This document shows, piece by piece, positions 1 to 58,093 of a stretch of 58,093 nucleotides of DNA. Within the stretch, counting starts at the first letter, position 1. The number at the start of each line of letters is the position of its first letter. The stretch is from NCBI GenBank assembly GCA_024640845.1, contig JAHEEE010000017.1:1-58093 (forward strand), given 5' to 3'. The notes beneath the pieces were generated by a model. It worked only from the letters and a program-made list of their open reading frames with translations, was not told the origin of the DNA and ran no database searches. The translations under genes were made by a program, and so were the position numbers. Origin of the DNA: Myxococcales bacterium (lineage in GTDB: Bacteria; Myxococcota_A; Polyangia; Polyangiales; Houyiibacteriaceae).

Positions 1-1
1 A

Positions 2-577
2 CTAGCGGCGGGTTGGGAATTTCGCGAGCTTGCGTTGGAGCGAGCGCCGGTGAATACCCAATCGTTCCGCGGCCTTGGTGATGTTCCCGTCGCAGTCCGT
101 CAGCACGCGCTGGATGTGCTCCCATTCGACTCGCGCCAATGACGGGGTCTCGGGCTCGATGCCCTCGGCTGGCTCGGTCGAGTCCCCACCCTCGGCGTGG
201 TTGCGGTCGAAGGAGGCGATCACCTCGTCCACGTCTGCGGGCTTTGTCAGATAGTGGGTCGCGCCGAGGCGCATCGCTTCGAGCGCGGTCGCGATGCTGC
301 CGTAGCCGGTCAGCACGACGATCTTCGTGGCGGGGTCGATCCGGTGAAGCTCGCGTACGACCTCGAGTCCCGATTTACCTGGCATCCGTAGATCCACCAC
401 GGCTAGCTCGGTGCTCTCGTCGGAGGCGATGGCCACGGCAGCCTCGTAGCCATCGGCTTGTTGGGCTTCGTAGCCTCGCTCCTCGAAGGCGCGCGCCATG
501 CGCGAGCGGAGCCGCTCGTCGTCGTCGACGAGGAGCACCGAAGGCATGGGGGAGGCTTTGGCGTCGCTGTCGTTCAT
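2..577 (-). CDS. regA: RegA/PrrA/ActR-type redox response regulator
   Basis: A 191-residue DNA-binding response regulator. The receiver domain (about residues 13-125) has acidic residues D18-D20, phosphoacceptor D62 in VVDLRMP, T90 and K112. A short Pro/Glu linker leads to a Fis-type helix-turn-helix (about 148-186) ending in RLGIHRRSLQRKLAK, which closely resembles the RegA/PrrA C-terminus. RegA-family regulators respond to redox state and control respiration, nitrogen and carbon genes. The start overlaps the end of the upstream kinase gene by 4 bases (574-577), so the pair is translationally coupled. A start at M11 is possible. Family assignment is firm; target genes cannot be read from this window. 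Confidence 0.9.
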   Translation of the reverse strand: MNDSDAKASPMPSVLLVDDDERLRSRMARAFEERGYEAQQADGYEAAVAIASDESTELAVVDLRMPGKSGLEVVRELHRIDPATKIVVLTGYGSIATALEAMRLGATHYLTKPADVDEVIASFDRNHAEGGDSTEPAEGIEPETPSLARVEWEHIQRVLTDCDGNITKAAERLGIHRRSLQRKLAKFPTRR

Positions 578-1815
578 GCGCGTTGGGGAAGCACAACTCG
601 GATCGTGGTGCCGCGGTCGGTCGCCGACTCGATCAGCAGCTCGCCGCCCAACGAGTCTACGAGCGTACGCGCGAGGAACAACCCCAGGCCCATCCGATCG
701 CCCGCCTGCTTAGTCGTGAAGAAGGGATCGGTCGCCCGTTTGACGGCCTCTTCATCCATTCCGAGACCTTCGTCCACGAAGCGAAGCTCGACCGCATGAT
801 CCCGCCTCTGCACATCGAGCGATACCCGCGCGTCCTCGCATGCGTCGAAACCGTTGCGGGCGATGTTCTCCACCATTTGCACCAACGCCTCGCGCGGCGC
901 ATCGATCGTGTCGACACGGCTCTCTGTCACCCATCGCGATGCTTGCTCCGCGTCGAGCCGAGCTCGCACCTCGGCAAAGAGATCTCCCACGGGAATCGAG
1001 GCGATCGCCTCACCGACGTGCTCGCCGCCCGCACTCGCCATGCGGTCCAGCACGACCCGGCAGCGCTCGAGCTCCTCCCGAATCAGCTTGGCGTCGTCAC
1101 GCAGGCCGTCTGCGCCTGGGATCTTCTCGGCCTGCCGCTCCATCTCTTTGGCCGCGACTGCGATCGTGCCGAGCGGCGTCCCGAGCTCGTGCGCAGCGCC
1201 GGCCGCGAGGGTCGCGATCGAGGCGAGCTTTCCCCAACGGTGTGTCCTCTCTTCGGCTTCAGCGAGCGCGCGCTCCCGACGGCGAAGCTCCAACGAGAGC
1301 TGGCTCACGAAATACGTGATCAGCGCAACCGCTAGAACTAGCGCGATGAACATTCCATAGAGGTGTCCCTGAAACCCTTCGCCGTGGCGCATGTGCCCGA
1401 GGTGTGGATCCGAGGCCTGAAACACGAACAGCGAGGCAAAAGAAACGACCGAGAGCCCCGCGATCGCCCACGTCCATCTGAGCGGGAGCATCACCGCCGA
1501 CATTGCGATGTAGACGACGTAGATGATGCTGAAGGGGTTGGTTGGACCTCCAGAGAAATAGAGCAGAGCTGTGAGCAGTGTGACGTCGAGGACCAGAAAC
1601 CCACCAAGATGGCCCGCACCGCCCTTGCGGGAGGCCAACCAGGCATTGGAGACGACCCCGACCACGACGAGCGACCACATCGGCACCAAGGGCAGCTCGA
1701 CGCCGAGCACCTGCGTCGCCACCAAGATCGACGCGCCGACGATGCTGAGCGCGCCCCAGCGCATGCGGGCCAACCATTCGGCGCCAGCGGCGCTCGGCCG
1801 AGCTTCCGCGGTCAC
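574..1815 (-). CDS. regB: RegB/PrrB-type redox sensor histidine kinase
   Basis: A 413-residue membrane histidine kinase with about six N-terminal membrane segments (residues 18-175). The ubiquinone-sensing motif of the RegB family, GGXXNPF, is present as GGPTNPF at 89-95. The H-box reads [15 protein letters not shown] with phospho-acceptor H209. The family's redox-active cysteine is conserved as C252 in [12 protein letters not shown]. The C-terminal HATPase has N and G boxes ([19 protein letters not shown]). RegB autophosphorylates under reducing conditions and passes phosphate to RegA, encoded next with a 4-base overlap. Its own start overlaps the dnaK stop by 4 bases (1812-1815), placing it in the hrcA-grpE-dnaK transcription unit. 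Confidence 0.92.
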
Positions 1816-3659
1816 GACTCGGTCTTGGCGTCGCCCTCGCCGGGAGCATCCAAGTCGACGTTCCCATACATGGCTTCGGCGATCTTGTAGGCGCTCAGCT
1901 CGAGTGTCTCTAGAGCATCTTTGATCGCGATTGCGTCGCCCTCTTTGATGCAGACCTGGAGCGATTGGACGTCGGCATCGACTTGCGCCACGACTTCTTC
2001 AGCGACCAGCTCCCGGCACTCCGCGACGGCCCGCTCGCTCGTGTAGAGCAGCGCCTCGGCGGCGTTTCGGAGCTCCGCGAGCTCGCGGCGCTTCTGGTCG
2101 CTCGTCTTGTAGGCATCCGCCTCGCCGATGATGCGCTCGATTTCTTGCTCGGTCAGGCCGCTCGAAGCGACCACCCGGATGTTCTGCTCTCGCCCGGTGC
2201 CCAAGTCCTTCGCGCTGACGTTGACGACGCCGTCTGCGTCGATGTCGAAGGTTACCTCGATCTCGGGCACGCCGCGGGGCGCCGGCAGGATCGGCGCGAG
2301 CTCGAACTTCGCAAGCGACTTGTTGTCCTCGGCCATTTCGCGTTCGCCCTGGAGCACGTGGATCGGCACGAATGACTGGTTGTCGACGCTAGTCGTGAAG
2401 ATTTCCTTGGCCTTGGTTGGAACCGTCGTGTTCCTCGGAATGAGCTTGTGGAACACGCCACCGCCGGTTTCGACTCCCAGGCTCAGCGGCGTCACGTCGA
2501 GAAGCAAGACCTCCTCGACCTCGCCTGTTAGCGCAGCGCCTTGGAGGGCCGCACCCATGGCAACGACCTCGTCGGGATTGACGCCCTTGTGCGGCTTCCT
2601 CCCGAAGAAGTCGGCGACTTTCGACTGCACCATCGGCATACGGGTCTGCCCGCCCACGAGAAGAACCTCGTCGATCGCGTCGGGCTTGATTCCGGCGTCG
2701 TCGAGTGCTTGCTGGCACGGGCCGAGCGTTCGGTCGATGATCTCCGAAACCAGAATCTCCAGCTCGCTTCGCTTCACCGTGGTCTCGAGGTGTTTCGGCC
2801 CGGATTCGTCTGATGCGATGAACGGCAGGTTGATCTCGGTGTCGAAGGCCGACGAAAGCTCGTGCTTGGCTTTCTCGGCCTGTTCTTTGAGACGCTGTAG
2901 GGCGATGCGATCTTCACGCAGGTTGATGCCCGTCTGCTCTTCGAAGCGCCGCGCGAGCTCTTCGACGAGCGCGTTATCCAGGTCCTCCCCGCCGAGGTGG
3001 GTGTCCCCCGACGTCGACTTCACACTGAAGACGCCGTCGGCGATCTCGAGGATCGAGATATCGAACGTGCCGCCGCCGAGATCGTACACCGCAACACGCT
3101 TGCCTTCGTGCTCTGCGAAACCGTAGGCGAGGGCGGCCGCCGTCGGCTCGTTGATGATGCGCCGCACTTCGAGCCCGGCGATCTTTCCGGCCGCGATGGT
3201 CGCCGAGCGTTGTGCGTCGTTGAAGTAGGCGGGGACGGTGATGATCGCTTCGCTTATCTCTTCCCCGAGGTACGACTCGGCCACCTCGCGCATCTTTTCG
3301 AGCACCATCGCCGAGATCTCGGGCGGCGAGTACATGTGATCGCCGATTTGCACCCACGCGTCACCGCGCTCGCTTTCGACGACCTTGTACGGGACCACGC
3401 GCGTGTGCTTCTCCGCGGCTTCCGCGTTGAAGCCGAGCCCCATGAGGCGCTTGATCGCGAAGACCGTGCTCTCGGGGTTGGTCACGCCCTGGCGTTTCGC
3501 CACGCTCCCGACTCGGCGTTCGCCATCCTTCGTGAACGACACCACGGACGGGGTCGTTCGGCTGCCCTCGGCGTTCGGTATGACTTGCGGCTGGCCGCCG
3601 TCGACGAACGCCACACACGAGTTGGTCGTGCCTAGATCGATCCCGATGATTCTCCCCAT
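1812..3659 (-). CDS. dnaK: Chaperone DnaK (Hsp70)
   Basis: Hsp70 chaperone of 615 residues, a usual length. It begins [15 protein letters not shown]; an upstream in-frame extension to 3704 lacks Hsp70 similarity, so the start at 3659 is chosen. Visible motifs are the ATPase phosphate loop DLGTTNSC, the second phosphate motif YDLGGGTFD, the adenosine motif [10 protein letters not shown], and the substrate-binding domain with [16 protein letters not shown]. The C-terminus is acidic (GEGDAKTES) rather than a canonical EEVD-like tail. It follows grpE with a 68-base gap and overlaps regB by 4 bases. No dnaJ follows it in this window. Confidence 0.97.
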
Positions 3660-3727
3660 CTTGCCCTGTGCTTCTTTATAGCCCGAGGCTGCGGTTTGTC
3701 GCACCTATGGGGTGCTCGGCCGAGGGC

Positions 3728-4360
3728 CTAGGCGCCCTTGGGGGGTTCGTCACCCTGATCATCCGTCTGGGTGGGGGGCTTTGCCACCACCACCATCGCC
3801 GGCCGCAAGAGCCGCTCGCCGAGGTAGTAGCCGGGCACGATCTCGGACACGATGGTTCCAGGCGGGTACTCGTCGGTCTCCTCCTGTTGCATCGCGTCGT
3901 GGCAGGTTGGGTCGAACTGATTGCCGGCGCCGGGCACCCGCTTGAGCCCAAGCCGGCTCGCGACGTCCTCGAAGCCCCGAAGCACCATGTGCACGCCATC
4001 CGCGACCGCCGCGACCTCGGTTGCATCGCCCATCGCATTGGCCGCGCGCTCGAGGTTGTCGACGATAGGCAGCACCTCACGAAGGGTGTCTTCGGTCGCG
4101 CGGCGCCGAACCTCTTCGATCTCCTTGCGGGAGCGCTTCCGGAAATTGTCGAAGTCGGCGGCGATGCGCAACAGCTGCTCGCGCATTCGATCACGCTCGG
4201 CATGGGCCTTCTCGAGCTCGGTAGGCTCTTCACCGGCTTCTGTCGCCTCGTCTTCGGGGAAGATCACCTCTTCCTCGGAACCCTCGGAGCCCTCGTCGCC
4301 CTGCCCGTTCTGCCCGTTTTCGGGCTTGTCCCCAGCGTTGTCGTTCATCTCTCCGTCCAT
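3728..4360 (-). CDS. grpE: Nucleotide exchange factor GrpE
   Basis: GrpE, 210 residues, releases ADP from DnaK. The N-terminal 50 residues are acidic and low complexity (GDKPENGQNGQGDEGSEGSE). A long coiled coil follows (about 50-115, with RKRSRKEIEEVRRRATED). The C-terminal beta head carries the family signature around YPPGTIVSEIVPGYYLGERLLRPAMVVVAK, here abbreviated to its key residues Y-P-P-G-T and G-Y-x-L-x-x-R-L-L-R-P-A-x-V-x-V. It lies 6 bases after hrcA and 68 bases before dnaK on the same strand, the classical hrcA-grpE-dnaK order. Confidence 0.95.
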   Translation of the reverse strand: MDGEMNDNAGDKPENGQNGQGDEGSEGSEEEVIFPEDEATEAGEEPTELEKAHAERDRMREQLLRIAADFDNFRKRSRKEIEEVRRRATEDTLREVLPIVDNLERAANAMGDATEVAAVADGVHMVLRGFEDVASRLGLKRVPGAGNQFDPTCHDAMQQEETDEYPPGTIVSEIVPGYYLGERLLRPAMVVVAKPPTQTDDQGDEPPKGA

Positions 4361-4366
4361 GTTCCT

Positions 4367-5425
4367 TTATGACCGCTTCGAAGTCCCTGGAAGCCGTCCA
4401 TCGAGGACGTCACTCAACAGGTTGGCCGCAAAACCCACCAACGGCACGTACTTCCTGTAGTCCATTCGCGTTGGTCCGACGATCCCAAACGACCCCACAC
4501 TCGAACCGTCCCGTCGATAGGGGCTCGAGATTACGCTGATATCGCGAACGTCCTGGAGGGCAGCCTCCGAGCCGATGAACACCCGAACGCCGTCGGCAAG
4601 CAGGGTTTGTTCGAGAAGCTGGAGGAGCTTCTGCTTCTCCTCGAAGGCGTTCAAATAACCGCGGATCTTCGCGGCGTCGCCGAACTCGGGGCGGTCGAAC
4701 AGGGCTCCTTGCCCCTCGATGACGACCTGCGTTTCGCCCATCTGCCCCTCGACTGTCGCCTCGACCATCTTTTGGGCCTGCTTTCGGAGCACGTCGTACT
4801 GGCCTTGCTCTGTGGCAAGCCGAACCGCGAGCGCGTCTCGAATCGCGCGGAGCGTGCGCCCCTCCACGAGCTCCCGAAGGTAGTTGTTCACCCGCTCGAG
4901 GGTGCGGTCGTCGATATCGAGCTCCGTGACGACGACTCGGTTCTCCACCCCGCCGGACCGCGTGACTAGCACCGCGAGCGCGCGCCCTTCGGAAAGGCGC
5001 ATGAATCGAAGCTGCTCGAGCGTCGCCTCAGTCACCGGTAGTTGCGCGATGATCGTCGCCGTTCCCGTCAGCCGACTGAGAAGCTGCCCCGTTTCTCGCA
5101 CCGCGTCCTCGCCCGGAGCGAGATCGCGCAGGCGCTCGATCAACGCCGTGCGGTGGGCTTCGGAGATGTCGCCCGCGGTTGCCATCGCATCGACGAAATG
5201 GCGGAAACCAGCATCGGTCGGCACTCGTCCGGCGCTCGTGTGTGGCTGATGCAACAGCTCGGCATCCTCGAGATCTGCGAGGACGTTTCGAATCGTCGCA
5301 GGCGACAACTGAACCGCGTATCGTTTCGCGATTCGACGTGAGCCGACGGGCTTACCGGAGGCGATATACTCGGTCACCACGGCGAAAAGGATCCTTCGAT
5401 GGCGCTCGTCTAATGTGACCGTCAC
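4367..5425 (-). CDS. hrcA: Heat-inducible transcription repressor HrcA
   Basis: HrcA, 352 residues, with an N-terminal winged helix (about 1-75: DERHRRILFAVVTEYIASG, then PVGSRRIAKRY and LSPATIRNVLADLED) and the GAF-like HrcA core ending SSVGSFGIVGPTRMDYRKYVPLV. The start is a GTG at 5425 with AGGAAG 2-3 bases upstream. HrcA normally represses groE and dnaK operons by binding the CIRCE inverted repeat (TTAGCACTC-N9-GAGTGCTAA). I see no CIRCE in the 40-95 bases upstream, so autoregulation may be absent or may use a diverged operator. First gene of the five-gene chaperone/redox unit and divergent from the FtsB-like gene. Confidence 0.93.
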   Translation of the reverse strand: MTVTLDERHRRILFAVVTEYIASGKPVGSRRIAKRYAVQLSPATIRNVLADLEDAELLHQPHTSAGRVPTDAGFRHFVDAMATAGDISEAHRTALIERLRDLAPGEDAVRETGQLLSRLTGTATIIAQLPVTEATLEQLRFMRLSEGRALAVLVTRSGGVENRVVVTELDIDDRTLERVNNYLRELVEGRTLRAIRDALAVRLATEQGQYDVLRKQAQKMVEATVEGQMGETQVVIEGQGALFDRPEFGDAAKIRGYLNAFEEKQKLLQLLEQTLLADGVRVFIGSEAALQDVRDISVISSPYRRDGSSVGSFGIVGPTRMDYRKYVPLVGFAANLLSDVLDGRLPGTSKRS

Positions 5426-5520
5426 GTCTTCCTGAAAGTAAAAGCTCGGCCCGTTCTGTCAAGCCCTTGAAAGATTGCAGAAAATTGCGCTTGGAGCCGC
5501 GTTTGCGGCAGGCTCGCGGC

Positions 5521-5805
5521 GTGCGACCGACGGCAGCTCTCCTTCCGTTCCTGCTCATGGTGATGGCGATCATGACCGTCCCGACCCTCGTTCTCGACGA
5601 CCAGGGGCTGCCCCGCTACCGTCACCTCCGCGCCGAGCTCGGCGAGCTTCGGAAGTCCAACGAGGAGCTCGTCCGCGAGATCGCGGAGTTGAAGAGTGAG
5701 ATCGAGGCCCTTCGCGCAGACCCGACCTACATCGAGCGTATTGCGCGCGACGAGCTCGGGATGGTCCGCGCAGAGGAGTTCGTCTTCCAGTTCCCGCCGC
5801 GGTAG
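5521..5805 (+). CDS. FtsB/DivIC-type septum formation initiator
   Basis: A small bitopic membrane protein of about 94 residues. One membrane helix near the N-terminus (LLPFLLMVMAIMTVPTLV) is followed by a leucine/glutamate coiled coil (RAELGELRKSNEELVREI and on) and the FtsB/DivIC C-terminal motif YIERIARDELGMVRAEEFVFQ. FtsB-family proteins link FtsL and FtsQ in the divisome. I chose the GTG at 5521 because it gives the family length and starts just before the helix; an in-frame TTG at 5467 would add 18 residues but lacks a ribosome site. It is divergent from hrcA. Confidence 0.82.
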   Translation: MRPTAALLPFLLMVMAIMTVPTLVLDDQGLPRYRHLRAELGELRKSNEELVREIAELKSEIEALRADPTYIERIARDELGMVRAEEFVFQFPPR

Positions 5806-5825
5806 GTGGGCGCCGGGCACACATG

Positions 5826-5842
5826 CGGGCGGTTTTCTTGCT
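5826..5842 (+). promoter_or_regulatory. Possible sigma54 (-24/-12) promoter for the GAF-GGDEF gene
   Basis: The sequence CGGGCGGTTTTCTTGCT has GG (5828-5829) and GC (5840-5841) ten bases apart with TTGCT at the -12 element, matching the sigma54 consensus in its invariant positions but not the full TGGCAC box. It lies 33 bases before the ATG at 5875. Several sigma54 activators are encoded nearby. A weak, motif-only call. Confidence 0.28.
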
Positions 5843-5874
5843 GAACGAACGTCAGCGGGCGTAACACGGCGTTG

Positions 5875-7962
5875 ATGACCGCCCTCGTCCAGGCAGCGCT
5901 TCGCGTCCGGCGCACGGCGCGGTCGAGTTGGGGTCTCGGCGCGGCGATCATCCTCGCCGCCTTCTTGCTCGCCGGCTTCTTCGTTCCGGGTACGCGCACG
6001 CTTGGTTGGGGGCATGCCGTCTGGTTCGGGGTGTGGCTCCTATTGTTCGGCCGCCGCGCGCGCAACGCCCAACAACATGGGGCCGACCCGCGGTCGGCGT
6101 TCGAGCTCGGCGCCATCCTCCTCGTCGGCGTGTTCGCGCTCATTCAGGCGAGCGGTGGCGTCGGGAGCCACCTCTACCCTCTGACCTACGTCGCGGTTGC
6201 CCTGGTCGCTTCGTTCTCGTTTGGCTGGACGGCGATCGGCATCATCGCCTTCGCCATCGTCCTCGGGTTTGGCGTTGCGTTCTTCGGCGAAAACGTCGCC
6301 GACCCTGAGGTCCTCGGACTCAACGCGTTCTTCACGGCGTGCTTCGGAGCGCTCAGCCGCTTGTTCACCCGCGCCGAGATTGTTCGGGTGCGTCGCAGGT
6401 CGAAGCAAGAGCTCGCGGCGGAGCGGGAGAAAGCGCGCGACGACATGCGCCTCTTCCGCTTGGTCGCGCCCACCTCGGAAGGCGTTCGGGACGCCGATCG
6501 CCTCTACCAAACCAGCGTGCAGGAAGTTCGTCAGGCGCTCTACCATGCGCTTCAGCTCCTGCATCAGACGCTCGAGCTCCACACCTGCATTCTCTTGATG
6601 CCAGGCGATGATGCCGAGCATCTGCGAATCGCCGAGCTGATCACTCAAAGTGACGACATTGCCGATGGACCCTTCACGCTCGGTGCCGGGGTGGTCGGCG
6701 CGGCGGTCCGCAGGCAGGTCACCACGAGCCTCCACCCGATTCGGCCGGGATATGCAGGCATTTGCTACTATCGAGGGCCTGCGGCGGTCCGCGCGGTCAT
6801 CGCGGTGCCCGTCCTCGAGCGTGGGCACCTCAGAGCGGTCCTCTGCGCCGATCGCATGGTCGACCGGCAGTTCAGCCCGCAGGAGGAGGAGCTCCTTCGA
6901 GGAAGCACGTCGCACATCTTGCGGGCCTTCGAGAACGAACGCGTCTTCATGGCGCTCGAGACCTCGAAGCGAGAACAGGAGATCCTCTATCGGGCGTCGC
7001 AGTCGTTCAGCACCGCGTTGACCCAGGACGCTGTCATGGAAGTCGGTCTTGCAGCCGCGGCGGAGATCGCGCCGCACGACTTTGCAGCGATCACCGAGTA
7101 CCAGCCGGAAGGACGTCGCCATGTCGTCAAGCGTGCTGTCGGGGAACAAGGACTCGTCCTCCAAGGCCTCCGTTTTCGCGACAACACGTCGCTCACTGCG
7201 ATGGTCGTCAAGAACCGGCACTACCTGCCGTACCGAGGAGACTTCGATTCCAAGCAACAGGTGCTCTTCACCAAGAAGGCCCGGCTCAAAGGGATGGAGT
7301 CGCTGCTGGTCCTGCCCCTCGTGGTTCGTGAAGAGACGATCGGGACCTTGATCGTCGCTGCCAGAGCTCCCGCAGCGTTCAGCCGTTCGGTTCGCGAGAC
7401 GCTTCAGGCCCTCGGAAACCAGCTTGCAGTCTCGCTCGCCAACGCGCGCGCGGTGCGGCAGCTCGAGGAGCTGGCCACGACCGACGGGTTGACTGGATGC
7501 CTCAACAAGAGAGCCTTTCTCACGGAGCTGAGCCAGAAGCTGATGGCAGCGGAGCGTTTCGGGCGAAAGCTCTCGCTGATCGTCACAGACCTCGATCACT
7601 TCAAGGGCGTCAACGACACCTACGGTCACGCGACGGGCGACCGGGTGCTGCAGGAGCTCGGCCGCGTGCTCAAGCGCATGAAGCGGGAAACCGATCTCGT
7701 CGCTCGGTTCGGCGGTGAGGAGTTCTGCGTCTTGTGCGAGGAGACCGACTCCCGTGGCGCGGAGCTCCTCGCAGAGCGTGTTCGTGAAGAGCTGGCAGGC
7801 ACCGAGCTTCAGACCGAGCTCGGCGCCCTGAGGGTCACCGCATCTCTCGGGGTCGCGACCTTCCCCGACCACGCCAAGAGCGCCGAAGAGCTCTTTGCGC
7901 AGGGTGACAAGGCGCTCTACCAGGCCAAGAACCAGGGCCGAAATCGCGTGTGTACGGTCTAG
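5875..7962 (+). CDS. Membrane GAF-GGDEF diguanylate cyclase
   Basis: A 695-residue protein with five or six hydrophobic segments (about residues 20-140), a coiled linker, two GAF-like domains (about 190-345 and 350-515) and a C-terminal GGDEF domain (about 525-690). The active-site motif is RFGGEEF and the inhibitory I-site RxxD is intact as RETD five residues upstream, so it should be a catalytically competent, product-inhibited cyclase making c-di-GMP. ATG at 5875 is preferred to the TTG three bases earlier. No strong Shine-Dalgarno is visible. Transcribed alone, convergent with sixA. Confidence 0.92.
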   Translation: MTALVQAALRVRRTARSSWGLGAAIILAAFLLAGFFVPGTRTLGWGHAVWFGVWLLLFGRRARNAQQHGADPRSAFELGAILLVGVFALIQASGGVGSHLYPLTYVAVALVASFSFGWTAIGIIAFAIVLGFGVAFFGENVADPEVLGLNAFFTACFGALSRLFTRAEIVRVRRRSKQELAAEREKARDDMRLFRLVAPTSEGVRDADRLYQTSVQEVRQALYHALQLLHQTLELHTCILLMPGDDAEHLRIAELITQSDDIADGPFTLGAGVVGAAVRRQVTTSLHPIRPGYAGICYYRGPAAVRAVIAVPVLERGHLRAVLCADRMVDRQFSPQEEELLRGSTSHILRAFENERVFMALETSKREQEILYRASQSFSTALTQDAVMEVGLAAAAEIAPHDFAAITEYQPEGRRHVVKRAVGEQGLVLQGLRFRDNTSLTAMVVKNRHYLPYRGDFDSKQQVLFTKKARLKGMESLLVLPLVVREETIGTLIVAARAPAAFSRSVRETLQALGNQLAVSLANARAVRQLEELATTDGLTGCLNKRAFLTELSQKLMAAERFGRKLSLIVTDLDHFKGVNDTYGHATGDRVLQELGRVLKRMKRETDLVARFGGEEFCVLCEETDSRGAELLAERVREELAGTELQTELGALRVTASLGVATFPDHAKSAEELFAQGDKALYQAKNQGRNRVCTV

Positions 7963-7975
7963 GCTTCCGGAAACA

Positions 7976-8461
7976 CTAGAAATGTCTCAGCTCGAGCGTT
8001 CGCGGGTCGAGCATCCATTCGGCGCGTCCCCTGCCATCCTCGATGCTCAGGCAGCAAACCGACGACGTGCCGAAGGACGGGGCGTGTGCGAGCCGTCCGA
8101 GATGTGCGGCGAGGACGCCGACCTTCGGCATGTGGCTGACCATGACGATGACATCGTCCTCAGCTGCGTCTTCGAGCGGTTCGAGCGCCTGCGCGGTCGT
8201 ACCCTCTTCGGTCGACAACGCGGGGTGTACGCGAAGAGGACCGTCGAAACCGGGCTGCACCGCCGCGAGGATCTCTGCGGTCTGCACCGCCCGGACGAGC
8301 GGGCTCGTGTAGACACAGTCATAGTGGAGGTCCATTCGGCTGAGCATCTCGCCGATCGTCGTCACGGTCCGGCGCCCCGCTTCGGTCAACCAACGATCGT
8401 GGTCCGACGAGACCAGGTGTGAATCGACCGCCTCCCCGTGTCGCATCAGCAACAAGCGCAT
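7976..8461 (-). CDS. sixA: SixA-type phosphohistidine phosphatase
   Basis: Histidine phosphatase of 161 residues, the short SixA length. It begins MRLLLMRHGEA with the catalytic RHG motif and has the second conserved histidine in VMVSHMPKVG, plus TSPLVRAVQTAEIL. SixA removes phosphate from histidine of HPt domains or of the nitrogen PTS. An upstream in-frame extension to 8584 runs into the permease gene and is not family-like. It lies 22 bases downstream of the permease on the same strand, possibly co-transcribed. Confidence 0.87.
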   Translation of the reverse strand: MRLLLMRHGEAVDSHLVSSDHDRWLTEAGRRTVTTIGEMLSRMDLHYDCVYTSPLVRAVQTAEILAAVQPGFDGPLRVHPALSTEEGTTAQALEPLEDAAEDDVIVMVSHMPKVGVLAAHLGRLAHAPSFGTSSVCCLSIEDGRGRAEWMLDPRTLELRHF

Positions 8462-8483
8462 GAAAACAATCCTGCCACGCTTG

Positions 8484-9944
8484 CTACGCGCCGTCTTGCG
8501 GTTCGTGTGCCGATAGCGCGAATGACTCCTCGGGCGCGAGCACGAGCTTTCGTCGCGCGTAGACCGCGAACCAGATGAGTCCAAGGCCGTACCAAACCGC
8601 TGCCCCGATCACCACCTGTCGATAGACCGGATCCGTCACGAAAAGCGTGACCAGCGTGACGACGGCAATCAGCAGGGCCAGCACGGCTCCCGGGACGCCG
8701 AGCGGGCTTCGGTAGGGTCGCTCGATGTCCGGCAGACGGACTCGCAGCAGGATGTAGGACAGCATCTGGAGCGCGTAGGCGATCACCGCGCCGAACACAG
8801 CCATGTTGAGCAGCACCGCCCCCACGGGGTGATCCTGACCGAGGGAGTGAATCCCGAACGCGACTGCGTATCCGAGCGCCGCGCCGACGAAGAGGGCGAT
8901 GTGCGGCGTCTGTCGGCGGCGGTGCGTGCGGGAGAGCCAGCGTGGGAAGTAGCCGGCGCGCGACAACGAAAAGATTTGCCGGCCGTACGCAAAGATGATG
9001 CTGTGAAAGCTGGCGACGAGGCCGGTGACCGCGACGAGGGCAAGGAGCTTGGCGCCTATCCCCGCCCCGAAGGTCGTCTTGAAGCCTTCGAAGAGGGGTT
9101 CCGCGGAGGAGCCGAGCGCCTTCGATCCGGGAGCGATGCCAGCGTTCAGGAAGAGGGTGAGAAACGCAGCGATCACCAAGGTGAGCAAACCGTAGAGAAG
9201 GCCGCGGGGCAGGTCCCTCGCCGGAGCGTGGGCCTCCTCAGCGGCCAGGGGGAGCTGCTCGATCGCCAGAAAAAACCAGATCGCGAATGGCAGCGCAGAG
9301 AGAATCCCGCCGGGGCCGTTCGGCAGCCATTGCGTTCGGCCTTGCGCGGGTTCGATGTCGAGCGCCCAGCTCATGTCGAAGTGCGGGATCGCGCTCACCC
9401 AGAACACCACCAGCACGCCGAGCGCGAGGGCGGTGATCAACACGGTGAAACGGAATGTGATCTCCACGCCTGCGACGTTGAGGCCCACGAACATCGCGTA
9501 GGCGGCAAGCCACCAGAGCGGCTCGACACTCGCCGGCGTACCGAAGATCGCCCCCAAATAACCGCCGATGCCGACGACGATCACCGCCGGGGTCAAGATG
9601 TACTCCATGTTCTCGGCAAGCCCCGTGATGTAGGCGCCCCACGGCCCCATCGCCGAGCGCGCGAAGGAATAGGCGCCTCCCGTGTGAGGAAGCGCGGCGG
9701 CCATCTCGGCAATGCTGAAGCAGAGCCCGGCGTACATCAGCGTGATGATCACCGTCGCTAGGAAGAGGCCACCGAAGCCGCCGGCTCGAAGGCCAAAGTT
9801 CCAGCCGAAGAAGTCGCCGGAGATCACAGCGCCGACACCGAGCGCCCAGAGCGACCAGACCCCTGCGTACCGCCGCAGACCTCGCTCGGAGAAGTACTGA
9901 TCTGCGACCGAGTCGTATTCGACCCCCTGGCCTTTCTTCTTCAT
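8484..9944 (-). CDS. APC-family permease, ethanolamine type
   Basis: A 486-residue transporter with about 12 hydrophobic segments. The segment ISGDFFGWNFGL, the phrase AALPHTGGAYSFARSAMGPWG and LAENMEYILTPAV resemble ethanolamine permeases (Eat/2A0305) more than general amino-acid permeases. Start at M of MKKKGQGVEYDS (9944); the longer frame to 10025 overlaps the divergent fabI start. It probably imports ethanolamine or a similar amine, but no ethanolamine ammonia-lyase genes are in the window, so the substrate is inferred from similarity only. Confidence 0.82.
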   Translation of the reverse strand: MKKKGQGVEYDSVADQYFSERGLRRYAGVWSLWALGVGAVISGDFFGWNFGLRAGGFGGLFLATVIITLMYAGLCFSIAEMAAALPHTGGAYSFARSAMGPWGAYITGLAENMEYILTPAVIVVGIGGYLGAIFGTPASVEPLWWLAAYAMFVGLNVAGVEITFRFTVLITALALGVLVVFWVSAIPHFDMSWALDIEPAQGRTQWLPNGPGGILSALPFAIWFFLAIEQLPLAAEEAHAPARDLPRGLLYGLLTLVIAAFLTLFLNAGIAPGSKALGSSAEPLFEGFKTTFGAGIGAKLLALVAVTGLVASFHSIIFAYGRQIFSLSRAGYFPRWLSRTHRRRQTPHIALFVGAALGYAVAFGIHSLGQDHPVGAVLLNMAVFGAVIAYALQMLSYILLRVRLPDIERPYRSPLGVPGAVLALLIAVVTLVTLFVTDPVYRQVVIGAAVWYGLGLIWFAVYARRKLVLAPEESFALSAHEPQDGA

Positions 9945-9991
9945 GGCGCGGAGTGTAGCGGTTTGGAGGGACTGGCGATAAGGTTCCGCGC

Positions 9992-10912
9992 ATGTTGTCG
10001 ATCGACCTCTCGGGGAAGCGCGCATTCGTGGCAGGCGTCGCGGACGATGGAGGGTTTGGATTTGCGATCGCCAAAGCGCTCGCTGAAGCCGGCGCCTCGG
10101 TCTGCGTGGGGACGTGGCCGCCGGCTCTCGGTATCTTCGAAACGCTTCTCCGCCGCGGCAAGCTCGACGCCTCGCTCCAGATGTCCGACGGGAGCAAGCT
10201 CGAGCTAGAGCGCATTTATCCGCTGGACGCCGAGTACGACACGCTCGCAGACGCTCCAGACGAGATCCGCGCGCAGAAGCGGTACCGGGACCGCGGCGAC
10301 TTCAGCATCGAAGGAGTCGCCAACCGGTTTCGTGATGATTTCGGCGAAGCTTGTCTCGACATCGTGGTGCACAGCCTCGCCAATGGTCCCGAGGTCACCA
10401 AGCCCCTCATGGAGACGAGCCGAGCTGGATACCTGGCCGCACACGGTGCCAGCGCGTACTCGATGATCTCGCTCGCGCAACGCCTTCAGCCCCTGATGCG
10501 TGACAACGGCGCCCTGCTCGGGCTCACCTACCTCGCAAGCCAAGGCGTCGTCTCCGACTACGGCGGTGGTATGGCGTCCGCCAAAGCCGCGCTCGAAGCC
10601 GATGCGCGCATGCTGGCGTTCGAGATGGGACGAAAGTGGGGGCACCGAGTGAACTTGATTTCAGCAGGGCCGTTCGCCTCTCGCGCCGCGACCGCCATCG
10701 GGTTCATTCACAAGATGATCGAGTACTACGCGATCAACGCACCGCTCCCGGATGCTCTGCGGGCGCAAGAGGTCGGGCATGCGGCGGCCTTTCTGTGCAG
10801 CCCGCTGGCAAGCGGCATCACCGGCACCGTGCTCTACGTCGACAAGGGCTATCACGCGATGGCGGTGCCCGCCGACGTAGAGGGCTTGATCGACACCCTC
10901 AAGGGCAGCTAG
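9992..10912 (+). CDS. fabI: Enoyl-[acyl-carrier-protein] reductase, plant/chlamydia type
   Basis: SDR-fold enoyl-ACP reductase of 306 residues that reduces enoyl-ACP with NADH in fatty acid elongation. The N-terminal AFVAGVADDGGFGFAIAKAL is the FabI nucleotide loop. The insertion with the KRYRD-type segment (about residues 85-110) and the active-site segment DYGGGMASAKAALEAD (Tyr and Lys of the catalytic pair) are characteristic of plant chloroplast and chlamydial ENR rather than E. coli FabI. ENTRY into the C-terminus shows ITGTVLYVDKGYHAMA. It overlaps the kinase gene tail-to-tail by 4 bases. Confidence 0.93.
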   Translation: MLSIDLSGKRAFVAGVADDGGFGFAIAKALAEAGASVCVGTWPPALGIFETLLRRGKLDASLQMSDGSKLELERIYPLDAEYDTLADAPDEIRAQKRYRDRGDFSIEGVANRFRDDFGEACLDIVVHSLANGPEVTKPLMETSRAGYLAAHGASAYSMISLAQRLQPLMRDNGALLGLTYLASQGVVSDYGGGMASAKAALEADARMLAFEMGRKWGHRVNLISAGPFASRAATAIGFIHKMIEYYAINAPLPDALRAQEVGHAAAFLCSPLASGITGTVLYVDKGYHAMAVPADVEGLIDTLKGS

Positions 10913-11877
10913 GCCGCGACGACTTGGTGACGCGCCGTCGGCCGGATGCTCGTCGTCTCCGGAGCGACTTCGAGCGACGATACGAGAAGGCGTTCGGTGC
11001 GAACCCGACCGATGAGCCAAGGGTCGAGCGCGCGCATCAGCGCGCGGGCCGAAGGGTGACGTCCCGATGGATTTCTGCTCATCAGCTTGGCCACCACGCC
11101 GTCGATCTCGGGGTCCAGGTGCGGAGCGAAAAGGCTCAGCCGAGGAGCGTCCTCGCGGATGATCCGCCGAAGAACGTCGGTCACGTCGCTTCCTGTGAAC
11201 GGGAGCTTCCCGGTCAGCGCTTCGAACATCGTCACGCCGACGCTGAAGAGGTCGGCCCGCGCATCGACGAACGGGTTGCCGCTTGCCTGCTCCGGTGACG
11301 CGTAGCTCGGTGTGCCGTAGACGCGCCCGCGCTCCCGGCCTCTCTCGTCGGCAGGCGCGCTGTCAGCGGCGCACACACCGAAATCGAGGAGGTGCAAGTC
11401 GAGCTCGCCATGTGGGCCCCGGTTGAGCAGGATGTGCTCGGGCTTGATGTCCCGGTGCACGTAGCCGTGCCGGTGGACGCTGTGGAGCACCGATGCCAGG
11501 CGCGCGATGATGACGGCGATCTGCTTTGGCCCGATGGGGCCGCGACGCCGGAGGTACGACGAGAGGCTCTCCGAACGCATGTGCTTCATCACCAGGTACG
11601 GCGAGCCATCGTAGAGCGTCCCGTGGTCGATGACCGGGACGATCCCCGGGTGAAATACCCGTCGTGCGACCTCGACCTCGCGCCGCACTCGGCTCATCAG
11701 GTCGGGGTTCCCGGCAAACGCGGGTCGGAGCATCTTGACGACCACACGCTCGAGGGTCGCCAAGCGCTCGGCCTCGAACACGATCCCGGTACCCCCGGTC
11801 CCGATCGCATGGCCGATTCGATACCGGCCGTCCAGAAGCTGCCCCCGAACCTCGCTCCGCTCAGTCGATGCCCCCAT
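10909..11877 (-). CDS. Cytosolic Ser/Thr protein kinase (Hanks type)
   Basis: A 322-residue kinase with glycine loop IGTGGTGIVFEAE, catalytic lysine in VVVKML, catalytic loop HRDIKPEHILL, DFG in LLDFGVCAAD, and activation segment end GTPSYASPEQASGNP. The kinase domain spans about residues 15-285. The last 35 residues are a short unstructured tail with no PASTA or membrane segment, so the protein is predicted to be cytosolic. Glu replaces the usual Asn in the catalytic loop (KPEH rather than KPEN/KPSN), a common bacterial variant. Downstream on its strand lies only the convergent fabI. Confidence 0.93.
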   Translation of the reverse strand: MGASTERSEVRGQLLDGRYRIGHAIGTGGTGIVFEAERLATLERVVVKMLRPAFAGNPDLMSRVRREVEVARRVFHPGIVPVIDHGTLYDGSPYLVMKHMRSESLSSYLRRRGPIGPKQIAVIIARLASVLHSVHRHGYVHRDIKPEHILLNRGPHGELDLHLLDFGVCAADSAPADERGRERGRVYGTPSYASPEQASGNPFVDARADLFSVGVTMFEALTGKLPFTGSDVTDVLRRIIREDAPRLSLFAPHLDPEIDGVVAKLMSRNPSGRHPSARALMRALDPWLIGRVRTERLLVSSLEVAPETTSIRPTARHQVVAA

Positions 11878-11973
11878 CGCGACAAGACTCGGGCGGGGTG
11901 GCGGTTTGCGTCAAAAAAGCTGCGTCGGGGGTGGCGTTTGGGGATCGAGATTGCAGGGGCGGGGTCAATGGAC

Positions 11974-12140
11974 GCGATTGGCGTCGGGAGGTTTAGTTAC
12001 ATCCGCCCGCCCGCCCCCACCGCGTAATCCTCCCTCCGCGGCACTCGCTTCGCTCTGCCTTGGCGGCGCGTTCGCGCCGGGCTTCGCCCTGCGGGCTCGC
12101 GGGTTGGTGGCTTCTGCGGTGGGGAGGGCTGGTGGCGTGG
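11974..12140. repeat. Dispersed GC-rich module, copy A1
   Basis: First copy of a roughly 160-base module. It opens GCGATTGGCGTCGGGAGG, passes through a C-rich run of CCGCCC/CCCCAC, then ACTCGCTTCGCTCTGCCTTG, GGCGGCGC, GGGCTTCGCCC and GGGCTCGCGG. It continues into a spacer GGTTGGTGGCTTCTGCGG also present in copy D1. The same module recurs at 12141, 31819, 40644, 57698 and 57862. Open frames through it are low-complexity Arg/Ala/Gly translations and I do not consider them genes. Confidence 0.9.
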
Positions 12141-12299
12141 TTTGGTTTAGTTAATGTCCACCCGCCCACCCCCACCCGTAGTCCTCCCTCCGCGGCACTC
12201 GCTTCGCTCTGCCTTGGCGGCGCTTCGCGCCGGGCTTCGCCCTTCGGGCTCGCGCTGCCGCGCGTGTCTTCGGGCCGGGTTTCTTGCGTGCGCACATTG
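12141..12299. repeat. Dispersed GC-rich module, copy A2
   Basis: Second, tandem copy of the module, entering at TTTGGTTTAGTTAATGTCC, lacking the first 15 or so bases of copy A1, and ending with GCTGCCGCGCGTGTCTTCGG and CGGGTTTCTTGCGTGC. The same A1-A2 dimer arrangement, including the spacer, is seen in copies D1-D2 at the window end. It runs directly into the structured module at 12300. Confidence 0.9.
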
Positions 12300-12549
12300 T
12301 CGCAGCCCTTTTGATGCAAAGAGTCGTTCATAAGGGGCTCGGAAAAACGCGATGGGGGTTGGAGCGGGCGTGCGAAGTGCCAATCGGCACGACAGCAACC
12401 ACCCCCGATTGGCGCGCCGCCCGAGGCGAGGCTTGCGTGGCCCGACCCTCCCAGTTCTTCCGGCCACCTTTGCAAGCCGAGCCGTCCCGTGAAACCCCCC
12501 ATCGTGTTTTTCCGAGCCCCGTGTGCACCTCGACGCCCGGGCGTGGTGC
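12300..12549. repeat. Structured multi-stem module, copy A
   Basis: A 250-base module predicted to fold into four stems. P1 pairs 12334-12358 with 12496-12520 (25 bp, one G-U). P2 pairs 12379-12387 with 12405-12413 (9 bp perfect). P3 pairs 12430-12442 with 12462-12478 (13 bp around a 4-base CTTT bulge). P4 is the hairpin 12525-12549 with core ACGCCCGGGCGT. P2 and P3 are nested in P1. A second full copy at 31986 keeps all four stems with compensatory changes. No open frame explains it. Transcribed strand is unknown. Confidence 0.85.
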
Positions 12550-12577
12550 CCACGGGCCTCCCAGTGTCAGTGCCCCC

Positions 12578-13492
12578 TCAGTCCGCCGTGCGGAAGCTGT
12601 TGATCGTTTCCCTCTCGTCGTACGAGTAGCGGAAATCCGTTGCGCGGCGGAAGGTCTCGCTGTCGACCACGATGGGGTATTTCAGATGATCGATCGCGCC
12701 CGCAGGCAGCGAGGGTAGCCCGAGTCGCCCTAGGCCCATCCTGAAGAGCGCCTCCGGCATTCGAAGCGGCCTTCTCCCGGCGGCTCTCACGATCGTCGCG
12801 AGCGGCACCGGCGTCGGGCCCGACACGTTGAAGATGCCGTGGAGCTTGTGGGCGACGGCGGTGACGATCGCCTCGGCGGCATCGAGCTCGTGAATGAAGT
12901 GGAACAGCGGATCGAATCCCATCACCAGGGGGACAGTCGGGCCCTTGAGAAAGGTTCCGAGCGTTCCATGGCGGCTTGGGCCGAGGGTGTACACGATGCG
13001 CAAGACCGCCGTCGCGATCTCCGGGTAGCGCCAGAGCGCCGAGGCGGCGTAGAGATCCGCTGCGACCAAGTCGGCGAGCTCGGGGAATGCGTGCGCAGAG
13101 ATCGGAGGCTCGTCCTCCGTGTGGTAGAGCGGCGAGTCCGCCGCGGCTCCGTAGAACGTGTGGCGTCCGGCAAAGACCGCCTGTTTGACGCCGTAGCTGT
13201 GACAGTGCTGGATGAACGCTCGCGTTCCGTTGAGGTTCACGCGCATCCGGTCGGGGCTTTGGTGCACCAAGTGGGTGACCGTCGCCATATGGATTGCGGC
13301 GTCCGGGCGATACGTCCGAAACACGTCTTCGGCGGGGCGCTTTCGAATGTCGGCCTGATGAACCTCGATCTCGGGAGGCCCCTCCGGCCAAGGGCGCCGA
13401 TCGATCCCGACGACGTCGTAGCCCCTTCGCAACAGCTCGAGCCCCACCAAACGTCCGAGCTTCCCCGAGATGCCTGTCACTAGAACCTTCAT
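12578..13492 (-). CDS. NAD-dependent epimerase/dehydratase (SDR family)
   Basis: An extended-SDR protein of 304 residues. The N-terminal nucleotide motif is [15 protein letters not shown] (a G-x-x-G-x-x-G variant). The usual YxxxK catalytic pair is not obvious: the region after [11 protein letters not shown] reads [13 protein letters not shown], so a classical Tyr-Lys dyad may be degenerate. The substrate cannot be named. It starts at ATG 13492 and shares one base with the acyltransferase stop (TGATG), or from GTG 13495 with a 4-base overlap. This coupling suggests a lipid or envelope-related role. Confidence 0.78.
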
Positions 13493-14352
13493 CACAATAC
13501 GAGCTCTTCCTCGGAGATCCGTTTCTCTCTGAGAGCGCGGCCTTGTTGGATCAAGTCGTGGATTCGTTCTTTCACTCGATTGACCATCGCGTTCACGACT
13601 TCGTCACTCTCGTGCCCGGTGCCTTCGAAAGTCATCGGTCTTCCATACAGGAGTTGAAAGCGCGTCGGCTTGGGGATGAGCAGGCCCCACTTCGTGACGG
13701 GGATGTAGGGGACCCCCATCAGCCTTCCGAGCCGCTTGAGATTGGCGATCGTCGGCAGCGCCTCTCCTCCTCCGACGAAGCCGAACGGGAAAATGGGGCT
13801 CTTGGTCTCGAGCGCGAGCCGCATGAAGCCAGTTCCGAACTCGATCAAGGAATCCGCGTCTTTCGCGAGCTTTGCAGTCCCTCTGGCGCCTTCGGGAAAC
13901 ACGAGGAGCAGCCGCTCGTCGCGCAGCAAGCGCTTCGCCTGATCCGGATTGCCCGTGAATTGGCCGGTTCGCGCCATGAGCTGCGACGCGCCGGGAAATT
14001 GGTGGATGAACTTGTCGATCATGGCGTGGGGGAGTCGCGGCGGCTCGGCGTCGAGCAGCATCGAGCCCATCACCATCGCGCCATCGATCGCGACACCGCC
14101 CGAGTGGTTGCCGATCAGGATCCCGCGTCCGCGGGACGCGACGTGGTCGAGGCCGTACACGTCGACCTTGAAGTAGAAGCGATAGATCCACGCGAACGCC
14201 GACACGAATCGAATCAGATCGTTCTTGTCGATGCCGTATGGGTCCACCCCAAACTTGTTGAACTGCAGATCCAACGCCTCGATGCGGGCGGCGACTTCGG
14301 GGTCGATGGGGAAGAGATTATCGAGCAAGGTGGCCTCGCAGCGTCCCGACAT
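13492..14352 (-). CDS. PlsC-like 1-acylglycerol-type acyltransferase
   Basis: A 286-residue acyltransferase of the LPLAT/diacylglycerol acyltransferase-like group. The catalytic block reads [13 protein letters not shown], the variant H-S-G-G-x-x-I-D motif, and the substrate/phosphate block is [15 protein letters not shown] membrane-proximal segment [19 protein letters not shown] precedes the active site. It acts on a lysolipid or related acceptor at the inner membrane. Downstream epimerase is translationally coupled. Substrate is not determinable from sequence alone. Confidence 0.85.
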
Positions 14353-14382
14353 CTGTATGTTGGCTTGGCGGAGAACGCAATG

Positions 14383-15753
14383 TCAGTCCCCGCCCGGCTT
14401 GCGGAGCCCAAGCGCTCGCATCTTCTTGTAGAGATGGCTGCGCTCGAGACCGAGGTCGGCGGCCGTCTTCGTCACGTGACCGTCCCGGTACCGCAGCGCT
14501 CGGGTGATCAAGTCTCGCTCCGCCGCCTCGAGCATCTCGCGAATCGGGGTTTCCGGCCGAAAATACCTCTGAGAGGGGTCCGCCGCCCCGGTCGGCAGAA
14601 GCGCGCGCGCCTCGGCCTCGCCGATGAGCGTTCCCGGGGTCAGGATCACGAGCCGCTCGACGAGATTCCGCAGCTCGCGGACGTTGCCCGGGTAGGGGTA
14701 GGCGGCGAGCAGGGCCATCGCGCCCGGCGATATCTTTTTGCCGGGGCGATCGTGGGTTTCGCAGGCCAGTTCGAGGAAATGCTCGGCCAGCCGGGGCACG
14801 TCGCTCGGTCGCTCGCGCAGCGGCGGCACGAGGAGGGGGAGGACGTTGAGTCGGTCGAAGAGATCGGCGCGGAAACGCCCCGCTTCGATCTCTTTTTCGA
14901 GAGCCTTGTTGGTCGCGGCGACCACCCGCACGTCCACGCGAACCGGCGCGCCGCCGCCAACCCGCTCGAGCTCTCCGTCTTGGAGCACGCGCAGCAGCTT
15001 GGCCTGCATTTGCGGAGGCATGTCGCCCACTTCGTCGAGAAAGAGCGTTCCGCCGTGCGCCCGCTCGAACTTCCCGTGGCGCTTTTTCGTTGCGCCGGTA
15101 AACGCGCCGGCTTCGTGGCCGAACAGCTCGCTTTCGATCAAGCCCTCCGGCACCGCAGCGCAATTGAGCTTCTCGAAAGGTCCCCCGGCTCGCGCAGAGC
15201 CGGCATGGATGGCGCCCGCGACGAGCTCTTTGCCGGTGCCGCGCTCTCCGAGGATCAGCACCGCAGCGTTCGACCGCGCCGCGAGCGAGACTTGTTCGCG
15301 TAGCGACTGGATGGCCGCACTCTGTCCGAGAAGGGTATCGCCGGCGCCGAACCGCCGCCGAAGGTCCTCGTTTTCTTCTTGCAGCGCGCGAAGGCGAAGG
15401 CTTCTGCGGAGCGCAAGCACGAGCCGATCGCTTCCGATGGGTTTCTCGATGAAGTCGTCGGCCCCGCGATGGATGGCCTCCATCGCGACGTCGATCGTCC
15501 CGTGGCCGCTCATCATGATCACCGGGGTATCGACCTCGCGCTTGGCGAGCTCGTCGAGCATCTGCAGCCCGTCGATGCCGGGGAGCTGCACGTCGAGCAG
15601 AATCGCGTCAAAGCTCTGCTTTGCGATCTTGTCGAGCGCGATCTCCGCGCTCCCAGCCACCTCGACGTCGTACCCTTCGAGGCCGAGCGCGCGTGAAACC
15701 GAGGTCAGAATGTTTCGTTCGTCGTCGACGACGAGAACCGTCGCGGCCGGCAT
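14383..15753 (-). CDS. NtrC-family sigma54 response regulator
   Basis: A 456-residue enhancer-binding protein. The receiver (1-120) has the DDE acidic cluster, phosphoacceptor D in ILLDVQLPG, and K in EKPIGS. The AAA+ domain (about 140-375) has Walker A GERGTGKE, sigma54-contact loop EAGAFTGATKK, Walker [12 protein letters not shown] and the arginine finger region FRADLFDRLNV. The C-terminal Fis HTH ends TKTAADLGLERSHLYKKM, resembling NtrX-type regulators. The cognate kinase is not adjacent on the same strand; the hybrid kinase at 17656 is the nearest candidate. Confidence 0.92.
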   Translation of the reverse strand: MPAATVLVVDDERNILTSVSRALGLEGYDVEVAGSAEIALDKIAKQSFDAILLDVQLPGIDGLQMLDELAKREVDTPVIMMSGHGTIDVAMEAIHRGADDFIEKPIGSDRLVLALRRSLRLRALQEENEDLRRRFGAGDTLLGQSAAIQSLREQVSLAARSNAAVLILGERGTGKELVAGAIHAGSARAGGPFEKLNCAAVPEGLIESELFGHEAGAFTGATKKRHGKFERAHGGTLFLDEVGDMPPQMQAKLLRVLQDGELERVGGGAPVRVDVRVVAATNKALEKEIEAGRFRADLFDRLNVLPLLVPPLRERPSDVPRLAEHFLELACETHDRPGKKISPGAMALLAAYPYPGNVRELRNLVERLVILTPGTLIGEAEARALLPTGAADPSQRYFRPETPIREMLEAAERDLITRALRYRDGHVTKTAADLGLERSHLYKKMRALGLRKPGGD

Positions 15754-15783
15754 GTGGATACGCTAGCACACGGCGAGGGGCGC

Positions 15784-17565
15784 TCAGGTGCCCGTCTCGT
15801 CGTCGCGCTTGGGCACGGGAACCGAGCGAATGCGCGTCTCCGAGACCCGCTGGCTGGTCGCAAGCCAGGCGACTAGGTCATCTGGCGCTTGGGGGCGTGC
15901 GTAGAGATAGCCCTGCGCGATGTCGCACCCGTGATTGCGCAGGTACTCGAGCTGCCCTTCGGTCTCGACACCCTCGGCGACGACATCCAGACCCAAATTC
16001 TTCCCTAGGCCGACGATCATGTTGGCGATCGGACCGCCGCGGTCGTTGGCCTCGACGCTCTGCACGAAGTTCTTGTCGATCTTGAGCGCGTTGAGCGGGA
16101 AGTCGTGAAGGTAGGTCAGCGACGAGTAGCCGGTGCCGAAATCGTCGATGGCGATCCGCACGCCGACCTCCCGCAACTCGCGAAGGAGCGCGCCGGCTTC
16201 CCCCGGGTCGCTCATGAGGCAGCTCTCGGTCAGCTCGATCTCGAGGAACTCGGGCGGGAGCTTGGTCTCCTTGAGCGCGCCGCGGATCTTCTCGATGAGC
16301 ATCGGGTCTTCGAACTGTTGGGCGGAAACGTTGACGCCGATGCGCATGGGCTCGAAGTCCATCGCGTGCCAGCGCCGCACCTGCTCGCAGGCGGTCTGCA
16401 ACACCCACTCACCAACCTCGTTGATGAGCCCAAATTCCTCGAGTCCGGCGATGAAATGATGGGGAGCGAGAAGGCCGCGCGTCGGGCTCATCCAGCGAAT
16501 CAGCGCTTCCACTCCGATCACCGTGCCGGTCCTCAGGCAGATCTGCGGCTGGTAGACGAGCTGAAATTCGCCTTTCTCCGCGGCGCGTCGGAGCGCCCAC
16601 TCGAGCGCATGCCTCGACTGCGCCTCCTCCTGCATCGCGTCGGCAAAGAACTGGTATCGGCCGCGGCCCGAGGACTTCGCCTGGTACATCGCCAAGTCCG
16701 CTGCGCGGAGCAGCTCCGAGAGATTGCTTCCGTTTTCAGGAAACATCGCGATTCCGACGCTGGTCGAGCTGTTGATCTCGTGCCCCCCGATCGTCGTGAC
16801 TTCGGCGAGGCTGTCGATGATGCGCTCGATGACCGGCAGAACTTCACGGGCTTCGCTGACGCCTTCGAGCACGACTGCAAACTCGTCCCCGCCAAGGCGC
16901 GCGACCGTGTCCTGGTCGCGAAGACTCGCCCGAATGCGCTGCGCCACCTCGACCAGAAGCTTGTCGCCAATCTCGTGACCCAGCATGTCGTTGATCTCTT
17001 TGAACCGGTCCATGTCGAGCACCAGCGTCGCGACACCCGTTCCGGCGCGCATCGCTCTACCGAGCGCGTGCTCGACCCTCTCGCGAAGCAGCGTTCGATT
17101 CGGCAGCGAAGTTAGCTGGTCGTAGTGTGCGAGCCGCACGAGCTCGAGCTCGGTTCGCTTTCGCTCCACGGCGTAGCGAATCACGCGGTGGAGATTGGCG
17201 CCGTCGATGTGACCCTTCACGAGGTAGTCCTGGGCGCCCGCCTTGACCGACCTCAGCGAGATCGCCTCATCCTCCCAGGCGCTCACGATCACGAGCGGGA
17301 TGTCCGGATACGAGGTCTGCAGGCTCGTGACGGTCTGGGTCCCTCGGGAGTCCGGCAGGTTCAAGTCCGCGAGGATCACGTCGGGGGTCAGCTCTTCAGC
17401 CGAAAGGATGGCGTCGTTGAGCGTGCGGACGTGGGTGATCCGATAATAGGAGCCCGTCACGCGGCGAAGCAGCCTCCGGACGAGCTGGGCGTCGATGAGG
17501 TTGTCCTCGACGAGGAGGACCTCTCGGACCTCGCGCTCTTCCTCGTCCTCGCGCTTATCAAGCAT
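15784..17565 (-). CDS. REC-GGDEF-EAL bifunctional c-di-GMP protein
   Basis: A 593-residue protein with a receiver (about 14-135, D in ILADLNLPDSRG, K in LVKGH), GGDEF (about 155-315, RLGGDEF, I-site RDQD) and EAL (about 330-580). EAL metal and catalytic motifs are all visible: GVEALIRW, NVSAQQF, EIELTES, DDFGTGYSSL, KIDKNF, AEGVET and QGYLYARP. Both activities could therefore be functional, with phosphorylation of the receiver switching synthesis and degradation. It is divergent from the hybrid kinase at 17656 across 90 bases, a plausible shared control region. Confidence 0.93.
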   Translation of the reverse strand: MLDKREDEEEREVREVLLVEDNLIDAQLVRRLLRRVTGSYYRITHVRTLNDAILSAEELTPDVILADLNLPDSRGTQTVTSLQTSYPDIPLVIVSAWEDEAISLRSVKAGAQDYLVKGHIDGANLHRVIRYAVERKRTELELVRLAHYDQLTSLPNRTLLRERVEHALGRAMRAGTGVATLVLDMDRFKEINDMLGHEIGDKLLVEVAQRIRASLRDQDTVARLGGDEFAVVLEGVSEAREVLPVIERIIDSLAEVTTIGGHEINSSTSVGIAMFPENGSNLSELLRAADLAMYQAKSSGRGRYQFFADAMQEEAQSRHALEWALRRAAEKGEFQLVYQPQICLRTGTVIGVEALIRWMSPTRGLLAPHHFIAGLEEFGLINEVGEWVLQTACEQVRRWHAMDFEPMRIGVNVSAQQFEDPMLIEKIRGALKETKLPPEFLEIELTESCLMSDPGEAGALLRELREVGVRIAIDDFGTGYSSLTYLHDFPLNALKIDKNFVQSVEANDRGGPIANMIVGLGKNLGLDVVAEGVETEGQLEYLRNHGCDIAQGYLYARPQAPDDLVAWLATSQRVSETRIRSVPVPKRDDETGT

Positions 17566-17586
17566 CGCCCACCATCAAAAATACCG

Positions 17587-17615
17587 TTACCAGCGCCTTA
17601 TTACAGTGCTATGGT
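17587..17615 (+). promoter_or_regulatory. Candidate extended -10 promoter for hybrid kinase
   Basis: TTACCA (17587-17592), a 17-base spacer, and TATGGT (17610-17615) preceded by TGC, an extended -10. This gives a leader of about 35 bases before the GTG start at 17656. Each hexamer matches 4 of 6 consensus positions, so this is a moderate motif-based call. Confidence 0.38.
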
Positions 17616-17655
17616 TTCAGAGGGGCGTCAAGGGTGATCCGGGCCCGGGGGGATT

Positions 17656-19626
17656 GTGCTCGTCAACAAGGCTCAAATGTCTGTGGTTTCCGGGCGGAGA
17701 CGCATTCGGGTGCTCATCGCCTCGGCCAATCCCGAGCGCATCATGTTGGTTCGGGAGAGCCTCCACGCCTGGCCCGAAGCCGTGGTCTGCCGGGTGGCGG
17801 TGAACCGCGAGGACGCGATCGATCATTTGGAGAGCCACGCCCCGCACGTGCTCTGTTGGGATCCGGCGCTCGGTGCAGAGCTGCCGGCGACCGCGCGCGG
17901 GATCTGCACCCTCCTGCTCGGCGAGGAGTCCTGCACGATGCCCGACGAGCGTCCGTGGGCAATGACGGTCTCGGACGAATACGCCTCAGGGCTTCAGCAG
18001 GCGATCAACCGAGAATACGAGCTTCGGCGATTGCTGATGCAACTCCGGGATGCCCACGGGACCGAGACCCAGAGCCGATTGCTGCTCACCCGAGCGACCG
18101 ACGGAATCATCGTCGTTGACGCCGCCACCCGAGTCCTCTTTGCCAACCCAGCCGCTTGTGCGCTCCTCGGCGCGCCGTGCGAAGCGTTGCTTGGAGAGCC
18201 TTTCGAGCATGCGGTCCCCGACGAGGGCCGCCAAGTCGTCTTCCGGGCGCAATCCTCCGACGGCCAATCGTTGCAGCTCACCGCGACGGCCATGGTGTCG
18301 ATCTGGGACGGGCGCGAGGCGACGATCCTGCAGCTCCAACCAACACAGCGACCGAGCGCTCCGCCGAGCGCTCCGCCGAGCCTGCCTCCTCATCTTTCGG
18401 CCCCGCGAGTCTCGGAGGATCGCCTTCGTGCGGTCGGCCGCCTCGCCGCGGGCCTCGCGCACGAGGTCAACAACCCGCTGACCTTCGTGTTGGCGAACCT
18501 CGAAAGCCTCCGGGAGTCGCACCAAGCGATTCGCCGCTTCATCCATCTATTGCGGGTCGATCTGTCGACCCGGGAGGCCGTGACGCCGCAGTCCTTCGAG
18601 CAGCTCGCCGGAGAGGCGAACCTTCAAGAGGTGATCGACGACGCCGCGGACATGCTCACGGATTGCTACAAAGGCATGCACCGGATCCAGGACATCGCGC
18701 GAAGCCTCGGGACCTTCTCGCGGGCCGATGACGATCACGCCGAGATGATCGACCTCACGCGGATCGTGGACGACGCGTGCGCGATGGTGTTCAACCAGAT
18801 CCGGTACCGCGCTCGGCTCGTGAAGCGCTTCGAGCCCATCCCGTTCGTCGCGGTGTTCCCGGGCCGGATCGCTCAGGCCCTCGTCAATCTGCTTACGAAT
18901 GCCGCGGAGGCAATCGAGGGCGGCGCCTACGAGAAGCACCGAATCGTGGTCTCGACGCGCTTGGACGGGAATCACGTGGTGATCGGCGTGCGCGACACCG
19001 GGTCTGGGATCGGCGAGGAGCATCGCGATCGGATCTTCACGGCGGGCTTCACCACCAAGGCCGGCCAAGGCGGTATGGGGCTCGGTCTCGCGTCCTGCCG
19101 TCGCGTCGCAGAGGAGCACGGCGGTAGGCTCGACGTGCACCACCTTCACGAGGGTGGCACCCGATTCGAGCTGATCATCCCGGTGGAGACCGGGTTCGAG
19201 GTCACCGAGACCCGCCATGACAGCCGGCCGGTCTCCGAGGCCCCGCTCACCCGCTCGCGCCTGCTCATCGTCGACGACGACGCCATGGTACTGTCCGCCC
19301 TTCGAAGGCGCCTTCGCCGGCGTTATGACGTGGTCACCGCGCTCGGGGGCGTGGAAGCCCTCGCTCTCCTGGCCGCCGACCCCGAGTTCGACTCCATCGT
19401 CTGCGATCTGATGATGCCCAGGGTCGATGGGAAGTCGTTCTACGATGCCGTCGTTGCGGAAAATCCCGAGCTTGCGGAGCGCATCGTCTTCATGAGTGGA
19501 GGCGCCTTCACACCGCGCCTTCGGAAGTTCGCGGCGTCGGTGCAGAACCCGGTCCTCCAGAAGCCCGTGAGCCGAGAAGAGCTCGAAGCCATGCTCTCGG
19601 CACACCGCGCAGGCTGCGGCGAGTAG
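17656..19626 (+). CDS. Soluble hybrid sensor histidine kinase (PAS-HisKA-HATPase-REC)
   Basis: A 656-residue hybrid kinase without membrane segments. An N-terminal receiver-like domain (about 15-120) lacks a clear phosphoacceptor pocket, followed by a coiled linker, a PAS domain (about 140-225), a Pro/Ser linker, HisKA with GLAHEVNNPLTFV (phospho-His), HATPase with NLLTNAAEAI, DTGSGI and GGMGLGLAS, and a C-terminal receiver (about 535-650) with D in IVCDLMMPRVDG. The GTG start at 17656 has a GGGGGG Shine-Dalgarno; M8 (17677) is an alternative. It ends convergent with the NtrC-type gene at 19630, its likely partner by proximity. Confidence 0.9.
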   Translation: MLVNKAQMSVVSGRRRIRVLIASANPERIMLVRESLHAWPEAVVCRVAVNREDAIDHLESHAPHVLCWDPALGAELPATARGICTLLLGEESCTMPDERPWAMTVSDEYASGLQQAINREYELRRLLMQLRDAHGTETQSRLLLTRATDGIIVVDAATRVLFANPAACALLGAPCEALLGEPFEHAVPDEGRQVVFRAQSSDGQSLQLTATAMVSIWDGREATILQLQPTQRPSAPPSAPPSLPPHLSAPRVSEDRLRAVGRLAAGLAHEVNNPLTFVLANLESLRESHQAIRRFIHLLRVDLSTREAVTPQSFEQLAGEANLQEVIDDAADMLTDCYKGMHRIQDIARSLGTFSRADDDHAEMIDLTRIVDDACAMVFNQIRYRARLVKRFEPIPFVAVFPGRIAQALVNLLTNAAEAIEGGAYEKHRIVVSTRLDGNHVVIGVRDTGSGIGEEHRDRIFTAGFTTKAGQGGMGLGLASCRRVAEEHGGRLDVHHLHEGGTRFELIIPVETGFEVTETRHDSRPVSEAPLTRSRLLIVDDDAMVLSALRRRLRRRYDVVTALGGVEALALLAADPEFDSIVCDLMMPRVDGKSFYDAVVAENPELAERIVFMSGGAFTPRLRKFAASVQNPVLQKPVSREELEAMLSAHRAGCGE

Positions 19627-19629
19627 GCC

Positions 19630-21021
19630 TCACTCGTCGCGGAGCCCGAGCTCCTTCATCTTGTTCTGAAGGCTCTTGCGGGAAATCTTGAGCAGCCGCG
19701 CCGTATGGGTGACGTTGCCGCCGGTCTGCTCGAGCGCCCGCGCGATGAACTCGCGTTCGAGCTTGAGCGTCGCGTTTCTCACCGCTTCCTTGAGTCCGGT
19801 CTCCCCGGGCGTGGCCTCGATCCCGGCGACGAGCCTGGGGGATGCGCCGCCTGCATCGCTCACCTCCGTCGGGAGATGTTGCGCGCCGACCTCCCCGTCC
19901 TCTGCGAAGATCATGCATCGCTCGACGACGTTCTCGAGCTCGCGGATGTTGCCAGGCCACGTGTATCTCATCAGCTGCTGCAGAGCGTCGTCCTCGAATC
20001 CGCTCACGGCGCGATCCAGCTTTTCATTGAACTTATTGACGAAGTGGTCGATCAGCAGCGGGATGTCGCTTGGGCGGTCGCGCAGCGGCGGCAGGTGCAC
20101 GTGCACTACGTTGAGGCGGTAGTAGAGGTCCTCTCGGAAGCCACCCTCGGCGATGCTCGCTTTGAGATCGCGATTCGTCGCCGCGATGAGTCGCACGTTG
20201 ACGGTGATCGTCTTGATACCGCCGACGCGTTCGAACTGCTGTTCCTGGAGTGCGCGGAGCAACTTCACCTGCATGCTGACCGGGATCTCGGCGATCTCGT
20301 CGAGGAACAAGGTCCCGCCATGCGCGAGCTCGAAGCGCCCAGGCTTGCTGCCCACCGCTCCGGTGAATGCGCCTCTTTCGTAGCCGAAGAGCTCGCTCTC
20401 GAGCAGGTCCGGCGGAATGGCGGCGCAGTTGACGCTCACGAAGGGCTTGTCCTTGCGCGAGCTGTTCTCGTGGAGGGCGCGCGCGATGAGCTCCTTACCG
20501 GTGCCGCTTTCTCCGGTGATTAAGACGGTGCTCGGGGTGTCGGCGACCTTTTCAATCGCCTCGTAGACCCCTCGCATGGGCGCCGACTGGCCGATGATGC
20601 GGTAGCGCCCGCGCTCGCTCGGGTCCCCGCTCACGTGCGCCTGAGAGAGCTCGCGGGTCTTTGCGGCCTTGCTCACGACGCGCCGAAGCTCCGCCCGGTC
20701 GAACGGCTTCGTCACGTAGTCGAACGCGCCCAGCTTGAGTGCCTCCACCGCGGTGTCCACCGTACCGTGCGCGGTGATCATGATCACCGGCACGTGCGGA
20801 TAGCGGTCGCTCACCGCCTTGAGCACTCCCATTCCGTCGAGCTTGGGCATGCGCAGGTCGGTGATCAGCACATCGATATGGTGCTCGCTCATGGCCTGGA
20901 GGACCGCCGCGCCGTCGCCGACGCTGTGCACCTCGTAACCATCGTGCTGCAGCTGTGCCTTCAGAACGCGACGAAGGTTCTCCTCGTCATCCGCAACGAG
21001 GACCTGTTTCACTTCGCCCAC
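19630..21021 (-). CDS. NtrC-family sigma54 response regulator
   Basis: A 463-residue enhancer-binding protein. Receiver (1-125) with D in [14 protein letters not shown] in [10 protein letters not shown]+ domain with Walker A GESGTGKE, loop [11 protein letters not shown], Walker [12 protein letters not shown] and arginine-finger [11 protein letters not shown], all intact. C-terminal HTH reads [21 protein letters not shown], typical of AtoC/ZraR-like regulators. Three bases separate it tail-to-tail from the hybrid kinase, and it is divergently separated from the phasin-like gene only by orientation: both are on the minus strand with a 19-base gap, so it may be co-transcribed downstream of that gene. 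Confidence 0.93.
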
Positions 21022-21040
21022 GGGGCGGAGTGTAGTGTGC

Positions 21041-21700
21041 TCAGCTCGCCGCGGCGAGACGCTTCTCGACTGCGCGAATTACGGTCGCTCGCTTTTTCCG
21101 AGACCGCTCGTAGTCGAGCACGGCGGTGGCTTGGGGTCCGGACAGACGCTGCACACGGGCCACGACGTCCTTGGCAGTGAGCTGATCGTAGTTGCGGATA
21201 GGAGCATCGGCCTTCGTGGCGGCCGCCTTCGCCTTGCGGGGCTTTGCTTTGGCCCGTGCAGGCGCCTTCTTCGGCGTCTTTGTCTTGTCGATGCGCTCGT
21301 CTACCAGGCTCTCCGCTTTGGCCAAGAGCTCACGAGTCGACTCGAGCACAGTCGCTTCGACCACCTCGGGCTTGAGGGCTTTGCGGGTGTTCACGGCCTG
21401 CGCCTCGAGACCGGCGATCCGCTCCTTGGCCGCGTCGACGTAGGCGTCGCGCGTCTGAATCACGAGCTTTTGCCAATCGAACGCCTCCTTGAGGAGCGCC
21501 TTTCGGAGTCCCTCGGCGGATCGGGTCCACTCCGTCACGAGCTTGTTTCCCGCGGCCTTCATGTCCCCGGCGAACGTTGTGCTCGCAACGCGCGACTCCT
21601 CGACAAAGGTCTCGCCGGCCCGGCGAGTCTGTTGGAACCAGAGGGCCCCCTGTCGCTGCAGGCGGGTGCCGCTCCGACGAAGTTGGTTGCTGCGGGTCAT
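21041..21700 (-). CDS. Phasin/histone-like protein with C-terminal conserved domain
   Basis: A 219-residue basic protein. Residues 1-150 are amphipathic helices like a phasin or apolipoprotein-like coat protein. Residues about 150-178 form a Lys/Ala/Pro-rich histone H1-like arm (KTPKKAPARAKAKPRKAKAA). The C-terminal 40 residues (YDQLTAKDVVARVQRLSG, then VLDYERSRKKRATVIRAVE) match a small helical domain I have seen in actinobacterial lipid-droplet or nucleoid-linked proteins. It could tether storage granules to DNA. Start at 21700 is supported by GGGAGG eight bases upstream; a longer frame to 21739 is not. Confidence 0.65.
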   Translation of the reverse strand: MTRSNQLRRSGTRLQRQGALWFQQTRRAGETFVEESRVASTTFAGDMKAAGNKLVTEWTRSAEGLRKALLKEAFDWQKLVIQTRDAYVDAAKERIAGLEAQAVNTRKALKPEVVEATVLESTRELLAKAESLVDERIDKTKTPKKAPARAKAKPRKAKAAATKADAPIRNYDQLTAKDVVARVQRLSGPQATAVLDYERSRKKRATVIRAVEKRLAAAS

Positions 21701-21743
21701 TTCGATATCCTCCCTTGGATGACGCGGCGCGTTATCCACCTCG

Positions 21744-21771
21744 AAGATAGTGATGATCGGGGTCTAGTCAA
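21744..21771 (-). promoter_or_regulatory. Candidate sigma70-type promoter for the phasin-like gene
   Basis: Read on the minus strand: TTGACT (21771-21766), a 16-base spacer, TATCTT (21749-21744). This predicts a start of transcription near 21737 and a 36-base leader that includes the GGGAGG ribosome site. A near-consensus DnaA box, TTATCCACC, lies just downstream of it at 21732-21740. Confidence 0.45.
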
Positions 21772-21824
21772 GACAAACACCAAACCATGAACCTTTTGCC
21801 GAGTTGCATTAGACTTTCGGGCGA

Positions 21825-23375
21825 GTGACAGAAGAGCCCTTGCGAACGCTGGTCGTCGACGACTCGAGCTCGATGCGGGGCCTCCTCCGCGAGTTCCTTT
21901 GTGAGCGACATCACCAAGTCACCGTCCTCGGCTCGGCCGAGGAGGGTCTGCGCGCCCACATCGAGAAGCCGTTCCAGCTGATACTCGTCGACTGGACGCT
22001 GCCAGGGATGTCGGGCCTCGACCTGTGCCGCGCCGTTCGAGCCCGGCCAGGGGGCGAGCAGGTGTTCATTTTGATGATCACCGCTCGGAATAAGGTCGAG
22101 GACCTGACCGCCGTGCTCGACGCCGGCGCCTCTGATTATCTCTCGAAGCCGATCGACCCAGAGATCCTCAGCACCCGTTTGTTCATCGCCGAGCGCGCGA
22201 TCGCCGACATCGCGCGGCGCGAGACCGAGCGCAAGGACATGGAGTCTCGTCTGGCGTTCGCCGACCGCATGGCGTCGGTGGGCACGCTCACGGCAGGGGT
22301 GGCCCATGAGCTCAACAACCCGTTGATGTACGTGCTGTCGAATCTGCACCTGACCCGCGAGGAGCTCGACCGGGGCGACGACCCCGGTTCGGTCGCGCGC
22401 GCGCGCCAGCAGCTCGACGAGGCGATTGAAGGCGCGACCCGAATGCAGCACATCGTGCGCGATCTAAAGACGTTTTCTCGGGTCGACGGCGAACAACACG
22501 GCAACGTCAGCCTCCGCTCCGTTCTCGAATCGTCGATCAACATGTGCTGGAACGACATCCGCCACCGCGCCACACTCGAGCGGGACTTCGCCCCGGTTCC
22601 CGCCGTCGACGCCAACGAGTCGCGGCTCGGGCAGGTGTTCTTGAACCTGCTGATCAACGCGGCCCAAGCCATGCCGGAGCGGCCTCTGAGCGCCAATCGG
22701 ATCGGCGTACGGACCTACACGGATGAAGAAGGTTGGGCGGTTGCGGAGGTCAGCGACAACGGCACGGGGATCGAGGCCGAGCGGGTGAGTCGCGTGTTCG
22801 AGCCGTTCTTCACCACGAAGAGTGTGTCCGAGGGCACCGGCCTCGGGCTTTCGATCTGCCGCAACATCGTCCGCGACGCGGGTGGCACCATCGATGTGAA
22901 GAGCGTGTCTGGAGAGGGCACGACCTTCGTGGTCCGCCTCCCGGCTTCCACCCGCGCAAATGTAGGGCTGGCGACGCAGGCGCCTCCCACGACCACCCCG
23001 GGTGCCCGCGCCAGCGTGATCGTCGTCGATGACGAGCCGCTCGTCGGCCGCTCGATCCGGCGCGCGCTTCGCGGACACGATGTGCAGGTCTTCGAGAGTG
23101 GCGCCGAGGCGATCGAACGGCTCTGCGACGATGAGCCGTTCGACGTCGTGTTTTGCGACCTGATGATGCCGGACGTCAGCGGCATGGAGGTGTACCGTCG
23201 CGTCACCGAACGCCGGCCCGAGCGCGGTTCGCGCTTCGTGTTCATGACGGGCGGGGCGTTTACGCCGAAGGCGCGCGATTTCGTCGCGAGCACCCCGCTT
23301 CCCTGCCTCGAAAAACCCTTCGATCTGCGTCAGATCCGCGAAGTCGTGGCCCAGCGCGCCACATCGGCGGATTGA
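21825..23375 (+). CDS. Soluble hybrid histidine kinase (REC-HisKA-HATPase-REC)
   Basis: A 516-residue kinase with receivers at both ends. First receiver (1-125): D in ILVDWTLPGMSG, K in LSKPIDPE. HisKA with GVAHELNNPLMYV. HATPase with NLLINAAQAM, DNGTGI and GTGLGLSIC. Second receiver (about 395-510): D in VVFCDLMMPDVSG and K in LEKPFDLRQ. Its final receiver shares the FMxGGAFTPxxRxF segment with the kinase at 17656, so the two are paralogues. GTG start at 21825. It overlaps the convergent cyclase by 46 bases. Confidence 0.91.
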   Translation: MTEEPLRTLVVDDSSSMRGLLREFLCERHHQVTVLGSAEEGLRAHIEKPFQLILVDWTLPGMSGLDLCRAVRARPGGEQVFILMITARNKVEDLTAVLDAGASDYLSKPIDPEILSTRLFIAERAIADIARRETERKDMESRLAFADRMASVGTLTAGVAHELNNPLMYVLSNLHLTREELDRGDDPGSVARARQQLDEAIEGATRMQHIVRDLKTFSRVDGEQHGNVSLRSVLESSINMCWNDIRHRATLERDFAPVPAVDANESRLGQVFLNLLINAAQAMPERPLSANRIGVRTYTDEEGWAVAEVSDNGTGIEAERVSRVFEPFFTTKSVSEGTGLGLSICRNIVRDAGGTIDVKSVSGEGTTFVVRLPASTRANVGLATQAPPTTTPGARASVIVVDDEPLVGRSIRRALRGHDVQVFESGAEAIERLCDDEPFDVVFCDLMMPDVSGMEVYRRVTERRPERGSRFVFMTGGAFTPKARDFVASTPLPCLEKPFDLRQIREVVAQRATSAD

Positions 23376-24814
23376 ATCGCGCTCACCACGCAGTTGCGGC
23401 CGCGGTCCTTTGCTTCGTAGAGCGCCGTGTCCGCCCGAGCGAGCAAATCAGCGCCGGTCTCGTCGGGTCGGAGCGAAGCCGCGCCTACCGATATCGTCAA
23501 CCTGCCGCCGGGTTGGCCCCCGCCACCGGGGAATTCGGCGATTTCGACGAGCGAGCGGAGCTTCTCGCCAACCTGCGCCGCTTCCTCGGGTGTCGTGCGC
23601 GGGAGAAGAACGACGAACTCCTCGCCGCCAATTCGCGCGATGGTGTCGATGCGGCGCAGGTTCCGCGTCATCAGCCCGGCTAGCTTTCGGAGTGAAGCGT
23701 CGCCGGTCGGATGACCGTGACGATCGTTGAGCGCCTTGAAGTGGTCGATGTCGATCGCCAGCACGCTGACCGACTGGCCGAAGCGCTCTGCGCGGTGCAG
23801 CTCGTCCTGGAGCCGAATGCGTAGAAGGCGTCGATTTCCGAGCCCAGTCAGGTCGTCGTGCTGGGAGCCGCGACGGAGCTCATGGAAGAGTTGGGTGTGC
23901 CGGATGGCGAGGCCGAGCTGGTCCCCGATCGCTTCGAGAAGCCCGGTCTCGACCTCGGTAAACGCGCTGGGCTCGGCTCGCGAAGCGGCCATGACGCCGG
24001 TGATTTTGCCGTGATGGCACACCGGCAGAATCGCGATCGAGCCCTCCGGCGGAATCGGCTCCCAAAGAGGGCCGTCCTCGAGGTTCGCGAGGTTTTCGAC
24101 GATCAACGCTTCGCCGGTCTCGGCGACCTTTCCGAGGGCGCCCTCGTCGAAGAGCACGATCCGCTCGAGAAGCTCGCCCGGCTTTTCAAAGCCGTAGGCG
24201 GCGCGCAAGGTGAGACGGCGCGTTCCGGAGTCGACGAGGAAGAGCAAGCACTCGCGGAGATCGAGCGCCCTGCCGAGTCGATTGGCGATGTCTTCGAGGA
24301 CGCCGTCGAGCTCTTGCTCCGACGCGCTGGCCCGAACGATGTCGAAGAGAAGCGCGCGCTCCCGAAGACGTTGTTCGAGCTCGGCGGACTTCAGGCTCAA
24401 CGCGCGTTTGAGGATCAGCTCCTCGCGGGTGTGCCGCAGCTCTTGGCCTTGTTCGATCATGCGAGCCTCGAGTGAGCTGAGGTTCGCGAGGAGGTCGTTG
24501 AGCGCGCGGCCGATCTCGCCGATCTCGTCGTCTCCGAGATCCGGCAAGCGCAGAAGGCTGCTCTGACGCGCGTGTGCGTCCAGGGCGCCGACAATCTGGG
24601 AGATCCGTCGACCCACCGAAAATTCCACACAAATAGCCGTGACCAGCCCCGCGACCGCAACTCCGACCCCGGTGGCCCACGCGAAGATCGAGAGGTCCAT
24701 GTCGATGCCGAGCGAGCGCACGGCGAACCAACCCACGACCGAGAGGACGAAGGACAGAGCGGCGGCCTGCACGCCAGCGTGTGCGGCGATTCGGCGGCGA
24801 GAAGCCACGGGCAT
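23330..24814 (-). CDS. Membrane HAMP-GAF-GGDEF diguanylate cyclase
   Basis: A 494-residue cyclase. Two membrane segments (about 12-32 and 42-65) are followed directly by HAMP (about 65-115), a coiled coil, GAF (about 155-310) and GGDEF (about 325-480). The active site is ARIGGEEFVVLL, with I-site RRID just upstream. There is no large periplasmic sensor loop, so input probably comes through the GAF domain. The last 46 bases overlap the hybrid kinase on the other strand. Likely makes c-di-GMP. Confidence 0.91.
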   Translation of the reverse strand: MPVASRRRIAAHAGVQAAALSFVLSVVGWFAVRSLGIDMDLSIFAWATGVGVAVAGLVTAICVEFSVGRRISQIVGALDAHARQSSLLRLPDLGDDEIGEIGRALNDLLANLSSLEARMIEQGQELRHTREELILKRALSLKSAELEQRLRERALLFDIVRASASEQELDGVLEDIANRLGRALDLRECLLFLVDSGTRRLTLRAAYGFEKPGELLERIVLFDEGALGKVAETGEALIVENLANLEDGPLWEPIPPEGSIAILPVCHHGKITGVMAASRAEPSAFTEVETGLLEAIGDQLGLAIRHTQLFHELRRGSQHDDLTGLGNRRLLRIRLQDELHRAERFGQSVSVLAIDIDHFKALNDRHGHPTGDASLRKLAGLMTRNLRRIDTIARIGGEEFVVLLPRTTPEEAAQVGEKLRSLVEIAEFPGGGGQPGGRLTISVGAASLRPDETGADLLARADTALYEAKDRGRNCVVSAIQSADVARWATTSRI

Positions 24815-24887
24815 CCCTTCACGCTACAGAGGACAGGCGTTCAGTCAAGTGATGTGCCTCGCGCTTCGAGCGCATCTCTCACGGGCT

Positions 24888-24964
24888 GGTGGCGATGGGT
24901 GGAGTCGAACCACCGACCTAGCGCGTATGAAACGCCCGCTCTAACCACCTGAGCTACATCGCCA
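24888..24964 (-). tRNA. tRNA-Met (CAT), elongator type
   Basis: A 77-base cloverleaf with encoded CCA. Acceptor GGCGATG pairs fully with CATCGCC, discriminator A. D-arm GCTC/GAGC, anticodon stem GGCGT/GCGCT with loop TTCATAC giving anticodon CAT, T-arm GGTGG-TTCGACT-CCACC. It lacks the initiator features (mismatched first pair, three G-C pairs at the loop base), so it is elongator Met; a lysidine-modified Ile2 tRNA is a less likely alternative. Confidence 0.95.
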
Positions 24965-24976
24965 AAACGGCCGCGA

Positions 24977-25004
24977 GTATAGGCGTGGGCGCCTTCGGCG
25001 CAAT
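24977..25004 (-). promoter_or_regulatory. Candidate tRNA promoter
   Basis: On the minus strand TTGCGC (25004-24999), 16-base spacer, TATACT (24982-24977). The -10 matches 5 of 6 consensus bases and sits 12 bases before the mature tRNA 5' end, a normal layout for a single tRNA gene. Confidence 0.5.
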
Positions 25005-25058
25005 GTGGAACGGTCGGTGTACCGCGGTCCGTGCTTGGCACGCGTGGGGGTTTGGTTT

Positions 25059-26234
25059 ATGGCCGGTTGCGTGCGCACCCTCCTCCCCTGTTTTTCGACC
25101 ATCTTGGGCGCCGCGCTCCTTCTCTCGCCGGCCACCTCCTCGGCTCAATCGGGAGGCTGGGGAGCGCCGCTCGCTCCCCCGGCCGAGCCTCTGCCGCCGC
25201 CTCCGCCCGCGCCATCAGCTCCGCCCGCGCCACCCCCTGCGCCCGCGCCAGACACGCCTAGCTCAGCGGAGCCCAATCCGGATTGGGAGGATCCGGACCC
25301 GACCGAATACGAAGAGCGCGCGCCGGGTAACCCCGACTGGGTCGAGGAAGAGGAGGCGCCACCGGTGGGCAAGATGCCGACGCGCGCGTCGGAATCCTAC
25401 GGTATCCGCTACGCCAATCGGGACCTGGTGGTCCCCCGCGGGATGATGCGCGGGACGTTCGACACCGTGGTCGGTCGGCGGGTCGAGGAGACCGTCCCAA
25501 ACGAGGAGCCCTTCGGGCCGACCGGAACGATCTCCACGATGAACTTCGGGGTCGCGATCAGCCTTGCCGAGGACTTCGAAATCGGATTTTCCCGCTATCG
25601 GATGGGCTCGTTTCCGACGATCAGCATCTATCCGGGCTTTGGCTTCGGCGACGAAGGGTTGATCGCATTCAGCCTCGCGCCCGACGTCAAGTTCGGCGAC
25701 ATCCCGCTCTACGGTCGTTTCCAAGCGCTCGATCGCGATAACTTCAAGTTGGCGTTCGACGCGGTATTTCGAATTCCGATACGGAGCAACTTCGGGTTCC
25801 TAGGAGGCATTCCGATGCGCATCATCATCGACGAACGCTTCGCATTCGACACTGCGCTCGAGATGGTGATCGACGTCAATTCGAAGGGACCAAACGTGTG
25901 GTCGTTGAACATCCCGCTCAAGTTCGTCGCCAACGCGACGGATGAGCTCTTCTTCGAATTCATGAGCGGCATGACGTTCTTCGACTTGAGCGGAACGATT
26001 GCCACCGCGACCTCCGGCTTGGTGCAAGGCCCGTTCTATTTCATTCCCCTCGGAGCGCAGGTCGGGTACACGGTCGAGGCGCGCGCAACGATGATGGACG
26101 TGTTCGTCAACTTCAACTTCCCCGCTTTCTACGGGTTCACCACGCGCGACAATGAGCTCAACGCGGAGACCTGGCAGGTCACCGTCGGCTTCAACGTCTA
26201 CTCCCCCGTGCTGTTCAAGGGTAGCGCGCTCTGA
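25059..26234 (+). CDS. Exported Pro-rich, beta-rich protein of unknown function
   Basis: A 391-residue protein with a signal peptide (cleavage likely after SSA near residue 29), a Pro/Ala-rich tether (about 35-70), an acidic segment, then about 270 residues of alternating hydrophobic strands with aromatic girdle residues (for example [19 protein letters not shown]) ending in LFKGSAL. This looks like an outer-membrane beta-barrel or transthyretin-like surface protein; Myxococcota carry many such paralogues. ATG 25059 is chosen because it gives a clean signal peptide. Its stop shares one base with the next start. Confidence 0.72.
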
Positions 26235-26764
26235 TGATCTACGAGCTCGGAGATCGCCGAGTGCGCGTCGAGGGCGAGGCCTACGTCGCGCCTTCCGCCG
26301 ACGTCATCGGCAGTGTCGTGCTCAAGAACAAGTGCAGTGTCTGGTTCAACGCGGTGATCCGAGGTGACTCTGACGAAATCGTGATTGGCGAGGAGACGAA
26401 CATCCAAGACGGCGCCGTACTGCACACCGACCCGGGGATTCGTCTCGTGCTGGGCCGCGGCGTCACGGTCGGCCACAACGCGATGGTGCACGGTTGCGTG
26501 GTAGGCGATTATAGTCTCATCGGCATTAACGCCGTCGTGCTCAACAACGCCAAGATCGGCAAATATTGCACGATCGGCGCCAACGCGCTGATCACGCAGG
26601 GTCAGGAAATTCCGGACTATTCGGTCGTTCTCGGCTCTCCAGGCAAGGTTGCGCGGACGATCGATCCGAGCAAGACCGCGAGCCTCGAAAAGAGCGCTGC
26701 AGGCTATGTGAGGCGCGCGCGCGAATACCTCCAGACGCTCCGACGGGACGCGCGGTTCGACTGA
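26234..26764 (+). CDS. Gamma-carbonic anhydrase-like hexapeptide-repeat protein
   Basis: A 176-residue left-handed beta-helix protein. The gamma-class zinc ligands are visible in [13 protein letters not shown] and [16 protein letters not shown] (three histidines). The N-terminal WFNAVIRGD block and the C-terminal SPGKVARTI are family signatures (YrdA/PaaY/CaiE group). It may hydrate CO2 or act as a metal-binding thioesterase-like protein. Translation is coupled to the upstream gene (TGATG). Confidence 0.9.
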
Positions 26765-26765
26765 G

Positions 26766-27626
26766 TCAGATCCGCTTGAGCAGGTCACGTTCGCCGAGCT
26801 CCTCGCACAAAGCCTCGAGATCGTCCCGCTTCGGTCCGCGCCATCGGAGCTCGTCGAGGGACTCGTCGATTGGCACATCGGTCCGGAGCGTCGCAAGTTG
26901 ACGATAGAGCATCGCCTCCTCCCGGTGCTCCCGGAGGTTTTTCGCGAGAGCCGCCGCGCCGCGGACCTTGGCGTTCCAAGCCTCGTGGTCGTCGGGGATC
27001 GCTTCGAGATGCAAGTGCGCCGCGAGCACCGCTGACGCGCTCTTCGCGCCCCAACGCGGAATGCCTGGAATCCCATCCGCGGCATCGCCGACGAGCGCGA
27101 GATAGTCGGGGATCGACTGGGGAGAGACGCCGAACTTCGCGCGCACGCCCTGCTCGTTCAACACGATCTCGCGCCTGCGATCGAGCGTGACCACATCGTC
27201 CATACGCACGCATTGGCAGAGGTCCTTGTCCGGTGATGCGATTACGACGCGATCGACCTCGGGGTGATCGCGGAGCTTGGCGGCCGCCGTGGCGAGCGCG
27301 TCGTCCGCTTCGAATTCGACCATGGGCCAAGTCACCATTCCGAGCGCGCGGCTCGCACGCTCGGCCAGAGCGAACTGCGCGAAGAGCGCGGGCTCCAACC
27401 CTTCGCCGGTCTTGTAGCCATCGAAGAGATCGTTTCGGAATGACTCGACCGTCTGGTCGAACGCACAGCCGACGTGGGTCACGGAGCTGTCGCGGAGCAT
27501 CGCAGCCATCGAACGAAGAAAGCCTCGGGTCGCGCCGACTTCGATCCCGCGCGGGGACTTGGCCTCGGGGGCCCCAAACCACGATCGGAAGAGCTCATAG
27601 GTCCCGTCGATGAGGTGAACATCCAT
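26766..27626 (-). CDS. 5'-3' exonuclease (FEN/PIN family)
   Basis: A 286-residue stand-alone 5'-3' exonuclease like the N-terminal domain of DNA polymerase I. Acidic metal ligands are seen in LIDGTYELF, EFEADDALAT, VIASPDKDLCQ and ALVGDAADGIPG; the helix-hairpin-helix follows as PGIPRWGAKSASAVLA. It would remove RNA primers or flaps. It is monocistronic and lies upstream of a diverged hairpin repeat at 27671. Confidence 0.9.
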   Translation of the reverse strand: MDVHLIDGTYELFRSWFGAPEAKSPRGIEVGATRGFLRSMAAMLRDSSVTHVGCAFDQTVESFRNDLFDGYKTGEGLEPALFAQFALAERASRALGMVTWPMVEFEADDALATAAAKLRDHPEVDRVVIASPDKDLCQCVRMDDVVTLDRRREIVLNEQGVRAKFGVSPQSIPDYLALVGDAADGIPGIPRWGAKSASAVLAAHLHLEAIPDDHEAWNAKVRGAAALAKNLREHREEAMLYRQLATLRTDVPIDESLDELRWRGPKRDDLEALCEELGERDLLKRI

Positions 27627-27670
27627 CGTTCTGACCCCTTCTACAGCAACCTACCGCAAGGTTGGGCGAA

Positions 27671-27701
27671 GCCCCGTGGCGACGAAGTCGTTTTATTGGG
27701 C
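27671..27701. repeat. Diverged copy of the double-stem hairpin unit
   Basis: Outer arms GCCC/GGGC with an inner stem GCGAC-GAA-GTCGT. Compared with the standard unit (inner stem GTGAC-GAA-GTCAC) a T-A pair has become C-G, keeping the pairing. It sits 45 bases upstream of the exonuclease start. Confidence 0.6.
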
Positions 27702-28110
27702 ATTCCGAGGACTTGGAAAACGATCTTGAGAGGGTTGCAGAGGCCGCCCGACCCACGATCCAGCAGATCCTGGGCTGAGCGAAGGTCAGGTGTCTGGCGA
27801 CCCTTACCCCAAAATGTTGCGGATTTCTTGAGAGGGTACCCCAACATCTAGTAGCATACTCTTTATGACCCTACATGGAGTGTCATCTAGTGCGGCCTGA
27901 GCGAGACGCTTCTGTGACGCACTGCAGAAGCGCTGAAATCGACAGGTTCCGCGCTGCTCAACGCCCAGAAATTACAGGCCAAAGCGAGAAAGCACATCGG
28001 GCCGATCATTTCTGCTTGACTGCGCTGGTTCGAGGGCGCTACTTCGCAGGCTCGCCCCCAAGCGATTGTGGTGGCAACGAGGCTGCCAGCGCAACCCGTT
28101 GTGGGGCGAT

Positions 28111-28119
28111 TGTGGATAA
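28111..28119 (-). promoter_or_regulatory. Consensus DnaA box upstream of nrdJ
   Basis: TGTGGATAA on the plus strand is the exact complement of TTATCCACA, the strong DnaA box. It lies 93 bases before the nrdJ ATG. Near-matches GTGGGGCGA (28101) and GGTGGATAG (28159) flank it. DnaA is known to control nrdAB in E. coli, so DnaA-dependent control of this RNR is plausible. Confidence 0.5.
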
Positions 28120-28211
28120 CGGGGATTCCACCTGGGGATGGTTGGTGGAATGTACTCGGGTGGATAGTTGCGTCTGGTTGGAGGTATGTTGTGGCATTAG
28201 AAACTAGGGGA

Positions 28212-31200
28212 ATGACGAGCAATTTGGAGATTGAAGGCGCGCGCAGGGCCGAGGTTTCGCAGGAAGCCGGCGGTCTTTCGGTCGACAGACGGCTGACCAC
28301 GCCGGGTCAGGACCCGCTCGACGCGGTCGAGTACGTCCTGCGTGACAGCCAGATCACCAACTCCGACGGCTCCGTCGTCTTCGAGTTGAAGGGTGCCGAG
28401 GTTCCCGAGGGTTGGAGCCAGCTCGCGACCGACATCGCGGTCTCGAAGTACTTCCGCAAGGCCGGTATCGACGGCGATAAGAGCAAGGGAGAGCGGAGTA
28501 TTCGTCAGCTCGTCTACCGAGTTGCTCACTCGATTCGCGAAGCAGGCGACAAATTCGGTGGCTACTTCGCGAACGCGGAAGCCGCCGACACATTCGAAGC
28601 CGAGCTCGCGCACCTACTCATCAATCAGAAAGCGGCCTTCAACTCCCCCGTCTGGTTCAACTGCGGCCTCTACCAGCGCTATGGCATCGAGGGCTCCGGC
28701 GGAAACTACGCGTGGGATCCCAAGCAGGACGTCATCTTCAAGACCGACACGGCGTACGAGCACCCGCAATGCTCCGCGTGTTTCATCCAGGCGGTCGACG
28801 ATGATCTCATGGGGATCTACGAGCTGATCAAGAACGAAGCGCGCCTGTTCAAGTATGGCTCCGGCACCGGCACCAACTTCTCGAAGATCCGCGGGAAGCA
28901 GGAGAAGCTCTCGGGCGGCGGGACCTCCAGTGGCTTGATGAGCTTCCTCGAGGTGCTCGACCGCGCCGCGGGTGCGACGAAGTCCGGCGGCACCACCCGT
29001 CGCGCAGCGAAGATGGTCTGCCTCGACATGGACCACCCCGAGATCGCCGACTTCATCGAATGGAAGGTCCGCGAAGAAAAGAAAGCCCGGGCGCTGATCG
29101 CAGCCGGCTACGAAGCGGACTTCAACGGCGACGCGTACCACACGGTCTCGGGGCAGAACTCGAACAACTCGATTCGCGTCACCGACGAATTCATGAAGGC
29201 TGTCGAAGCCGACGGCGAATGGAAGACCACACTTCGGACCACCGGAGAGGTTTGCGACACTTATCGGGCTCGCGATCTGTGGCACAAGCTCGCCGAAGCC
29301 GCGTGGAGCTGCGCCGATCCGGGCGTACAATACGACAGCACCATCAACGACTGGCACACCTGCCCGAACAGCGATCGCATCAACGCGAGCAATCCGTGCT
29401 CCGAGTACATGTTCCTCGACAACTCGGCCTGTAACCTGTCGTCGATCAACCTTTCGAAGTTCCTCGATGACGACGGCCGCTTCGACATCGAGGGCTACCG
29501 CCAAGCGATTCGCGTTCTGATCATCGCAATGGACATCCTCGTCGACTACGCGAGCTACCCGACGCGAGAAATCGCCAAGAACAGCCATAATTACCGACCC
29601 TTGGGTCTCGGCTACGCGAACCTCGGCACGCTGCTGATGCAGCTCGGAATCCCCTACGACAGCGACGAGGGTCGTACGATTGCCGCGGCGCTCACGTCGA
29701 TCCTCTGCGGCCACGCGTACGCGACCTCCTCGGAGATCGCGGCGAGCAAGGGACCGTTCCAGGGCTTCCAGCGCAACCGTCAGCCCATGCTTCGCGTGAT
29801 GGGCAAGCACCGCGACGCCGCGTACCGCATCAACGAGCCGGGGGGGCCCGGCATGACCGACACCGATCGGACCGCGTGCCCGCAGGAGCTCATCCAAGCC
29901 GCCCACGAAGACTGGGACTTGGCCTGCAAGCTCGGCGAGCTCTACGGTTACCGCAACTCACAGGCGACCGTCCTTGCGCCCACCGGCACAATCGGTCTTC
30001 TGATGGACTGTGACACCACCGGCATCGAGCCCGACTTCGCGTTGGTGAAGTTCAAGAAGCTCGCGGGCGGCGGCTACTTCAAGATCGTCAACCAGAGCGT
30101 GCCGAAGGCGTTGAAGCGCCTCGGATACACCGAAGCTCAGGTGGCGGATATCGTCTCGTACGTGACCGGCACCAACACGTTCACCGGTGCACCGCACTGC
30201 GGTCGCAAGGCCTTGCTCGAGAACGGGCTCACCGAGCGCGAGGTCGAGAAGGCCGAAAAGGCGCTCCGCGGCGTGTTCGACGTCGGGTTCGCGCTTGCGC
30301 CGTGGGTCATCGGCACCGAGGCGTACGAGAGGCTCGGCATCGAGCCCGAGGTGTACAACAAGCCCGGCTTTCACCTGCTTCGGTTCTGGGGCCACAGCGA
30401 CAAGGAGATCGGCGAGATCAACGACGTCGTCATCGGCCGCATGACGGTCGAGGGCGCGCCGCACCTCCGCGCAGAGCATCTACCGGTCTTCGATTGCGCG
30501 AACCGCTGTGGCAAGATCGGCCAGCGTTTTCTCGAGCCGATGGCCCACGTCCACATGATGGCCGCCGCCCAGCCGTTCCTTTCGGGCGCGATCTCCAAGA
30601 CCGTCAATCTCCCGCAAGAGTCACGCGTCGAGGACGTCGAGGAGATCTACAAGGAGGGCTGGAAGCTCGGGCTCAAAGCGATCGCGCTCTATCGCGACGG
30701 CTCGAAGTCCTCGCAGCCGCTCAACGCCAAGGGCGACTCGAAGGGCGGAGACAGAGAAGATGCGAAGGCGGAAGCGAAGGCGCCGGTAGCCGCCCCGGCC
30801 GCCGCACCGGTCCAGGAGTGGCTCACGCCTCCGACGACGCGCCGCCACCGCCTTCCGAAGAAGCGAAGCGGCTTCACACAGGAAGCGCGCATCGGCGGAC
30901 ACAAGGTCTTCCTTCGCACCGGCGAATACGTCGATGGCTCACTCGGCGAGATCTTCATCGACATGCACAAAGAGGGTGCCGCGTTCCGTTCGTTGATGAA
31001 CTGCTTCGCGATCAGCGTGTCGATGGGTCTTCAGCACGGTGTGCCGCTCGACGCGTACGTCCGGCAGTTCACCTTCACGCGCTTCGAGCCCCAGGGCATC
31101 GTCGAGGGTCATCCGAACATCAAGTTCTCGACCTCCATCATCGACTACGTGTTCCGTGTCCTCGGCGTCGAATACCTGAAGCAGTACGACTTCGCGCAGG

Positions 31201-31484
31201 TGCCACCGAAAGAGGAGCAGGAAGAGCTCCAGAACCCGACCGATGTCGCCGCAGCGCATCGCTTGGAAGGCGCACACCCAAGCGAGCCCCCTCCAGCCAT
31301 CGAGCCGGCCGAGCAGGTCACCTTCGGCTTCGACGAGGGTGCTCACCAGCCAAGCGCGCTCGACCAGCAACTCGGCGAGATGATGGGCGACGCCCCGATG
31401 TGCGACAAATGCGGCCACATCACGGTGCGCAACGGGGCTTGTTACAAGTGCCTCAACTGCGGCAACTCCATGGGCTGCAGCTGA
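28212..31484 (+). CDS. nrdJ: Adenosylcobalamin-dependent (class II) ribonucleotide reductase
   Basis: A 1090-residue class II RNR that reduces ribonucleotides using AdoCbl instead of an iron radical subunit. Visible features: NSPVWFNCGLY and PQCSACFIQ (first active-site cysteine region), NPCSEYMFLDNSACNLSS (catalytic Cys/Glu loop), APTGTIGLLMDCDTTGIEPD (radical-site loop), and a C-terminal zinc-ribbon CDKCGHITVRNGACYKCLNC with the redox CxxC-type tail. The start at ATG 28212 has AGGGGA directly upstream; a frame open to 28068 adds an unlikely 48 residues. No nrdAB partner is needed. The stop codon lies inside an 11-base terminal arm of a palindromic element. Confidence 0.97.
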   Translation: MTSNLEIEGARRAEVSQEAGGLSVDRRLTTPGQDPLDAVEYVLRDSQITNSDGSVVFELKGAEVPEGWSQLATDIAVSKYFRKAGIDGDKSKGERSIRQLVYRVAHSIREAGDKFGGYFANAEAADTFEAELAHLLINQKAAFNSPVWFNCGLYQRYGIEGSGGNYAWDPKQDVIFKTDTAYEHPQCSACFIQAVDDDLMGIYELIKNEARLFKYGSGTGTNFSKIRGKQEKLSGGGTSSGLMSFLEVLDRAAGATKSGGTTRRAAKMVCLDMDHPEIADFIEWKVREEKKARALIAAGYEADFNGDAYHTVSGQNSNNSIRVTDEFMKAVEADGEWKTTLRTTGEVCDTYRARDLWHKLAEAAWSCADPGVQYDSTINDWHTCPNSDRINASNPCSEYMFLDNSACNLSSINLSKFLDDDGRFDIEGYRQAIRVLIIAMDILVDYASYPTREIAKNSHNYRPLGLGYANLGTLLMQLGIPYDSDEGRTIAAALTSILCGHAYATSSEIAASKGPFQGFQRNRQPMLRVMGKHRDAAYRINEPGGPGMTDTDRTACPQELIQAAHEDWDLACKLGELYGYRNSQATVLAPTGTIGLLMDCDTTGIEPDFALVKFKKLAGGGYFKIVNQSVPKALKRLGYTEAQVADIVSYVTGTNTFTGAPHCGRKALLENGLTEREVEKAEKALRGVFDVGFALAPWVIGTEAYERLGIEPEVYNKPGFHLLRFWGHSDKEIGEINDVVIGRMTVEGAPHLRAEHLPVFDCANRCGKIGQRFLEPMAHVHMMAAAQPFLSGAISKTVNLPQESRVEDVEEIYKEGWKLGLKAIALYRDGSKSSQPLNAKGDSKGGDREDAKAEAKAPVAAPAAAPVQEWLTPPTTRRHRLPKKRSGFTQEARIGGHKVFLRTGEYVDGSLGEIFIDMHKEGAAFRSLMNCFAISVSMGLQHGVPLDAYVRQFTFTRFEPQGIVEGHPNIKFSTSIIDYVFRVLGVEYLKQYDFAQVPPKEEQEELQNPTDVAAAHRLEGAHPSEPPPAIEPAEQVTFGFDEGAHQPSALDQQLGEMMGDAPMCDKCGHITVRNGACYKCLNCGNSMGCS

Positions 31485-31607
31485 GGGGGCGATCCACCGC
31501 CATCTGTCGGCTTACGTCCTCGGACTTCCGCTGCGGAATACGGTCGTATTCCTCACTGCAGTCCTCCGGGCGCGCTCGACAGCTGACGGCGCCTCACCCC
31601 CTCAGCT
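31479..31607. repeat. MITE-like imperfect palindrome at the nrdJ stop
   Basis: A 129-base element with perfect 11-base terminal inverted repeats, AGCTGAGGGGG (31479-31489) and CCCCCTCAGCT (31597-31607), and a central perfect stem GGAATACG-GT-CGTATTCC. The two arms are similar along much of their length (CTGTCG/CGACAG, GGACT/AGTCC also pair). The nrdJ stop TGA is inside the left arm. It could serve as a terminator hairpin, or be a miniature mobile element that landed at the gene end. Confidence 0.6.
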
Positions 31608-31632
31608 AGACCCGGGGGCGCACGCCGACCGA

Positions 31633-31682
31633 CGCAACTCGAACCCGTCAGCTTGTGTTCCAACTATGGGGTTTGAGTTGCG
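31633..31682. repeat. 14-bp inverted repeat
   Basis: CGCAACTCGAACCC (31633-31646) pairs with GGGTTTGAGTTGCG (31669-31682) with one G-U type mismatch around a 22-base loop. It borders the first double-stem hairpin unit and may mark the edge of the repeat cluster. Confidence 0.6.
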
Positions 31683-31687
31683 CCAGC

Positions 31688-31727
31688 GCGGAGCCCCGTG
31701 GTGACGAAGTCACTTTACGGGGTCAGC
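31688..31727. repeat. 40-base double-stem hairpin unit, copy 1
   Basis: Outer arms CCCCGT (31694-31699) and ACGGGG (31717-31722) enclose an inner stem GTGAC-GAA-GTCAC. The unit starts GCGGAG and ends GGTCAGC. Directly after it, CCCGTAAAG is the reverse complement of CTTTACGGG, extending the structure. Identical to copy 2. Confidence 0.9.
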
Positions 31728-31767
31728 CCGTAAAGCCGCTGCTTCGCATCGCCCACGGGCCTTCGGC

Positions 31768-31807
31768 GCGGAGCCCCGTGGTGACGAAGTCACTTTACGG
31801 GGTCAGC
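31768..31807. repeat. 40-base double-stem hairpin unit, copy 2
   Basis: Identical to the copy 80 bases upstream. The intervening segment (AAGCCGCTGCTTC, GCCCACGGGCC, TTCGGC) is itself repeated, with one base difference, at 57611-57652, so the repeated unit is about 80 bases there. Confidence 0.9.
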
Positions 31808-31818
31808 GAACAAGCGAG

Positions 31819-31985
31819 TGGCGTCGGGAGGTTTAGTTATCTCCACCCGCCCACCCCCACCGCGTAATCCTCCCTGCGCGGCACTCGCTTCGCTCTGCCT
31901 TGGCGGCGCATTCGCGCCGGGCTTCGCCCTTCGGGCTCGCGATGCCGCGCGTGTCTTGGACCCGGGGCATTGTGCGTACACACGC
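31819..31985. repeat. Dispersed GC-rich module, copy B
   Basis: Single (not dimeric) copy of the module, from TGGCGTCGGGAGGTTTAG to the CACGC before the structured module. It carries the ACTCGCTTCGCTCTGCCTTG core and ends GATGCCGCGCGTGTCTTGG, diverging afterwards from the A2 and D2 ends. Confidence 0.9.
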
Positions 31986-32231
31986 TGTCGCAGCCCTTCT
32001 TTCGCAAAGAGTCGTTCATGAGGGGCTCGGAAAAACGCGACAGGGGGTGGAGCGGGCGTACGAAGTGCCAATCGCAAGACCGCAGCCACCGCGATTGGCG
32101 CGCCGTCCGAGGGCGGCTTGCGCGGCCTGACCTCCCCAGTCCTACGAGGCCGCATCTGCAAGTCGCCCGTCCCGTGAATCCCCCTGTCGCGTTTTTCCGA
32201 GACCCGGGTGCAACTCGACGCCCCGGGCGTC
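31986..32231. repeat. Structured multi-stem module, copy B
   Basis: Second full copy. P1 pairs 32022-32047 with 32180-32205 (25 of 26), P2 32067-32075 with 32091-32099 (9 bp perfect), P3 32111-32127 with 32148-32168 around a 4-base ATCT bulge, P4 hairpin 32217-32231 (7 bp). Relative to copy A, P1 gains a base pair with matching changes on both sides, P2 swaps its last pair G-C to C-G, and P3 changes T-A to C-G. Confidence 0.85.
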
Positions 32232-32267
32232 ACGCATCCGCGCGTCGCGACCGATTCTCCGGGCCAT

Positions 32268-32370
32268 CAATCGCCATCCCCGGCCACCGATGCAAGCCGA
32301 GCCGTCCCGTGAAACCCCCATCGTGTTTTTCGCGAGACCCGTCAGCACCTCGACGCCCGGGCGTTGTGGG
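32268..32370. repeat. Right half of a third structured module
   Basis: A partial copy carrying only the 3' half: GGCCACCGATGCAAGCCG (right side of P3), CCCCCATCGTGTTTTTCGCG (right side of P1, copy A type) and CTCGACGCCCGGGCGT (P4). No left half lies in front of it, so it is a truncated remnant in tandem behind copy B. Confidence 0.8.
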
Positions 32371-32624
32371 CTGGCACTGGTGTTGACTCAGAGACCGCAG
32401 CCTGGAAGCGCGGCGATTAACAAAGCACCGAATGCCCATGCGCAGGCCACTGAGATCAAGAATCGCATGAGGACCTCCCCACTCTGAGGGCCCCGAAAAT
32501 GAGACCCACATAAAATAACTAGGGCGTCATAACACCGGTTTCAAGGGGGAATTTCCCTATTATTTCGCGCAAGAAATGCGCCTGTGTTTTACGATCTAAG
32601 CCGAGGGCCCTACAACGATTCCCC
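32371..32624. other. AT-richer leader region before dapF
   Basis: The last part of the 1.1-kb nrdJ-dapF gap. It holds no gene I can support. From about 32505 it is distinctly AT-richer than its surroundings, with TATTAT (32558-32563) and an 11-base palindrome GGGAATTTCCC (32547-32557), and probably contains the dapF promoter. No good -35 box pairs with the TATTAT. Confidence 0.4.
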
Positions 32625-33452
32625 ATGCCGCTGCCGTTCTACAAGTACGAAGGCCTTGGAAACGACTTCCTGATCATAGAGAGGGAAGCGCTGGGCGGCG
32701 TACCCCTTTGCCGCGAGCGGGCGATGGCGCTTTGCGATCGGCACCGAGGCGTAGGCGGAGACGGAGTGCTGATCCTCGACCTCGAATCGCCTCGGATGGA
32801 TGTCATCAACTCCGATGGCTCGGTCCCCGAGATGTGCGGCAACGGAATTCGCTGCGCCGCCTTGCATCTGGCGCGCCGCGCCGGCGAGTCGGCGCTCGAG
32901 CTGAGCATCGACACCTTGGCCGGGCCGCATGCCTGCCTCGTCGTGAACAGCGCTGGCGCGGAATCGGTCGCCGTTCAAATGGCGCCTCCTTCGCTGATGC
33001 CTCGCGATTTGCCGTTGAGCTCCGATACGCCCTGGCTCGACCATCCGCTCGAGGTCGGTGGTCAAACCCTGCGCCTGAGTGGCGTCTCGATGGGCAACCC
33101 CCACGCTGTCACCTTCGACGAGGTCGGCGATGCGCGCCTGCAGCTCGGCCCGCTCATCCAGAGCGACCCGCATTTCCCGGAGGGCATCAACGTGGGATTC
33201 GCCTCGGAGCTCGAGGGGAGCTCGATGCGGCTCGACGTGCTCGAGCGCGGCGCGGGCTGGACGCAAGCATGCGGCACCGGCGCATGCGCAGCGGCGGTTG
33301 CCGCCGTCGAGACCGGGCGCATGCTCCGAGAGCAGCCGATCTCGGTTCGGCTGCCCGGCGGGACCCTGATGATCACCGTCGGGGCGCCCGGACAAACCGT
33401 CCTCATGCAGGGACCGGCGCGTTTTGTTTTCCAGGGCGAAACCGACCTCTAG
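32625..33452 (+). CDS. dapF: Diaminopimelate epimerase
   Basis: DapF, 275 residues, converts LL- to meso-diaminopimelate for lysine and peptidoglycan. The two catalytic cysteines are present: one in VPEMCGNGIRC and one in WTQACGTGACAAAV. The N-terminus MPLPFYKYEGLGNDFLI is canonical. Monocistronic between the repeat cluster and the DUF3604 operon. Confidence 0.96.
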   Translation: MPLPFYKYEGLGNDFLIIEREALGGVPLCRERAMALCDRHRGVGGDGVLILDLESPRMDVINSDGSVPEMCGNGIRCAALHLARRAGESALELSIDTLAGPHACLVVNSAGAESVAVQMAPPSLMPRDLPLSSDTPWLDHPLEVGGQTLRLSGVSMGNPHAVTFDEVGDARLQLGPLIQSDPHFPEGINVGFASELEGSSMRLDVLERGAGWTQACGTGACAAAVAAVETGRMLREQPISVRLPGGTLMITVGAPGQTVLMQGPARFVFQGETDL

Positions 33453-33494
33453 CCCGGATATTGCATCATCGGCTGGTTCCGTTAACTTTCCGAA

Positions 33495-35573
33495 ATGCCC
33501 CGTCCCTTATTGCTTGTTTCGAGCTTATGCATTCTTGCGGTCGCCGCGTGCGGAAACGACGCTTGTCCCTCGGGTGAAGTCCTCAATTCCATTGGGCAGT
33601 GTGTTCCGGCGGACGAGCGCGGCCGTTGCGCCGACTTCGACCCCCTCAAGCAGGTCTATTGGGGTGACACCCACGCTCACACCGAGCTCTCGTTCGACGC
33701 CAACATGCAGGGGACGCGGACCACCCAGGATGACGCGTATGCGTTTGCGCGGGGCGAAGCCATCCCGCTCCAGCCCTACGACGAGAACGGCGCCCCCACG
33801 CGGATGGCGCAGATCGACCGCCCCCTCGATTTCGTGATGCTCAGCGATCACGCGGAGTTTTTGGGGACCCTCGCAGTCTGCAACGATCCCGACTCGCCTG
33901 CCTACGACGCAAGGCAGTGCGTCGACTATCGCGCCGCCCAAGAGTTCGATGCGGATCCCCGAGAGGTCATCTTCATCTTCGTCGAGATCAACGGCCTATA
34001 CCTTTTCCCGCCGGAGGACGTGCGCTACCCGGCGCTCTGCGGGCCCGATGCGGCGATCTGCATCGACGCGGGCATGGACGTCTGGAGCGATATCGTCGAC
34101 AAGGCGGAGGCCGCCTACGATCGCAGCGACAGCTGCGAATTCACGACCTTTCCGGGATACGAGTGGAGCGGTGTGCCCTTCAACAGGAACATGCATCGCA
34201 ACGTCATGTTCAAGAACGGGAACGTGACCTCACAGCCTTATGGTTACTTCGACGAGCCTTATCCGAAGGGCCTCTGGGATCGACTCGAGGAGGAGTGCCT
34301 CAGCGCCGGCAACGGCTGCGACGTACTAACGGTGCCGCACAACACCAATCTCTCGGACGGCATCGAGTTCGATGCTGAGATCGCATACGGAGCCCCGTTC
34401 ACGTCCGACTACGTCGAGCAGAGAAACTTGATGGAACCCCTCATCGAGATCTACCAGCACAAAGGGGCCTCCGAGTGCCTTCCTGGCCAGCCGGTCCCCG
34501 ACGAGCAATGCGGCTTCGAGCTCCTTCCCTACCGCAACATCGGGGCTCAGAACCAGGACACCCAAGGGCCTCCCAATCCCAAGAGCTTTCTCCGCTACGC
34601 ATATGGCGAGGGGATGAAATATGAGAGAGACCTCGGAACCAATCCCTTCGCGTACGGGATTACCGCGGCGAGCGACACACACATTTCGGCGCCGGGTTTC
34701 GTTGCGGAGAACGATTTCAAGGGTCATGCCGGGTCGGGACAGCCCAACCGATTCCTGCCGCCCCCCGCGGGCTTTCCAGACCAGGAATACCTGAGCCCGG
34801 GTGGCCTCACGGGTGTTTGGGCCGAGGAAAACGCCCGAGAGGCGATCTTCAGCGCGTTTCGCAACAAAGAGGTCTTCGGCACGAGCGGCCCACGGATCGC
34901 GGTGCGCATGTTTGGCGGCTGGGACTACCCCAGCTCGATCTGCGACGACGAAGATCTCGCCGCGCAGGGCTACGCGGGCGGCGTTCCCATGGGCGGCATG
35001 CTCGAGGCGCAGTCGGGAAGCGGTGGGCCGCAGTTCGTCGTCTCCGCCAAACAAGACCCGATGGGAGCGCCTTTGCAGCGCGTTCAAGTCGTCAAAGGCT
35101 GGCTCGACGGCGACGAATATCAGGTTCGCGTGTACGAGGTCGCGGGCAATCCCGAAAACGGCGCCAGCGTCGACCTCGACACCTGCGTGCCGAGCGGCTC
35201 CGGTGCGAGCGACCTCTGTCAGCTGTGGCAGGACCCCGACTTCGATCCTTCGGAGCGCGCCTACTACTACGCTCGCGTGATCGAAAACCCCACCTGTCGC
35301 TGGTCGACCTTTCAATGCTCGCAAGCCGAGTACGACTGCAACGATTGGGACTACGATTCGTGCCAGGCACTCGAGGCCACCGGGCAAAGTAGCTACCTCT
35401 GCGATTGTTGTGACCCAAGCGCGGGCCTGAACGTCGACTGGTGCGAAAGCGTCGACTGCACGAATCCCGAAGACCTTCCCGAGGATGAGGCGCGTTGCTG
35501 CGTCGCGCGGGTGCAGCCCATCATCCAGGAGCGTGCCTGGACCTCGCCGATCTGGTACCAACCGCCCGGTTGA
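33495..35573 (+). CDS. DUF3604 (PHP-like) lipoprotein
   Basis: A 692-residue exported protein. The lipobox LAVAAC places the lipidated Cys at residue 19. The DUF3604 fold begins at about 54 with VYWGDTHAHTELSFDA, a PHP-type metal motif, followed by MLSDHAEFLG, FPGYEWSG, VPHNTNLSDG and GITAASDTHISAPG, all histidine/aspartate-rich metal ligands. The protein is Cys-rich toward its C-terminus. It is probably a metal-dependent hydrolase on the cell surface; the substrate is unknown. It is first in a three-gene operon with 1- and 4-base overlaps. Confidence 0.88.
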   Translation: MPRPLLLVSSLCILAVAACGNDACPSGEVLNSIGQCVPADERGRCADFDPLKQVYWGDTHAHTELSFDANMQGTRTTQDDAYAFARGEAIPLQPYDENGAPTRMAQIDRPLDFVMLSDHAEFLGTLAVCNDPDSPAYDARQCVDYRAAQEFDADPREVIFIFVEINGLYLFPPEDVRYPALCGPDAAICIDAGMDVWSDIVDKAEAAYDRSDSCEFTTFPGYEWSGVPFNRNMHRNVMFKNGNVTSQPYGYFDEPYPKGLWDRLEEECLSAGNGCDVLTVPHNTNLSDGIEFDAEIAYGAPFTSDYVEQRNLMEPLIEIYQHKGASECLPGQPVPDEQCGFELLPYRNIGAQNQDTQGPPNPKSFLRYAYGEGMKYERDLGTNPFAYGITAASDTHISAPGFVAENDFKGHAGSGQPNRFLPPPAGFPDQEYLSPGGLTGVWAEENAREAIFSAFRNKEVFGTSGPRIAVRMFGGWDYPSSICDDEDLAAQGYAGGVPMGGMLEAQSGSGGPQFVVSAKQDPMGAPLQRVQVVKGWLDGDEYQVRVYEVAGNPENGASVDLDTCVPSGSGASDLCQLWQDPDFDPSERAYYYARVIENPTCRWSTFQCSQAEYDCNDWDYDSCQALEATGQSSYLCDCCDPSAGLNVDWCESVDCTNPEDLPEDEARCCVARVQPIIQERAWTSPIWYQPPG

Positions 35574-36451
35574 TGCTCCGCGTCCTCCTCCACTATTTTC
35601 TGATCGGCGGGCTCCTCTTTAGCGCCAAAGCGTTCTACGAACGCCGAGGTGTCGAAGGGCCGGAGATCGCGGTTCGCGTCCCCGCGCAAGCAAGCGAAGC
35701 AGAGGTCGACAGGATCGTTCGCGAGGCGATTCTCCTCAACGAGGCGCGGCGCTACGGCTGGGACCGCCGCGACCCCGTCGTGTTCAGCCACCTCGTGCGC
35801 AACATGCGCTTCATCGAGCCCGAAACAACCGAGGACGACGCCACGCTCTACAAGCGCGCCCTCGACATGAGGATGCACGAGCACGACCCGATCGTGCGCG
35901 CGCGCCTCCTCTATCGCGCAAGGGAGGCGCTGGCATTCGTACCCGAGGATCGAATGCCCACGCGCGAAGAGCTCGAGGCGCACCGCGACCAACACGTGGA
36001 ACGCTTCGAGCGCGAAAGCCGCGTCCGCTTTCAGCAGGTGTTCCTCAGCCGCACCAAGCGTGGCGACTCGCTAGCGGCCGACGCGAGCCGCATGAGAGAG
36101 AAACTGACGGTGCTCGGCGATGCGCCGCCGGCGGGCTTGGGCGACCCGTTGCCGGGACTTCGGCCCGAGATTGTCGCGACGCCCTCGAAGGTCCACACGG
36201 CCTACGGCCCCGAGCTCGCGGACGCCGTCGGTGAAGCTCTGGTCGGAGTGTGGCGCGGACCGGTGTCGTCCGTGTACGGGCTGCACTTCATCAAGGTCCT
36301 CGAGAAGGAACCGGCGCGCGTTCCGCCGCTCGACGCGATTGTCGCCGAGGTGCGGGCCGACCTCCTGCGCGAGGTTCGCGCCGAGCTCCGCAAGGAGCGC
36401 ATGGCCGCGCTTCGCGACGCCTACACCGTGCACATCGAGAGGATGCCATGA
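35573..36451 (+). CDS. Membrane-anchored peptidyl-prolyl isomerase (PpiC type)
   Basis: A 292-residue protein with an N-terminal membrane segment (LLHYFLIGGLLFSAKAF), a SurA/PrsA-like N-domain and a PpiC-type rotamase domain (about 150-255) containing RVRFQQVFLS, GDPLPGL and VSSVYGLHFIKV. It should assist folding of exported proteins. Start at ATG 35573 overlaps the DUF3604 stop by one base; it overlaps the HupE/UreJ gene by 4 bases. The three-gene pairing suggests it matures the DUF3604 or HupE-like partner. Confidence 0.82.
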   Translation: MLRVLLHYFLIGGLLFSAKAFYERRGVEGPEIAVRVPAQASEAEVDRIVREAILLNEARRYGWDRRDPVVFSHLVRNMRFIEPETTEDDATLYKRALDMRMHEHDPIVRARLLYRAREALAFVPEDRMPTREELEAHRDQHVERFERESRVRFQQVFLSRTKRGDSLAADASRMREKLTVLGDAPPAGLGDPLPGLRPEIVATPSKVHTAYGPELADAVGEALVGVWRGPVSSVYGLHFIKVLEKEPARVPPLDAIVAEVRADLLREVRAELRKERMAALRDAYTVHIERMP

Positions 36452-37455
36452 GCCGAGCTCGAGCCTCACTTCTCGTGATTCTTTTCGGCCTCGGCGTCCC
36501 GAGTCCCGCTGATGCTCACCCGCTCGCGCCGTCGGTCCTCTCGTTCGAGCAGAGCGGCCACGGCCAAGTCACCATGCGTTGGCGCGCGCCGGTGAAACGG
36601 CCGACCGGCCAATCACTCCGTCCCCGCGTTCCCACGATCTGCGAAGTCACCGAGCCTGTGACCGCCGTGCTCAACGAGGAGGAGACGGCCGTCACGGAGA
36701 CCCAAGAGCTTCAGTGCGACCCGCCAGACATGACGGGTGCGGTCGTCGCGATCGACGGCTTCGAGGATTCGACCATCAACGTGGTCGTCCGCGTCGTGCG
36801 CGCCGACGGCAGGGTGCACCATGCGATCCTCGACGCGGGCACCCCTCAGCTCACGATCGCCTCGCCACGAGACGAGTCCCACACCTTTTTCGAGTACTTG
36901 ATGCTCGGAGTCGAGCACCTGCTGACCGGCTGGGATCACCTGACCTTCGTCATCGGCCTCCTCATCCTCTTCGGCTGGCAGCGCCGCCTGGTTGCCGCGG
37001 TGACGGCGTTCACCGTCGGCCACAGCCTCACGCTTGCCCTCTCGGTGCTCGGCTTTCTCTCGGTACCCCAGGCCATCGTCGAAGCGCTGATCGCCATGAC
37101 GATCGTCGTGCTCGCCCTCGAGATCCAATCCGGACGCCACGGCCCGGTTTGGAAGCATCCCTGGACGCTCCCCGGCGCGCTCGGCCTGCTCCATGGACTC
37201 GGCTTCGCATCGGTGCTCTTCGATGCCGGACTGCCGAGCGACGAGATCCCGCTCGCGCTCTTCGGTTTCAATCTCGGTCTCGAGCTCGGGCAGCTCGGCG
37301 TCATCGCGATCGCTTGGGCGAGCTACGCTGTGGTGCGCTCGGCGATCCCTGCTGGCTGGCAGGGCAATCGAACGCTACCGGCTTACGTCATCGGGTCGCT
37401 CGCGGCGTTTTGGGTCATCGAACGAACGCTCAGCGTGTTCGGCCTCAGCGCCTAG
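36448..37455 (+). CDS. HupE/UreJ-family membrane protein
   Basis: A 335-residue protein with a signal peptide (ADA cleavage near 23), a periplasmic beta domain (about 24-145) and six C-terminal membrane helices starting at the family motif EHLLTGWDHLTFVIGLLIL, with TVGHSLTLALS and GLLHGLGFASVL further on. Histidines and aspartates in these helices suggest a metal permease such as nickel or cobalt. ATG 36448 is coupled to the PPIase stop (ATGA). The last 4 bases overlap a convergent gene. Confidence 0.86.
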   Translation: MSRARASLLVILFGLGVPSPADAHPLAPSVLSFEQSGHGQVTMRWRAPVKRPTGQSLRPRVPTICEVTEPVTAVLNEEETAVTETQELQCDPPDMTGAVVAIDGFEDSTINVVVRVVRADGRVHHAILDAGTPQLTIASPRDESHTFFEYLMLGVEHLLTGWDHLTFVIGLLILFGWQRRLVAAVTAFTVGHSLTLALSVLGFLSVPQAIVEALIAMTIVVLALEIQSGRHGPVWKHPWTLPGALGLLHGLGFASVLFDAGLPSDEIPLALFGFNLGLELGQLGVIAIAWASYAVVRSAIPAGWQGNRTLPAYVIGSLAAFWVIERTLSVFGLSA

Positions 37456-38885
37456 CCGGCTTCCGCCCGGTCCTCGTCGCCCAAGCCAAAGGTGCCGGTC
37501 GGCGGACCTGAGGAAAAGCGATCCTTCGCGCCCTCGAGGTATCCGCGAAGCTCGTCTGCAGCTCGTCGTTTGTCGAACGACACCTGCGAATCCACGACTT
37601 CGAGCGCCTGGTCGAGGTGCTCGACGAATCGCGCGCACTCTTGCGCTGCTCGGCCGAGGCTCTCTTCGCCGATCTCGCTTCGACGGGTGAGCGCGCTGAC
37701 CGCTCGAATCAAAGGACCCCGTTGCGGGTAGTCGGTGCCTTTGGCGAGCCTTGGGCCGAATGCACGGAAGTGCCGGGCAAACTCACCTGCGAACCCAAGG
37801 CCTTCGGCACCGTTCGGGCGGTGCCCGCCAGGCCGATGAGCGGATGCCTTTGCGATGAAGCCGCGCAGGATGAAGCGAAACGCCCAAATGTCTTGTCGCA
37901 AATCCTTCCGAACCCGTTCGCTCGAGCGTTCGACGCGCTCCGGCTGAGGAGGGGCCGCCAGATCGCGAAGATGCTTCGCGGCGTCCTTCACGGTGCCACG
38001 AACCTGTCGAATCTCGTTGCGCAGTCGCTCGGAGGGCGCGGCGAGGCTCTGCGCGCCTCCCAGAGTGGGAAGCGGATCGACAAGCCCTGTGCGCACGGCG
38101 TCGTGCACCTCCATCGCGAGCGGCTCGACCACCTCTTCGCCCTGCACCATCAAGAAGCGCGTGAGTGTCCGAAGCTCCCGCCGCGTGCCCGCGAGCACGA
38201 CATGCGCCCGGTAGATGCCTCCATCCTCGCTCATCTGCTGGTCGGCGATACCGAGGTAGCGGTGGCTCCGAAGCAGCGAAAGGAACGCGACGATCGTCGT
38301 GGTCTTGGCCGCGTCGTGTCTCCACGAGGCGAGGTGCGCGGGGAAGCGTTCCGGGCCGATGAGCTCCGTGACGTTGGCGAACTCGAGTGGATCCGAGGGT
38401 CGGAAGTACGCATTGCGACCGAGGTCGCGGAGGAAGAGGTCGCAGCTCGCCGCGAACGCGTCCGAATCGACGCTCGGCAAATCGAGCAGGCGCTCGCTCA
38501 CCCGCAGCGCATCCCCGAGCGAGCGCGCGAGCGCGTCGAGCGAAGCGCTTGGCTCCATGGTCGTCGCTCCTACGGGGCGCAGGCGACGTTCGGTCGGGTG
38601 GTCCGCGCCGAGCTCTCTGGCCAGATCAAGCGCCCACGCGCAGGTCAGTCTCATCGCATGGAGATGGGGGCGGAAGTCGGTCACGGCCGCTGCGGGCGGG
38701 TGGTTTTCGAGATGGCGGAACGCCGCCAACCCGGCGAGGGCGGCTTGGAGGGGCAGCAGCGCGTGGGCGCGCTGCTCGGAGGACAACGACTGCCGCCAGC
38801 GCGCCCAGATCTTCGCTTCGGCAGGAGCCCAGCGCTCGATCCAGGATAGGAGGCCCTCTTCAGCCAGATGTGGACGGGGGGTCAT
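37452..38885 (-). CDS. Hypothetical alpha-helical protein
   Basis: A 477-residue soluble, mostly helical protein without signal peptide or recognisable motif. It has a helical N-terminal half with repeated Leu/Ala heptads (LLPLQAALAGLAAFRHLEN) and a conserved-looking middle segment (LMVQGEEVVEPLAMEVHDAV). I do not recognise its family. It starts 32 bases downstream of ruvB on the same strand and may be co-transcribed with it. The final 4 bases overlap the HupE/UreJ gene tail-to-tail. Confidence 0.7.
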   Translation of the reverse strand: MTPRPHLAEEGLLSWIERWAPAEAKIWARWRQSLSSEQRAHALLPLQAALAGLAAFRHLENHPPAAAVTDFRPHLHAMRLTCAWALDLARELGADHPTERRLRPVGATTMEPSASLDALARSLGDALRVSERLLDLPSVDSDAFAASCDLFLRDLGRNAYFRPSDPLEFANVTELIGPERFPAHLASWRHDAAKTTTIVAFLSLLRSHRYLGIADQQMSEDGGIYRAHVVLAGTRRELRTLTRFLMVQGEEVVEPLAMEVHDAVRTGLVDPLPTLGGAQSLAAPSERLRNEIRQVRGTVKDAAKHLRDLAAPPQPERVERSSERVRKDLRQDIWAFRFILRGFIAKASAHRPGGHRPNGAEGLGFAGEFARHFRAFGPRLAKGTDYPQRGPLIRAVSALTRRSEIGEESLGRAAQECARFVEHLDQALEVVDSQVSFDKRRAADELRGYLEGAKDRFSSGPPTGTFGLGDEDRAEAG

Positions 38886-38917
38886 TGGGGGGGTTCAGGA
38901 AGCAGCAAGCAAGCGGA

Positions 38918-39955
38918 TCAAAACAGCCCGGACTGTGTGCCCGGGGCCTGTTTCTTTCCGAGATGCTCGAAGGCGTGCCGTGTGGCTACACGTCCCCTCG
39001 CCGTGCGCGCCAACAAACCCCGCTGAAGGAGGTAAGGCTCGTACACGTCTTCGAGCGTATCGCGCGGCTCGCTCAACGCGGCCGCCAAGGTTTCGATGCC
39101 GACCGGGCCGCCATCGTAGTGATCGATGATCACCGTGAGGTAGCGCCGGTCCATTTGGTCGAGGCCGGCCTCGTCGACCTCCAGTCGATCGAGCGCCTCG
39201 CGCGCGGTTGCTCCATCGAGCTTGCCATCACTGAGGACCTCCGCGAAGTCGCGGGCGCGGCGGAGCAAACGGTTGGCGATGCGCGGGGTGCCCCGCGAGC
39301 GCCGCGCCAGCTCGTGGCCCGCCTCCTTCGTGAGCGAGAGCCCGAGCAACCTCGCGCTCCGCTCGATGATCAAACGCAACGCGTCGTCGGGGTAGTAGTC
39401 GAGCCGCGCGACGTAGCCGAATCGCGAGCGCATCGGGTTTGTAAGCAGCCCCGTGCGGGTCGTGGCGCCGACCAAGGTGAACGGCACCAGCGGGAGTTGC
39501 AGCGTTTGCGCATAAGGCCCGTCGCCGTTGACGATGTCGATTCGGAAATCCTCCACGGCTGTGTAGAGGTTCTCCTCGACGGTTGCGTTCAGTCGGTGGA
39601 TCTCGTCGATGAACAACACGTCGTTCGGTGCGAGCTTGGTGAGGAGCGCAGCGAGCTGGCCTTTGTGCTCGATCGCCGGGCCCGACGCCGAATGAAGGGT
39701 CACGCCCCGCTCGGAGGCCAGGATGAGCGCCAGCGTGGTCTTGCCAAGCCCCGGAGGGCCGCAGAACAAGGTGTGGTCGATCGGCTCGCCGCGTTGTCTG
39801 GCCGCCTCGACGAAGACACGAAGGTTCGCCTTGATCTGTTCTTGGCCGACGAAATCCGCGAAGTGATCCGGTCGAAGGCTGCGATCGAGCGTGGGGTCGT
39901 CCGATTGCTCGGCAACACTCAGGTTCTCGTTCGCTCTCGCTTCCATCTCACTCAT
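38918..39955 (-). CDS. ruvB: Holliday junction helicase RuvB
   Basis: RuvB, 345 residues, the AAA+ motor of branch migration. Walker [12 protein letters not shown], Walker [12 protein letters not shown], sensor 1 LVGATTRTG, and the C-terminal winged helix with [13 protein letters not shown] and [17 protein letters not shown]. Its start overlaps the ruvA stop (ATGA). Confidence 0.97.
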
Positions 39956-40560
39956 GACAATGCCGACAGCGCCGCCCGGAGAAGTCCTTCGACGTTCTCG
40001 TCATCGGACATGCTCATCGCGGTTCCCACCGCGGCTTCCGCTTCGCTCCGTTTGTATCCCATGTTGACCAGTGCACCAACGACGGCGTCACCTGTCGAGC
40101 TCGCAGCGCTCGGTATGGCCCGAAGTCGAACCCCGGTCTTCCCGCTCGTCGCGAAATCCAGCTTGTCCTGGAGGTCCAAGAGGATTCGCTCGACGGTCCT
40201 CTTCCCGACACCGCTGATGCCCTTGAAGGCAGCCTTGTCCTGGCGCGCGATCGCGTCCTGAAGCTCGCGCGCGTTGAGCACGCCGATGATCGCAAGCGCC
40301 AGCTTCGGCCCGATGCTGCTCACTTTGAGCAGCGCACGAAACGCTGCCCGGTCTTCTGCAGTCGCGAACCCAAACAAGGTGAGGGCGTCTTCGCGAACGT
40401 GGGTGTGAATGTGCAACGATACGCTCTGGCCTGACTCGGCCTCGACCCGCCCCGCGGTCCCGGAGGGCAGAAACACTTCGTACCCGACCCCCTGAACATC
40501 GACGATCACCGACCCATCGGCCTCCCGGTGCGCAATTGTCCCTGTGATTCTGCCGATCAC
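39952..40560 (-). CDS. ruvA: Holliday junction protein RuvA
   Basis: RuvA, 202 residues. N-terminal OB fold [13 protein letters not shown], the two helix-hairpin-helix motifs ([14 protein letters not shown] and [16 protein letters not shown]) and the C-terminal RuvB-binding helix bundle. GTG start at 40560. It is separated from ruvC by a 816-base stretch of repeats and a four-helix-bundle gene, unlike the compact ruvCAB layout of many genomes. Confidence 0.95.
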
Positions 40561-40608
40561 CGGCCGGAGACTAGCAGGTTACTGAACAGATGTGTATTTC
40601 CTCGTCGG

Positions 40609-40632
40609 CCCCAGCCCCAGCCCCAGCCCCAG
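40609..40632. repeat. (CCCCAG)4 microsatellite
   Basis: Four perfect CCCCAG hexamers directly before the next repeat module. Hexamer runs of related composition also sit at 41217 and 57598, each at a joint between modules. Confidence 0.9.
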
Positions 40633-40643
40633 CGTCGATGAAC

Positions 40644-40800
40644 GCGATTGGCGTCGGGAGGCTTGTTTACATCCACCCACCCACCCCCGCCCGTAGTCCT
40701 CCCTCCGCGGCACTCGCTTCGCTCTGCCTTGGCGGCGCATACGCGCCGGGCTTCGCCGTTCCGGCTCGCGCTGCCGCGCATGGCTTGGAAGCTCTCGGGG
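40644..40800. repeat. Dispersed GC-rich module, copy C
   Basis: Copy starting GCGATTGGCGTCGGGAGG and carrying ACTCGCTTCGCTCTGCCTTG. It ends two bases before the stop of the four-helix-bundle gene. There is no structured module behind it: the four-helix gene takes that place. Confidence 0.9.
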
Positions 40801-40802
40801 CG

Positions 40803-41135
40803 CTAGCGAGCTCGGCTCAAGCACCAGGTGATGGCGCAGACCCGGTCGAGCCTCCGATCGAGGCGCGCCACCCTTTGCGCCTCGAGGTACCCCCAGTCAC
40901 TCGCGACATGAAGCGCGGCGCGGACTTCCTTTGCGGACCCGCACGCCGTCGCGAACCGAAGGCGTGCGTTCCCCGTATCATTCCCGCGCCCCTCGGCCAT
41001 GTTCAGCACGATACTCTGCGCCGCTCGCCTCAGTTGATCAGCCAATTTCGCATCCTGCTCCCGAATCTTCTGCAGTAGCGGCCCGAGCTCGCGCACAACC
41101 TCCCGCGCCCTGACGTAGACATTCTTCTTCTCCAT
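40803..41135 (-). CDS. Four-helix-bundle protein (S23/IVP, Avd-like)
   Basis: A 110-residue four-helix-bundle protein of the family also found in 23S rRNA intervening sequences and, as Avd, in diversity-generating retroelements. Typical features are the start YVRAREVVRELGPLLQKI, DQLRRAAQSIVLNMAEGRGN (the family's SIxxNIAEG-like core) and RFATACGSAKEVRAALHVA. The start at ATG 41135 has AAGGAG just upstream, partly inside the base of a 23-bp hairpin (41143-41195). Family members are basic RNA-binding pentamers; the role here is unknown. It sits within repeats in the ruvC-ruvA gap, suggesting later insertion. Confidence 0.85.
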   Translation of the reverse strand: MEKKNVYVRAREVVRELGPLLQKIREQDAKLADQLRRAAQSIVLNMAEGRGNDTGNARLRFATACGSAKEVRAALHVASDWGYLEAQRVARLDRRLDRVCAITWCLSRAR

Positions 41136-41142
41136 AGCGACT

Positions 41143-41195
41143 CCTTGGTGTTGGGTTTTGGTCTCACCCGCGGAGACCAAAACCCAACATCAAGG
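41143..41195 (-). promoter_or_regulatory. 23-bp hairpin over the four-helix gene's ribosome site
   Basis: Arms 41143-41165 and 41173-41195 pair over 23 bp with one G-U and a 7-base loop (ACCCGCG). Read in the gene's direction, the 3' arm ends CACCAAGG and the Shine-Dalgarno AAGGAG begins there, so the folded leader would partly mask the ribosome site. May be a translational control element or an end of a mobile unit. Confidence 0.7.
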
Positions 41196-41216
41196 ACAAG
41201 CGGCGTGGAAGAAGGA

Positions 41217-41343
41217 CAGCGTCAGCGTCAGCGTCAGCGTCAGCGTCAGCGTCAGCGTCAGCGTCAGCGTCAGCGTCAGCGTCAGCGTCAGCGTCAGCGT
41301 CAGTGTCAGCGTCAGTGTCAGCGCCAGCGTTCAGCGTCAGCGC
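41217..41343. repeat. (GTCAGC)n hexamer array, about 18-20 copies
   Basis: Tandem GTCAGC units, the first 13 perfect (41221-41298), then GTCAGT, GCCAGC and a broken unit. The array ends against the double-stem hairpin unit, whose own end is GGTCAGC, so the array looks like an expansion of that terminal hexamer. Frames through it encode (Asp-Ala)n or (Ser-Val)n and are not genes. Confidence 0.95.
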
Positions 41344-41381
41344 GGAGCCCCGTGGTGACGAAGTCACTTTAGGGGGTCAGC
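41342..41381. repeat. 40-base double-stem hairpin unit at the ruvC stop
   Basis: Same unit with one changed base in the right outer arm (AGGGGG for ACGGGG). Its end GGTCAGC supplies the ruvC stop codon (TCA at 41377-41379, read as TGA on the minus strand), so the unit abuts the gene end exactly. Confidence 0.88.
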
Positions 41382-41862
41382 GGCCGATCCCCTTCGATCT
41401 CGTCGCCTGAATATGCGTAATCGCCACCGCCAGCGCGTCGGCCGCGTCTTCCTCGGGCGGCTCTTTGAGCCCCAGCAGGGCGCTGACCAGCCTCCCCACC
41501 TGCACCTTGTCCGCGGCGCCTCGCCCCACGACGGTTCGCTTCACGATCGCCGGCGGATACTCGTGTACCGCGATCTCCGACTGCGCGGCCACCAGCAGTG
41601 CAACGCCGCGCGCATGGCCGAGCTTGAGTGCCGCGTTTGCGTACTTCGCGAAGAAGATCTCTTCAACCGCCACCGCCTCCGGTGTATGTGCTGCGATCAC
41701 CCGCTCGAGCTCCGCGTGAATCATCCGGAGTCGGTTCGCGAGGGCGAGCTTCTCGGGCACTGCGATCGTTCCAGCCGCGATGTGCCGGAGCCGTGTCCCC
41801 TCGAGCTCCACGACGCCCCAGCCCGTGCGTCGGCTGCCGGGGTCGATGCCGAGGACTCGCAT
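41377..41862 (-). CDS. ruvC: Holliday junction resolvase RuvC
   Basis: RuvC, 161 residues. The catalytic acids appear in VLGIDPGSRRTGWG, AVEEIFFAKYANAA, and the C-terminal DAADALAVAITH. It cleaves Holliday junctions with RuvAB. It starts 6 bases after yebC. The gene's last codons and stop lie in the hairpin repeat unit, and the last residues GIGR may be derived from repeat insertion. Confidence 0.96.
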   Translation of the reverse strand: MRVLGIDPGSRRTGWGVVELEGTRLRHIAAGTIAVPEKLALANRLRMIHAELERVIAAHTPEAVAVEEIFFAKYANAALKLGHARGVALLVAAQSEIAVHEYPPAIVKRTVVGRGAADKVQVGRLVSALLGLKEPPEEDAADALAVAITHIQATRSKGIGR

Positions 41863-41868
41863 GGAGCG

Positions 41869-42615
41869 TCAGGCCATCTCGGCGAGCGCTTGCTCGCTGA
41901 GCTCGAAGTCCGAGAACACGTTTTGTATGTCGTCGTGCTCTTCGAGCGCCTCGTAGAGCTGGATTAGCTTCTCTGCGTCGGGGCCTTCCACGATCTTGGG
42001 GTTGTTCGGGATGTATTCGAGTGAAGCTTCCGCGATCTCGATCCCCGCGCTCGCGATCGCGTCGCGAACCGAGTCCAGATCGTTGCGCGGTGTGGTCACG
42101 ACCCACTGATCGTCGGAGAGCTCCATGTTCTCCGCGCCGCCGCCCACGGCTGCCTCGAAGAGCTTCTCCTCGCTCACCGCGTCCTTGTCGATTCGAATCA
42201 TGCCCTTTTGCTCGAACGCCCACGCCGCCGACCCGCTCGTGCCAATCGTGCCGTAGTTCTTGTCGAAGATTTTGCGCACCTCCGCGATCGTTCGATTGCG
42301 GTTGTCGGTCACCACCTCGCACAAGAACAGAGCCCCGTCCGTCCCGACGCCTTCGTAGAGCAGCTCCTCGTACTCGACGCCCTCGAGCTCGCCGGTGCCC
42401 TTCTGGATGGCCCGCGTCACGTTGTCGGCCGGCATGTTCACGCTGCGGGCGAGGTCGATCGCGCGTCGCAGCCGACTGTTGCCGTCCGGGTCGCCTCCCC
42501 CGCTCCGCGCCGCGATCGTGATCTCTTTGATCACTTTGGTGAACAATTTCCCGCGCTTGGCGTCCTGGGCGCCCTTGCGTCGCTTGATTGTCGACCATTT
42601 GCTGTGGCCACTCAT
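41869..42615 (-). CDS. yebC: YebC/PmpR-family (TACO1-like) regulator
   Basis: A 248-residue YebC protein. It begins MSGHSKWSTIKRRKGAQDAK and contains RAIDLARSVNMPADNVTRAI and YEGVGTDGALFLCEVVTDN, family hallmarks. YebC proteins act in transcription control or in translation of proline-rich stretches. Directly upstream of ruvC, a widespread gene order. Start at 42615 rather than at 42633. Confidence 0.95.
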   Translation of the reverse strand: MSGHSKWSTIKRRKGAQDAKRGKLFTKVIKEITIAARSGGGDPDGNSRLRRAIDLARSVNMPADNVTRAIQKGTGELEGVEYEELLYEGVGTDGALFLCEVVTDNRNRTIAEVRKIFDKNYGTIGTSGSAAWAFEQKGMIRIDKDAVSEEKLFEAAVGGGAENMELSDDQWVVTTPRNDLDSVRDAIASAGIEIAEASLEYIPNNPKIVEGPDAEKLIQLYEALEEHDDIQNVFSDFELSEQALAEMA

Positions 42616-42701
42616 ATCGGGATTGTTATTCAACGGAATTGCTTGGCTATCAAGCCCTTAGCCGCAGTGAATAAGCCCCAGGCCCCGGCGTCGAACCTCC
42701 C

Positions 42702-43511
42702 ATGAAACGCTTCGGGATTCTCTTCATCGCGTTGCTCGGGGTCACCGGCTGCCGAGACGACCAGAGTTACGTCTGCATCTCCGACGGTCCGCTGAGTGAC
42801 CGCGGCTGCTTCTTCTGCGAGGGGGACGAATGCAAACCGCAGCCGCCGCCCGCGCGGACGATGTGCCTCACTGAAGCCGACTGCGCGGTCGACGAAGTCT
42901 GCACGACCATCGGCTGCGTCGCGCAGTGCAACGAGGAGTTCGAATGTCCGATCGGCACGACATGCGCAACGAGCGGCCTTTGTCTCAACCCCCTCGAAGA
43001 AGAACCGGCAACCCAAGAGCCCCCGCCGGCGCCGTTTAGCTGCCAGTTCAACTTCGAATGCGGGGACGGACGCATCTGTATCGATGGCGACTGCCTGTTC
43101 ACGTGCCTCGACGCGCCATGCCCCGACACACAGCAGTGCGTCGCGGGCGCTTGCCGGCCCTGCACCGAAGAGACCTGTCTCACCAACTGCAGCGAAGACG
43201 CCGAGTGTGAGGATTTCGAGTACTGCAGTGCTTTCCAATGCGTTCCCGACACGAGGCCGGTGGCGTTCTGCCCCGAAAACGATTGTCAGCCCGGTCGTGT
43301 GTGTGTGCGTGGCCAGTGCCGCACTCCGTGCGAGACCGATGAGCAATGCGCCCGCATCGACGCGACGATTCGCTTCTGCGCCCCTGTCGAGGAGATGAAC
43401 CTCTGTGTGCGCAGCAGCGAGGTGTTGGCAGAGTGTCAGCTCAACATCGACTGCGGGCTCGGCGAGGAGTGCGTGGATGGCGCTTGCGCGTCGACCTCGG
43501 CGTCTCCATGA
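42702..43511 (+). CDS. Cys-rich lipoprotein
   Basis: A 269-residue lipoprotein (lipobox GVTGC, Cys at residue 17) with many short cysteine modules of the form C-x5-C-x5-C (for example MCLTEADCAVDEVCTTIGC, CQFNFECGDGRICIDGDC, CPENDCQPGRVCVRGQC). Such repeats are typical of myxobacterial surface proteins, sometimes called Dickkopf/EGF-like repeats. Function unknown. Its last 76 bases overlap the glycosyltransferase gene on the other strand. Confidence 0.85.
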   Translation: MKRFGILFIALLGVTGCRDDQSYVCISDGPLSDRGCFFCEGDECKPQPPPARTMCLTEADCAVDEVCTTIGCVAQCNEEFECPIGTTCATSGLCLNPLEEEPATQEPPPAPFSCQFNFECGDGRICIDGDCLFTCLDAPCPDTQQCVAGACRPCTEETCLTNCSEDAECEDFEYCSAFQCVPDTRPVAFCPENDCQPGRVCVRGQCRTPCETDEQCARIDATIRFCAPVEEMNLCVRSSEVLAECQLNIDCGLGEECVDGACASTSASP

Positions 43512-44968
43512 GGCTGGCTGCGGCGCGTCTCGATCAGGCTCGTGACGCCCACGTAGAGAAAACCGGCTGAGAACAGCGTCACGAAAGGAACGCTCGCCCA
43601 GCTTCGTGTCGCAATTGCGACGACCAGAGTGGCGGTGCAATAGAGCCCAAACGCGAGCTCGAGCACGTTGTGCCATGGCTGCCGACCGCGATAGGCGATT
43701 GGTCCCGATGCGCCTTGCTCGTCAGTCGCACCGCTCTTGGGCGTCCTCACGAACTCGACGTCACGGCCGAACCACCCCTCGATCGCAGCCCGGCCGTTGT
43801 TGACGGCGAGCCCGATCCCGAGCGCCATCATCGCAGGCAGGCGCTTCACCGCTTGCCAGTTTCCGCCGTAAAGATCCCTGTGCGCGACGAGATAGAACGC
43901 TGCGACCGAGCCGCAGGTCGCCCAGAACATGGGTACGTCGAGCAGCAGCAGCGTCGGATCTTCCATACGGCGCCGGATCAGCATGTTGGGAAGCTGAAGC
44001 GCCGCCAGCAGCAGAAGGAACACGTAGGCGACGTTGTTGGTCAGGTGGAAGAAGGCTTCGCGTTTTACCTTCGCCGGGACCGGCGCCTGGAGAATGCGGC
44101 CGAGCAGCTTCCGCGCGGTTTGTATCGAGCCCTTGGCCCAGCGGTACTGTTGGCTCTTGAAGCTGCTCATGTCGCCGGGAAGCTCCGCGGGAACCGAAAC
44201 CTGGGGCGCGTAGACGAACGCCCAGCCAGCGAGCTGGGCCCGATAGCTCAAGTCCATGTCCTCCGTGACCGTGTCGTGCTCCCATCCGCCCGCGTCCTCG
44301 ATGGCAGCCCGGCGCCACATGCCGGCGGTCCCATTGAAGTTGAAGAAGCGCCCGGTGCGGTTGCGCGCGGCGTGCTCGATGACGAAATGCCCGTCGAGCA
44401 GCATCGCCTGGCAACGCGTGAGTAGGGAGTGCTCTCGGTTCAAGTGCGCCCAACGCGCTTGGACCATGCCGACGGACGGGTCGGTGAAGAAGTCGATGAG
44501 GTCTCGAACGGCGCTCTCGGGGGGAACGAAGTCGGCGTCGAAAACCAAGACGAAATCGCCTTCGGCGCTTTGTAACCCATGCTCCAGTGCACCCGCCTTG
44601 TAACCCACTCGGCCCGCTCGTCGAACGTACCGGATGTTCAAGCCATCCTGGCGAAGCGCCTCACATCGCGCCCGAGCGATCGAGGCCGTTTTGTCCGTGG
44701 AGTCGTCCAGAACCTGGATCTCCAGGCGGTCCCGCGGGTAGTCGATGCGCGCCGCAGCTTCGATGACGCGCTCTGCAACCAAGAGCTCGTTGAACATCGG
44801 CAACTGCACCGTGACCCGGGGCAGCTCGGCTTCGACGAAACGGTCCCGCGGAGCCGCATGTTCCCGCCTGTGGCGGAGGTACGACCAGAGGAGCGCGCTC
44901 CGGTGAAGCCCGTAGAGCGCCAGGATTCCCAAGGTAAGCAAGTAGACAACGATGATGAGAGTTTCCAC
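43436..44968 (-). CDS. Processive GT2 glycosyltransferase (cellulose synthase-like)
   Basis: A 510-residue membrane GT2 enzyme. N-terminal membrane helix, then the catalytic domain with PMFNE, LDDSTDKT, the DAD triad in FDADFVPPES, TEDMDLSYRA and QQYRWAKGS (the D,D,D,QxxRW set of processive synthases). Three or four C-terminal membrane helices follow. It should polymerise or transfer a sugar for an exopolysaccharide or glycolipid. GTG start at 44968. The C-terminal tail is low-complexity and overlaps the lipoprotein by 76 bases. Confidence 0.9.
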   Translation of the reverse strand: METLIIVVYLLTLGILALYGLHRSALLWSYLRHRREHAAPRDRFVEAELPRVTVQLPMFNELLVAERVIEAAARIDYPRDRLEIQVLDDSTDKTASIARARCEALRQDGLNIRYVRRAGRVGYKAGALEHGLQSAEGDFVLVFDADFVPPESAVRDLIDFFTDPSVGMVQARWAHLNREHSLLTRCQAMLLDGHFVIEHAARNRTGRFFNFNGTAGMWRRAAIEDAGGWEHDTVTEDMDLSYRAQLAGWAFVYAPQVSVPAELPGDMSSFKSQQYRWAKGSIQTARKLLGRILQAPVPAKVKREAFFHLTNNVAYVFLLLLAALQLPNMLIRRRMEDPTLLLLDVPMFWATCGSVAAFYLVAHRDLYGGNWQAVKRLPAMMALGIGLAVNNGRAAIEGWFGRDVEFVRTPKSGATDEQGASGPIAYRGRQPWHNVLELAFGLYCTATLVVAIATRSWASVPFVTLFSAGFLYVGVTSLIETRRSQPHGDAEVDAQAPSTHSSPSPQSMLS

Positions 44969-45001
44969 GGACGAGTCTCGGAGTTATGGGACGGCCTCGG
45001 C

Positions 45002-46456
45002 TCACGTCGAGGGTGCTTCGGCGCTCGAAGCGATCTCGGCGGCGGCGCGCAGTCGCTCGACCGTCTTTTCCTTACCGAGCACGGCCATCACCTCGAAGAG
45101 CCCAGGGCTCTTCGTGCGACCCGTCATGGCGACGCGCGCGGGCTGGGCCACGTTCTTCATCGGAAGCTCGTTTTCTTCCATCCATGCTTTGACGGCGTTT
45201 TCGAGTGTCTCGACGTCGAACGGATCGACTGCCTCGACGACCTGAGCCAGCCGCAGCAAGTTCTCGGCGTTGCCGGGGACCAAGAACTTCCGCTTCCCCT
45301 TCTCGTCGAACACGACAGGCCGGAAAAAGTAGTCCACCGCCTCGGCGAGCTCGATGAGCGTCGACGCCCTTGGTTTGGCGTAGGGGATGGCCTTGCGGAG
45401 GGTGGGGTCGTCGCCGGCCACCTCGACGCCGAGGTCGGCCAAGAAGGGGACGACTCTCCGCGCAAGCTCTTCATCTGGCAGCATGCGAAGGTGCTCGGCC
45501 TGCACGTGGAGGAACTTCTTTGCGTCGTATCGGCCCGCCGTCGACCCAACGCGGTCCCAGCTGAACTTCTCGATGAGTTCCTGACGCGTGAAGATCTCCT
45601 GATCGCCATGCGACCAGCCAAGACGTGCCAAGTAGTTGATTACGCCGTCGGGCAGATACCCCATGTCACGGTATTCCAATACGCCTACGGCGGCGTGGCG
45701 CTTCGACAGCTTCTCGCCGTTCGGCGCGAGCACCATCGGCATGTGCGCGAACTCAGGCACTTCGGCGCCAAGCGCGCGATAAAGCAGGATCTGCGGTGCG
45801 GTATTGATCACGTGGTCATCGCCCCGCGCCACGAGCGTGACTCCCATCGTCAGATCGTCGACCACGCAGCCAAAGTTGTAGAGCGGCATTCCGTCCGGGC
45901 GCAGCAAGATGAAATCCTGGAGGGTCGAGTGCTGAATCTCGATCCTGCCTTTGACGGCGTCGTTCCAGCTGGTCGTGCCGGTGTGGGGGGCGCGAAACCG
46001 GATGACATGACGCGAGTTTGAATCCTCGGGCGCACCACTCCGATCGCGCCATGGGCTTTCGAAACGGAAGCCATCTTTCGTCCCCGACTGTCGGTGGGCT
46101 TCGCGCGAGGCGGCGATCTCTTCCTTCGTGGCGTAGCAGCGATAGGCGTGGCCGTTTTCGATCAGCCTCTCGGCGACCTGCGCATAGATGTGCAAGCGCT
46201 TGCTTTGCACGTAGGGGCCGTGCTCGCCGCCGACCTCGGGTCCTTCGTCCCAGTCGAGGCCGAGCCAACGCATGGATTCGAGCACGACCTGAATGCTCTC
46301 GTCGGTGCTGCGCTCTCGATCCGTATCCTCGATGCGCAAAATGAAGGTGCCTTGGTGTCGTCGCGCCCAGAGCCAGCTGTAGAGCGCCGTTCGCACGCCA
46401 CCAATGTGAAGGTAACCTGTGGGCGAAGGCGCGAAACGAACGCGGACTTCCGACAT
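45002..46456 (-). CDS. gltX: Glutamyl-tRNA synthetase
   Basis: GluRS, 484 residues. Class I signatures are HIGG in SPTGYLHIGGVRTA and KLSKRH in NGEKLSKRHAAVG. The stem-contact and anticodon-binding domains follow. It charges tRNA-Glu (and possibly tRNA-Gln before amidation). Single-gene unit, 33 bases from the divergent-to-tail glycosyltransferase start. Confidence 0.96.
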   Translation of the reverse strand: MSEVRVRFAPSPTGYLHIGGVRTALYSWLWARRHQGTFILRIEDTDRERSTDESIQVVLESMRWLGLDWDEGPEVGGEHGPYVQSKRLHIYAQVAERLIENGHAYRCYATKEEIAASREAHRQSGTKDGFRFESPWRDRSGAPEDSNSRHVIRFRAPHTGTTSWNDAVKGRIEIQHSTLQDFILLRPDGMPLYNFGCVVDDLTMGVTLVARGDDHVINTAPQILLYRALGAEVPEFAHMPMVLAPNGEKLSKRHAAVGVLEYRDMGYLPDGVINYLARLGWSHGDQEIFTRQELIEKFSWDRVGSTAGRYDAKKFLHVQAEHLRMLPDEELARRVVPFLADLGVEVAGDDPTLRKAIPYAKPRASTLIELAEAVDYFFRPVVFDEKGKRKFLVPGNAENLLRLAQVVEAVDPFDVETLENAVKAWMEENELPMKNVAQPARVAMTGRTKSPGLFEVMAVLGKEKTVERLRAAAEIASSAEAPST

Positions 46457-46556
46457 GGGCGAGAGCTAACTGCCTGCCGGGACCCGGTCAAGGTGGGCCT
46501 CTCCTCCTCGGCGGCGGCTTGACCGGGCGTGCGACCCTGCGCACCCTCGCTCGCTA

Positions 46557-47903
46557 ATGGTGGCGCCTCAGGTCCTCGTGGAGCGGCTCAATCGCGGCGT
46601 GTCCAAGCGCAACGCGCGGTGGACCTTCGTACGCGACCACGAGTTTGGCGATGCGCTCACGCTCCGCCGATTTCGCCTCGGAAACGGTTTGACGGTCTTG
46701 ACGCTCGTCGATCGCTCGGCACCTACGGTCAGCTACCACACGTGGTTTCGCGTTGGGTCGCGCCACGAACGACCTGGCAAAACAGGCCTCGCTCATCTCT
46801 TCGAGCACCTGATGTTCAACGAAACGCGCGACCACCCACACGGCGACTTCGATCGCTTGCTCGAGGGCGCCGGCGCGGAAGCCAACGCGGCGACCTGGAC
46901 CGACTGGACCTACTACTATGAAAATGCGCCGCGGGATGCGCTGCCGCTTCTCGTCGAGCTCGAGGCCGATCGAATGGGGAACCTCGTCCTGCGGGCGCCT
47001 CAGGTTGCGTCGGAGAAGGAAGTCGTCGCCAACGAACGCAAGCTACGGGTAGACGATGACATCGAAGGAAAAGCGCTAGAGCTTCTCTACGCGACCGCGT
47101 TCCGACGCCACCCGTACGGCTGGCCGACGATCGGTTGGATGGAAGACATTCGCGCGTTCGACGTTCGCGACTGCCAGAGGTTCTATCGAACCCACTACGC
47201 TCCGGGGAACGCGACCGTCGTCGTTGCGGGTGACTTCGATGAGAAGAAAGCCCTGGGCTTGATACGAGACCACTACGGTGGCTTCCCGAAGACGGCTGCG
47301 GCCAAGACCGTCGTGCAGCCCAAGGAGCCTTCCCAGCGCGCCGAACGCGTCGTGCAGCTTCGGGCGCCAACTCCGACGGAGAAGATCCTGCTCGGCTACC
47401 AAGCCCCCGCATTCGGGGATCCGGATACGCCCGCACTCGTCGTTGCCAACGAGGTTTTGTTTGGCGGCCGGAGCTCGCGCCTCCATCGAGTCTTCTGTAT
47501 CGAGGAGGAGATCGCGCTGTCGGTCCGCGGCTCCATCTCGCCGTTCGTCGACCCCGGGCTGTACGAGATGTGGATCTTCGTCCACGAGGGCAAACGCCGT
47601 CAGGATGCGCTCGGGCGCCTCGAACAGGAGCTCCGCAAGCTCGCGTCAGACGGCCCGACTCGGCCCGAGCTCGAGAAGGCGATCAACCAGCTCGAGCTCT
47701 CATTCCTGCACAGCATGGAAACCGCGGGCGGGAAAGCGGAGCAGATCGGCTTCTACGAAACCGTCGCGGGGGACGGATCGGCCGTGTTCGACCGCCTCGA
47801 GGCGTATCGAGGTGTCACCGCCGCGGACGTGAAGCGCGTCGTCGACAAGTACCTCCGTCCGTCTCGTCGCACCCGTGTGGAGATCCGCCGAGGCGGCGGA
47901 TGA
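46557..47903 (+). CDS. M16 zinc peptidase, catalytic subunit
   Basis: A 448-residue inverzincin. The zinc/catalytic motif HxxEH is intact: HLFEH at about residues 80-84 in TGLAHLFEHLMFNET, with a downstream glutamate in ELEADRMGN. It lacks an obvious signal peptide. The next gene, overlapping by 4 bases, encodes a homologue without the motif, so the two likely form the heterodimer seen in two-subunit bacterial M16 enzymes and mitochondrial processing peptidase. Confidence 0.92.
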   Translation: MVAPQVLVERLNRGVSKRNARWTFVRDHEFGDALTLRRFRLGNGLTVLTLVDRSAPTVSYHTWFRVGSRHERPGKTGLAHLFEHLMFNETRDHPHGDFDRLLEGAGAEANAATWTDWTYYYENAPRDALPLLVELEADRMGNLVLRAPQVASEKEVVANERKLRVDDDIEGKALELLYATAFRRHPYGWPTIGWMEDIRAFDVRDCQRFYRTHYAPGNATVVVAGDFDEKKALGLIRDHYGGFPKTAAAKTVVQPKEPSQRAERVVQLRAPTPTEKILLGYQAPAFGDPDTPALVVANEVLFGGRSSRLHRVFCIEEEIALSVRGSISPFVDPGLYEMWIFVHEGKRRQDALGRLEQELRKLASDGPTRPELEKAINQLELSFLHSMETAGGKAEQIGFYETVAGDGSAVFDRLEAYRGVTAADVKRVVDKYLRPSRRTRVEIRRGGG

Positions 47904-49174
47904 GCCTGTTCGTCGAATCGAGCGATGTGCTCCCTCTGGTCGACCTCGAGGTCGCGTTTCCGGTGGGAAGCCTGCATGATCCAGCCGGCAAGGAGGGGCT
48001 GGCGCAGCTCACGGGTCACCTGATGCGCAGGGGGCCGCGTGGCTTGTCGCAGGAGCGCTTCGAGGACGCGCTTGCTGCGCTTGGCGCGCGCGCCTCGGTC
48101 GAGGTCTCGATGCGCTCGACCCGCGTTCGCGCCACCGTCCTTCGACGCAACCTCGAGCCTCTCCTCGCGCTCGTTGCCCGCATGATTTGGCGCCCTGCGC
48201 TGCGTTCCGCGGACTACGCGAAGCTCCGGCGCCAAGCCCAGGCCTCGCTCACCGCGCGCCTCGACGACGATCAAACCCTCGGCGCCCTCCGTTTCCGTCG
48301 TGCGCTCTTCGGCTCGCACCCGTATGGGCGCACGTTGGGCGGTACCGCAGCGAGCCTCGCTCGCATCGACGTCGATCGAGTACGCGGTTTCTATCGGCGC
48401 CACATCGAAAACGGCGATTTCATCGTAGGGATTGCGGGCGATGTCGCAGAGCGCGACGCGCGCTCGTTGATCGAAGCGCACTTCCCCGCGCTCGGTGTTT
48501 GCCGGAGGCAGGATCGCAAGCTTCGAGCGACACGCGCGCGACGTGGACGTCACGTCGTCATCGTGGACAAGCCCGAGCGCACGCAGACGCAGCTTTTCAT
48601 CGGAACACTCGGCGCGCGCACGCGGGATCCGAAGCTATTTCCGCTGATCGTTTCAAACACCGCGTTCGGCGGCACGTTCAGCGGACCGCTGATGCAAGAG
48701 ATTCGCGGCGTACGGGGTTGGAGCTATGGAGCGTACAGTCGGCTCTTACACTCCACGCAGCGAGACGCATGGTACATGTGGACGGCGCCGGCGTCCGAGT
48801 ACTCCGCGGACTGCGCGACTCTTCAGCTCGAGCTTCTCGAACGTTGGGTCGAACGCGGCGTCAAGCTCACCGAGCTCAAGTTCGCACAGCGCTACCTGAT
48901 CAACAGCCATTGCTTCGATCGAGACACGCCCTCCAAGCGGCTCGAAGCCACGATGGACGTCGAGCTCCTGGGTATCCCGCGACGCTACGTCGACGAGCAC
49001 GACCGACTGATCGCCGGCGTCACGAGAGCTCAGGCCAACGAAGCCACCCGCGCGCGAATCTCGCCACGGGACCTCACGATTGTCGTCGTCGCCACGGCAG
49101 CCGAGGTGGCCTCTTCGTTCGAGGCCCTACCTGGGCTGGCTTCCATCGAAATCGTGCCTTTTGACGGCACTTAG
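47900..49174 (+). CDS. M16 peptidase, non-catalytic subunit
   Basis: A 424-residue M16 homologue. At the position of HxxEH it has TGHLMRRG, so it cannot bind catalytic zinc. The Arg/Tyr pair typical of the partner subunit is present in IRGVRGWSYGAYSRL. Start ATG 47900 overlaps the upstream stop (ATGA). It probably supplies substrate-binding residues to the active subunit. It overlaps the PilZ gene by 4 bases tail-to-tail. Confidence 0.9.
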   Translation: MSLFVESSDVLPLVDLEVAFPVGSLHDPAGKEGLAQLTGHLMRRGPRGLSQERFEDALAALGARASVEVSMRSTRVRATVLRRNLEPLLALVARMIWRPALRSADYAKLRRQAQASLTARLDDDQTLGALRFRRALFGSHPYGRTLGGTAASLARIDVDRVRGFYRRHIENGDFIVGIAGDVAERDARSLIEAHFPALGVCRRQDRKLRATRARRGRHVVIVDKPERTQTQLFIGTLGARTRDPKLFPLIVSNTAFGGTFSGPLMQEIRGVRGWSYGAYSRLLHSTQRDAWYMWTAPASEYSADCATLQLELLERWVERGVKLTELKFAQRYLINSHCFDRDTPSKRLEATMDVELLGIPRRYVDEHDRLIAGVTRAQANEATRARISPRDLTIVVVATAAEVASSFEALPGLASIEIVPFDGT

Positions 49175-49908
49175 CGGGTCAACACGCGGTGGAGCTCGGA
49201 GCGGCTCCAGATCCGGGGGACCTCGACCTCGGGTAGCTTCGCGAGCCGTTGTGCGCATTCGGGGAGGGCGACGTCGGGCTCCGGCAAAATGATCGTCTTG
49301 AGGCTGTCCGATCGGGCAAAGAACTCGACGACTTCCATCGAGCGCGGATCGTGGGTCACGGAGTGAATGACGAGCCCCGAGTATTGGGTCTCTTCGCCTT
49401 CGAGCTCACGGACTGCGTCGGCGAGCGAGTCGACCGCGAGCACGGGGATTCCGAAGCTACGGATCTCCGATTCGATCTCTTCGCGTACGCGACGCCGTGG
49501 TTCGAACACCAACAGCGGAAGTCGTTCGGCCTTGGCGTCGCGACGGAGCAATGCTCGCAACACGGCGTCGTGTATCGTGTCTTCCTGGTCGGCTGACAGC
49601 ACCGGAAACGAAATCGCGAGCCCGACACCGTCTCCGTTTCCATTGCCGCTGCCGTTCAGTTGGTCGCGCACGCTCCGCACTGAGCCGGTGAGACTCATCG
49701 TCTCCCCACCCGCTGCAAGATCGATCAAGAGGTGGACGAGGTGACCAGGGCGTAAGTCACATGAGCCGGAGATCAACGCGCCGCCGGCGGAGATGTTTTC
49801 GAGCGTGTACTGCCCGATGCGATCGCCTCGTTGAAACAGGACGGCCCGGCCGTCGAGATCAACACGATGGTTCGAGCGTCGATCTCGTTGTGCCCTGGCA
49901 TGTCCCAT
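49171..49908 (-). CDS. PilZ-domain protein with receiver-like C-terminus
   Basis: A 245-residue protein. The N-terminal PilZ domain (about 1-110) has the c-di-GMP-binding pair RRSNHR and NISAGGALISG (RxxxR and N/DxSxxG). The C-terminal part (about 125-245) has the alternating pattern of a receiver domain but lacks a phosphoacceptor aspartate motif. It is likely a c-di-GMP effector fitting with the three GGDEF proteins in the window. A Gly/Asn run (NGSGNGNGDG) lies in a loop of the PilZ domain. Confidence 0.84.
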   Translation of the reverse strand: MGHARAQRDRRSNHRVDLDGRAVLFQRGDRIGQYTLENISAGGALISGSCDLRPGHLVHLLIDLAAGGETMSLTGSVRSVRDQLNGSGNGNGDGVGLAISFPVLSADQEDTIHDAVLRALLRRDAKAERLPLLVFEPRRRVREEIESEIRSFGIPVLAVDSLADAVRELEGEETQYSGLVIHSVTHDPRSMEVVEFFARSDSLKTIILPEPDVALPECAQRLAKLPEVEVPRIWSRSELHRVLTR

Positions 49909-50027
49909 CGAGCTTTAAGAGTGCCGAGCCGCGCCGAGAAAAGCTAGTCCACAGGGGGTGACAACCCGGTCTCTTGTGTGATTCCTACAGTTTTCAAAAT
50001 GGGGGTTCTCAAATGCTCAGATGATTA

Positions 50028-50033
50028 TATAAT
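50028..50033 (+). promoter_or_regulatory. Candidate -10 box (TATAAT) for the CBS gene
   Basis: A perfect TATAAT in an AT-rich patch, with a weak TTCTCA (50006-50011) 16 bases upstream. Predicted transcription start near 50040, 16 bases before the GTG at 50056, leaving room for the GAGG ribosome site. Confidence 0.4.
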
Positions 50034-50055
50034 CGGCGAAAAGCGAGGTTCGACA

Positions 50056-50541
50056 GTGTTGAAGACGAAAGTAAGGGACGTCATTCGAAGAAAAGGGGAC
50101 GCCGTCTATTCGGTCGGGCCTCTCGCGACCGTGATCGAGGCGGTCAACGTGATGAATGAGCATCACGTCGGTTCGGTTCTGGTGACCGACGGGGGCTCGC
50201 CAGTCGGGATCTTTTCCGAGCGAGACGTCTTGGTTCGCGTCGTCGCCGCCCATCGTGACCCGCGTCAGACGCTCGTTCGCGACGTCATGACCACGCGGCT
50301 TCACACGGCGACCCCGGACGCCACGTTGCTCGACGTGATGAGTTTGATGACCGACCGCCGTTGTCGCCACGTTCCAGTGATGGAGGGGAAAAGGCTCATC
50401 GGCCTGGTGTCGATCGGCGATATCACCAAAGCCACCCATTACAATCTACGCCAAGAAGTTCGCGAGCTTTCGAATTACATCGGGGGTCCGTATGTCGCTG
50501 GCGTCGAGATTGCCGGCTTCCGCGCGGGGGAGGACTTGTGA
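50056..50541 (+). CDS. Tandem CBS-domain protein
   Basis: A 161-residue protein made only of two CBS motifs (about 10-70 and 78-135): MNEHHVGSVLVTDG...GIFSERDVLVRV and MTDRRCRHVPVMEGKRLIG...SIGDITKA. Such proteins bind adenosine nucleotides or SAM and regulate partners. GTG 50056 is preferred because GAGG lies seven bases upstream and an upstream TATAAT box would exclude the longer frame starting at 49978. Confidence 0.82.
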   Translation: MLKTKVRDVIRRKGDAVYSVGPLATVIEAVNVMNEHHVGSVLVTDGGSPVGIFSERDVLVRVVAAHRDPRQTLVRDVMTTRLHTATPDATLLDVMSLMTDRRCRHVPVMEGKRLIGLVSIGDITKATHYNLRQEVRELSNYIGGPYVAGVEIAGFRAGEDL

Positions 50542-50581
50542 GCGGGTTTGCTCTACCTCGGATCTGCGTCTTTCGGTCGCA

Positions 50582-50610
50582 GTGACACGCTAATTCCGCT
50601 CTGTTAGAGT
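50582..50610 (+). promoter_or_regulatory. Candidate promoter, possibly giving a leaderless mRNA
   Basis: GTGACA (50582-50587), 17-base spacer, TAGAGT (50605-50610). The predicted start of transcription is about 50617, three bases before the ATG at 50620, and no Shine-Dalgarno is seen, consistent with a leaderless transcript. Confidence 0.4.
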
Positions 50611-50619
50611 GCCCGGCGT

Positions 50620-52443
50620 ATGCCGAGCCTGAAGTGGATGGTGCCGCAGGGGCGGCCCCGCGTGTTTGGGATCTACAAGCGCGTGACCTCGATCGGCAAG
50701 GCCGGGGCAAACGACGTGGCGATCGACGCCGCATCTCTGCAGGCGCACCACGCCCAAGTCGTGTTCGACGGACGCGACTTCTCGGTCACTCCGGTCGACG
50801 CGGGAGCCACAGTCTGCGTCAACGGGAAGAAGAAGAGGAAGTCCAAGATCTTCCACAACGACAAGCTGACGCTTGGAGACATCGAGCTCGTGTTCTCGCT
50901 CTACGATGAAACGGCCACACGAGATACGGGGCCGGCCGAAGAGATGTCGTACACTTCGGAGATCGAAGGAATGATGAAGCTGAGCGACTTCAATCGCCGC
51001 CTTCTCGAAATCCGCGAGATCCCCGAGCAGATCGAGGCACTGCTCGATGCCGTCATCGAGGTGGTCCACGCGAACAAGGGGTTCGTCATCCTACTTCGCG
51101 ATGGAGACCCGGAGATCGCCGCCGCGCGCAACGTCGATCGAGAGACGATCCCGGATGCCGTGACGCAGCTTTCCGACAGCATTCTTCGAAAGTGCATCGA
51201 TACCCGACAGCCGCTCATCGTCAGCGATGCGGTCAACGACACGATGTTCAACTCGAGCCAGAGCGTTCTCAATCTGCAGCTCAGCTCGGTCATGGTCGCA
51301 CCACTCATCGCGCAGGGTCAGCTCCTCGGACTGATCTACGTCGGCAACGACAACGTCGTGAACTTGTTCGAACAGGCGAGCCTCGAGGTGCTGACCGTGT
51401 TCGCCGGGCAGGCGTCTCTGATCTTGCAGAACGCCATACTGCTCAATCAGCTCACGACCGATCGTGACCGCATCGCCGAAGAGCTAGATGCACAAAAGTT
51501 TGGCGACATCATCGGCAGCTGTCCGAGCCTTCAGCAGGTGTTTCGCAGGGTGGAAAAGGTCGCCGCAGCAGATATCAACGTGTTGATCACCGGCGAGACC
51601 GGCACGGGCAAGGAGCTCTTCGCGCGTGAGATTCACCGGCGCTCCAATCGCAAAGAAGGGCCGTTCATCGTCGTGAACTGCGGCGCGATCCCCGAGAACT
51701 TGATGGAATCCGAGCTGTTCGGACACGTGCGGGGCGCATTCACCGGCGCAGTGTCTACCCGGCAAGGGAGCTTTCAGGCGGCCAATGGCGGGACGCTCTT
51801 TCTCGACGAGATCGGTGAGACGCCGCTCGCCCTCCAAGTGAAGCTCTTGAGAGCGCTTCAAGAGCGGGTCGTCGTGAAGGTCGGCGACACCAAATCCGAG
51901 TCGGTTGACATTCGCGTGCTCGCCGCGACCAACCGCGACCTCGATGTTTCCATCAAGGACGGGACGTTCCGCGAAGATCTCTACTATCGGCTGAACGTCG
52001 TGAACCTTCACCTCCCGCCGCTTCGGGAGCGAGGCGACGACATCGTGATCCTCGCAAAGTACCTGCTCAAGAAGTACGCCGCCGAGTTCGACGCCAAAGT
52101 GAACGGCTTCACCCCGAAGGCGCTCGAGGCCATGCGCAACTACGATTGGCCCGGCAACGTCCGCCAGCTCGAAAACCGCATCAAGAAGGCGATCGTGCTC
52201 GCGGACAAAACCTTGATCGGTTCCGATGATCTCGATCTCGGTGCCGGTCAGCGGCGCGCGGTGGTCCCGTTGACGCAGGCCAGGGAAGACTTCACGCGCA
52301 GCTACATTCTCGAAGTGCTCGAGCGCAACGGGGGCAATCGTACCCGCACGGCCCGTGATCTAGGTGTCGACCCGCGCACGGTGTTTCGCTATCTCGAGCG
52401 CGAGCCGGACGCTCCGGAGCCCGGTCGGCCTGCGGAGGGCTGA
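50620..52443 (+). CDS. FHA-GAF-sigma54 enhancer-binding regulator
   Basis: A 607-residue regulator. FHA domain (about 15-90), GAF (about 120-270), sigma54 AAA+ domain (about 285-515) with Walker A GETGTGKE, loop [13 protein letters not shown], Walker [12 protein letters not shown] and [11 protein letters not shown], and a Fis-like HTH (RTARDLGVDPRTVFRYLERE). FHA-EBPs in myxobacteria are controlled by Ser/Thr kinases through phosphothreonine, so the kinase at 10909 is a possible, but unproven, input. The stop codon lies in a 14-base palindrome. Confidence 0.93.
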   Translation: MPSLKWMVPQGRPRVFGIYKRVTSIGKAGANDVAIDAASLQAHHAQVVFDGRDFSVTPVDAGATVCVNGKKKRKSKIFHNDKLTLGDIELVFSLYDETATRDTGPAEEMSYTSEIEGMMKLSDFNRRLLEIREIPEQIEALLDAVIEVVHANKGFVILLRDGDPEIAAARNVDRETIPDAVTQLSDSILRKCIDTRQPLIVSDAVNDTMFNSSQSVLNLQLSSVMVAPLIAQGQLLGLIYVGNDNVVNLFEQASLEVLTVFAGQASLILQNAILLNQLTTDRDRIAEELDAQKFGDIIGSCPSLQQVFRRVEKVAAADINVLITGETGTGKELFAREIHRRSNRKEGPFIVVNCGAIPENLMESELFGHVRGAFTGAVSTRQGSFQAANGGTLFLDEIGETPLALQVKLLRALQERVVVKVGDTKSESVDIRVLAATNRDLDVSIKDGTFREDLYYRLNVVNLHLPPLRERGDDIVILAKYLLKKYAAEFDAKVNGFTPKALEAMRNYDWPGNVRQLENRIKKAIVLADKTLIGSDDLDLGAGQRRAVVPLTQAREDFTRSYILEVLERNGGNRTRTARDLGVDPRTVFRYLEREPDAPEPGRPAEG

Positions 52444-52483
52444 CATTAATGTCATGGGGCTCCCTCCCATTTCGTGGGATAAT
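52441..52483 (+). promoter_or_regulatory. Palindrome TGACATTAATGTCA plus GATAAT -10 box
   Basis: A perfect 14-base palindrome (52441-52454) lies upstream of GATAAT (52478-52483). If that is the -10 box, transcription starts near 52490 and the palindrome centre is at about -42, the position of a class II activator site. No good -35 hexamer is seen, consistent with an activated promoter. It would drive the lipoprotein pair. Confidence 0.42.
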
Positions 52484-52522
52484 GCGAGAAACTTCAGGGT
52501 TTTTGGGCGTCGGAGCCGCGGC

Positions 52523-53071
52523 ATGACCTTTGCTTTCAATCTCGACGGGATGCTCTCCTTTGCTTCATGCGTGGCGCTGGCCGCGAGCTTCACGGTCACC
52601 GGCTGCGTCGCCACCGATACGATCGAGTTCTCTCCGGAGCAGAATTACCCCCCGTCGGTCGTCAGCCAGCAGAACGCCGAGTACCCGCTTCGTGAGATCG
52701 GCCAGCTCAACCTGGACGAGTCCTTCGAGACCGAGCTGCCCCTCGAAGTGATCGTCCGCGACCCGAATGTCGACCAGACGCTCGAGTATCGAATTTTCCT
52801 GAACTCCACGACGCCGCCGAGCGCGGAGTTCCCCATCTTGCAGGGGGACATTCCCCCTGAGAGTGGCTCGGTCGAGCGTCCCGATACGTTCAACATCCCC
52901 TATACCTTTTTGGTGCCAGGCAGGTGCAACAAGATCGAGCTGATCGTCGTCGGCAACTTCGCGGGCTTCGTCGAACCGCGCCGACCTGCGCAAGAGGGAG
53001 ACTTCGACAACGTCACTTGGTGGGTCGAGATCACCGACACCGACAATCCGCTCACGGTGGGGTGCCGATGA
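52523..53071 (+). CDS. Small lipoprotein of unknown function
   Basis: A 182-residue lipoprotein. Signal peptide ending in lipobox SFTVTGC (Cys at residue 28). The remainder is acidic and beta-rich (EFSPEQNYPPSVVSQQ; VIVRDPNVDQTLEYRIFL), like an immunoglobulin-type fold. I do not recognise the family. ATG 52523 (GGAG upstream) is chosen, with M10 as alternative. It overlaps the next lipoprotein by 4 bases, so the two are made together. Confidence 0.75.
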   Translation: MTFAFNLDGMLSFASCVALAASFTVTGCVATDTIEFSPEQNYPPSVVSQQNAEYPLREIGQLNLDESFETELPLEVIVRDPNVDQTLEYRIFLNSTTPPSAEFPILQGDIPPESGSVERPDTFNIPYTFLVPGRCNKIELIVVGNFAGFVEPRRPAQEGDFDNVTWWVEITDTDNPLTVGCR

Positions 53072-54768
53072 AGCGGAGGCTCCCACTCCTGCTCCTGGTA
53101 CTCGTTGGATGCAGCTTCGAGTCACCGGCCACCACCGAGACGGTCGAGAACCGTTGCGGCGGCGACGCAGACTGCCTCGTGGGCGTGTGCAATGGAAACA
53201 TCTGCATCGATGATTCGAGCGCATCGGTCGAGGTCGCGGTCGAAGTCGTCGGAGGCGTTTCGAAAGCGCAGAGCGCGGTTCCCGCGAGTTGGGCGTTCCG
53301 CGCGGAGCCTTTCACTGGCTCCAGCATTCGAGACCTGGTCTTACCCCCAACTCGCGAGGTCCGGGGCACGGTTCGGTGGGATGGGCTACGGGTGCCCGCC
53401 ATGATCCGCTTCGTGCGCCGCATGGCGAACGCGGTGGAGCCCCTTCAGCCGGTGCCCGTCGAGACCGACACCCTCCGCGATCCTGTGGAGGGGACCGAGC
53501 TGGATGGTTACGACTTCAGCACGGTCCTCGTCGCAGGGGAGACCTACGACGTCGTCGTGCTTCCGACGAGCGATACAGTGACAACGCCCGCGGATGCCTC
53601 CGCGCCCGCGATTCGAAGCTTGCCACCGCTCTACTTGGAGATCTCGGTCGGGGGCGGCGATCCGATTGAGCCGTTCCGCTTCGACATTTCCTTCCCCGCG
53701 GACCTCGAGAGCGAGTGTACCGAGAGCCGTAAGACAAGCTGTACCTTGGCGCGCGATATCGTCAGCTTTGACGGCGAGGTCGAGCTTGCTGAGGCCGGGT
53801 TGCAGGTCCGAGCAGTCGACGAAGCGACCGGCCGTGTCGTCTCGTCGATCGGCGAGACAGACGCCTCCGGCCGCTTTGCCATCCGCATCGGCGACGAGAC
53901 GCCGAGCTACCTCATCCGCGTCACATCCACCGAGGGGGCGAAGCTTTTCCCCTCGGTGTCCATCGATCCAGATGTCGCGCTCGCCAACGACGAGGTCATC
54001 CGGATTCCGCGGCTGGACCCCGTGCAGTTCACCGGCCGAGTTCGAGACGAGGCGGGCACCGCCGTCCCGGGCGCGACGGTTCGGTTTCTCTCGAACGGCG
54101 TCTTCGACGACAACCAACTCGGCTTGCGGGGCTCTTTCAGCGGTTCGGCGACGACCAACGAAGATGGCAGCTTCGGCTTGGGTCTTCTCCCAGGCTTCTA
54201 TTCGGTGACGGTGACCCCACCCGACGACTCGGAGAGCAGTTGGGGTGTCTTGTCATCCGAGGTGCTCGTCGGGGAGGAGGTTAGCGTGGCAGAGGCGCTG
54301 ATCGTCCCGTCCAAGGTCGAGCTCTTCGGCTTGGTGAGCACCTTCAAGAACGAGGCGGCTCCCGGTGTGACGGTCGTGGCACGCGCGCGCGCCGGCGCAG
54401 AGTCCGCTTCCTCGTATCGATCGCAGGAAGCCGTTTCCAATTCGCTAGGTCGCTTCACGATGCGAATGGACATAGGCCTCTACGACCTACAGGTGAGAGC
54501 TTCATCGGAAAGCGGCTACGCATGGCTGGTCGAGCCGGCTCTCGAGGTAGATGGAGACCTAGCGCGCACCTATCCGCTCGACCCCCCGATTGCCGTCGAG
54601 GGACTGCTCCAAGCAAGCGACGGAACCGCGGTGACCGATGCGCTCATCCGCGCCTACGTGCTGACGAACGACGGCTCGTCGAGCCGGTCCGTCCAAGTCG
54701 CCGAGACGATGTCCGACGACCAGGGCAACTATCGATTGCTCATCGCCCCACACTTCGGCGCACAGTGA
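53068..54768 (+). CDS. Large lipoprotein with carboxypeptidase-regulatory-like repeats
   Basis: A 566-residue lipoprotein (lipobox LVLVGC, Cys at residue 15). A short Cys module (CGGDADCLVGVCNGNIC) follows, then several Ig-like beta domains of the carboxypeptidase-regulatory type with repeated G-x-V-x-D-x-G-x-x-V-P/A-G-A-x-V pattern, for example FTGRVRDEAGTAVPGATVRF and TTNEDGSFGLGLLPGFYSVT. Probably a surface protein in complex with the small lipoprotein. ATGA overlap with the upstream gene. The 3' end overlaps lnt by 29 bases. Confidence 0.78.
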   Translation: MKRRLPLLLLVLVGCSFESPATTETVENRCGGDADCLVGVCNGNICIDDSSASVEVAVEVVGGVSKAQSAVPASWAFRAEPFTGSSIRDLVLPPTREVRGTVRWDGLRVPAMIRFVRRMANAVEPLQPVPVETDTLRDPVEGTELDGYDFSTVLVAGETYDVVVLPTSDTVTTPADASAPAIRSLPPLYLEISVGGGDPIEPFRFDISFPADLESECTESRKTSCTLARDIVSFDGEVELAEAGLQVRAVDEATGRVVSSIGETDASGRFAIRIGDETPSYLIRVTSTEGAKLFPSVSIDPDVALANDEVIRIPRLDPVQFTGRVRDEAGTAVPGATVRFLSNGVFDDNQLGLRGSFSGSATTNEDGSFGLGLLPGFYSVTVTPPDDSESSWGVLSSEVLVGEEVSVAEALIVPSKVELFGLVSTFKNEAAPGVTVVARARAGAESASSYRSQEAVSNSLGRFTMRMDIGLYDLQVRASSESGYAWLVEPALEVDGDLARTYPLDPPIAVEGLLQASDGTAVTDALIRAYVLTNDGSSSRSVQVAETMSDDQGNYRLLIAPHFGAQ

Positions 54769-56278
54769 GCATCCAGCCGACCGCGAGCAGAGACAACCAC
54801 CCGGGCCAGTCGCCGAGCATGGTGTAGATGGTGTCCTCTTCGAGCATGTGAACGTCGGCCCGTAGGTTCTCACGCGTGAGTAGGCCGCTTTGCGCGACCA
54901 CGCGGCCGAGCGGGTCGATCACGGCGCTGATGCCGCTGTTGGTCGAACGAACCAGATAGCGGCGATGCTCGATGGCGCGGTACTTCGAAAGCAAGAGGTG
55001 AATCGCCGGTTCCTGCGTGTCGCCGAACCACGCGTCGTTGGTGAGGTTGATCATCAGATGAGGTTTGGCCTCCCGCACCATCTTGCGGGTGAAACGCGCG
55101 AGAATGTCCTCGTAGCAAACCGGCGTCGAGATCCGCCACTCCCCGAGGATGACGGGCCGTACGTGACTGCCTTTGGTGAATCGGCCGCTGTTCGGTGACA
55201 GCTCGTAGAGGATCGGAAAAGTCTCGCCGAATGGAAGATACTCGCCAAACATCAACAGGTAGGTCTTGTCGTACGTGGAGCGGACCATGCCGTCGGCGTC
55301 CATCGCAAAGACGGTGTTGTAGACTCTGCGTTCGCCATCTACTTCGTCCGTCGACACTCCACCGAAAAGGATCGGGGTTTCGAGATCGCGTCGAATCCGA
55401 TCTCCGTTCCATGGGAGCTTTCGAGGCAGGCTCCTGACGATTGCAGATTCGGGCCACACGAGAAGGTCGAGCTCCCCCTCGTCTTCGAGCTCGTGGCTCT
55501 GTTCGAGGTGGCGCCTATGCCCTTCGAGGGCCTCATCCCATTTGTCGAAGATACCCATGTTGACTTGAACGATCCCGAGGCGAAGCACCGGGGCGTCGGC
55601 CATTCTTGCCTCAATCTGGCGCACACGAATCGCGCCGTAGGTGGTCGCTGAGAGGACGGCTGCCGTGGTGATCCCCCAGAGCCACCTAGGCGCGGCCCGG
55701 CGCTTCTTTCGCCATTGCCAGGTCTCGTAGATCGTCAGGTTGATCGCGCCGATGAGGGCCGTGACGAGCAGCGGACCCCCGAGGTCCGCGATCTGGGTCG
55801 GCCAGGTCAACATGTGAAGGCTGTTGGCGAGATAAGTAGGAAAAAGTGCGGGATACCCCCACTCCATCAAGAGCAGCACCGGAACGGCGATCGCGGCCGT
55901 CGACCAGCCGCGTGTTCGGAGCGCGCGATACAAGACCGCATAGATCGCGTAGTCGAAGCCGAGATAGATGCAGAACAAGAAGAAGATGAGAGCGCTCAGA
56001 GCGAGGCCGTACCCGGAGAAGACCTCGAGGAACTCGACGAGCCAGTGATAGCCTCCCGCGTAGCTCACCACCCCGTACAACCAACCGACGGCGAGCGAGT
56101 GGCGCCAACCCCGGTCCAAGCCGAGCTCGAGCGCCGCGAGCAGGGGAACCATGCACACGAGCGCAAACGGCCAGATACCGAACCCCGCCCACCCGAGAAA
56201 GTGCAGCACGGCGCCGATGAACGATAGGCCGTAGATCTTGGTTCTGGGCGCGAGGCTCTTGGTTCGGGCGTCGTTCAC
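54740..56278 (-). CDS. lnt: Apolipoprotein N-acyltransferase
   Basis: Lnt, 512 residues, N-acylates lipoproteins at the inner membrane. N-terminal six membrane helices, then a nitrilase-like domain with catalytic E in LLVWPESAIV, K in YDKTYLLMFGEYLPFGE and C in STPVCYEDI. A last membrane helix closes it. GTG start 56278 overlaps the bioA stop by 4 bases (GTGA). Its presence fits the many lipoproteins encoded in this window. Confidence 0.93.
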   Translation of the reverse strand: MNDARTKSLAPRTKIYGLSFIGAVLHFLGWAGFGIWPFALVCMVPLLAALELGLDRGWRHSLAVGWLYGVVSYAGGYHWLVEFLEVFSGYGLALSALIFFLFCIYLGFDYAIYAVLYRALRTRGWSTAAIAVPVLLLMEWGYPALFPTYLANSLHMLTWPTQIADLGGPLLVTALIGAINLTIYETWQWRKKRRAAPRWLWGITTAAVLSATTYGAIRVRQIEARMADAPVLRLGIVQVNMGIFDKWDEALEGHRRHLEQSHELEDEGELDLLVWPESAIVRSLPRKLPWNGDRIRRDLETPILFGGVSTDEVDGERRVYNTVFAMDADGMVRSTYDKTYLLMFGEYLPFGETFPILYELSPNSGRFTKGSHVRPVILGEWRISTPVCYEDILARFTRKMVREAKPHLMINLTNDAWFGDTQEPAIHLLLSKYRAIEHRRYLVRSTNSGISAVIDPLGRVVAQSGLLTRENLRADVHMLEEDTIYTMLGDWPGWLSLLAVGWMLTVRRSVGR

Positions 56279-57573
56279 TGGCCGCTTCGTAGCACGCGCT
56301 CGGTCGAAACGCGCACGATCTGCAGCAGCTGGTCGAGCTCTTCGGCGTCGATGTTGAGCGGGGGCACGATGTAGATGGTGTTGCCAAGCGGTCGGAGGTG
56401 CGCGCCAAGCTCTAGTGCGAGGTCCGAGATCTCCCAGCCGATCTTGCCCATGTAGCCCGGGACTCCGACTTCGAAGGCGGCGCACATGCCGAGCGCCCGC
56501 GGATGCGCGACCCCTGGGATTTCGCTCATCGATTCGATCGCGGTCTTGACTTTGGCTGCCTTGGGCGCCGCAGATGCTAGCACGTCGTCGTCGCGGTAGA
56601 TCGACAGGACCTCGCGCGCGACGGCCGCGCCGAGGGGATTGCCGCAGAACGTGTGGCCGTGCATGAGCGCGCGGCTCTTGTCACCGCGAAACCCGTCGTA
56701 GATGCGTTCGGTCGCAAGGGTGGCCGCGAAGGGGAGCATGCCCCCGGAAAGACCTTTCGCCGTGCAGAGCAGATCCGGCGTGACGTCCGCATGCTCGCAG
56801 GCCCACATCGGACCGGTCCTTCCAAACCCGGTGAACACCTCGTCGGCGATGAGAAGCGCCCCCACCTCGTCGACCTTGCGCCGGAGCTCCGCGAGGAGTG
56901 GGGCCGGATACATGCGCATCCCCGCGGCGCCTTGCACGATGGGCTCGACGATCACAGCGGCCACCCCGTCGCCCGCTTCGTCGAGTGAGTGAAACAGCGC
57001 GTCGAACACCGGTGTCCAGTCGTCGCCAGCGGGTTCCGCCGGCCGGGCCACGTCGAACAGAAGCGGACGGAAAACCGCCGAGAATTCGTCGACCGCCCCT
57101 GCGCTCATCGCCCCCAAGGTGTCTCCGTGATAGGCGCCAGGCAGCGCGAGGAAACGCTGGCGTCCTGGCTGTCCGTCTTGCTGCCAATACTGAAACGCGA
57201 TCTTCAGAGCGACCTCGACCGCGGTGGAGCCATTGTCGCTGTAGAAGACTCGGTTGAGTCCGGCCGGGGCCGCCTCGATCAGCTCGGCCGCGAGCCGCGC
57301 CGCGGGTTCATGCGTCGCCGCCGCGAAGGTACAGTGCATCAGGCGCTCCGACTGCCGCCGAATCGCGTCACGCAGCCGCGGATGGCCATGTCCGAGATTA
57401 TTGCACCACCACGATCCGCTGGCGTCGAGCACCCGACGCCCATCCGCCCCGATCAGCCAAGGCCCCTCAGCGCGGTCGACGACGAAGAGCGAACGGCCCT
57501 GGTGATCCTCACTCGAAGTGTAAGGCCTCCAAACGTGGGCGCGGTCGAGAGCGATCAGGTCGTCGTCAGTCAT
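56275..57573 (-). CDS. bioA: Adenosylmethionine-8-amino-7-oxononanoate aminotransferase
   Basis: BioA, 432 residues, a PLP aminotransferase of biotin synthesis that uses SAM as amino donor. Features: RPYTSSEDHQ and WWCNNLGHGHPRL near the N-terminus, GAYHGDTLGAMSAGAVDEF, EPIVQGAAGMRMYP, DEVFTGFGRTG, and the PLP lysine in CTAKGLSGGMLP. Start is M of MTDDDLIALDRAHVW (57573); the longer frame to 57678 runs into the repeat cluster and is rejected. It is coupled to lnt by a 4-base overlap. Confidence 0.95.
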   Translation of the reverse strand: MTDDDLIALDRAHVWRPYTSSEDHQGRSLFVVDRAEGPWLIGADGRRVLDASGSWWCNNLGHGHPRLRDAIRRQSERLMHCTFAAATHEPAARLAAELIEAAPAGLNRVFYSDNGSTAVEVALKIAFQYWQQDGQPGRQRFLALPGAYHGDTLGAMSAGAVDEFSAVFRPLLFDVARPAEPAGDDWTPVFDALFHSLDEAGDGVAAVIVEPIVQGAAGMRMYPAPLLAELRRKVDEVGALLIADEVFTGFGRTGPMWACEHADVTPDLLCTAKGLSGGMLPFAATLATERIYDGFRGDKSRALMHGHTFCGNPLGAAVAREVLSIYRDDDVLASAAPKAAKVKTAIESMSEIPGVAHPRALGMCAAFEVGVPGYMGKIGWEISDLALELGAHLRPLGNTIYIVPPLNIDAEELDQLLQIVRVSTERVLRSGQ

Positions 57574-57597
57574 CGCGAGGAAGCTTGTGGCAGGCCC

Positions 57598-57622
57598 AGC
57601 GCCAGCGCCAGCCCGTAAAGCC
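57598..57622. repeat. (CAGCGC)n short hexamer array
   Basis: About three to four CAGCGC-type hexamers just upstream of bioA, bordering the 80-base unit that contains the hairpin. Same placement as the arrays at 40609 and 41217. Confidence 0.8.
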
Positions 57623-57652
57623 GCTGCTTCCCATCGCCCACGGGCCTTCGGC

Positions 57653-57692
57653 GCGGAGCCCCGTGGTGACGAAGTCACTTTACGGGGCCAGC
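57653..57692. repeat. 40-base double-stem hairpin unit, copy 4
   Basis: Same unit as at 31688 and 31768 with one change (GGCCAGC for GGTCAGC at the end). It is preceded by the same 40-base spacer (CCCGTAAAGCCGCTGCTTC...CCTTCGG) as between copies 1 and 2. Confidence 0.9.
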
Positions 57693-57697
57693 GAAAC

Positions 57698-57861
57698 GCG
57701 ATTGGCGTCGGGAGGTTTAGTTACATCCAACCCGCCCGCCCCCGCCCGTAGTCCTCCCTCCGCGGCACTCGCTTCGCTCTGCCTTGGCGGCGCACTTGCG
57801 CCGGGCTTCGCCCTGCGGGCTCGCGGGTTGGTGGCTTCTGCGGTGGGTTGGGCTTGGGACC
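57698..57861. repeat. Dispersed GC-rich module, copy D1
   Basis: Copy beginning GCGATTGGCGTCGGGAGG, with the ACTCGCTTCGCTCTGCCTTG core and the GGTTGGTGGCTTCTGCGG spacer shared with A1. Confidence 0.9.
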
Positions 57862-58051
57862 TGGTTTGGTTTAATTACATCCGACCCGCCCACCCCCGCC
57901 CGTAGTCTCAGTATCACTCTCATGCGAGTGAGCAGCGTGCCTCCGCGCGCTTTGCTTCGCTCTGCCTTGGCGGCGCACTTGCGCCGGGCTTCGCCCTGCG
58001 GGCTCGCGCTGCCGCGCGTGTCTTCGGGCCGGGTTTCTTGCGTGCACTGAT
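57862..58051. repeat. Dispersed GC-rich module, copy D2
   Basis: Second unit of the D dimer. In place of the usual TCCTCCCTCCGCGGCA it carries a different 35-base insert including CACTCTCATGCGAGTG, which is an inverted repeat, then rejoins the family at TTCGCTCTGCCTTGGCGGCG. Confidence 0.88.
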
Positions 58052-58093
58052 TGTCGCAGCCCTTCTTTCGCAAAGAGTCGTTCATCAGGGGCT
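58052..58093. repeat. Start of a further structured module, cut by the window end
   Basis: The first 42 bases of the structured module (TGTCGCAGCCC, TTTCGCAAAGAGTCGTTCAT, AGGGGCT) are present and match copies A and B. The rest, including the four stems, should continue past the end of the window. Confidence 0.8.

Follow-up and report, generated by a model that had tools for sequence, protein, structure and literature searches.

Copies of the repeat element in the window

The window analyzed here, i.e., the whole 58,093-nucleotide stretch of contig JAHEEE010000017.1 from a Myxococcales bacterium, contains two full copies of a structured repeat element and parts of two others, all on the + strand. 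The core of copy 1 extends from 12333 to 12524, as delimited by the RNAalifold consensus of 55 copies, its mapping to the window, and a covariance model match of 216.5 bits. In the mapped consensus, the outer stem P1 is formed by 12341-12360 with 12494-12513 and the inner stem P1b by 12364-12368 with 12486-12490, and the hairpins P2 and P3 are formed by 12369-12387 with 12405-12423 and by 12425-12442 with 12462-12483, respectively. The core of copy 2 (32021 to 32209; consensus, window mapping, and covariance model match of 188.9 bits) takes the same fold, with P1 mapped to 32029-32048 and 32179-32198, P2 to 32057-32074 and 32092-32109, and P3 to 32111-32127 and 32148-32168. Single-sequence folding against dinucleotide shuffles gave z values of -6.7 and -7.6 for copies 1 and 2, respectively. 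The original prediction was based on paired positions that change together between these two copies, and re-reading of the bases showed each change to be correct: GAT/ATC in P1 becomes GACA/TGTC, the last pair of P2 flips from G/C (12387/12405) to C/G (32075/32091), and a T/A pair in P3 (12438/12466) is replaced by C/G (32123/32152). The 4-base bulge that it described in P3 is likewise found in both copies (CTTT at 12468-12471 and ATCT at 32154-32157).

An alignment of 28 copies from the same genome shows that the core is preceded by a common 5' flank (TGTCGCAGCCC...CATAA; 12296 to 12332 in copy 1, + strand) and followed by a common 3' tail (12525 to 12549, + strand), which ends near the palindrome GACGCCCGGGCGTC; the flanks of these copies diverge beyond that palindrome. 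The 3' half of a further copy lies at 32280 to 32368 (+ strand); before it, at approximately 32240-32265, is the end of another structured repeat, D (GGAGAATCGGTCGGGATGCGCGGCAC...CGACCGATTCTCC). Such a fusion of D to the element's 3' half spans 32240-32368 in the window and is also present at L125, L126, L127, and L130. The 5' start of a fourth copy (58051 to 58093, + strand) is cut by the end of the contig. Two B modules, i.e., UUCG-loop hairpin repeats of the type that precedes the copies of this genome, are located at 11973-12279 (+ strand), outside the conserved core, and another is located upstream of copy 2 at 31818-31985 (+ strand). B modules form hairpin arrays throughout the genome, often directly 5' of the element, and they also occur in the window at 40643-40789 and 57697-58033. 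A further hairpin repeat, CCCCGTGGTGACGAAGTCACTTTACGGGG, is found at 31686-31727, 31760-31807, 41337-41382, and 57645-57692. In the region 40803-41342 of the window, a gene for a four-helix bundle protein of the 23S_rRNA_IVP family lies between ruvA and ruvC; an inverted repeat of 42 nt (41124-41214) and a tandem array of CAGCGT (41217-41330) are next to it.

Consensus fold and covariation

The consensus fold obtained with RNAalifold from a sequence-only alignment of 55 copies consists of the long stem P1, which continues inward as P1b, and of a three-way junction from which the hairpins P2 and P3 extend. Unguided folding of single copies recovers approximately 95% of the consensus pairs. Among the 55 copies of the genus, 97.9% of the cells are paired and both sides have changed in 34 of the 57 pairs (16.2 in shuffles), and pairing falls below 50% when one arm is slid. 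A second set of 57 copies, in which copies from four further genera were added to those of the genus and the alignment was fitted to the model, shows 98% of the cells paired and both-side changes in 46 of the 57 pairs, including all 20 pairs of P1; the covariation score is 0.610, compared with 0.149 in shuffled alignments and at most 0.091 with one arm slid. Pairing in P1 is kept even where the letters are wholly different (e.g., in G042), and the hairpins P2 and P3 also covary. On the other hand, letters are kept at the junction, P2, and P3 (GTG.CAA/TTGGC, CGAGG, and TTGC/GCAA), and a wobble U-G pair is retained in 53 of 55 genus copies and in 50 of 57 copies order-wide.

Covariation was tested against a phylogeny-aware null with our own R-scape-like procedure, in which substitutions were replayed on a FastTree tree. 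On the model-fitted alignment, 23 significant pairs lie inside the structure and 1 lies outside, adjoining a pair, among 17766 tested. Because this alignment was fitted to the model, the test was repeated on a sequence-only MAFFT alignment, in which 8 significant pairs lie inside and 2 outside. Of the 57 pairs tested by themselves, 38 and 24 were significant on the fitted and sequence-only alignments, respectively, and the genus copies alone, for which the test has little power, gave 4 significant pairs, of which 3 are in the structure and 1 is beside it. Since the letters change in matched pairs while the fold stays, selection acts on the folded single strand across several genera. The selected single-strand structure proposed in the original prediction is therefore supported by covariation, shuffle controls, and the phylogeny-aware null, and additional covarying pairs are significant, an outcome that the prediction had named as support; a check for paired positions that vary independently found no such variation.

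Where one strand has a G-T wobble, the opposite strand has an A-C mispair. Among pairs that are most often Watson-Crick, G-T occupies 88 cells and A-C occupies 8, and 40 changes on the tree lead from Watson-Crick to G-T, whereas 6 lead to A-C (p of about 3e-7); the structure was predicted on the + strand, which biases these counts slightly, and the restriction to Watson-Crick pairs was meant to limit this bias. The + strand folds better than the - strand in 49 of 57 copies. The large excess of G-T over A-C therefore identifies the + strand of the window as the folding strand, and pairing of this strand is what matters. Copying is strand-symmetric, whereas the counts are asymmetric, which disfavors an origin of the matched changes by arm-to-arm copying. 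The same asymmetry, together with the conserved bulge and wobble, excludes recent inverted duplication.

Copy number and taxonomic range

The observation of two copies was correct but understated: a BLAST search of the genome that contains the window (4.14 Mb in 145 contigs, 95.6% complete) detects the element at approximately 40 sites, many of them at contig ends, with 83-98% identity to copy 1. The copies form two subfamilies and are up to 98% identical, which fits a recent amplification. In the genus, 18 of 19 genomes carry the element. BLAST matches 17 of the 18 other genomes and detects only fragments of approximately 30 bases outside the genus. The covariance model, which was built on the 55 genus copies, detects a single copy in each of G016 and G018, and the other genus genomes have up to about 45; some matches in these totals are echoes of P1, a near-palindrome, on the reverse strand. 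Such a search of the genome and its relatives had been suggested in the original prediction, and it yielded extra copies across both the genus and the order. Among 184 genomes of the order, 6 of the 165 outside the genus carry the element, detected by the covariance model only; these belong to five other genera in three families, with best E-values from 1e-17 to 3e-6. A pattern scan of named genomes matched the uncultured myxobacteria SG8_38, bin861, and other relatives in the genus, and its single matches in Desulfovibrio look like chance. Phages, plasmids, and viral contigs gave no match to the element.

In agreement with the earlier expectation that no named family would match, no Rfam family, including HEARO, was matched by 18 loci at E-values of up to 1, apart from one viral miRNA model; the only sub-threshold scores were to miRNA models. 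The Rfam search of the window at E-values of up to 5 gave nothing useful.

Mobility, placement, and limits of the unit

The gene at 12578-13492, next to copy 1, belongs to the NAD-dependent epimerase family and has orthologues in the genus. The gap after the orthologue is empty (approximately 92-400 bp) in G003, G004, G013, G015, G016, and G018, contains an inverted element in G000, G007, and G012, and contains a direct element in G001 and G011. A reciprocal case is provided by three genes spaced A-822-B-67-C (in bases) in the window's genome, where the element lies in the A-B gap, and A-90-B-465-C in G004, where it lies in the B-C gap. The copies are thus mobile: orthologous gaps are filled in some species and empty in others, and in either orientation.

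Genes were called with a codon-usage script of our own, for which the window served as the training set; by these calls, 40 copies lie in convergent gaps and 5 in divergent gaps, while those in co-directional gaps are 15 sense and 21 antisense, with no preference for sense. The distance from a copy to the facing stop codon is often less than 60 bases. Taken alone, these placement statistics would also agree with a repeat that is neutral or with a function at gene 3' ends. No target-site duplication was definable by eye in the copies compared, and no protein common to the neighbors of the copies was found. The neighboring genes scanned against families are ordinary, with no transposase or integrase among them.

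A search for candidate mobilizers next to the copies gave no transposase, RAYT, or reverse transcriptase. Y1_Tnp genes are present in 13 of the 19 genus genomes, and no copy lies within approximately 1.5 kb of the 20 Y1_Tnp matches, as judged by BLAST and by model R2. RAYT as a cis partner was rejected on this ground; in addition, the window's own genome has a gene whose inverted repeats (GGGGACAG) are unrelated. This gene, the single RAYT-like Y1 transposase gene of the genome (L109), is flanked by inverted GGGGACAGG / CCTGTCCCC repeats at approximately 1363-1385 and 2165-2195, and GGGGTCTGACCCC hairpins resembling the Y1-flanking repeats occur near element copies in G007 and G011. RVT_1 is present in 2 of the 19 genus genomes and is absent from the complete, copy-rich G004, G012, and G015 and from the window's genome; a reverse transcriptase was rejected as the driver on this ground. 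No copy was seen at the reverse transcriptase loci of the genus. An autonomous version between outward-facing copies was considered for the 5.3-kb case in G001 and was unsupported there; the two scanned genes of this case are ordinary.

The limits of the unit differ among species. In G021, similarity starts approximately 10 bases before P1 and stops a few bases after P1, whereas in the window's genome the 37-base 5' flank, the 25-base tail, and the upstream B module travel with the core. The copies of G001 form a larger unit, which consists of a D module, the core, and a tail within outer 20-bp inverted repeats (CCCCGGAGGACGGGTCGCGAC); the D module there, which precedes the core, is a relative of the repeat D found in the window. 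Head-to-head pairs occur in G001 and in G047, in the latter with approximately 170-250 bases between the two copies. The core is the common denominator of these species-specific units; since the flanks vary by species, what moves may extend beyond the core. Six-base repeats of the CACTGG/CAGTGG type fill intergenic spacers in the genus and sometimes lie between D and the core (L146, L147, L208, L212, L213, and L216).

Proposed mechanism and alternative explanations

On balance, the element is probably a dispersed, non-autonomous mobile repeat whose folded strand is recognized in trans by a putative enzyme, a reading in which we have moderate confidence. The folded single strand would be exposed either as single-stranded DNA in replication or repair or as a transcript, and the trans-acting enzyme would recognize it and excise it or copy it into new places. 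Only foldable copies would multiply, which would keep the fold, and insertions in promoters and coding regions would be removed, so that the survivors would lie mainly at gene 3' ends. We lean toward single-stranded DNA rather than RNA as the folded strand, because the G021 unit starts approximately 10 bases from P1 and has no room for a promoter, and because sense and antisense copies are about equally frequent between co-directional genes. A bolder proposal, i.e., that the element represents a new class of mobile element in which an approximately 190-nt single strand with a three-way junction is the transposition substrate of a putative enzyme and has been kept across the myxobacterial order, is tentative and rather doubtful.

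The lack of room for a promoter in the G021 unit and the lack of sense bias weigh against a mobile structured RNA, in which the + strand would be transcribed and the RNA would act in an RNA-guided or ribonucleoprotein element like HEARO, its protein having been lost or acting in trans. The strand-specific fold, the retained G-U pairs, the near-constant wobble U-G, and the conserved core letters would suit such an RNA, but no Rfam family is matched, and we regard it as possible yet somewhat unlikely. The excess of convergent gaps and the short distances to facing stop codons would agree with a cis-acting 3'-end element, such as a bidirectional terminator, an RNA stabilizer, or a barrier between convergent genes. 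However, orthologous gene ends lack the element, it occurs in both orientations, and no conserved T-run follows the stem at the end of the unit, which makes a function of this kind improbable.

Two further explanations take the inverted ends as their starting point and are both very improbable. If the copies were msr-msd sequences derived from a retron, a reverse transcriptase would have spread them, as has been proposed for msDNA-like repeats of Nannocystis exedens (Lampson and Rice 1997, as cited in PMC6868368). In favor of this, P1 encloses two stem-loops in a layout like that of msr-msd, and the host is a myxobacterium. Against this origin are the scarcity of RVT_1 in the genus, the lack of copies at the inspected reverse transcriptase loci, and the lack of an Rfam match. 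An ordinary MITE or palindrome in which templated repair or a recent inverted duplication had matched the arms, with no selection acting on the fold, would explain the near-palindromic P1 and the outer inverted repeats of the G001 copies; however, strand-symmetric copying of arms cannot yield more G-T than A-C, P2 and P3 covary as well, and the bulge, the wobble, and the letters of the junction are retained from genus to genus.

Comparison with known systems

A structured mobile repeat that would work like a REP, unusually elaborate, appears to be the best reading of the element. REP, REPIN, and BIME sequences, which are mobilized by RAYT (TnpA-REP), occur in many intergenic copies located mostly 3' of genes and between convergent genes, are often paired in opposite orientation, and fold as single strands (PMC3733652, PMC3116915, PMC8266576). 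The present element is similarly extragenic, lies at gene 3' ends, and forms head-to-head pairs in two genomes. REPs are single hairpins of 20-40 bp with a GTAG or CGTC tag, whereas the element is approximately 190 nt long, has a three-way junction, and carries no constant tag (GTAG is found at its 5' base in G021 only, and other genomes differ); unlike REPs and REPINs, it has no copy beside a RAYT gene. A survey of 50 genomes described mobile or repeat sequence candidates that are frequently associated with transposase or integrase genes, one of which, MRSC-65-2, has dozens of copies per genome, strong covariation, an orientation inconsistent with its neighbors, and an RNA or DNA form left undecided (PMC11109978). 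The element shares with these candidates the covarying structure, several copies per genome, and inconsistent orientation relative to genes (PMC11109978). MRSC-65-2 consists of a single long stem and contains a UYCCGG repeat (PMC11109978), whereas the element has two hairpins on a closing stem. UYCCGG is present in 10 of the 57 element copies. In its behavior, the element resembles both REPs and these candidates but is more complex.

HEARO and other RNAs of IS200/IS605-like or IscB elements are mobile, multi-copy, and structured, and many have no open reading frame. Unlike HEARO, the element gave no covariance model match, and no associated gene was found among the neighbors scanned. It is similar to MITEs in being short, non-autonomous, and intergenic with inverted ends, which are formed by the P1 arms in all copies and by the outer repeats in G001; we know of no MITE core that keeps a strand-specific covarying fold across genera. 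The inverted ends enclosing stem-loops are also similar to retron msr-msd, but a reverse transcriptase is absent from 17 of 19 genus genomes and none lies next to a copy. Few multi-copy bacterial repeats have a branched, strand-specific fold with such compensatory change across genera, and the element provides a test case for the spread of structured non-autonomous repeats. The family is absent from Rfam and is thus an addition to it. The element probably accounts for many of the contig breaks in assemblies of the genus.
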